DNA of 33,449 nt, from positions 1 to 33,449 of the forward strand of contig PCAK01000035.1 in the NCBI GenBank assembly GCA_002730525.1. The letters are read 5' to 3'. This stretch comes from Acidobacteriota bacterium (GTDB lineage: Bacteria > Acidobacteriota > Vicinamibacteria > Vicinamibacterales > UBA823). Position numbers and translations under genes: made by a program. Each line of letters starts with the position of its first letter. Position 1 is the stretch's first letter. Below are positions 1-33,449 of this stretch, piece by piece. The notes beneath the pieces are model-generated. The model saw only the letters and a list, made by a program, of their open reading frames with translations. It had not been told where the DNA came from and searched no databases.

Positions 1-16
1 CCCACTCCGGCCCGCG

Positions 17-39
17 CAAGCCGCGCCGTGCGCGGCTTG
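17..39. terminator. GC-rich hairpin downstream of the FAD oxidoreductase gene
   Basis: A perfect 9-bp inverted repeat (CAAGCCGCG, loop CCGTG, CGCGGCTTG) lies about 25 bases past the stop codon of the minus-strand gene ending at 64. No clear U-tract follows on either strand, so it may be a weak terminator, an RNA-stabilising hairpin or only a structured spacer. Confidence 0.4.
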
Positions 40-63
40 GTCTTGAGTTCGAGCCGCCAGTCT

Positions 64-1275
64 TTAGAATGTCTCGTTCTTCAGCCGGAACGTCGCGTCC
101 AGTTCCGGATCGGTTGGCTGGCCGGTGACGCGTCGGGCAACGTAGTCACCGAGCACGGGGCCGTGCTTGTAGCCGTGGCCCGAACCTCCGCACAGCAGCC
201 AGACATTCTCCAGCTCCGGGTGGTGGTCGACTATGAAGTGGGCGTCGACGCTGTTGGTGCGCGGGCTGACGCGTGTCTCGAGCAATGGCTGACCCGCCAT
301 CGCCGGAAACGCGTCGTCGGTGAACTCGTGGACGCGCCGGATCTCGTCCGGCGTCACCGTGCGGTCGCCTTCGTCCGGGTCGAGCGTGCCCGAGTCCCAG
401 TACGGACCCAGCTTCAGCCCCTTGCCTTCGATGCTGGGGAAACCGTAGACCCCGCGCGTCACGAACGTCGGGCAGTTGGGGAACGCCATCCGGTTGTCAC
501 GGTCTGGCACGCCCATAAAGAAGATGGCGCGCCGATTCAGGCGGAGCTTGTTGCCGAGGATCTCGGGAAACATCTTTAGGTGCCACGGGCCGCAGGCGAA
601 GACGAAGCTCTGCGCGGCAACGGTCTCGCCGGTCGACAACGTCACGGCCTGCAGCCGGCCGCCGGCGCGCGCAGCGGGCACGGCGCGGGCCAGCGTGAAC
701 CGTCCGCCGGCACGCTCGAACGCGTCGGCCACCGCGACACAGCCCTCGCGGCACTTGAGCACACCGGTGCTCGGCACCGAATGTCCCACCGTCACGCCGT
801 CCAGATTGAACTGGGGATACCGGTACTCCAGTTCATCACGCTCGACTTGCTCGTTCTCGACACCGAGTCGATCGAGCACGGCTTGCGTGTCGCCGAGTGT
901 CCGGGTCCACTCGCCGCTCAGGGTGATCTGGCCCGTCGGGTAGAGCAGGCGCCGGCCCCACTCGGCCTCGCGCGCCTGCCATCGCGCCAATGCGTCGACC
1001 GCCCATCGCGAATAGAGCTCGCGATTGCCGTAGCTGGCCCGGATCTGGCGCGTTTCGCCGGCCGAGCTGGACTTGGCGTTGCCCGGTCCGTAGGCGTCGA
1101 CGAGGCGGACCGCGTGGCCCATTTCCCGGAGATGGAGTGCGGTCCAGCCGCCGAACGCTCCGGCGCCGACGACCACCACGTCGGGCGCGGCTTGGGCGTG
1201 CATCGCCGGCGCACGGCCGAACGCCGCGGCGCCCAGGCTGGCTCCGGTCAACTGGAGGAAGGTTCGGCGCTTCAT
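64..1275 (-). CDS. Tat-exported FAD-dependent oxidoreductase, sarcosine-oxidase-like (DAO family)
   Basis: A 403-residue flavoprotein of the D-amino-acid oxidase/monomeric sarcosine oxidase family, expected to oxidise the C-N bond of a secondary or N-methyl amino acid; the substrate is unknown. The start at 1275 gives a twin-arginine signal (MKRRTFLQLTG) and a good upstream AGGTGA. An open reading 45 bases further upstream lacks both. The dinucleotide motif G37-A-G-A-F-G42 follows, with acidic D60 at the end of beta-2 and an SSSAGETRQIR stretch typical of sarcosine oxidases. Near the C-terminus the block TNSVDAHFIVDHHPE and GGSGHGYKHG match the flavin-binding end of the family. The family's covalent-flavin cysteine appears to be serine here (SPRTNS). 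Tat export fits folding with FAD in the cytoplasm. It lies 41 bases after the M28 peptidase gene, probably in the same transcript, so amino compounds released by peptidolysis are a possible substrate source. Confidence 0.9.
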   Translation of the reverse strand: MKRRTFLQLTGASLGAAAFGRAPAMHAQAAPDVVVVGAGAFGGWTALHLREMGHAVRLVDAYGPGNAKSSSAGETRQIRASYGNRELYSRWAVDALARWQAREAEWGRRLLYPTGQITLSGEWTRTLGDTQAVLDRLGVENEQVERDELEYRYPQFNLDGVTVGHSVPSTGVLKCREGCVAVADAFERAGGRFTLARAVPAARAGGRLQAVTLSTGETVAAQSFVFACGPWHLKMFPEILGNKLRLNRRAIFFMGVPDRDNRMAFPNCPTFVTRGVYGFPSIEGKGLKLGPYWDSGTLDPDEGDRTVTPDEIRRVHEFTDDAFPAMAGQPLLETRVSPRTNSVDAHFIVDHHPELENVWLLCGGSGHGYKHGPVLGDYVARRVTGQPTDPELDATFRLKNETF

Positions 1276-1316
1276 AGGGTCACCTGTCTGGCTCCAAGGG
1301 TCCGGTCCTGGGCGGC

Positions 1317-2570
1317 TCACCGCTCTACGACCGCCGCCCCGGCCAGCTGCGCGATCGCGGCCAGGGTCGTCTGTCCGGCATTCAGTCCGAGCCGGAAATC
1401 GTCGTCGCTGAACGTCGAGTAGACGTCGGTCACCTGGTGCCAGTGCGGATCCCAGCCGCCGCCGACGTGAGCGCCCCGCTCGTTCTCGCGCAGGCTGATC
1501 GCCGGCACGAGGTTCATGAACGGCGTCGAGTCGGTATTGGTCATGTGCGGGCCGACCGTCGCTGGATAGTCCGTGGCGTAGGCGTCATTGGCCGCCTTGA
1601 AGAAGAACGCCAGTTCCCGCGCTTCGTCGGCGAGATCCGCCGTGGACTGATATTCCACGTTCACGTCGGCCTCGGGTCGCTGATCGCGGCTCACGGTGCC
1701 GTCGGCGCGCGGCGAGCCATGGTCGAACAGCATCATGTCGTGCTGGATCATGCCGAGCCAGCGTGGCTCGGGATAGCGCCCCGATCCGGGCGGGTCTTCC
1801 CGTCCCTGCAGGTCGGTGCGCTGTTCGACGTAGGCTCGGGCACCGTTGAGCCCGGTCTCCTCGTTGTTCCAGAGCGCGAACCGGATCGACCGCTCGGTCT
1901 CGACGTCGGGCGCGCTGAAGACCCGCGCCAGCTCCATGACGAGCGCGGTCCCGGAGCCATCGTCGTTCGCCGCTTCACCCCAGCCGTGGCCGTCCATGTG
2001 GGCGCCGACGATGTACATCTCTTCGGGCCGCGTCGTCCCGACCTTCGTGCAGTAGACCTCCTGCCGCGGGCCGTTGGTTGCCGGTTCCATGTTCAGTTCG
2101 CGCAGGGCTTCGTCCGGCTGGGCCATCGGGTCGGAGTTCACTCCCGTTCGCCCGCGGTAGCCGAAGATCGAGCTGCCGCCCGGCCCATTGCCGTTCCGGC
2201 CGATTGTTCCGCCGGTCGGCGTGCCGCCGGAGGGGTTCAGTTCGGTCGCGCCGCCGCGCCGCCGTCCGCCGCTCTGGCGAGGTGCTGGGTCGAAGACGTA
2301 GTCGATCCGTCCGGTCGCCGTGCACCCGACGGCCACGAGCTGCTGCTCGATCCAGTCGATGGCGTCGCGGTTGCGCTGGGTCCCCTGGCGGCGGTCTCCG
2401 AACTGCGTCAGGCCCTTCAGGGTCGCCTTGAACTGGTCGAGGCTCAGCCGACTCACGAGTGTCCGAACATTCTCATTCTCCGGGTCGGGCGCCTGCTGCG
2501 CCTGAAGCGCCGGCAAGCCGAGCCCCAGTGCGATCGTCGTTCCGAGTATGAACGTGAGTGAAGTGCGCAT
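1317..2570 (-). CDS. Secreted M28-family zinc aminopeptidase
   Basis: A 417-residue metallopeptidase of family M28. An N-terminal Sec signal (about residues 1-25, ending ALQAQQ) directs it to the periplasm or outside. Metal-site residues are visible in order: H191 and D193 (GAHMDGHG), bridging D203 in ANDDGSG, the catalytic E237-E238 pair (NNEETG), D278 (QHDMML), and a late histidine in PHWHQVTD (H378). A Gly/Arg/Asn-rich insert (about residues 98-145), probably a surface loop, separates the N-terminal part from the catalytic core. The start at 2570 has GAGGAA six bases upstream. It sits between the metallo-beta-lactamase-fold gene (25 bases upstream) and the FAD oxidase gene (41 bases downstream), which suggests an operon of exported catabolic enzymes. 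The exact peptide specificity cannot be told. Confidence 0.93.
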   Translation of the reverse strand: MRTSLTFILGTTIALGLGLPALQAQQAPDPENENVRTLVSRLSLDQFKATLKGLTQFGDRRQGTQRNRDAIDWIEQQLVAVGCTATGRIDYVFDPAPRQSGGRRRGGATELNPSGGTPTGGTIGRNGNGPGGSSIFGYRGRTGVNSDPMAQPDEALRELNMEPATNGPRQEVYCTKVGTTRPEEMYIVGAHMDGHGWGEAANDDGSGTALVMELARVFSAPDVETERSIRFALWNNEETGLNGARAYVEQRTDLQGREDPPGSGRYPEPRWLGMIQHDMMLFDHGSPRADGTVSRDQRPEADVNVEYQSTADLADEARELAFFFKAANDAYATDYPATVGPHMTNTDSTPFMNLVPAISLRENERGAHVGGGWDPHWHQVTDVYSTFSDDDFRLGLNAGQTTLAAIAQLAGAAVVER

Positions 2571-2595
2571 TTGAGGTTCCTCGAAATCAGACGAG

Positions 2596-3474
2596 TTACT
2601 GGGTCTCTCCAGACAGCTCGGCGTACACGGCCGTCAGGAATCGGGTCGGGTCACCGTAACGTTCGTTCCACTCCGCGGTCGGGTCGGCCGCCGCGACCTC
2701 CTCGTAGCTCCGGCCCTCATCCACGAGCGCGCGAACCCGGTCGGCCACCGCCAGGATCATGTCGCGAAACGCCATGACGGCCTCGCGGCTCGAGACCTCG
2801 CCGTGTCCAGGAATGATTCGCGTCTCCGGTCCCGCGACGCCGACGGCCATGCCGAGCGCCGCGATCGTGCCTTCGAGCGTGCCGCCATTGTTTCGGTCGA
2901 TGACCGGAAACGCGACGGTGCGGAAGACGTCGCCGAGGTGCAGGACGTCGGAGCCTCGGAAGTGGATGAAGCTGTCGCCGTCGGTGTGGGCCGGCGGCAC
3001 GGGAAACGCGTGCACCTGCTCGCCGTTCAGGTGGATGGTCGCCGTGTCGCTGTAGGTCAGGACCGGCAGCGCCGCGTCGGGCAGCCGGCCGGCCAGGCGG
3101 ACCCGGACGCGGTCGTGGGCCAGGATGACGATCCCCATCCGACCGAGGTTCTCGTTGCCGCCCGTATGGTCGGGGTGCACGTGCGTGTTGATCACAAACC
3201 GGATGTCGCCGTTCGAGACATCTTCGATCGCCATGACGATCCGATTGGTCAACGGCGCGTACTGGTCGTCGACCATCACGACGCCGTCCTCGCCAATCGA
3301 CAGGCCGATGTTGCCACCGCGACCTTCCAGGTAGTGCACACCGCCCGCGACGTGATGCACTGAGATCTCCACGGCATCCCAGTCCACTTCCTGCTGTGCC
3401 GCGGCCGGCGCAGCCCACAGTAGCGCGATAAGCGCGGCGGCCACGATCATGACGTGAGGTGATTCAGCGTTCAT
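2596..3474 (-). CDS. Secreted metallo-beta-lactamase-fold hydrolase
   Basis: A periplasmic MBL-fold hydrolase of about 292 residues with a Sec signal (to about AAPAAAQQ). Numbered from the GTG at 3477, the full dinuclear zinc set is present: H99-x-H101-x-D103-H104 (THVHPDHTGG), H164 (PPAHTDGDS), D183 (LGDVF) and H225 (IPGHGE). The order and the spacing to the last histidine resemble glyoxalase II/class-B3-like and SoxH/QRS-type periplasmic proteins rather than a proven beta-lactamase, and the substrate is unknown. Two starts are possible: GTG at 3477 (six bases from TAGGAG) or the adjoining ATG at 3474 (nine bases). I list the ATG. A gap of about 110 bases separates it from the membrane-protein gene upstream, so it may have its own promoter. 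It is followed closely by the M28 peptidase gene. Confidence 0.92.
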   Translation of the reverse strand: MNAESPHVMIVAAALIALLWAAPAAAQQEVDWDAVEISVHHVAGGVHYLEGRGGNIGLSIGEDGVVMVDDQYAPLTNRIVMAIEDVSNGDIRFVINTHVHPDHTGGNENLGRMGIVILAHDRVRVRLAGRLPDAALPVLTYSDTATIHLNGEQVHAFPVPPAHTDGDSFIHFRGSDVLHLGDVFRTVAFPVIDRNNGGTLEGTIAALGMAVGVAGPETRIIPGHGEVSSREAVMAFRDMILAVADRVRALVDEGRSYEEVAAADPTAEWNERYGDPTRFLTAVYAELSGETQ

Positions 3475-3583
3475 CACTGGAGTCTCCTATCTTGGATTCT
3501 TCGCGCCATTGTAGGCTCGGGCGCTGTCGGGGTCCACTTGGGAACGCCGTGCGAATCGGGTTCGGTCCCCGGGGGGCAGACGG

Positions 3584-5803
3584 TCAGCGCTCAAAGACGC
3601 CCAGTTCGTGAACCGACCAGTAGAAGCTCCGCGTCCGGCCGATCTGCCTGATTCGCAGGAGGCGAGTGCGGTTAGACGGAAGGGCAATATCGATGGTCGG
3701 ATAGACGCGGTTCCGCACTAAGCCGCGCAGGAACTGGGCCAAGGGTATCCCCTGAAAGAGTGTCTGAAACGTGGTGCCATCGGATGACGATTCGATGCGG
3801 AGCCGGCGCGGGTAGTCGCCGAGGCTCCGTCGGGCCATCGCGAGCCGGACGAGGCCCACATTGCGTGGGGCATCGAATTCGAGCTGGATCCATTCGTCGC
3901 CCGTCTGCCGCCTGGCAGTTAGCCACCGGGTGTCGGGGTCGCCGTCGAAGGCCAGGGGCAGCCGGTAGGGTGCGCGGGAACTGGTCGGGCGGAACCGCTC
4001 CTGCGACACGGCGCGCAGCGCGGCCGGCGGATCGGGCGGTGGCCGATTCCAGCGGGTCAGGCGGAACACCACCGTTGAGCCGAAGGCGCGACGCTGTTCG
4101 ACTTGGGCGGGGACGTTGGCGATGGCGGCGACCGCCGCGTTGGCTCTCGCGAGGTCGGGATACGCTGAGGCGTGCACCACGATGTGCCGAACTCCCAGCT
4201 GCCGCAAGGCTTGTACCGTGCTCGCCGCGTTGGCCAGTGTCTGGAGGGGCGAGCCAGGCTCGCTCAGGAAGGCGGCAAGCAGCGAGCGGTACCCGCTGTA
4301 GCCGTTCACGATCGGGTGGCCGTGTCTCAGCGCGAAAAACTGATCTTGGACGGGTCGCGCCGAAAGGTGCGCGTTGAGGAAGGGAAGATTGACGATCCCC
4401 CCCGGGGGGCTCTCGCGCAGCCAGGCGTAGGCAGCCAACTCGTCGTCGTTGGCGGTGGGGGGAAAGCGCTCGAGCGGCAGCGCTCCGCCATAGCCTTCGA
4501 CGAGGAGCGCGCAGAAGCAGATGGCCCAGACTGCGACGCCGATCGGGTGGCTCCAGACGGACAGCAGCGCGCCCATGCCGATTCCGGCCAGGATCCCGAG
4601 GGCGAGGTAGACGATCGTCGCCATCCGCGCCGGCACGCGCAGTCCGTCGAAGCCAGGAAGAAAGGCGAGCAGCCAGTCGTAAGGGCCACTCATGAGCAGC
4701 GGTCGTCCGGCCCAGGCAGGCTCCGGTCCGAGCGAAAAGATGAAGGCGGCAACACCGATGCCGGTGTAGAGAACGACCTGTCGGGTGGAGGAGAGATTGA
4801 AGCCGGCCGCTGTCGCCCGTGCGTCGCGTCTCGGCAGGCCAAGGGCGACGCACGCCAGCACGAGGACCGTCAGGCCCGGGAACAACTTCTCTTCGCTGTC
4901 ACCGATGTTCAACACTCCACTCCAGGGTGAGGACCGGCGATCGACCTGGGTGTAGGCCAGCACGTCGGCGCTGTAAGACACGATATCCGCGCGGGACCTG
5001 ACGAGGCCCAGATCCTCGCGCGCGCGATAGTAGGCGCTGCCAATCGGCGCGAGGACGGCCAGGCCCAGCAGTGCTGCGACCGAGATCTCTGCGGTCAGGC
5101 GTCTCCATTGGTGTCGGCGGCGCGGCAACTCGGAGGTGACCACGATGACGACTGGGATCGCGAAGAAGTAAAGGAAGTATCCGTTCGAGAGGCCCAGGAG
5201 TAGGAACGCCCCCACAAAGCCGGACAATGCCCGCCGAGAACCCGACGCGAAGTACCGGTGCAAGGCCCACAGCGCGATCGGCATCCAGCCGGACATGAGC
5301 ACTTGCAGGTGCGCCGCCTGGGTGGCGCGATACGGACCGAATGCGACGGCGATGCCGGCGAGCGCCGCGGCGAGTCGGCTACCGGTCAGGCTCTTGGACA
5401 GCAAATAGGTGCCGGCGCCGGCCAAGACGTATGAGCCGAAGAACGCCGCGTTGTAGACGAGGACCGGATTCCCCGTCAGCCACTGGAGCGGCGCCGTCAG
5501 GACCGCTATGCCGAGGAGGTGCTCCGAAAAGGCCAGCGTGTTCGCGTGCGGAAAGAAGATAGGGGCGTCCCAGAGTCCCTCAAGTCCATGGGCCAGGCGA
5601 TCCGCGTCCCAGGCCAGGGTCCACGCTAAGAGCACCGGGTCGCGGAGCCCAGGCAAGGAATCGCTCAGGCGGGCGATGAGCGGAAACGTCATGACGGCGG
5701 TGAGCAGCGTGAAGCCAGCGATCACCATGAGCGCTTCGTGCAGCGCGGGCGGCACGCGGAGTGGGAGTCGGCCGGCCTTCCTGGGTGGGGAGGAGGGGCT
5801 CAT
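3584..5803 (-). CDS. GT-C-like polytopic membrane protein with C-terminal discoidin (F5/8 C)-like domain
   Basis: An integral membrane protein of 739 residues. Many hydrophobic segments run from about residue 23 to 450; the first is followed by an acidic loop (D55 in LRDP, D67 in WDADRL), as in polyprenol-phosphate-sugar-dependent GT-C glycosyltransferases. A soluble region follows, and from about residue 600 a beta-rich domain with FDGDPDTRW and QLEFDAPRNVG resembles F5/8 type C carbohydrate-binding domains. A likely role is transfer of a lipid-linked sugar to an exported or surface acceptor, but the acceptor is unknown. The ATG at 5803 was chosen because it precedes a plausible N-terminus. 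An ATG at 5899 would add 32 basic, low-complexity residues overlapping the methyltransferase gene. Neither start has a clear ribosome site, so translation may be coupled to the upstream gene. Confidence 0.8.
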   Translation of the reverse strand: MSPSSPPRKAGRLPLRVPPALHEALMVIAGFTLLTAVMTFPLIARLSDSLPGLRDPVLLAWTLAWDADRLAHGLEGLWDAPIFFPHANTLAFSEHLLGIAVLTAPLQWLTGNPVLVYNAAFFGSYVLAGAGTYLLSKSLTGSRLAAALAGIAVAFGPYRATQAAHLQVLMSGWMPIALWALHRYFASGSRRALSGFVGAFLLLGLSNGYFLYFFAIPVVIVVTSELPRRRHQWRRLTAEISVAALLGLAVLAPIGSAYYRAREDLGLVRSRADIVSYSADVLAYTQVDRRSSPWSGVLNIGDSEEKLFPGLTVLVLACVALGLPRRDARATAAGFNLSSTRQVVLYTGIGVAAFIFSLGPEPAWAGRPLLMSGPYDWLLAFLPGFDGLRVPARMATIVYLALGILAGIGMGALLSVWSHPIGVAVWAICFCALLVEGYGGALPLERFPPTANDDELAAYAWLRESPPGGIVNLPFLNAHLSARPVQDQFFALRHGHPIVNGYSGYRSLLAAFLSEPGSPLQTLANAASTVQALRQLGVRHIVVHASAYPDLARANAAVAAIANVPAQVEQRRAFGSTVVFRLTRWNRPPPDPPAALRAVSQERFRPTSSRAPYRLPLAFDGDPDTRWLTARRQTGDEWIQLEFDAPRNVGLVRLAMARRSLGDYPRRLRIESSSDGTTFQTLFQGIPLAQFLRGLVRNRVYPTIDIALPSNRTRLLRIRQIGRTRSFYWSVHELGVFER

Positions 5804-5864
5804 CGTTTTCGGCCGTGCCGGCTCACGGAAAGGCTCGGGCCTGCGGTCTTCGGGAGCATGGCGA

Positions 5865-6575
5865 TCATACCCGCGCTCTCCGTGGTGTCTCCTCGCCATC
5901 GCGCGGCTTGGCGGCGCGCACCACGGCGAACGCGCCGTGCCGCCAGATGACCTCGACGCGGAAGCCGGCAGTCTGCATCATCTCGAGCTCCTGCTCGAGC
6001 GGGAAATACCGATCCTCGGCGGCCCACGCCGTGAGGTGTCCGCGGGCGGTCCGGCGTGAATAGCTTCGCGCCATGTGGCGGATCCATGCCTCGGTCGAGA
6101 GCGCACGCAGGCCGGGCTCAGCCGGCGGCATGCAGTCGACCGACACGAGAGCGCCGCCGCGGCGGAGTGCCGCGTGGCAACGTCGGTACAGCCGGATCTT
6201 TCTCGCCGGTGTCAGGACGTGGTGCAGCGAGATGCAGGCCGTGAAGAGGTCCGCCGGTGGGAGCGGGCCGCGCGTGAAACTTCTGGGGCGAAGGTCGACG
6301 GGGTGGCGTGCGAGCCGATTCAGCCGACGGGCGGCCACGCCGAGCATCGCGGTATCGGTATCGAGACCGACGAGACGCCCGTCGGGCACGGCGCGCAGGC
6401 AAGCGGCGGCGAGTGCACCGGTGCCGATTCCCAGGTCCACGATCGTCGGGGCCCGGCGTCGTGGGCGCAGCGCATCGCCGGCTACCCGCAGCATCTCGCT
6501 GTAGTGCGGGATGAACGTGCGAATCGTCCGGTCGTACTCAGCGACCCGGATTCTCAGGTGCGCGGCGACTGACAT
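5865..6575 (-). CDS. Class I SAM-dependent methyltransferase
   Basis: A soluble Rossmann-fold methyltransferase of 236 residues. Motif I is clear (IVDLGIGTG, about residues 45-53), followed by the ribose-binding acid in LVGLDTDTAML (D72), a motif IV-like region (DLFTACISLHHVL) and a later ALVSVDCM strand, in the order of methyltransf_25-type enzymes. The target cannot be identified. The ATG at 6575 lies inside the last 38 bases of the HupE-like gene, so translation is probably coupled. A TTG at 6611 would add 12 residues and is less likely. The neighbouring GT-C-like gene suggests a lipid- or glycan-linked acceptor, but this is inference from position only. Confidence 0.87.
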   Translation of the reverse strand: MSVAAHLRIRVAEYDRTIRTFIPHYSEMLRVAGDALRPRRRAPTIVDLGIGTGALAAACLRAVPDGRLVGLDTDTAMLGVAARRLNRLARHPVDLRPRSFTRGPLPPADLFTACISLHHVLTPARKIRLYRRCHAALRRGGALVSVDCMPPAEPGLRALSTEAWIRHMARSYSRRTARGHLTAWAAEDRYFPLEQELEMMQTAGFRVEVIWRHGAFAVVRAAKPRDGEETPRRARV

Positions 6576-7968
6576 CGTCGGGACTCGGTGCGTCGGCTTG
6601 TGGAAAGACAAAGGCCATCACCCTGATCAGCGCGGCGATGACGGCCGCGAGGACCGTCCATTGCAGGACCGTGACCGCCAGGGCGAAATCGACCGTCGGC
6701 GCCTGCAGCTCGTAGAGCGCCAGCTCCGCCCCACGCTCGGTCATCCAGTGCCACCCCGTATGAGCCACCAGCGCCGAGAGGAGGACGGCGCCGATGCGTT
6801 CGGGCACTATGTGCTTGAAGGCCAGCGTCAGCGCGGGGACGAGGACTGCCAGGACGACGAGCTGACCCAGTTCGACGCCGACGTTGAACGAGAGCAGCGA
6901 CATCAGCAGATGCGATCCAGCGAACTGCAGCGTCTCGCGCAGGGCGAACGAGAACCCGAACCCGTGCACCAGTCCGAAGCCAAAGGTGATCAGCCATCGG
7001 CGCCGCAGCTTCACGCCGACGATGTTCTCCACCGCCATGTAGACGATGGAGAGGGCGATGATCGTCTCGACGAGCGGCGGGAACCACGGCGCTTCGGGCG
7101 CCATGTTGAACGCCGACGCGATCAGCGTGACTGAGTGGGCCACGGTGAACGAGGTGACGATGGCGACGAGGGGGCCGAGCCGCCGGAACGGTATGACCAG
7201 GCACGCCAGGAACAGCAGGTGGTCGATGCCGTCGAGGATGTGCTCGAATCCGAGCGCCACGAAACGCAATGCCGCCTGATGCCATCGCGGATCGAGGCGG
7301 ATGAGGCCGGCGTTGCCGGTGTACTCGAAGGCGCGGACGGCGCCGTCGGGCAAGACCAGGCGCAGCACCGTGATCGTCCGCAGTCCCAGCCGGGCCAGCG
7401 TGAGGTTGGTTGAGAAGTTCGAGTCCGCGGATCCGATCGGGTACTCGAACAGGATGTCGAGCAGGCCGGTGTCGAAGGCGACGTCGGTCTCGTTCGACAT
7501 CGGCTGGTCGGTGATGCGCGCCAGCGCCGCCTCGTAGGTCGCGAACGAGCGGTCGTCCGGCTCGGAGACCTGGACGGCCACGAGCCGCTGGCCGGCCAGC
7601 AGGGTGTCGTTCTCGTACACGTTCAGCTCGTCGCCCACCCACACCATCACGGCGTCGCGCAGCATCGTCTCCGAGGCCTCGACGTCAATGTAGCCGTCCG
7701 GCCGCTGCGGGAAACTGAAGTCCTGCATCGCTTCCAGCGGGACCCGCACGAGCATCTGCAGGCGACGGCCCTCGGCCCGGACGATGGCCTGGACTGTGAC
7801 GTCGAACGGGATCTCGTGCGCGGTGGGTCCCGCCGGCACAACCAGCATCGGCGCCAGAAGGACGAGGCCAAGCCAGGCGGCGCCGCTGCGCCGCCGGTCA
7901 CGCCCGGGACGATTCTGCTCGCAACCTATTGATGAAACACGGGATGCTGAGCTGGGGCGGCGCGGCAT
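6538..7968 (-). CDS. HupE/UreJ-like membrane protein with large periplasmic N-terminal domain
   Basis: A 476-residue protein of the HupE_UreJ_2 type. A basic N-terminus leads into a signal/anchor (about residues 31-50, ending PAGPTAHE). A soluble beta-rich domain of about 190 residues follows, then a C-terminal bundle of six or seven membrane segments. Family motifs begin with FEHILDGIDHLLFL at about residue 237, then AHSVTL, YMAVENI, LVHGFGFSFALRE and FNVGVELGQ; the His/Asp/Glu positions within membrane segments are the ones expected to handle a metal ion. Classical HupE proteins take up nickel or cobalt, but members with this long exported domain are uncharacterised, so metal specificity is open. 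The ATG at 7968 is preferred; one at 8016 would add 16 residues. No hydrogenase or urease genes lie in the window. Its 3' end overlaps the methyltransferase gene. Confidence 0.85.
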   Translation of the reverse strand: MPRRPSSASRVSSIGCEQNRPGRDRRRSGAAWLGLVLLAPMLVVPAGPTAHEIPFDVTVQAIVRAEGRRLQMLVRVPLEAMQDFSFPQRPDGYIDVEASETMLRDAVMVWVGDELNVYENDTLLAGQRLVAVQVSEPDDRSFATYEAALARITDQPMSNETDVAFDTGLLDILFEYPIGSADSNFSTNLTLARLGLRTITVLRLVLPDGAVRAFEYTGNAGLIRLDPRWHQAALRFVALGFEHILDGIDHLLFLACLVIPFRRLGPLVAIVTSFTVAHSVTLIASAFNMAPEAPWFPPLVETIIALSIVYMAVENIVGVKLRRRWLITFGFGLVHGFGFSFALRETLQFAGSHLLMSLLSFNVGVELGQLVVLAVLVPALTLAFKHIVPERIGAVLLSALVAHTGWHWMTERGAELALYELQAPTVDFALAVTVLQWTVLAAVIAALIRVMAFVFPQADAPSPDDVSRRAPENPGR

Positions 7969-8032
7969 CGGTCTCGAGGGCTGGCGGAGGACTCGGCGCG
8001 AGGAAATCGGGTGCATCCAGGCGGTTCGCCAG

Positions 8033-8038
8033 TATACT
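8033..8038 (+). promoter_or_regulatory. Candidate -10 element (TATACT) before the propeller lipoprotein gene
   Basis: The 155-base gap between the divergent HupE-like gene and the lipoprotein gene holds a single good -10-like hexamer, TATACT, about 85 bases before the start at 8124. I see no convincing -35 hexamer at the usual distance, so this is a weak call. Confidence 0.3.
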
Positions 8039-8110
8039 TGTCGACGCTATCAGCCGCAAAGACGATGCCGGGCCCGTGGTGTGGCGCGGCTTGGTCCAAG
8101 TCTTGGCCAG

Positions 8111-8119
8111 GGGGAGGAG
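8111..8119 (+). promoter_or_regulatory. Ribosome binding site that fixes the start at 8124
   Basis: GGGGAGGAG precedes the ATG at 8124, with the core GGAGG six bases from it. This site and the signal peptide that follows show that the longer open frame upstream to 7929 is not the true N-terminus. Confidence 0.75.
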
Positions 8120-8123
8120 TCGG

Positions 8124-9395
8124 ATGAAGCGGAAGCAGAATCTCTTTATTGGTGCGTCATTGGCCGCGCTCTTGATCGCGCTCGGCTGCGGCCAGGCGAT
8201 GGTGGAGGAGGAGGCCAGTGAGGGCATGGCGGCCGCCGCGGGCGATGGGACGCAAGCGCCCATGTTCGAGGTCGACCCGTTGTGGCCGAAGAACCTGCCG
8301 AATCACTGGCTGATGGGTCCGACGATCGGTGTCGACGTCGACTCGCAGGACCACATCTGGGCGGTTCACCGGAACACGCCGGATCAGTTCGCCGCACGGA
8401 CCGAGATCGGTCTGGCGCAGGACCCGCCGCTGAGCGAGTGCTGCCAGCCGGGTGATCCGGTGCTCGAGTTCGATCAAGAGGGGAACCTGGTCGGCAGCTG
8501 GGGCGGACCCGGCACCGAGACCGGCGACTACGTCTGGCCGTTGTCGAACCACGGCATCACGATCGATCACATGGACAACGTCTGGATCGGCGGGAACGGC
8601 GGAGCCGACTCGCACGTGCTCAAGTTCACGCGCGACGGCACGTTCGTGAAGTCGTTCGGGCAGTTCGGCGCCCGCCAGACCGGCGAGCGCGACGGCCGGC
8701 CGGTGTTCGAGCGCGATAGCCACGACATGGAGAGCTTTGGCCGCGTGGCCAAGATTGGCATCGACCCCGACGCCAACGAGGCCTACTTCGCCGACGGCTA
8801 CTTCAATCGCCGGATCGCTGTCGTCGACATGGACTCAGGTGAGGTCAAGCGGTACTGGGGCGCCTACGGCGAGCCGCCGGATGACGACCTCGACCTCGGT
8901 CGGTATTCGCCCGACGAGGCGGAACCCGCGAAGCAGTTCCGTGGGCCGGTGCACTGTTCCGAGATCGCGAACGACGGCCTGGTCTACGTCTGCGACCGTG
9001 CCGCCGACCGGATCCAGGTCTTCCAGAAGGACGGAACCTACGTCGACGAGTACATCATCGCGCCCGAGACCCTCTCGCAGGGCTCGACGTGGGACATCGA
9101 CTTCTCGCCGGATCCTGAGCAGACCTACATCTACCTGGCCGATGGTCAGAACATGAAGGTCTACATCATCCTCCGCGAGACGATGGAAGTCCTGACGGCG
9201 TTCGGTGACGGTGGACGGCAGCCCGGGATGTTCTTTGCCGTGCACAGCATCGCGGTCGACTCGGACGGCAACATCTACACGACCGAGACCTACGAGGGGT
9301 CGCGCATACAGAAGTTCGTCTACAAGGGCATGGGCCCGATTCCAGCCGGGGCCGAGGGGCTGAACAGCCAGGGCGTCCTCTGGCCGACCCAGTAG
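8124..9395 (+). CDS. Exported NHL-type beta-propeller lipoprotein
   Basis: A 423-residue exported protein. The N-terminus (MKRKQN, then a hydrophobic stretch ending IALGC) looks like a lipoprotein signal with C22 as the lipidated residue, although the lipobox is not perfect. The rest is built from repeating propeller strands such as IGVDVDSQDHIWAVHR, ITIDHMDNVWIGG, VKIGIDPDANEAYFADG-like and IAVDSDGNIYTTE, each a strand followed by a D-x-D/N-G-type turn, as in six-bladed NHL/SMP-30-like propellers. No catalytic motif can be assigned; binding of a ligand or a peptidyl-glycine-lyase-like fold are both possible. It is a single-gene unit with its own ribosome site and terminator. Confidence 0.88.
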   Translation: MKRKQNLFIGASLAALLIALGCGQAMVEEEASEGMAAAAGDGTQAPMFEVDPLWPKNLPNHWLMGPTIGVDVDSQDHIWAVHRNTPDQFAARTEIGLAQDPPLSECCQPGDPVLEFDQEGNLVGSWGGPGTETGDYVWPLSNHGITIDHMDNVWIGGNGGADSHVLKFTRDGTFVKSFGQFGARQTGERDGRPVFERDSHDMESFGRVAKIGIDPDANEAYFADGYFNRRIAVVDMDSGEVKRYWGAYGEPPDDDLDLGRYSPDEAEPAKQFRGPVHCSEIANDGLVYVCDRAADRIQVFQKDGTYVDEYIIAPETLSQGSTWDIDFSPDPEQTYIYLADGQNMKVYIILRETMEVLTAFGDGGRQPGMFFAVHSIAVDSDGNIYTTETYEGSRIQKFVYKGMGPIPAGAEGLNSQGVLWPTQ

Positions 9396-9420
9396 GCGCT
9401 CGCGCGAGCGGCGGATTCAG

Positions 9421-9459
9421 ACGGCCCGGGCATCATCGCGATGTCCGGGCCGTTTTCTT
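9421..9459 (+). terminator. Strong rho-independent terminator
   Basis: A 14-bp stem (ACGGCCCGGGCATC paired with GATGTCCGGGCCGT, one G-U pair) with loop ATCGC is followed by TTTCTT. It lies 25 bases after the propeller gene stop and 14 bases before the end of the convergent S9 peptidase gene. The U-tract is on the plus strand only. Confidence 0.9.
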
Positions 9460-9473
9460 AGGAGGCGCCGCCG

Positions 9474-11765
9474 CTATCGCTGCGGTTCGGTCGTCGGGCG
9501 GCCCTCCGAACCTTCGGTGTCGGCGTCCAACTCGAGCGTGGCCAGCACGTCGCGCCACTGGAACTTCTCGCCCAGGTCGCGCACGTAGAAGTCCATCCAC
9601 GCCATCTCACTGACCGCCTTGACCAGCCGGTTGCGCGGGTCCGGGATCCCGTGGCTCCGCCCCGGATACATGAACAGCTCGGTGTCGACGCCCAGCTTCT
9701 TGAGCGCCATGTGCAGTTCGACCGATTGCGGGCTCGGCACGCGCGGGTCGCCTTCGACGACGTGGATCATCGTGGGGGTCGCGGCGCTCTTGATGTACTT
9801 GAGTGGCGACTGGTCCCAATACATGTCGAAGTTATCGTAGAGCAGATCGTCACCGACGTAGAAGCGCCGGTTGCGCTGGACGTCGCTCTGCGCATACATC
9901 GAGATCCAGTTCATCGTGCCGGCGCCAGAGCTGATCGCCTTGAACCGGTCGGTGTGGGTCAGGATCCAGTTCGACCAGTGGCCGCCGGCGCTCCAGCCCA
10001 GCGCACCCATGCTGTTGCCGTCGACGATCCCCTCGGCGATCAAATGGTCCACGCCGGTCATGATGTCGTCGTAGCCCAGCGTGAAGTAGTCGCCCACGAT
10101 GTCGGTCCGGTGAGCGTTGCCGTAGTTGCGCGAACCCCGGTAGTTCGGCTTCAAGACGGCGTAGCCGGCGCCGGCGTAGACCTGGGCGCTGTAGCCGCCG
10201 TTGAAGCGGAGGACGTCGGCCGAGGCCGGGCCGCCGTGAATCGCGACGATGAGCGGATACCGGCGGCCCTCTTCGTAGTCGACCGGGGTGACCAGGATCC
10301 CGCCCACGAGCTTGCCGTCGGTCGAGCGCCAGTTCACCTCGGTCTCCTCGCCAAGTGCGAACTCGGCGACCTGCGGGTTCGCGTCGACGAGCGGCGTCCA
10401 CGACGCGCGGTCCGCCACTGCCGCGATGCTGGGTACGCTGAAGACCGTGGGCGGTGTCTTCGGATCGGCGTAGCCAACGAGGATCCGGCCCGAGTCGTCG
10501 TCGCGGCTCACCCTGAGTGCCGCCCGCTCGGTCGTGATCTGACGAACGTCGCCGCTGGCGACGTCGAGCGCGTGCAACTGCGTCGTGACCTTGACGCCGT
10601 GGTTGAAGTAGATCGTGTTGCCATCGTCCGACCAGAAGTCGACTCGGGGGCTGCCGTCGAACGTCGCGCCGATCTTCCGGAAGGCCGCTCCGCGGTCGCC
10701 GATCGCTCGAATGTAGACGCGATTGTCGGTCATGGTGTACCGCGTCATGTCGTCCGGCGCGGAGAAGGCGACCCACCGGCCGTCCGGTGAGACGCTGGCC
10801 AGGCTCTCGCCGACCTCGAAGTTGTCGGTCAGGCGCTCGACGTCGGCGGTCTCGAGGTTCAGCAGAAACTGATCGGCGTAGAGACGGGCACCCGTGATAT
10901 TGCGCTCGTAGCGGGCCGTGGAGCCGCCGGTGAAGGTGATCCAGCGGCCGTCGGCAGACAGACGGAACGCGGAGACACTGACGTCGGGCTGGTCGGTGAG
11001 CCGGACGGTCTCGCCGGTAGCCGGGTCGACGGCCCATAGCTTGGAGAACGGCGTCTCCATGTTGCGGATGTCAACGGTGAACTTCTGCTCGCGGCGTTCG
11101 ACGTCGTCCGCGTCGTGGGCGTCGGGACGAGTGAAGTAGACCCGCCGGCTGTTGCGCGCCCATTCCCAGTCTTCGACCCCCGCCTCACCGTCGGTCAGTT
11201 GCTCCGGCTCGGCTGAGAAAAGATCGCCCACCGGGAGCCGATAGAGCTGCTCGAGCCCCTCGTCGCCGCTGCGGTAGGCGAGCCAGTCGCCATCGAGGCT
11301 GAACGCGAAATCGGCGACGCCGTACTCGGCGTTGGTGATCTGGCGCGCTTCGCCGCCGTCGGGGCGCATGAAGAACAGTTGGTCGTCGCCACCGTCGTCG
11401 GCGTTGCGATCGGACAGGAAGGCAAAGAAGCTTCCGTCGCGCGCCCAGGCCGGTGATGTCTCGTTCGCGTCGGTCGTGAACGTCATCCGCCGGCTCGACG
11501 CCAGGCCTTCGGACATCGAGACGAGGTGGATATCGACCTGCGACTCGGCCTCCTGCCAGTCAGGGGTCGAGATCGTGTGCAGCATCCACTGACCGTCCGG
11601 GCTCGGTGTCCAGGCGCCGGGCCGCGCCAGTTCCTGGACATCGAGGAAGGTCATTGGCCGACTAGTCTGGGCCGAGGCCGCGCCGAACGCGGTAACGGTC
11701 AGCACGGTCGTGGCGAAGAGGCAGGTCAGCGTGCGTGGCATCGGTGATGGCAGGGCTTGGCGCAT
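9474..11765 (-). CDS. Secreted S9-family prolyl oligopeptidase-like serine peptidase
   Basis: A 763-residue exported peptidase with a signal peptide (about residues 1-33, ending FGAASAQ). An N-terminal beta-propeller built from WD40/PD40-like repeats (SPDGQWM, SLDGDWLAYRS, SADGRWITFTG, SPDGRWVAFSA) occupies about residues 35-480. The C-terminal alpha/beta-hydrolase domain carries the full triad: S592 (GWSAGG), D673 (EGDPRVP) and H705 (GRSHG). Domain order and length match dipeptidyl-peptidase IV/acylaminoacyl-peptidase-like S9 enzymes. The ATG at 11765 has TGAGG five bases upstream; the internal ATG at 11741 has no such site. It is a single-gene unit convergent with the propeller lipoprotein gene and most likely degrades peptides in the periplasm or at the surface. 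Confidence 0.95.
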   Translation of the reverse strand: MRQALPSPMPRTLTCLFATTVLTVTAFGAASAQTSRPMTFLDVQELARPGAWTPSPDGQWMLHTISTPDWQEAESQVDIHLVSMSEGLASSRRMTFTTDANETSPAWARDGSFFAFLSDRNADDGGDDQLFFMRPDGGEARQITNAEYGVADFAFSLDGDWLAYRSGDEGLEQLYRLPVGDLFSAEPEQLTDGEAGVEDWEWARNSRRVYFTRPDAHDADDVERREQKFTVDIRNMETPFSKLWAVDPATGETVRLTDQPDVSVSAFRLSADGRWITFTGGSTARYERNITGARLYADQFLLNLETADVERLTDNFEVGESLASVSPDGRWVAFSAPDDMTRYTMTDNRVYIRAIGDRGAAFRKIGATFDGSPRVDFWSDDGNTIYFNHGVKVTTQLHALDVASGDVRQITTERAALRVSRDDDSGRILVGYADPKTPPTVFSVPSIAAVADRASWTPLVDANPQVAEFALGEETEVNWRSTDGKLVGGILVTPVDYEEGRRYPLIVAIHGGPASADVLRFNGGYSAQVYAGAGYAVLKPNYRGSRNYGNAHRTDIVGDYFTLGYDDIMTGVDHLIAEGIVDGNSMGALGWSAGGHWSNWILTHTDRFKAISSGAGTMNWISMYAQSDVQRNRRFYVGDDLLYDNFDMYWDQSPLKYIKSAATPTMIHVVEGDPRVPSPQSVELHMALKKLGVDTELFMYPGRSHGIPDPRNRLVKAVSEMAWMDFYVRDLGEKFQWRDVLATLELDADTEGSEGRPTTEPQR

Positions 11766-11941
11766 GAGAACCTCATTTCGGCACCGGTCCGGCGTGGCAT
11801 CTGGCCAGGACGAGCGGCAGGGTGAGCGTCACGTCGAGACAGACCGGGCGGCTACGCACCATCTATCTCGACTCAGGTCGGATTATACGGCACCGCGGCT
11901 CGACACCGGGACCGGGACCGCATAAGCTCGATGGGCCTCGC

Positions 11942-12199
11942 ATGTATTTCTGCTACGTCGTGCGCTGCGCTGACGGCACGCTGTACACCGGCGTGACGAC
12001 CGACCTGGACCGACGAATCCGCGAACACAATGGGGAGCACCAAGCCGCCCGGCGTGCGCGCTACACAGCCAGCCGGCGGCCGGTCCGATTGGCCTGGACG
12101 GAATCCCATCCGACGCGGTCGTCCGCGCAGCGGCGCGAGGCTGAGATCAAGGGTTGGCGACGCCCCCGGAAGCTGGCATTGATTGAGGACAGGCGGTAG
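11942..12199 (+). CDS. Small GIY-YIG-domain protein (YhbQ/UPF0213-like)
   Basis: An 85-residue protein that is almost entirely one GIY-YIG nuclease domain. The first strand pair is YFCYVVRC...LYTGVTTDL, then the conserved arginine in DLDRRIREHN, a basic middle (ARYTASRRPVRLAW) and the Glu-containing helix REAEIKGWRR. Small stand-alone members are common, mostly cytoplasmic and of poorly known function, possibly DNA-structure nucleases. The ATG at 11942 was chosen because the frame upstream to 11822 has no family similarity; there is no strong ribosome site. It is a probable single gene on the plus strand, 55 bases before the SDR gene. Confidence 0.88.
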   Translation: MYFCYVVRCADGTLYTGVTTDLDRRIREHNGEHQAARRARYTASRRPVRLAWTESHPTRSSAQRREAEIKGWRRPRKLALIEDRR

Positions 12200-12254
12200 C
12201 CGCGCGGCAGGCCCGCGGTAGAGTAGGCTGACACCGACGCGCGCCTCGACCACC

Positions 12255-12959
12255 ATGCCCGACAACCCCGTCGCCATCGTGACCGCCGCCGGCAAGGGGA
12301 TAGGTGCGGCCATCGCGCGCGAGCTGGCCGCCGACGGCTACCAGCTGGCGCTGATGTCGGTCTCGGGTGGCGCCGAAACGCTGGCGGCCGAGCTGGACGC
12401 GGTCGGGCTGACCGGGTCGGTCACCGAGTCCGAGGACCTGCGGCGTCTGGTCGACGTCACGCTCGATCGCTACGGGCGCCTCGACGCCGTGGTCAACAAC
12501 ACCGGGCACCCCCCGAAGGGGCCGCTGCTGGAACTGACCGACGACGATTGGCGGAGTGGTCTCGAACTGGTGTTGCTGGGCGTCGTCAGGATGGCGCGTC
12601 TGGTGACGCCGCCGCTAAAGGCCGCGGGCGGTGGGGCGATCGTCAACATCTCGACGTTCGCGGCGTTCGAACCGTCGCCTGCGTTTCCGATCTCGGCGAC
12701 GCTGCGCGCGGCGCTGGCCAGCTACACGAAGCTCTACGCCGATGCGCATGCCGCGGACGGTATCCGGATGAACAACGTGCTGCCCGGCTACATCGATTCG
12801 TTTCCAGCTGACGACGATCTGGTGCAGCAGATTCCGATGGGTCGCTACGGCTCGGTCGCGGAGATCGGCAAGACCGTCCGGTTCCTGCTGTCAGCCGATG
12901 CCGGCTACATAACCGGGCAGAATCTTCGGGTGGATGGGGGCCTCACGCGCAGCGTGTAG
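12255..12959 (+). CDS. SDR-fold protein with Ser/Arg in place of the catalytic Tyr/Lys
   Basis: A 234-residue classical-length short-chain dehydrogenase/reductase. The nucleotide site is present as T10-A-A-G-K-G-I-G17 and the structural N-N-x-G as N81-N-T-G84; the end (GYITGQNLRVDGGLTRSV) is typical of FabG-like members. Catalytic S133 remains (NIST), but the position of the YxxxK motif reads S147-A-T-L-R151, so the usual Tyr and Lys are missing. The pattern FPISATLRAAL and MNNVLPGYIDSFP looks constrained rather than decayed, so this is probably a divergent subfamily, catalytically altered or using other residues. It is the first gene of a tight plus-strand group with the PLP enzyme (31 bases later) and a DUF5916 protein. 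Cytoplasmic; substrate unknown. Confidence 0.9.
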   Translation: MPDNPVAIVTAAGKGIGAAIARELAADGYQLALMSVSGGAETLAAELDAVGLTGSVTESEDLRRLVDVTLDRYGRLDAVVNNTGHPPKGPLLELTDDDWRSGLELVLLGVVRMARLVTPPLKAAGGGAIVNISTFAAFEPSPAFPISATLRAALASYTKLYADAHAADGIRMNNVLPGYIDSFPADDDLVQQIPMGRYGSVAEIGKTVRFLLSADAGYITGQNLRVDGGLTRSV

Positions 12960-12978
12960 GGCGATCGCCACGATGACA

Positions 12979-12984
12979 AGGGGG
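12979..12984 (+). promoter_or_regulatory. Ribosome binding site that fixes the start at 12991
   Basis: AAGGGG lies six bases before the ATG at 12991 and supports it over the in-frame ATGs at 12934 and 12973. The 12934 start would overlap the SDR gene and bury the twin-arginine motif. Confidence 0.6.
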
Positions 12985-12990
12985 GCGAGG

Positions 12991-14259
12991 ATGCAATTGA
13001 GCAGGCGCGAACTGATGCGGAGCGTTGGCGGTGGGACACTGGCGTTGGGGGTCGGCCGTCTGGCGGTCGGCGGATCGGCAGCGACCAGCGCGGCCGCTGC
13101 GTTCGACGTCGATGCCGTGCGGGCGGACTTCCCACGGGCCGCGAAGAACCTCTGGCTGGCGGCGGCGGAGACCCATCCGTTCAGTGTGCATACGCTCCGG
13201 GCGCTCGAGGAGTACGCCGAGTATCGCGCGCTGGGATCGGGCGACGGCCGGCACAGCTTCACGGCCGAGCAGCAGGCCGAGACGAAGCGGTTGTTCGGGC
13301 AGCTCATCAACGCCACGCCCGAGGAGGTCGCGTTTGTGATGAGCACGACCGACGGCGAGAACGTGGTTGTGGCCGGCCTCGACCTGGCCGCGCGCGGCGG
13401 CAACGTCGTGATCGACGATCTGCATTTCTCCGCGTCGCGCTATCTCTACACGGCGCTGGCGGATGCGGGGAAGATCGAATTGCGCGTGGTGCCGCATCGC
13501 GACTGGAAGATCGATTTGGCCGACATGGAGCGGGTGATTGATCGGGAGACGCGGCTGGTCTCGATGGCCCTGGTGTCCAACATCAACGGCTACATGCACG
13601 ATGCGCGTGCTATCAGCGACCTGGCGCACGCCCACGGCGCCTATGTGTACGCCGACATCATTCAGGCGGCGGGGAACACGCCGCTCGACGTTCGCGCCAT
13701 GGGGATCGACTGTGCGGCGTCCAGCACGTACAAGTGGCTGATGGGCGACTTTGGGCTCGGTTTCCTGTACGTCCGTGACGACCTGCAGGGTGACGTCGTG
13801 AAGCAGACGCGATACGGCTTGCGGGCGGTGGCGCAGCGCGACGGGCAATTCGTGCCGCGGCCCGGTGCGGCGATGTACGAGGGCACGACGACGATGCCCT
13901 ACTTGCCGGCGATCTGCGCGTTCGAGGGGCTCAAGTACGTGACGAAGCTCGGTGTCGAGAACATCCGTGCCCACGCCGAGCCGCTGGTGGCACGGCTCCA
14001 GCGGGAGATGCCCGGTCTCGGCTACCCGTCGATCACGCCGCCGGGCACGGCGACGCCGATCACGAGCTTCGTCACGCCGGATCCCAACGCGACCCAGGCC
14101 AAGCTCGATCGCGCCTTCCCCGAGCGCGTCGTTTCGGGTGGTCGCTGGCGGAAGACTGATGCAGCAGGCACGGTCGAGCAGGTCCGGGGACTTCGCATCG
14201 GGGTGTCGGTGTACAACAACGATGCTGACGTCGACGCATTCCTGAACGCCCTCGACTAG
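12991..14259 (+). CDS. Tat-exported class V PLP-dependent aminotransferase-fold enzyme
   Basis: A 422-residue enzyme of the class V aminotransferase/cysteine desulfurase/isopenicillin N epimerase-like fold. The start at 12991 exposes a twin-arginine signal (LSRREL followed by a Gly/Ala-rich hydrophobic stretch, about residues 1-34), so it is predicted to fold with PLP in the cytoplasm and then be exported. PLP-site residues: D222 and Q225 (YADIIQAAG) and Schiff-base lysine K248 (SSTYKWLMGDFG). The region FVMSTTDGENVV (about residues 115-126) is the phosphate-binding turn. There is no obvious desulfurase cysteine loop, so an epimerase, lyase or hydrolase-type activity on an amino compound fits better. 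It lies between the SDR gene and a DUF5916 outer-membrane-type gene, 31 and 7 bases away, suggesting one operon. Confidence 0.92.
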   Translation: MQLSRRELMRSVGGGTLALGVGRLAVGGSAATSAAAAFDVDAVRADFPRAAKNLWLAAAETHPFSVHTLRALEEYAEYRALGSGDGRHSFTAEQQAETKRLFGQLINATPEEVAFVMSTTDGENVVVAGLDLAARGGNVVIDDLHFSASRYLYTALADAGKIELRVVPHRDWKIDLADMERVIDRETRLVSMALVSNINGYMHDARAISDLAHAHGAYVYADIIQAAGNTPLDVRAMGIDCAASSTYKWLMGDFGLGFLYVRDDLQGDVVKQTRYGLRAVAQRDGQFVPRPGAAMYEGTTTMPYLPAICAFEGLKYVTKLGVENIRAHAEPLVARLQREMPGLGYPSITPPGTATPITSFVTPDPNATQAKLDRAFPERVVSGGRWRKTDAAGTVEQVRGLRIGVSVYNNDADVDAFLNALD

Positions 14260-14266
14260 TCGCGCC

Positions 14267-16939
14267 TTGTCGCTCGCCCGGTGTGCTTCCGTCGGCCTTT
14301 CCCTGGCTTTGCGCCTCTGTGCGGTGGCCGTGGTCGCGGCGTGGTCGGGAGTCCAGACGGCTGCGCAGGAGCCGGCGTCGGCGGCGAAGCGGGCGGAGGC
14401 GGTGCGTGTCCCCGCAGGCACGATCGAGATCGACGGCCGCCTCGACGAAGCGGCCTGGCAGACCGCGCCGCCGGTCACCGATTTCATCCAGAAGGAGCCC
14501 GTGGAGGGCGCGCCGCCGACCGACCGGTTCGAGGTCCGGTTCGTCTACGACGACAGCGCGGTGTACGTGGGTGCCCGGATGTTCAGCTCCGTGGGCGTCC
14601 AGGGGCCGCTCAGCCGGCGCGACGACGGCGACCAGATCGAGTCGCTGCAGATCGAGCTGGACACCTATCTCGACAACCGGACCGCGTATGCCTACGGCGT
14701 GACGGCGGCCGGTGTGCGGCTCGACCACTTTCATCCGACCGACAACGAAGGCGACGAGGATACCGAGTACGACCCCGTCTGGCAGGCCCGGACGGAGCGA
14801 ACCGACGACGGCTGGACCGCCGAGCTGTGGCTGCCGTTCTCACAGCTACGGTTCAACGAGGTCGCCGAACAGGTCTGGGGCCTGAACATCAAGCGCTACG
14901 TGCCGTCCATCGAGGAGGAGAATTACTGGGCGCTCGTGCGGCGCACAGAGAGCGGGTGGGCCTCGAGGTTCGGCGAGCTGCACGGCGTCCGGGACGTCGA
15001 GCCCTCGCGCCGGCTCGAGATCGCGCCGTATGTCGCCGGCTCGTCACGCGTTACCGGCGATCGCGATCCGGACGACCCGTTCGACGACGGGAAGAATCTG
15101 GCCGGCCGGGTCGGCGCGGACATCAAGTACGGGCTCGGGTCGAATCTCACGCTCGATGTGGCGGTGAACCCCGACTTCGGTCAGATCGACGCAGATCCGG
15201 CGGAGGTCAACTTGACGGTCTTCGAGACGATCTTCCCTGAACTGCGTCCGTTCTTCCTCGAAGGCAACAACGTCCTGACGGCCGGCACCGGGAACTACTA
15301 CTACTCGCGGCGGATCGGCGCACGGCCGAACGGTCTGGCCTCGGGCGATTTCGTCGACTATCCCGACACGACGACGATTCTCGGCGCCGGCAAACTGACC
15401 GGACGCCTGCCGTCCGGGACGTCGATCGGCCTGCTCGGAGCGGTGACTGACCAGGAGTTCGCGCGGACGTCGATCGACGGTGACGAGTCGCGCGTTCGAG
15501 TGACGCCGCGGTCGGGGTGGGGTGTCGCGCGGGTGATTCAGGAGATCGACGACGCCGGCTCTACCGTCGGCGCCCATCTGACCGTGCTGCACCGCGAGAT
15601 GTCGGCCGACGACCCGCTGGCGTCCCGGCTCAGCCGGAATGCCGTCACGGTGGGGGCCGACACTCGCAAGCGGTTTTCGGATCGGACCTACGAGGCGGCG
15701 CTGAACGTTGGCTTCACGCACATCGACGGCGAGACTGAGGCGATCGCCGGCTACCAGACCCGCAACTCGCATCTCTTCCAGCGCGTGGACCAGCCGACGA
15801 TCCGGTTCGACCCGACCCGCCGGTCGCTCAACGGGACGCAGGTCAACGGCAGCATCGGCAAGATCGCGGGCAGGCACTGGCTCTGGCGGACGAACCTGAT
15901 GATCGAGTCGCCCGAGTTCGAGCCGAGCGATTTCGGGCGCCTGAATTTTGCGGGAGACTACTCGGGCGGCGCGCGCCTGACCTACCGGGAGACCGTGCCG
16001 GGCGCGCTGTTTCGCGCCTACTCGTTCACGGTGAACCTCCAGCACTACTCGTACTTCGACCGCGACCTCGGCATGCGCTACGGCCTGTCGAGCAGCAACA
16101 GCTTCACCTTCCTCAACTTCTGGCGGACCAGCCTCAACATCACGCGATTCTTCCGGGGCCAGGATGCGCAGCTGACGCGGGGCGGGCCAGCGATGGGCGT
16201 GCCGCTCGGGTGGAACGTCGGCTGGTCACTGCGGAACAATCCCGCCTCGGCGACGCAGTGGCAGGCCGACGCGAACTACCGGTCGAATGCGCTGGGCGAC
16301 CACGTCTGGCAGACGGCGGTCGTCTTGTCGGTTCGGCCGTCGCCGTCGCTGGAGCTGTCGGTCGAGCCTGAGTACCGCAACGAGCAGGGCACGCGGGCGA
16401 CGTTCCAGGGCCCGATCAACCGGCAGTATCTGACGTCGGAGCCCGGCGGCCGGCCCGAGACGTCCGACCGACGCTACATCTTCGGCACGCCCGATCGGAC
16501 GACGCTGTCGATGCAGCTGCGTGCAAGTTACACGTTCAAGCCCGACTTGACGCTCGACGTCTACATGGAGCCGTTCGCGGCCAGCGGCCGGTACGACCGG
16601 TTTGGCGAGATGGTGGCGGCCCGGGCGCCCGCTCTCCGGTTCTACGGCACCGACGGCCCGACGATCGAACGGCTGCCCGACGGGACGCGCCTCGTCACCG
16701 ACGGCGATGACATGTTCACGCTGCGGAACTACGAGTTCAACGTCCGGTCGTTCCGCAGCAACGTCGTGCTGCGCTGGGAGTGGCGGCCGGGCAGCACGTT
16801 GTTCGTCGTCTGGCAGCAGAATCGCGCGAGCCGAGTGCCCGAGGGGTCGCACGTCGGGCCGGGCGACCTGTTCGGATCGCTGTCGGCGCCGGGCGACAAC
16901 ATCTTCGCCATCAAGACCACCCTCTGGACGTCGCCGTAG
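14267..16939 (+). CDS. DUF5916 outer-membrane-type protein with N-terminal CBM9-like domain (paralog 1)
   Basis: An 890-residue exported protein. A signal peptide (to about TAAQEP) is followed by a family 9 carbohydrate-binding-like domain, about residues 45-225 (IEIDGRLDEAAW, VYDDSAVYVGARM, WTAELWLPFSQLRF). A long beta-rich DUF5916 region follows, opening with ADIKYGLGSNLTLDVAVNPD and FPELRPFFLEG, with alternating strands and aromatic residues as in an outer-membrane barrel. The TTG at 14267, seven bases after the preceding stop, is the only start giving a full signal peptide, so translation is probably coupled. Such proteins are frequent in Acidobacteriota and Bacteroidota, but their function is unknown; surface binding or uptake of oligomers is a guess. 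A second member ends convergently 79 bases away. Confidence 0.88.
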   Translation: MSLARCASVGLSLALRLCAVAVVAAWSGVQTAAQEPASAAKRAEAVRVPAGTIEIDGRLDEAAWQTAPPVTDFIQKEPVEGAPPTDRFEVRFVYDDSAVYVGARMFSSVGVQGPLSRRDDGDQIESLQIELDTYLDNRTAYAYGVTAAGVRLDHFHPTDNEGDEDTEYDPVWQARTERTDDGWTAELWLPFSQLRFNEVAEQVWGLNIKRYVPSIEEENYWALVRRTESGWASRFGELHGVRDVEPSRRLEIAPYVAGSSRVTGDRDPDDPFDDGKNLAGRVGADIKYGLGSNLTLDVAVNPDFGQIDADPAEVNLTVFETIFPELRPFFLEGNNVLTAGTGNYYYSRRIGARPNGLASGDFVDYPDTTTILGAGKLTGRLPSGTSIGLLGAVTDQEFARTSIDGDESRVRVTPRSGWGVARVIQEIDDAGSTVGAHLTVLHREMSADDPLASRLSRNAVTVGADTRKRFSDRTYEAALNVGFTHIDGETEAIAGYQTRNSHLFQRVDQPTIRFDPTRRSLNGTQVNGSIGKIAGRHWLWRTNLMIESPEFEPSDFGRLNFAGDYSGGARLTYRETVPGALFRAYSFTVNLQHYSYFDRDLGMRYGLSSSNSFTFLNFWRTSLNITRFFRGQDAQLTRGGPAMGVPLGWNVGWSLRNNPASATQWQADANYRSNALGDHVWQTAVVLSVRPSPSLELSVEPEYRNEQGTRATFQGPINRQYLTSEPGGRPETSDRRYIFGTPDRTTLSMQLRASYTFKPDLTLDVYMEPFAASGRYDRFGEMVAARAPALRFYGTDGPTIERLPDGTRLVTDGDDMFTLRNYEFNVRSFRSNVVLRWEWRPGSTLFVVWQQNRASRVPEGSHVGPGDLFGSLSAPGDNIFAIKTTLWTSP

Positions 16940-16958
16940 GGCCGATGGCGCTCCGTGA

Positions 16959-17001
16959 GGCGCGGCGTCCGCCGCGCCATTCGCGCCCCTGAAGGGGCGC
17001 G
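16959..17001. repeat. Two tandem GC-rich hairpins between convergent DUF5916 genes
   Basis: Two perfect 8-bp hairpins lie side by side: GGCGCGGC/GCCGCGCC with loop GTCC (16959-16978), and CGCGCCCC/GGGGCGCG with loop TGAA (16982-17001). They sit between two convergent stops and have no U-tract. A bidirectional terminator or a dispersed REP-like element are the likely explanations. No second copy is seen in this window. Confidence 0.6.
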
Positions 17002-17018
17002 CCACCCGTTCGGTTCGT

Positions 17019-19298
17019 CTAGAATCTGAGCAGCCGTGTCAGCTTGATGACGAACGAGCGGTTCTGGAGCCGCGGGAAGCCCTCGACGCCGGTGTCACGG
17101 CCGGAGCTGTAGACGACGAACAGGTCGCTGCCCGGTAGGTACTCCCAGCGGAACCTGATGTTCGTGTCGAACACTTCGTTGGTCGAGTTGTACTGCAGCA
17201 GGGCCGCGAGGAACATCCGCGGCGAGACCGTGAAGTTGGTGCGGGCGCCGAGCAACGTCGTCGTGAACAACCCTTCGAGCAGCTCGACGTCGTTAACGGC
17301 GATCCGCGGCTCCACCGCGAATCGCGGCGTCACGACGACCCGGCCCTGATACGCGACTTCCGTCCGCGTTCCGTTGAAGAAGCTGCCGTGCAGGAGCGAG
17401 ACGCGCCCCGACACGCGGCGCTGCGCGCCGATCTCGTATTCGGTTCGGACATCTCGGAAGGCATAGCCGCCCGGCGGGAGGACGATGCCGTCGACGATCT
17501 CGAACTCCTCCTGGAGCCCTTCGAACGAGTCGGTGTACTCGACGTGCCACTTGTCGCTGTTCTCGAGCTCGAGTTCGAAACGCAGCTTGCCCTCACTGGT
17601 CTCGAGTACGCCCGTGGTATCGGTGATGTAGTCGAAGCTGCCCTGGTGGATGATCCGGCGGAGCCAGGGGACCGACCTCGGCCGCGGGCTGAAGCGGAGT
17701 TGCGCGAAGTTGCGCCGGAAGTCGTCGCGGCGCACGAAGCCGATCTCCGGGTTGAAGTCCTCATCGACGGTCAGGTGGTCGACTTCCACGCCGTATCGAT
17801 CGCCGGTGTACGCGAACCGGCCCCTGTAGCTCGAGTCGCCGCCGGTCAGGTCGGGTGTCTCGGTCCGGGCGAAGTAGCCGGTGAGGCTGAGGTTCTCGTA
17901 GAACCGGAAGTTGGCGTCTGCGCCGTAGGCCTGGTTGACGCCGGGACCGTCGGGCAGCAGGCTGCGGCGCGTGTAGATCACGCCGATGGTGCTCCGTCGG
18001 AGAAGGTCGCGCTTCAACCGCACGACCGAGAAGTTGGTCGGCAACGTATCGCCGCTCTCCGAGTCGCCGGTCTGAATGTTGAGCAGGCCGATCGAATAGG
18101 CACCGGCGCGTCCGGCTACGCGTCCACCGGCGATGATCGGTACCTCCTCGCCACCCTCCAGGCCGATCCGGCGGCTGAAGAAGAGAACCGGCGCGTCGCT
18201 CGGCCGGGCATTCCGCCTCCGAGCGGCCCCTTCCGGGTTACCGAACGCGAAGATGCCCTGGCCCTCCAGGAAGAACTCACGCTTCTCCGGAAAGAACAGG
18301 CTGAACCGGGTCAGGTTGATCTGCTGTTCGTCCGCCTCGACCTGCGCGAAGTCGGTATTGACCGTGAAGTCGGTAATGAGCGATCGCGTCAGGCCGTACT
18401 TTAGGTCGAACCCGACCTCTCCGGTCACGTCGTTCTCGGTCGCCGGAGCAGAGTCGAGGTCCGTGAGCGCGCCGGAAATCGCGTAGGGCTTGAGCTCGAG
18501 GTTTCGGCTCGTCGTCGGTGGCTCGATCCCGACGAGTGTGGCGGACGAGGAGACCTGGAGGATGCCACGGCGGCCGAGCGAGGCGGGCACCCCGCTGAGG
18601 TACGAGGTCTCGTTCTTCCACTGAACGTGCCGCGCGATGTTGATCCCCCAGGTCTGGGCGCCACCCGGCTGGTAACGGAGCGACTTGAACGGGATGACCA
18701 TCTCGACGATCCAGCCCTGGTCGAAGACGCTCGCTTTCGCGTCCCACACGGTGTTCCAGTCGATGTTGACGTTGCGTTCGTCGGTGACGAGGCTGTCGAA
18801 GAGGCCACCCAGCGGGTTCGACAGGAAGTTGATGCCGTTGCGGCCATCGTGAAAGGTGTCGAAGACGACCGCGAGCGACGCGTTGGACCACATGTTCCGG
18901 GCGTCCCGGGTCATCTCGTTGGTGACCATGCGCTCGGGATGGCTGTCCCAGCACCTGGCGGCGAGGTAGACGTTCCGATCGTCGAAGAGGATCCAGACTT
19001 CGGTCGGTTCGGTGGCCGCCGCGCCCTCGTCGGGCAGTTGCTGGACGAACCCGTCGATCGCCGGGACCTCGCTGTAGATCGGGTCGTCGAGGCGACCGTC
19101 CGCGACGATCGGCTCGGCGATTCGCACGACGCGCACGGTCAACTGGCCGGCGGCATCCTGCATCCTGACGGCCGGCGGCACCGGACCCCGGTCGGCGGGT
19201 GCGTCGCTCTGGGCCGACGCGGGCGTCGCCATGGCCAGCAGTAGTGCGATGACCGGGGTCACGCGGGTTGCCACAGAGGTAAATCCGACTACTTCCAC
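17019..19298 (-). CDS. DUF5916 outer-membrane-type protein with N-terminal CBM9-like domain (paralog 2)
   Basis: A 759-residue exported protein with a signal peptide (hydrophobic core VIALLLAMATPASAQ). A CBM9-like domain at about residues 60-240 (VADGRLDDPIYSEVPAIDGF, ILFDDRNVYLAARCWD, VEMVIPFKSLRYQPG) is followed by a DUF5916 barrel-like region (FDLKYGLTRSLITDFTVNTD, FFPEKREFFLEGQGIFAFG). Domain order matches the convergent neighbour at 14267, but it is about 130 residues shorter and clearly diverged. The start is uncertain: the GTG at 19298 has no good ribosome site, and GTGs at 19274 and 19262 also leave a usable signal. Predicted outer-membrane location; the ligand is unknown. Confidence 0.88.
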   Translation of the reverse strand: MEVVGFTSVATRVTPVIALLLAMATPASAQSDAPADRGPVPPAVRMQDAAGQLTVRVVRIAEPIVADGRLDDPIYSEVPAIDGFVQQLPDEGAAATEPTEVWILFDDRNVYLAARCWDSHPERMVTNEMTRDARNMWSNASLAVVFDTFHDGRNGINFLSNPLGGLFDSLVTDERNVNIDWNTVWDAKASVFDQGWIVEMVIPFKSLRYQPGGAQTWGINIARHVQWKNETSYLSGVPASLGRRGILQVSSSATLVGIEPPTTSRNLELKPYAISGALTDLDSAPATENDVTGEVGFDLKYGLTRSLITDFTVNTDFAQVEADEQQINLTRFSLFFPEKREFFLEGQGIFAFGNPEGAARRRNARPSDAPVLFFSRRIGLEGGEEVPIIAGGRVAGRAGAYSIGLLNIQTGDSESGDTLPTNFSVVRLKRDLLRRSTIGVIYTRRSLLPDGPGVNQAYGADANFRFYENLSLTGYFARTETPDLTGGDSSYRGRFAYTGDRYGVEVDHLTVDEDFNPEIGFVRRDDFRRNFAQLRFSPRPRSVPWLRRIIHQGSFDYITDTTGVLETSEGKLRFELELENSDKWHVEYTDSFEGLQEEFEIVDGIVLPPGGYAFRDVRTEYEIGAQRRVSGRVSLLHGSFFNGTRTEVAYQGRVVVTPRFAVEPRIAVNDVELLEGLFTTTLLGARTNFTVSPRMFLAALLQYNSTNEVFDTNIRFRWEYLPGSDLFVVYSSGRDTGVEGFPRLQNRSFVIKLTRLLRF

Positions 19299-19322
19299 GA
19301 TTGGCTGTACAAGAAAAGGCGA

Positions 19323-19368
19323 GCGGGGCAGAACGCCCCGCCCGCATGTTGATCGCCCGCGTGCGGGC
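19323..19368. terminator. Paired hairpins after the propeller-like gene
   Basis: GCGGGGC/GCCCCGC with loop AGAAC (19323-19341) and GCCCGC/GCGGGC with a very short loop (19355-19368) fill the gap between the stop of the minus-strand gene at 19369 and the start of the next minus-strand gene. They could terminate or attenuate read-through; there is no U-tract. Confidence 0.45.
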
Positions 19369-21300
19369 TCAGCGCTGGCTGGCGCTCAGACCTCTGAGCG
19401 TGTCGGCCAGGGCGTGCAACCGGGCCGCACTGCCGGGCAGGGCCGATGCGTCGCTGTCCAGTTGAGTCGCCAGCTCGTCCAGCTCGTCGAGCAGTTCACC
19501 GTCGGCCTGATCGCGCTCGATGCGGCGGAGCGCGTTATCGAGTGTCGTGAGGTGCGCCACCCGGAGGCCGTTCTGGCGGGCGAGCTGGTCGACGTAGGCC
19601 TTGGCGACCGCCGTCGTCGGCTCCCACGTGATGACACGCTGGTTCTGGGCATTGAACTCGCCCAGTTCCACCTGCTCGGCCGCGGCGATCTCGTTCGCGG
19701 AGAGGTGCTCACTCGGTGTCAGGCGGAAGACGTCGATGCCGCGCGAGATCTCGGCGCCGTAGACGTGGCCGTTGTACCAGTAGCTCGACCAGTAGCCGCC
19801 CATGATGAACTCTTCGCCGTTGATCGGGCCCCGGTCGAAGAAGGCGATCTCGACCGGGTTCGCCGAGTCGGTGAAGTCGAACACCGAGACGCCGCCCTGG
19901 TACCACGACTGGACCATGATGTCGCGTCCGGGCACCGGGATGAGCGAACCGTTGTGCGCGACGCAGTTCTCCATTTCGGTCTGCGCCCCGGGCATCTTGT
20001 AGTAGCTGCGGAAGACCAGCTTGCGGTCGACGATGTCGAAGAGCGCGTTGGCGCCCCAGCTGGGCAGGTCGGTCGCGAGGCAGCGCGGCCGGCCACCGCC
20101 GCCCCACTCGTCGGTGAAGACGATCTTGGTCCCGTCGTTGTTGAAGGTCGCCGAGTGCCAGTAGGCGAAGTTCTGGTCGACGACCTCATCAAGACGCTCG
20201 GGGTTCGCCGGGTCGGAGATGTCCAGCAGGATGCCGTTGCCCGAGCAGGCGCCCGCGGCCAGCCCCATCTCCGGATAGACCGTGATGTCGTGGCACTGGT
20301 TCGTCATCCGCGAGTTCTGCGTCCCGTCACCGTGGTCGCCGCCCTGCCAGAGACCGGAGATCGAGCCGGTCTCGGGATCGGCGAAGATCCGTGGCCGGTT
20401 GACGATGCGGGCCGTCGCCGGCGCCGACAGTGGTACCTCGATGACGTCGATGCTGAACAGTGCCGTGTCCGGTCGCTCGTCCGGATCCTGGTCCTCCTCG
20501 AGGTCGACGCAGCCGTCAAGCTCGTCGCCCGATCGGACCGAGCCGGTGCCCTGGCCGTAGAGATACAGCATGCCCGAGTCGTTCGGATCGGGCACCAGCG
20601 TGTGGGTGTGCGAGCCCCGGCAGGTCTGGATCGCCGCGACCTGCTGCGGATTCCGGATATCGCTGATGTCGAAGATCCGGATCCCACGGAACCGCTCGGC
20701 GCTCACCGGGTCCTCGACGCCGCCAGTGCCGCAGTCTAGCCGGCCGCGGGTCTGCTCGACCGACATGAACAGCAGGTTGCCGTAGACCGAGACGTCGCCC
20801 TGGCCGCCCGGACAGACGACCGAGACCAGCAGTTCCGTCGAGCGCGGGTCCTCGATGCTGTAGGTGTTGAAGCCATGGTAGTTGCCGACGAACATGTGCG
20901 TGTCGCCGAACGCCAGATCCGAGTTCGTGTAGTTGATCTGCGGCGGACGCGGTGGCGCGGGTTCCGCTTTCGCGGCGGCGGCCTCCGGTTCCGGGTGGAG
21001 GAACTCTTCGCCAAGCCGCGCATCGGGATCCGGTGCCGGCGGACGCGGCTGGCGCGGCCGGCCGGCCGGCGCCTCGGGGTCGAAGAAACCCTCGGGCTTG
21101 GCCAGGTTCACGATCAGCTCCATGTTCCGCGCGGCCTCGCCGGCATCCTGGAAGCCAGGGGCGAGACCGACGCGCGGGTCGGTCTGGCGCTGCTGGGCCA
21201 GCACGGGGGCAGCGGCGACCACGAGGGCAGCCAGCCCGAGCAGCGACAGCAGGGTGAGCCTCAGCGGGCTCCGGTGCGACGTCGTCGTTCTAGGTGTCAT
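19369..21300 (-). CDS. Secreted LVIVD-like beta-propeller protein with C-terminal helical tail
   Basis: A 643-residue exported protein. The signal peptide (about residues 1-35, ending AAPVLAQQ) is followed by a Pro/Glu/Ala-rich linker (about residues 75-120) and a long region of propeller-like repeats in the LVIVD style (IRIFDISDIRNPQQVAAIQT, ILLDISDPANPERLDEV, VSVFDFTDSANPVEIAFFD). The repeats contain His-rich turns (RGSHTHTLVPD). The last 80 residues are charged and helical (LDNALRRIERDQADGELL). No catalytic motif is recognised, so it is a surface or periplasmic binding protein of unknown ligand. The start at 21300 has GAGGA five bases upstream. It lies 53 bases after the DUF305 gene and may be co-transcribed with it. 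Confidence 0.85.
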   Translation of the reverse strand: MTPRTTTSHRSPLRLTLLSLLGLAALVVAAAPVLAQQRQTDPRVGLAPGFQDAGEAARNMELIVNLAKPEGFFDPEAPAGRPRQPRPPAPDPDARLGEEFLHPEPEAAAAKAEPAPPRPPQINYTNSDLAFGDTHMFVGNYHGFNTYSIEDPRSTELLVSVVCPGGQGDVSVYGNLLFMSVEQTRGRLDCGTGGVEDPVSAERFRGIRIFDISDIRNPQQVAAIQTCRGSHTHTLVPDPNDSGMLYLYGQGTGSVRSGDELDGCVDLEEDQDPDERPDTALFSIDVIEVPLSAPATARIVNRPRIFADPETGSISGLWQGGDHGDGTQNSRMTNQCHDITVYPEMGLAAGACSGNGILLDISDPANPERLDEVVDQNFAYWHSATFNNDGTKIVFTDEWGGGGRPRCLATDLPSWGANALFDIVDRKLVFRSYYKMPGAQTEMENCVAHNGSLIPVPGRDIMVQSWYQGGVSVFDFTDSANPVEIAFFDRGPINGEEFIMGGYWSSYWYNGHVYGAEISRGIDVFRLTPSEHLSANEIAAAEQVELGEFNAQNQRVITWEPTTAVAKAYVDQLARQNGLRVAHLTTLDNALRRIERDQADGELLDELDELATQLDSDASALPGSAARLHALADTLRGLSASQR

Positions 21301-21353
21301 GCGAGTCCTCTATTCATTCCTCTTCACTCAGTCGATAAAAACGTGCCGTCGAG

Positions 21354-22037
21354 TCAGCGGCTCTCGAGCGAGCCGCGCATCCTGCGCATCCGTGTGATCT
21401 CCATGGTCTGGTCGGCGACGACATCGGAGGCGAAGCTGAAGATCACCGATTCCTGTCCGGCACCGGCGCTGGCGAAGAGTTCCTCCACCATGATGACCGC
21501 GCCCTGGTGGTGCATGATCATGTACTCGAGGAAGAGCTTGTCGAATTCGGTGCCGCCGGCCGCCGCCAGTTCGGCCATCTGGTCGGGCGTCAGCATGCCC
21601 GGCATCAGCATGCCTTCGTGCTGATGGTGCTCGTTGCCCTGGGGCACGTCCTGGTCGCGAGCTTCCAGCCAGCCCTGCATCATCCCGATCTCGTCGGCCT
21701 GTGAGACGTCGATCCGTTCGGCCAAGAGCCGCATGCCCTGCCATTCGGTCCGCTCGTAGAGCAGTTCCGTCATCTCGAGCGCCTGCGCGTGATGACCGAT
21801 CATCCCCTGCATGAAGGCGATGTCGGGGGCGGTGGCCTCGATGCCGGAGAGATCGGTCGCGGCCGCGGCGTCGATCTCGCGCGTCGCGTCACCCGGCGCA
21901 CCGGGCTGGACCAAGGGCGGGCGCTGGTCCTGGTCATCGTCTTGGTTCTGGGCGTGTCCCGGCGGATCGCCGACGGACCACGCGGCGGCGAGGATCAGTG
22001 CGAGGATGGCGGTGCTCAGAGTGGTTGACTTCGGCAT
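21354..22037 (-). CDS. Secreted DUF305 protein (His/Met-rich four-helix type)
   Basis: A 227-residue exported protein with a signal peptide (hydrophobic residues 8-21) and two DUF305 half-repeats: FMQGMIGHHAQALEM (H82-H83) and YMIMHHQGAVIMVEELF (H176-H177). Paired histidines and many methionines (EGMLMPGML between the halves) resemble ferritin-like metal-binding bundles; copper or silver binding has been proposed for the family, but the role is unproven. The start at 22037 has AAGGGA seven bases upstream; the open frame to 22076 lacks a signal peptide at its start. It is divergent from the amidohydrolase gene and is followed by the propeller-like gene. Confidence 0.9.
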   Translation of the reverse strand: MPKSTTLSTAILALILAAAWSVGDPPGHAQNQDDDQDQRPPLVQPGAPGDATREIDAAAATDLSGIEATAPDIAFMQGMIGHHAQALEMTELLYERTEWQGMRLLAERIDVSQADEIGMMQGWLEARDQDVPQGNEHHQHEGMLMPGMLTPDQMAELAAAGGTEFDKLFLEYMIMHHQGAVIMVEELFASAGAGQESVIFSFASDVVADQTMEITRMRRMRGSLESR

Positions 22038-22146
22038 GGGTGTTTCCCTTCGTGGGGTACCTATCCGAAAGAGCATACACCGTCAGGCGGGCGGCCGTGC
22101 GCTACAATCCGCGCGTCCGTCGGAACCGTTCAGGAAAGGGGTGGAA
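22038..22146. promoter_or_regulatory. Divergent promoter region with candidate -10 (TACAAT, 22103-22108)
   Basis: The 109-base gap separates the DUF305 gene (minus) and the amidohydrolase gene (plus). A plus-strand TACAAT lies about 39 bases before the ATG at 22147. On the minus strand TATGCT (22077-22072) is a possible -10 for the DUF305 gene. Neither has a convincing -35. AAGGGG at 22136-22141 is the ribosome site for the amidohydrolase. Confidence 0.35.
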
Positions 22147-23466
22147 ATGTCGAGGCTGCTGAAGATGCTCACCTTCGCCGTCATACTCTCGCTGGCCGCC
22201 GTGCCGGCTCGCGCACAGAATCCGTATGCCCGGCCGTCGCTGGAGGTGCTGGCGGCAGCGGCCGGGGCGGACGGGATACTCCCGCAGCCGTTCATCGCGC
22301 TCACCGGCGCGAACGTCATCGACGTGCGGTCGGGGAGCGTCCTCGGCGACGTCTCCATCGTCCTGCGGGAAGGGCGCATCGTGTCGGTGGGCCCGGAGGC
22401 GCCGCCTGCGGCGGCCGACGTGATCGATCTCCGCGGGCGATATGTCACCCCGGGGTTCTTCGAGGGGCACTACCACGGGAGCAGCGTCGGCTCGGCGCAC
22501 CGCGCGCTCGTCTCCGGTGTGACCACGGCCCGGAGCGCATCGGCCGACGGTTTTTCGGACATCGCGCAGCGCGATCTCGTCACCGCCGGCTACCTCGCCG
22601 GTCCTGACATCCTCGCGGCCAGCGTCTACGTCACCCCGGAACTGGGCACGACGGACGACGTCCTGGCCGACCCGCGTCTGGCGAAGTACCTCAATCGGCC
22701 GGTGCGGGGCGAGGCCGCGGTGCGCGAGGTCGTGCGCATCAACGCGGAGCACGGTGTCGACTGGATCAAGACCCGAACCAGCGGCCTGTCGTCGCGCACG
22801 TCAGGCCCCGATGCCCTGGCCATGGCGTTCACCGTCGAGGAACTGGCCGCCATCATGGACGAGGCAGAGCGGCACGGGATCCCGGTGGCGTGTCACGCCC
22901 ACGGCATCGAGGTCGTGATCGCCGGCATCGAGGCGGGGTGCCGGAGCATCGAGCATGCCTCCTACATCAACGAGGAGGCGCTTCGGTTGATGAAGGCCCG
23001 CGGCACACTCTGGGTGCCGACCTACATCTCGGTGGTTGGGTTCGAGCTGCCCCACGACGACTACGCGACGACGATCGCCCGGCAGCGTGCCCCCCATATT
23101 CTCGAGAACCTGCAGCGGATGATCCGCCTCGGCCACGAGATGGGGATTCCGATCCTGACGGCGGTCGACACGAGCTACGGCCCCGAGAGCGTCTATCGCG
23201 TGGCGGGGGAGATCAACGCCTTCATCGACTTCGGGATGAGTCCGATCGACGCGCTCCGCGCGGCGACGATCCGATCGGCGGAGGCCTACGGGCTGGCCGA
23301 CCGCACCGGCGCGATCGAGGTGGGGCTGGAAGCCGACCTGCTCGTCTTCGACCGGAATCCGCTGGAGCAGCCGTCGGTGCTGCACAACCCGCTGGCCGTG
23401 TTGAGCAACGGCCGCGTCGGGTTGAACCGATCGGTCGGGTCGGCCAAGGTCCTGCCCGGGTACTGA
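22147..23466 (+). CDS. Secreted amidohydrolase (imidazolonepropionase/prolidase-like)
   Basis: A 439-residue metal-dependent hydrolase of the amidohydrolase superfamily, with a signal peptide (about residues 1-24, ending VPARAQN). Metal ligands in order: H108-x-H110 (FEGHYHGS), the lysine expected to be carbamylated, K208 (DWIKTR), H250 (ACHAHG), H270 (SIEHASY) and D341 (TAVDTSYG). This is the binuclear pattern of Xaa-Pro dipeptidase-like and related amidohydrolases. Composite-domain strands lie at both ends (LTGANVIDVRSG; LEADLLVFDRNPLE). The ATG at 22147 is fixed by AAGGGG five bases upstream and by the signal peptide; the frame upstream to 21811 is spurious. The natural substrate is unknown; a cyclic amide or proline dipeptide is plausible. 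It ends four bases from the convergent gene. Confidence 0.93.
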   Translation: MSRLLKMLTFAVILSLAAVPARAQNPYARPSLEVLAAAAGADGILPQPFIALTGANVIDVRSGSVLGDVSIVLREGRIVSVGPEAPPAAADVIDLRGRYVTPGFFEGHYHGSSVGSAHRALVSGVTTARSASADGFSDIAQRDLVTAGYLAGPDILAASVYVTPELGTTDDVLADPRLAKYLNRPVRGEAAVREVVRINAEHGVDWIKTRTSGLSSRTSGPDALAMAFTVEELAAIMDEAERHGIPVACHAHGIEVVIAGIEAGCRSIEHASYINEEALRLMKARGTLWVPTYISVVGFELPHDDYATTIARQRAPHILENLQRMIRLGHEMGIPILTAVDTSYGPESVYRVAGEINAFIDFGMSPIDALRAATIRSAEAYGLADRTGAIEVGLEADLLVFDRNPLEQPSVLHNPLAVLSNGRVGLNRSVGSAKVLPGY

Positions 23467-23470
23467 CGGT

Positions 23471-24424
23471 CTAGCGCGAGATCGCGAGCCGGAAGCCGAT
23501 GAACGGCCGGCGGACCCCGGGGTCACCGCCGCCGCGGATCGCTGCACGCACGTTCTGGGCCGCGTCCGCGTACGACCCACCTCGTATCACCCACAGCGCG
23601 TCAGTGGCGAGGTCCGTCGCATCGACTCCAGGTTCGTAGGGGTAGGGTCGATACGGGCTGCGGGTCCACTCCCAGACATTGCCGCTCATGTCGGCGAGTC
23701 CGTATGCGCAGTCGGGGCATTCGATGCTGCCGACCGGCACGGGCGCCTCGGTGGAATAGTTCGCGCGGCCTGGCGTCGCCTCGTTGCCCCACGGAAAGAT
23801 CCGCCCCTCCTCGCCGCGCGCGGCCTTCTCCCATTCGGCCTCAGCGGGCAGTGCGATGCGCCAGCCATCATCGAGGAGCGCCCGCAGCGGGGCCGGCGTT
23901 TCGGCCGACTCGCGCAGGGCGCCATCGAGCCAGCGGGTGTAGGCGAGGGCGTCGGGCCACGTGATGCCAGAGATCGGATGGTCCGGCGGGCCGCCCGAGC
24001 CTCGGGCGCCCAAGCCCGCGCCGGTCGCCGAGGCGAAGGCCTGAAACTGCGCGACGGTCACCTCGAATCGACCGATGTAGAAGGTCGGCAGGTCGACCAA
24101 CGCCTGCACCTGATCGGTGGACCAGCGCTCGTTCTCGAAGGCGAGCCGGTCGACGGCGGGGTCGCTCCCCATGAGAAACGGCGAGGCGGGAATCTCCACG
24201 AATCCGAGCATCGCGTCGTCAGGCAGGAACCAGGCGTCGCGGCGGAAGCCGGCCAGTTCGGGCGCTGGTTCCGCCGCCGCGCCGGGCGCGGTCGGCGTGA
24301 GTCGTCCGGACTCTCGCACCATCCACGCCGCCACGGCCAGGACGATGACCGCCATGATGGTCAGGCCGACGGTCGGGGTCGATGGCGTAGCGTGGTCGGT
24401 GGGGTTCACGCTGTCACGTTCCAT
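23471..24424 (-). CDS. Membrane-anchored SUMF1/FGE-fold protein lacking the catalytic cysteines
   Basis: A 317-residue protein with one N-terminal membrane segment (about residues 20-36), so the main domain faces the periplasm. The domain is of the formylglycine-generating-enzyme/sulfatase-modifying-factor fold (FVEIPASPFLMGSD, FYIGRFEVTVAQFQAF, RIALPAEAEWEKAARG, LADMSGNVWEWT, WVIRGGSY, FIGFRLA). In true FGEs two copper-binding cysteines follow RGGS; here the same stretch reads ADAAQNVRAAIR with no cysteine. Sulfatase activation is therefore unlikely, and no sulfatase gene is present in the window. A C-P-D-C pair (GSIECPDC) just before the DMSGNVWEW block is unusual. A structural or binding role is the safest reading. 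Confidence 0.88.
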   Translation of the reverse strand: MERDSVNPTDHATPSTPTVGLTIMAVIVLAVAAWMVRESGRLTPTAPGAAAEPAPELAGFRRDAWFLPDDAMLGFVEIPASPFLMGSDPAVDRLAFENERWSTDQVQALVDLPTFYIGRFEVTVAQFQAFASATGAGLGARGSGGPPDHPISGITWPDALAYTRWLDGALRESAETPAPLRALLDDGWRIALPAEAEWEKAARGEEGRIFPWGNEATPGRANYSTEAPVPVGSIECPDCAYGLADMSGNVWEWTRSPYRPYPYEPGVDATDLATDALWVIRGGSYADAAQNVRAAIRGGGDPGVRRPFIGFRLAISR

Positions 24425-24742
24425 GTGCGATCAGGGCGAGTACGTCCCGAAGCTCGCGACATTGTAGTCGACGCGCGACGGCGCCATCGGGGACCTCGCG
24501 AGGCTGGCCAATGCACGGCGGCCACAGGAGCGGCGCGAACCCGACCCCCGGTCGATGGGCGTTGTCTTCCGCCCGTAACCGGGCGGTCCGCACGCGGTCT
24601 GTCCGCAACCTCCTCTCCAACTGTCGTTTAGGGCAGGTGGCCGCTCTTCTCTGGCGCGTCCCGGCGGGCTTGAGCCTGTTTCCCGCCCGTTTGCGCATTT
24701 CCAGGTGAGAGCCAATCGCATCAAGGGCAGAGGAGGCCTGGG
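24425..24742. other. 318-base intergenic region with one hairpin
   Basis: No convincing gene is seen on either strand. It should hold the promoters of the divergent SUMF-fold and CDP-alcohol transferase genes. A perfect hairpin, CCGCCCG/CGGGCGG with loop TAAC (24569-24586), is the only clear structure. An ideal ribosome site, AGGAGG, lies at 24731-24736, six bases before the next start. Confidence 0.5.
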
Positions 24743-25216
24743 ATGCCGACACGGACCAACAGTGGACACGTTCGGGTACACGGGAGCTTGCTGGCGGCCG
24801 CGGAGAAGCGGGCGCTGGTCTGGATGGCGGAGCGGATGCCGGGATGGGTGAACTCCGACCATCTCACGTTGCTGGGACTCGGCGCGATGCTTGCGGCCGG
24901 CCTGCCGTTCTGGGCGGCCAGTGCCAACCCGCTGGCGCTCTGGGCCGTCGTCGCGGCGCTCGCCGTCAACTGGTTCGGTGACAGCCTCGACGGTACGCTC
25001 GCGCGGGTGCGCGATCAGCAGCGGCCGATGTACGGCTACTACGTCGATCACGTCATCGACATTGTCGGCGCGTTCTTCTTGCTCGGCGCCTGGCGCTGTC
25101 GACGAGGACCTGGCGCATCGACGACGCGGCGAGCGCTCGGAAGTGCGCTTCGTTCTCCCAGCAGAGGCGTGAGTCCTTCAGGAGCCGCAGGTAGGCTTCG
25201 TGAACGAGCGCGGTAG
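24743..25216 (+). CDS. 3'-truncated CDP-alcohol phosphatidyltransferase
   Basis: The first 115-118 residues are a normal start of a CDP-alcohol phosphatidyltransferase: a basic amphipathic N-terminus, membrane segments (about residues 42-58 and 64-78), and the complete catalytic motif D80-x2-D83-G-x2-A-R88-x9-G98-x3-D102-x3-D106. In intact enzymes this motif binds the metal and CDP-alcohol and makes phospholipid head-group bonds. After IVGAFFLLGAW the frame enters Arg/Ser-rich sequence antisense to an ECF sigma fragment, and it stops at 25216 after 157 residues. The remaining four or so membrane segments are missing, so the product is probably inactive. The start has AGGAGG six bases upstream. 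Either a genomic deletion/rearrangement or an assembly join near 25090-25105 explains the break. Confidence 0.75.
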   Translation: MPTRTNSGHVRVHGSLLAAAEKRALVWMAERMPGWVNSDHLTLLGLGAMLAAGLPFWAASANPLALWAVVAALAVNWFGDSLDGTLARVRDQQRPMYGYYVDHVIDIVGAFFLLGAWRCRRGPGASTTRRALGSALRSPSRGVSPSGAAGRLRERAR

Positions 25217-25355
25217 CTTGGAGTGAGTGCCCGGGTGCTCGTTCCGCATGTAGCGGCGGGCGACCCGCCGCCGCTCGTCGTAAACGAGCGGCATGAGATC
25301 CGCGACCGCACCGCGGTCGCCGCCGTTCGGTGGGGGCGATGGGTCGTCTGGGCTC
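25098..25355 (-). pseudogene. ECF-type sigma factor fragment, frameshifted and 3'-truncated
   Basis: On the minus strand a GTG at 25355, with GGAGGA eight bases upstream, opens a frame reading LMPLVYDERRRVARRYMRNEHPG. The sequence continues in the next frame as GHSLQATALVHEAYLRLL, then WENEAHFRALAASSMRQVLVD. Joined, these are the sigma-region-2 part of the ECF family common in Acidobacteriota and Planctomycetota. One base is missing in CCCGGG (about 25231-25235): a fourth G restores the family frame. Sigma region 4 is absent because the sequence passes directly into the 3'-truncated CDP-alcohol transferase gene, so no functional sigma factor can be made from it as written. Confidence 0.75.
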
Positions 25356-25453
25356 ACGGTCGGCGTCCTCCGACACCCTGATTGTACATGAGGGTCCGGA
25401 CGAGGCCTTCCCCCTCAGCTCGACAGGATCGACTGGCCCCCGGCTGAGCGGGT

Positions 25454-26113
<660 letters not shown>

Positions 26114-26161
26114 CGATGCTCTCCTCCTCGAATTCGCTACAGCTTCCCCGGGGAAACCGCC

Positions 26162-26167
26162 ATTCTA
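26162..26167 (-). promoter_or_regulatory. Candidate -10 element (TAGAAT) of the peroxiredoxin gene
   Basis: On the minus strand TAGAAT lies about 50 bases before the start codon at 26113. No good -35 is seen at 17 bases, as expected for an activator-dependent promoter. Transcription starting about seven bases downstream would put the palindrome centre near -72. Confidence 0.35.
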
Positions 26168-26215
26168 GCGCCGGATCGACCCCGGCACCAGTGGCGCGCT
26201 CCTTCCGAGGGAAGG

Positions 26216-26239
26216 GAAGTGTGAGCTAGCTCACACTTC
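26216..26239. promoter_or_regulatory. 24-bp perfect palindrome matching the CRP consensus
   Basis: A perfect 12+12 palindrome with core TGTGAGCTAGCTCACA, which fits TGTGA-N6-TCACA exactly. Its centre is 114 bases before the peroxiredoxin start. It also lies four bases past the stop codon (26243-26245) of the minus-strand dehydrogenase gene, so as RNA it could form a 10-bp hairpin with loop CTAG; there is no U-tract. An operator is the better reading; a terminator is the alternative. Confidence 0.65.
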
Positions 26240-26242
26240 GGC

Positions 26243-27772
26243 CTATTGGGCGGCGATGAGATTCGTCAGATAGATCGTGTTCGACGAGCGGACCGTCACG
26301 AAGACTCGCCCCTGCTCGTCGACGCCGAAACGTTGGTCGCCTCGGCTGGCCCCGCGCCCCGCGGCGACGTAGTCATCTCCGTGGATGATCCGCGTGAAGA
26401 GGTCCGGCTCGCCGCCGTCGATGCTGGCGTACATGACGTGGAGGGTCGCCTGCGTGTCGTTGGCATCGGCCTCGAGCAACTCCCCGAAGTCGACGTGGAA
26501 GAACGCGCCGCTGGGCAGGTCGGCGAAGACGACCTGATCCTGGAACTTGGGATCGTCCGGGTCGGACGCGACAAAGCCGCCGACGATCGCCGCGCGCGGG
26601 AACGGGCCCGACCCCGGGTAGTACTTGAAGTCATGGTCGTAGATTGTCGCCGGGTACTCGACGGTGAGTGCCGGCGACGGATTCAAGCGCGACGTCCGCT
26701 CCGGGCTCCGGTCGACGTCGACCGGTCCGTCGATCGCCGGCCAGCCGTGGTTGTCGCCGACGTCGACGAGGTTCAGTTCCTCGTAGTCGTCGGCGCCGAT
26801 ATCGAAGACGAGGAGCCTCGAGGTGCCGTCGGGTTCCCGGGCGAAGGTCAGGTTCTCCGGATAGCGGAAGCCGATTGCAGCGATCTCCTCCGCGTTGCCG
26901 TCGTCGTCGAGCAACGGTCCACCATCGGCGAACGGATTGTCCTCTGGAATGGCGTAGCGGTCGTCGCCGTGCTGGAGCGGGTCGATCCGAAGGATCTTGC
27001 CGAACGGGTTGTCCGAGTCCTGGACGTGCTGCCAGTCCCAGAGGCCGCCGCCCGACCAGGTGTCGCCGAGCGGGATGTAGAGCAGGCCGTAGTCGGGGTC
27101 GCCCGGCTCGACGAACGGGTTGAAGGCTATGTGGCCCATCGAGTGGTTGTCCTGGTTCGGCCCGCTGATCTCGAACCGGATAATGTCGCGGTACGATGTC
27201 GGGTCGATCCGGCTCGGGTCGTCGGGGTCGACGGTCCACTCGGCGACGGCGAACCGGCCGATCACCCTACCGGGCTTGGTCGCCAGGTTGGCACCGCTGT
27301 AGTCCGGCTCCCGCGCGCCTGGAATCGTCGAGCGGTAGAGCGTGTAGAGCTTCCCCTCGCCCGGTGCGCCGGCGCGGCCGTAGTCGGGGTGGAAGGCGTA
27401 GTAGGAGAGGCCGCGCGTCACGAAGCGCAGCGTCGGGTCGAAATCGGGTGTCACGCCCGGTGCGGCCAGGTCGTGGAAGACGCCCAGCAGATCGCCCGAG
27501 GAGGAAAAGGCGAACAGCTTCCCCTCGTTCGTGCCGACGAAAAGTCGGCCTGAGCCGTCCTTCGCGTGATCGATGTCGATCGCGTCCGATTCCGGCCCGA
27601 CCTGCGGGTGTGTCGTGTAGGTCGTGAGTTCGAGGACCTTCGGCGAATCGATCGGCTCGGGCGCCTGGGCGAGGGCCGGCGTTGGGGCGAGTCCCACGGC
27701 GATGGCCAGACACGCCAGGGCGCGCCACGAGGGGGTTGGGCCGCGGTCGGCGCCGAGAGTGAGTTTGGTCAT
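26243..27772 (-). CDS. Secreted glucose/sorbosone dehydrogenase-like (GSDH) propeller protein
   Basis: A 509-residue exported protein with a signal peptide (about residues 16-36, ending PTPALAQAPEP). It has the propeller of PQQ-dependent soluble aldose sugar dehydrogenases: AFHPDYGRAG, GHIAFNPF, YGLLYIPLGDTW, NPFGKILRIDP, IGFRYPENLTF, VDVGDNHGWPAIDG and IVGGFV appear in the family's order. The conserved arginine/asparagine run at FRYPENLTF and the HGWP turn sit at the substrate side. In true enzymes PQQ and calcium oxidise aldoses in the periplasm; whether this member binds PQQ cannot be judged by eye, and no PQQ synthesis genes are nearby. It follows the hydrolase gene after 77 bases on the same strand. 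Confidence 0.88.
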   Translation of the reverse strand: MTKLTLGADRGPTPSWRALACLAIAVGLAPTPALAQAPEPIDSPKVLELTTYTTHPQVGPESDAIDIDHAKDGSGRLFVGTNEGKLFAFSSSGDLLGVFHDLAAPGVTPDFDPTLRFVTRGLSYYAFHPDYGRAGAPGEGKLYTLYRSTIPGAREPDYSGANLATKPGRVIGRFAVAEWTVDPDDPSRIDPTSYRDIIRFEISGPNQDNHSMGHIAFNPFVEPGDPDYGLLYIPLGDTWSGGGLWDWQHVQDSDNPFGKILRIDPLQHGDDRYAIPEDNPFADGGPLLDDDGNAEEIAAIGFRYPENLTFAREPDGTSRLLVFDIGADDYEELNLVDVGDNHGWPAIDGPVDVDRSPERTSRLNPSPALTVEYPATIYDHDFKYYPGSGPFPRAAIVGGFVASDPDDPKFQDQVVFADLPSGAFFHVDFGELLEADANDTQATLHVMYASIDGGEPDLFTRIIHGDDYVAAGRGASRGDQRFGVDEQGRVFVTVRSSNTIYLTNLIAAQ

Positions 27773-27849
27773 CGGGTTCCGAATTATAGCCGAACCGACG
27801 CCGGTCGCGCCGTGCCGGCACTTCGCGCGGCGAACGTCTTAGCGGCGGC

Positions 27850-28929
27850 TCATTCGCCCGCGGGGTGCTGGTGGCACTCGGCGATGAGCAGGTCGCGGAT
27901 GAGGTCGGTGCCGGCCCGATCGTTGTAGAGGCCGTTGACCCCTTCGTGTTCGACGCCAGGGACGACGTCGTGGCTCACCCACGGCGTGCCCTCCCGCCGA
28001 AGCAGGTCGCGGTAGTCCGCCGCGTGCGCGACCTCCATGCCGACGATCCCCTCGATGACGAACGCGATCGACGTCGTCGGGTGGGTGTAGTCGCCGTCAC
28101 CAGAGGCGACCGAGGCCTGCCTGAACATCTCGCGACTCTCGACGTCGCTCGTCGCGCACGGGCCCGACCCGGGCACGTCCCACCCGCCGGCCAGCGCGCT
28201 TCCCGCGAAGGTGCCCGCCCGCCCGCCGAAGCCGGCGTCCATCACGTTGCGACCCCAGGCCGAGCCGGCGAAAAGTTGGTCGGTCGCGTCACTTGAACAC
28301 GCCCGGTCGAGTCGTCCGAAGGGCGGACCGCCGGTGATCACCGCGGCCGAGAGGAGGTCGTCGAGGCCGTAGTGGCTCAGCATGTAGCTCGTCTGCGCGC
28401 CACCGGCGGAATGTCCGGTCGCGCAGAAGGTGGGCGACGCGTCGCCGTCCGTGAGTTCGTCGGCGATCCAGCGCGCGACGGTCGCCGAGCGGCACGCGAG
28501 CCGGGCATGTCCCTCGGCGGCTCCGGGCGCGGCGATCAACCAGCTGTCGATCCACTGAAGCTGCGTGGTCCGGAAGCCGGCGTCGCGTGTCTCCCTCACG
28601 ATCCGACCGGCTTCGGGTTCCGAGCCGTCGGCCGGCGGCGTAGCGAGCCCCTGGCCGGTCTCGTAGAGGCCGATGCCGAGGCCTCCGGTCATGAACAGGA
28701 TCGTTCCGCGCTCCGCCGCGCCGGCGATCTTGAGCCTGGCGCGTGCCGGCGAACTGACCTCCGGGCAGGTGACGGTGAACTCGTAGCAGGTCTGGCCATC
28801 GCATGGCGTCGGCCCGGCGGTGACCTCGACGGTGCCAAGGGCCCTCGGAGTCGACCCGGTCTGGGCAGTGGCAATTCCGGCGGAGGCCGCCACGAGGGCG
28901 AGCGTCAGGACGATGGCGGCTCGGGTCAT
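27850..28929 (-). CDS. Secreted cysteine-rich alpha/beta-hydrolase-fold protein
   Basis: A 359-residue exported protein with a signal peptide (about residues 1-22, ending GIATAQ). The nucleophile elbow is G172-H-S174-A-G-G, and H328 (VPGVEHEGV) is the likely catalytic histidine; the acid is not certain. The mature part has eight cysteines (C43, C48, C55, C146, C169, C211, C258, C352), an even number suggesting disulfides in the periplasm or outside. The GHSAGG elbow is seen in esterases, feruloyl esterases and PHB depolymerases, so ester hydrolysis is the best guess. It begins 15 bases after the lactate permease stop, so the two are probably co-transcribed. Confidence 0.82.
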   Translation of the reverse strand: MTRAAIVLTLALVAASAGIATAQTGSTPRALGTVEVTAGPTPCDGQTCYEFTVTCPEVSSPARARLKIAGAAERGTILFMTGGLGIGLYETGQGLATPPADGSEPEAGRIVRETRDAGFRTTQLQWIDSWLIAAPGAAEGHARLACRSATVARWIADELTDGDASPTFCATGHSAGGAQTSYMLSHYGLDDLLSAAVITGGPPFGRLDRACSSDATDQLFAGSAWGRNVMDAGFGGRAGTFAGSALAGGWDVPGSGPCATSDVESREMFRQASVASGDGDYTHPTTSIAFVIEGIVGMEVAHAADYRDLLRREGTPWVSHDVVPGVEHEGVNGLYNDRAGTDLIRDLLIAECHQHPAGE

Positions 28930-28944
28930 GGTTGTGGGTGGGCG

Positions 28945-30576
28945 TCAGGCGGACGGCACGAGTTGCGGGACGACGTAGGCGAAGATCATCGTGACCACCG
29001 CCATGAACAGCGCCAGGATGAGGCTGTGCTTCAGGGTGATCCGGAAGAGGCGGCCTTCCTCGGAGGTGGCCATGCCGGTCGCGGCGACGGCGACGGCGAT
29101 GCTCTGCAGCGAGATCATCTTCCCCATGACGCCGGTAGCGGCGTTCGTCGATGCGGTCAGGATCGGATTCAAGCCGAGCGCGTTGGCCGTTACGACCTGC
29201 AGGTTGCCGAAGAGTGCGTTCGACGCAGTGTCGCTGCCGGTCAGGAAGACGCCGGTCCAGCCGAGCATCGCGCTGAAGAAGGGGAAGAGCGATCCGGTGG
29301 CCGCGAACGCCAGGCCCAGCGTCGAGGTCATTCCCGCGTAGTTCATCACGAACGCCACCGCCAGGACCGATGCGATCGTCAGCAACGGGAACGCGAGCTG
29401 CTTCAAGACCGACCCGACGATGCCGGCGAACCGAGCCGGCGAGAGGCCGAGCAGTAGCGCCGCAGCCAACGCCGAGAGGAAGCACGAGGTGCCCGCCGCC
29501 GAGAGCCACTGGAAGTTGTAGATCGCCGCGTAGGGCGACGGCTCCGGTGTCAGCGGCGGCACCCGCAGGATCGTCTCGTGCAGGCCGGGTACAGGAATCA
29601 TCGTGCCGAGCGTATTCAGCGCGGCCGTGATCGGGGGATACCGCCACGCCAGGACGAAGACGACCAGGAGGATGTACGGGCTCCAGGCCGAGACGAGTTC
29701 ACCCGTCGTATGCGTCTGCGCGACCGATGTCGCCTCGGCGTCACCCTCGAGCCGGAAGATCCGGGTCGGCTGCCAGACCTTCATCACCAAGACCATCGCC
29801 ACCATGGCGGCGATCGACGCGAGGATGACGGCGACCTCCGGGCCGATCGTGTTCGTCACGCCGAAAAGCACAGCGGCGAAGGTCACCGCGCAGGCGGCGA
29901 CCGGCGGCAGGACCTCCAGCGCGCGGCTGAATCCCGACATGATGACGACCATGTAGGCGGGGATGACGATGGCGATCAGGGCGCACAGCCGGCCGGTCAT
30001 CGAACTCAGCGCATCCATCGGCAAGCCGGTGATGCCGGCCAGGGTGACGAGCGGGATCCCGAGCGAGCCGAACGCGACCGGCGCGGTGTTGGCCACGAGG
30101 CAGATGAACGCCGCGTAGAACGGCGAGAACCCCAGGCCGGTCAGCATCGCGGCGGCGACCGCCACCGGCGTTCCGAAACCGGCCGCGCCCTCGATGAACG
30201 CGCCGAATGCGAACCCGATCAGGACTGCCTGCAGCCGCCGGTCGTTGCTCAGCGCGCCGATCGAGTCCTTGATGATCTCGAACTTGCCCGTGTCCAGCGT
30301 GACCCGGTAGAGGATGAGCGACGCGATGACGATCCAGCCGATCGGGAAGAGGCCGAACGCCGCGCCGTAGACCATCGAGGCGCCTGCCTGCGGCACCGGC
30401 ATGCCGTAGACGCCGACCGCGAGGACGAGCGACACGGCCAGCGCGCTCAGGCCTGCGACCCAGCTTGGCTTCCGCAGGACGCCGAGCATATAGAAGAGGA
30501 TAACGAGCGGGATCGCCGCCACAAGTGTGGAGTAGCCGAGGCTACCGGCAATCGGGACGTAGTCCTGTTCCCACAT
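28945..30576 (-). CDS. lctP: L-lactate/glycolate permease (LctP family)
   Basis: A 543-residue inner-membrane transporter of the lactate permease family, importing lactate (and often glycolate) with protons. It has about 12-14 hydrophobic segments. Family blocks visible are FGAFIEGAAGFGTPVAVAAA, VANTAPVAFGSLGIPLVTLA, AFVMNYAGMTSTLGLAFA, GVFLTGSDTASNALFGNLQ and ATGVMGKMISLQSIAVA. The length is normal for the family. The ATG at 30576 is fixed by AAGGAG (30588-30583) six bases upstream; the much longer frame to 30831 is spurious. It precedes the secreted hydrolase gene by 15 bases, which could supply a hydroxy-acid released from an ester. The gene name follows family resemblance only. Confidence 0.94.
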   Translation of the reverse strand: MWEQDYVPIAGSLGYSTLVAAIPLVILFYMLGVLRKPSWVAGLSALAVSLVLAVGVYGMPVPQAGASMVYGAAFGLFPIGWIVIASLILYRVTLDTGKFEIIKDSIGALSNDRRLQAVLIGFAFGAFIEGAAGFGTPVAVAAAMLTGLGFSPFYAAFICLVANTAPVAFGSLGIPLVTLAGITGLPMDALSSMTGRLCALIAIVIPAYMVVIMSGFSRALEVLPPVAACAVTFAAVLFGVTNTIGPEVAVILASIAAMVAMVLVMKVWQPTRIFRLEGDAEATSVAQTHTTGELVSAWSPYILLVVFVLAWRYPPITAALNTLGTMIPVPGLHETILRVPPLTPEPSPYAAIYNFQWLSAAGTSCFLSALAAALLLGLSPARFAGIVGSVLKQLAFPLLTIASVLAVAFVMNYAGMTSTLGLAFAATGSLFPFFSAMLGWTGVFLTGSDTASNALFGNLQVVTANALGLNPILTASTNAATGVMGKMISLQSIAVAVAATGMATSEEGRLFRITLKHSLILALFMAVVTMIFAYVVPQLVPSA

Positions 30577-30644
30577 GGTCGGCTCCTTGGAGGCGATATC
30601 TGCTTGCGTGTTCGAAGCGGTATCGAGGATCGGCCTGATTATAG

Positions 30645-32665
30645 TCAGGGGATGGCCCAGAGCTCGTATCGGTACTCGCTCCAGGGGCCGGTCACGACCC
30701 GGATTTCGATGTCGACGACCGGCCGGCCGTCGAGGAGCTCGAGTGGAATGATGAAGTCCGCTTCGGCCCAGCGCTTGCTCGTGTTCGTAGTCGGCGAGTA
30801 CCAGACACCCGCGCGGGCGCCGTTCACCCATACCTCCGCCTCCTGGATGGCCGCCTGATCGTACAGCCGTCGCAAGCGCAGACCGGAAGTCGTGCCCTCG
30901 TCCGGCCCGTTCACCTTCAATGAAAAGTGCGACGTCTCGGCCACCGCACGCCCGCTGTCCGAGACGCCGACCGCATCATCGACACCCTCGAACTGCGCCA
31001 CGCGCTGCTCGACCGAAGTTGCGGGCACCGCGCGGTAGTCGTGCTCGGCCTCGCCCCGCGGGTCGCCGACGTCGAGCGCGTCGACCTGCCGCATCGGTGT
31101 CGGATGCTCGTAGTAATACGCGACGCTCGAGTACATGGCGGCAGCTGAATTCTCGGTGCCATGCTCGGTCGACACCCGCAGCTCCGACTGGTAGGGGACG
31201 CCACCAGGGAAGAAGCGGTATACGGTCGTCGCGGCGCTCCACTGAAAGTCGACCTGGGTGAGGTCGCGTGTGGCGGGCTGGCCGTGCATCGGCAGCGAGT
31301 AGGGGTTCATCAGCCACTCGTTCGACCACCCGCCGAGGTACTCGTCCTCGTGGCCGGTGCCGTGGAAGGCTGGCTGGCGGCGGCCGTCGACGTAGAGGCG
31401 CAGGTCGCCTTCCCACCAGCGCTTCAGCTCCGGCCGGATCGGTTCGACGGTCATCATCTGGCCGACGTAGACGCCACGCCCCCGTGTATCGAGGATGCCG
31501 TAGTCCTCGCCGTCGGTCGTCGGCCACTCCCGACGATAGCGGGCCTTGAAGTATCCGCTGGTCTCCTGAGAATAGTTCGCGTCGGCGCCGGTGCCGAGGC
31601 GGACCTCCCACCAGATCGGGGGCATCGGATCGGGGTTGGTGTTGACGAGTTCGATACGGGCGCGCTCCCAGAAGGGCATCGGCAGATAGCAGTAGTACGC
31701 CCCATTGGGGCGCATGCCGAGGGGGACCGCCCGAACCGCGGCTTCACCGAGCCCTGAACCGAAGAAACTGCCGAGCGGCACGTCGACCGAGGGCGTGGGC
31801 TGGTCGTCCCAGGAGATGCGAAGGAAGAGATGGTTGAGCTGATAGCCCGTGAGCGGCGCGAGCGGATTGAACCTGAGCGCCGTGATGGCGCCCGCGCCGG
31901 CCCACTCGAAGACCTGGGCGACGGTCGGTTCCATCTCGCCGTCGGGCATGGCCGGCGCGGACAGGTCGACGGTGCCGGAGTAGACGTCGCCCTGGATCTC
32001 GCTGTTGGGGTTCTGGCCGGGTGCGTTCCAGATGCGGGCGACCGCGCTCGTGTCCTCGTCTCCAGTCCAGCTGTCGACCCGGCGGGTCGGCGCATAGGTG
32101 TGGTAGTAAGCGTTGTAGAAGCCGACGCGGTTCTGCGTCGTGACCTTCAACCGGCGCCGAAAGGGGAACGGCAGGTGGCTGACGTGGCCGCCCGAACTGG
32201 TGAACCGGTCGAAGACGAACGGTGGGGCGAACGGGGGTTGCCTGGCCCCGAACAGTTCGTCGGCGTCGATATCGAGCCGCGGCTCCTCCTCGTTGTCGAA
32301 GTAGAACTTGATCCGGCCCCATCCGAGCGGCGCAAAGCCGCTCTCCCGGCTGGTGAACCAGAGGGTGTAGAGCGACCCGGGCCCTTCACGTCGAAGATGA
32401 CGTTCTCCCCGCGCGCGTCGACGTACAGGGCGGAGTAGGTGCCGTCGAATCCGTCGTCGTTCCCGCCCGTGCGGTCGTGGCTGGAGAGGTAGTGCGCCTG
32501 GGCGTCGGGCACGAGCAGCGGGTAGCGCTCGAATCGCGCGAGGGTGTCGAGACCAGGTCGCGGGACCTGCGCCTCGACGACCCGCGGCGGCGCTGTGCCG
32601 GCCAGCAAGAGTACGGCTGCGATCCACGCAGTGGAAGCGAGCGAGGGCATTCGATCGGTCGGCAT
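30645..32665 (-). CDS. Frameshifted secreted DUF2961 (GH172) protein
   Basis: The gene reads in two frames. From the ATG at 32665 (or 32650) a signal peptide (to about RVVEAQ) and the first 95 residues end in ENVIFDVKGPG. The next frame continues without a gap as SLYTLWFTSRESG and runs to the stop at 30645 (ELWAIP). One base is missing in CCCGGG at about 32376-32384; a fourth G restores a normal protein of about 673 residues. The region WWEGDLRLYVDG with GTGHEDEYLGGWSNEW is the DUF2961 core; members are now placed in GH172, including difructose-anhydride and D-arabinofuranosidase enzymes. A secreted glycoside hydrolase is likely; the substrate is unknown. The loss may be a sequence error, because two other single-base losses occur in G/C runs in this window. 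Confidence 0.8.
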
Positions 32666-32717
32666 CGGGCTGGGATCGCGGTGTGGCCCGGATTATAGGT
32701 CCAAACTCGGGAAGCCT

Positions 32718-32723
32718 TACAAT
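32718..32723 (+). promoter_or_regulatory. Candidate -10 element (TACAAT) before the dioxygenase-like gene
   Basis: TACAAT followed by CGCGG lies in the gap between the divergent GH172 and dioxygenase-like genes. A very similar TACAATCCGCG precedes the amidohydrolase start at 22147, which mildly supports a promoter, but no -35 is clear. Confidence 0.3.
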
Positions 32724-32797
32724 CGCGGGGTATAGCGGTCCGAGCGGACGACGAAAGCGTCGAGATCGGCTTCGACCAGATCCGATCCCATCGTTTC

Positions 32798-33127
32798 GTG
32801 GATCGATGCCGTCGGTTCCTCGACGAGATGCGGGCGACCGGACGCCTGGAGGCCCCCGACCACTGGCGGGAGCTGAATCCGGAACTGACGATCTCCGACG
32901 AGCCGTTCGCCGAGCGCCCGGCGCCGTATGCCGTTTCCGCAGCCGCCGCCAGCCGGTTCGCCGGCCAGGTGCGGGAGGAGGGCTACTCGCAGGTCGGTCC
33001 GATTGTTCCCCCGGCCGACGTCGCACGCCTGCGCGGTGGAATCGAGCGGGTCGTGGAGGCGGGGTACCCGCCGTTCTTCGTGGCGGTGTACGACGAGTTC
33101 TTTCAGATGTTCGATGGACTACAGTGA
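32798..33127 (+). pseudogene. 5' part of a phytanoyl-CoA dioxygenase-like gene, cut by an IS element
   Basis: The 109 residues resemble the N-terminus of 2-oxoglutarate/Fe(II)-dependent PhyH-like oxygenases (DHWRELNPELTISDEPFA, REEGYSQVGPIVPP, GYPPFFVAVYDEFFQMF). The iron-binding H-x-D...H core is absent because coding similarity stops at 33123, where TGACCTGACCCCC, the likely left end of an IS3-type element, supplies the stop codon. The start is uncertain: GTG at 32798 is the first standard start, but the frame is open upstream and reads plausibly (ESVEIGFDQIRSHRF), so a non-standard start or an upstream error is possible. The call rests on memory of related proteins and is moderate. Confidence 0.55.
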
Positions 33128-33449
33128 CCTGACCCCCTGAAACCGTTCCAGCCCGAGTGTTAGGATTTCGGGCGCAACGACCAGGAGGCAGGATGTCCAG
33201 GAAGCGGTACAGCACGGAGCAAATCGTCACGAAACTGCGCCAGGCCGAGGTGGAGCTGGGCCGCGGGCTGCGGGTGCCCCCCAGGTCTGCAAGAAGCTCG
33301 GGATCAGCGAGCAGACCTACTACCGGTGGCGGAAGGAGTACGGTGGCCTCCGCCTCGATCAGGCGAAGCGGCTCAAGGCGCTCGAGCTAGAGAACCCGCG
33401 GCTGAAGAAGCTGGTGGCGGACCAAGCCCTCGACAACGCGATCCTCAAA
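33125..33449 (+). mobile_element. Left end of an IS3-family insertion sequence
   Basis: The element seems to begin at TGACCTGACCCCCTGAAAC, starting with TG as IS3-family ends do, directly after the interrupted dioxygenase-like frame. Its orfA starts 68 bases inside. The rest of the element, including orfB and the right end, lies beyond the window, so the terminal repeat and target duplication cannot be checked here. Confidence 0.7.
33193..33449 (+). pseudogene. IS3-family transposase OrfA, frameshifted and cut by the window end
   Basis: The ATG at 33193 follows AGGAGG (33183-33188) and begins SRKRYSTEQIVTKLRQAEV, the usual start of IS3-family OrfA. After GLRVPP the family sequence continues in another frame: QVCKKLGISEQTYYRWRKEY (helix-turn-helix), then RLKALELENPRLKKLVADQA, the leucine-zipper region. 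A single base is missing in the six-C run at 33277-33282; a seventh C restores one frame. OrfA binds the element ends and, by programmed frameshifting with OrfB, makes the transposase. This frameshift is too early to be that programmed site. It may be decay or a sequence error. Confidence 0.8.

Follow-up and report, generated by a model that had tools for sequence, protein, structure and literature searches.

A candidate CRP-type operator upstream of a Prx6-type peroxiredoxin gene in a Vicinamibacterales bacterium

At E. coli class I CRP-dependent promoters, the activator site is centred at -61.5, -72.5 or further helical turns, and the -35 is weak. In M. smegmatis, Crp (MSMEG_6189) activates ahpC by way of a near-consensus site centred at -81.5 (PMC4218801, PMC12713383). 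CRP control of a peroxiredoxin is therefore not new, being already known in mycobacteria. M. tuberculosis CRP reads TGTGA-N6-TCACA, and GlxR of Corynebacterium glutamicum reads TGTGANNTANNTCACA (PMC4218801, PMC4254451). DR0997 (DdrI) of Deinococcus radiodurans is a CRP-family protein with a role in oxidative-stress defence exerted via TGTGA-N6-TCACA sites; its targets are catalase activity, repair and protease genes, and no peroxiredoxin is named (PMC4868304). A full-text literature search for CRP-family regulation in the class of the genome studied here, probably Vicinamibacteria, found no relevant paper.

The window analysed is a stretch of 33,449 nt from an Acidobacteriota genome (G000). 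A sequence-only reading had proposed that a palindrome located between two genes of the minus strand is a CRP-type operator of the downstream peroxiredoxin gene. As in the M. smegmatis system, an inverted repeat of the TGTGA-N6-TCACA type lies upstream of a peroxiredoxin promoter, though the activating position is -81.5 there and about -72 here; as in E. coli class I promoters, the putative activator site precedes a promoter whose -35 is weak. DR0997 shares the type of site and differs in its targets. The features of the locus are as follows.

26216..26239, no strand assigned: 24-bp perfect palindrome GAAGTGTGAGCTAGCTCACACTTC, from the sequence and a palindrome scan
26220..26235, no strand assigned: candidate CRP-type operator core TGTGAGCTAGCTCACA, an exact match, 14/16 identical at the same place in a same-genus genome (G001)
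25454..26113, minus strand: Prx6-type peroxiredoxin gene, proposed target (Pfam AhpC-TSA and 1-cysPrx_C)
26243..27772, minus strand: GSDH-type (glucose/sorbosone dehydrogenase-like) gene, upstream on the same strand (Pfam PF07995)
26161..26172, minus strand: conserved promoter block GGCGCTAGAATG with candidate -10 TAGAAT (26167-26162), 12/12 identical in G001, where the upstream spacer is unalignable
26120..26129, minus strand: likely ribosome-binding site GGAGGAGAG, read from the sequence, with AGGAGAG kept in G001

The palindrome was found as previously described. It is perfect over 24 bp and contains an exact TGTGA-N6-TCACA with the dyad symmetry of a CRP-type operator; the distance from its centre (26227.5) to the downstream peroxiredoxin ATG (26113) is 114.5 bases, the earlier figure being 114, and it follows the dehydrogenase stop codon (26243-26245, minus strand) after 3 nt. 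No longer perfect palindrome was detected in the window; another of 18 bp at 26708-26725, inside the dehydrogenase coding region, is probably due to chance. From size and composition, approximately 0.008 perfect 24-bp palindromes are expected per window and approximately 0.8 per genome, so that palindrome length alone is not compelling genome-wide. The genome-wide search suggested by the sequence-only reading recovered exact TGTGA-N6-TCACA three times in 3.31 Mb, once in the window, and the reversed control pattern not at all. The two other sites were one inside a coding region (L002/L068), rejected as a further operator on that account, and one after nuoI, next to a TPR/protease gene (L001/L245), rejected as footprint evidence since the whole stretch aligns well with G001, which has TGTGG. 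When one mismatch was allowed, there was no genome-wide excess over the reversed control (10 vs 12, 15 vs 11), and a large CRP regulon was rejected on this basis. The genome is without an E. coli-like CRP regulon and, unlike the cAMP-dependent global regulator GlxR, there is no sign here of a large set of targets. In both species the sequence CGTGAAGTATTTCACA was observed roughly 400 bases before dnaA, within a stretch that is conserved (L070 in G001:C2, L075 in G000:C10).

The expected number of palindromes, the one-mismatch counts and the exact site in coding DNA are what would be anticipated of a chance match without function. This explanation is nonetheless very improbable, since G001 has selectively kept the core at the same place in the promoter amid scrambled DNA, and since the motif co-occurs with a regulator, both described below.

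The peroxiredoxin gene encodes a 219 aa protein. Its earlier designation as a 1-Cys peroxiredoxin is correct as to family, Prx6-type with the '1-cysPrx_C' domain, but the protein has four cysteines (45, 64, 119 and 166), which makes '1-Cys' no more than the name of the family. The candidate -10 TAGAAT is conserved. In agreement with the earlier description of the promoter, the -35 is poor; no sigma-70 consensus pair was found at the peroxiredoxin promoter, and no usable -35 is present in either G000 or G001. With +1 assumed seven bases after the -10, an assumption on which the operator positions depend, the operator centre is at about -72 in G000, as had been proposed, and at about -74 in G001. 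This corresponds to class I geometry, in which the site is centred close to -61.5, -72.5 or further turns and the -10 is accompanied by a poor -35. Unlike in the E. coli class I promoters, the contact with the alpha-subunit C-terminal domain (alpha-CTD) is here a prediction, and the distance from operator to -10 is not quite constant, the two species differing by 2 bp. On the other side of the peroxiredoxin gene, at 24743-25346, a plus-strand fragment of a CDP-alcohol phosphatidyltransferase gene meets a minus-strand ECF sigma-factor fragment around position 25100, and both look truncated. In G001 the gene after the peroxiredoxin is instead an amidohydrolase, which indicates that this stretch is rearranged, inserted or misassembled.

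The comparison within the genus covered one further genome, G001, in which the dehydrogenase and peroxiredoxin genes are in the same order, with 93% and 98% identity, respectively. As they are adjacent in both genomes, synteny alone cannot separate an operator from a terminator. Four-fold degenerate sites are 65-73% identical between the two genomes, and the intergenic DNA has drifted much further, including about 22 nt inserted or lost between the dehydrogenase stop and the site. The surviving intergenic blocks are TGTGAGCYAGYTCACA (14/16, with 10/10 consensus positions) and GGCGCTAGAATG (12/12). For the 52-54-nt spacer from the operator to TAGAAT, the alignment as far as the conserved block was not superior to that of shuffled sequence (p = 0.56). 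Identity is 14/16 in the core against 1/8 in its flanks (p = 0.0007). The p-value of the 14/16 core match depends on the background chosen: it is 0.05-0.15 against four-fold sites and 0.002-0.02 against backgrounds of 50-60% identity, which bracket the 58% identity of the gapped spacer. By this footprint from two species, the operator core appears to have been selectively retained within the genus.

The position just past a stop codon had led to the caution that terminator use must be excluded, and the alternative was considered that the dehydrogenase mRNA ends in an RNA hairpin, acting as a terminator or 3'-end stabiliser, and that the CRP match is incidental. The palindrome starts 3 nt past the stop and, as gene-strand RNA, would form a 10-bp stem of -14 kcal/mol with z about -5; termination in the absence of a U-tract is believed to occur in some bacteria. 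In G000, however, no U-tract follows the hairpin and no terminator was called at the site, and an Rfam search of the site gave no match. In G001 the site lies about 29 nt after the stop. Loss of the outer four base pairs leaves a stem there of about 5 bp with z -0.5, while the operator core persists. An intrinsic terminator, namely a GC-rich hairpin followed by a U-tract, was therefore rejected, and with the outer stem lost and the U-tract missing a role for the hairpin is quite unlikely. Retention of the core with loss of the flanks appears to fit a DNA operator better than a terminator stem. It is also the reverse of the expectation for a terminator; the pattern named beforehand as evidence against an operator was a palindrome missing before peroxiredoxin orthologs and kept after dehydrogenase orthologs.

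Before peroxiredoxin genes of relatives, the site is present in G001 and absent from all loci examined outside the genus (28 in the order and 80 wider). In genomes beyond the genus the dehydrogenase matches are only about 30-38% identical, so that the check for a palindrome kept behind dehydrogenase orthologs covered the genus alone. An 80% identical peroxiredoxin is present on a Vicinamibacterales contig.

G000 and G001 each encode two CRP/FNR-family proteins, here designated CRP-A and CRP-B; lack of any such protein would have counted against an operator. CRP-A (G000:C44:156.4-157.1 kb; G001:C3:80.07-80.76 kb) belongs to the CRP/FNR superfamily, with cNMP_binding and HTH_Crp_2 both above the curated cut-offs. 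Its recognition helix, VGLTRETVN, is CRP/GlxR-like, which agrees with the expectation of a regulator with a helix matching the site; the residue matching CRP Arg185 is not basic. The nearest solved relatives in a PDB search are M. tuberculosis CRP (Rv3676) and C. glutamicum GlxR, with RETVN in common, and M. smegmatis Crp is of this nearest family. The site here also has TA in its centre, as in the GlxR consensus. In this assembly the CRP-A gene has a one-base deletion and frameshift (L034:1180-1240, G000:C44), flanked by differences that are mostly silent-looking; it is intact in G001. No site was found before the CRP-A genes, and autoregulation was rejected.

The cyclic-nucleotide pocket of CRP-A reads PRDH, as it does in three orthologs; a fourth ortholog has PQEH, and M. 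tuberculosis CRP has PRTS. CRP-A thus does not have the pocket Arg followed by Ser/Thr of cAMP-dependent CRP, and it is without one of the contacts to the cAMP phosphate. It scores below the NCBIfam CRP cut-off, and a search for class III cyclase in G000 and G001 found none. From the pocket, the score and the cyclase search, cAMP appears unlikely to be the signal of CRP-A. The M. smegmatis regulator, in contrast, binds cAMP and its ahpC target is also under FurA. In the present case the cAMP contact has changed, the search for a class III cyclase was negative, a Prx6-type enzyme is the putative target and the system is known from sequence alone.

CRP-A was found in 21 of 193 genomes of the class, and the motif TGTGAGCNNGCTCACA was searched in all 193 with at most one mismatch. 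Genomes with CRP-A contain 5 times more TGTGAGC-N2-GCTCACA sites, 1.19 per genome against 0.23 in those without (p = 5e-6, a value that ignores relatedness), and the reversed control pattern did not differ between the two groups. The 133 genomes that had not been inspected when the motif was proposed gave 0.81 and 0.22, respectively (p = 0.003, again ignoring relatedness). Outside the genus, 17 of 20 sites in CRP-A genomes were intergenic against 13 of 30 in genomes without CRP-A (p = 0.003), the coding calls being those of a simple GC-bias ORF caller and the latter set a subset of all sites. Three genomes with CRP-A orthologs, G020, G010 and G040, have 8, 5 and 6 exact sites, against a mean of 1.8 elsewhere (p = 0.0002); G048 has 6 exact sites and no CRP-A, and about half of the CRP-A genomes have no TGTGAGC-N2-GCTCACA site.

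Several sites in G040 and G162 are near genes for AhpC/TSA-redoxins, flavin disulfide reductases or CRP-A itself, and DUF3179 genes are near sites in G020 and G162. Tentatively, CRP-A might represent a cAMP-independent, GlxR-like regulator clade of the class, with TGTGAGC-N2-GCTCACA as its recognition sequence. Its targets would form a small thiol/peroxide/metal-stress regulon of peroxiredoxins, AhpC/TSA-redoxins, flavin disulfide reductases and DUF3179 proteins, to which the Prx6-type peroxiredoxin would have been added in this genus alone. A perfect TGTGAGC-N2-GCTCACA was also seen close to where a winged-helix (Trans_reg_C) gene starts in G192 and G042 (L298, L299); these genomes belong to a single genus, and CRP-A is present in just one of them. 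A second palindrome flavour, (T)TGTGAAA-N2-TTTCACA(A), recurs in the order, including in G040 and G010 (L237, L242, L244); in G010 these palindromes are near alternative complex III-like genes, identified by eye, and a TauE permease. The TGTGAAA-N2-TTTCACA palindromes are probably another CRP/FNR-family regulon.

The palindrome could instead be a repressor site, or an operator read by a different dimeric protein such as CRP-B or an unrelated regulator. CRP-B is a second CRP/FNR-family protein and is intact in G000, where CRP-A is frameshifted, and a perfect site is present in G042, which has no close CRP-A. CRP-B, however, has IETCIR in place of the RETV motif of TGTGA readers, the number of motifs tracks CRP-A across genomes, and a position near -72, before the promoter, is more in keeping with activation than with repression; such a reading is rather unlikely.

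The palindrome is very probably an operator of some kind, and a CRP-type operator before the peroxiredoxin gene is the best reading, so that the earlier interpretation is supported. It seems likely, from the helix, the promoter geometry and the co-occurrence, that CRP-A reads the site as an activator of this gene. In the proposed mechanism, the palindrome would be bound at about -72, upstream of RNA polymerase, by a dimeric activator of the CRP/FNR family; the most likely one is CRP-A, whose gene lies elsewhere in the genome. By class I contact with the alpha-CTD the activator would recruit polymerase to a promoter that has a -10 and no usable -35, and recruitment would switch on the peroxiredoxin gene in response to an inducing signal that is probably not cAMP.

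The locus provides a concrete regulator-operator-target hypothesis for a class in which no relevant literature on CRP-family regulation was found. As a case from a group of bacteria that has been little studied, it is sound but fairly ordinary. It suggests that CRP-type control of a peroxiredoxin, known from mycobacteria, extends to a distant lineage, where the signal may be a different one in view of the altered cAMP contact of CRP-A.
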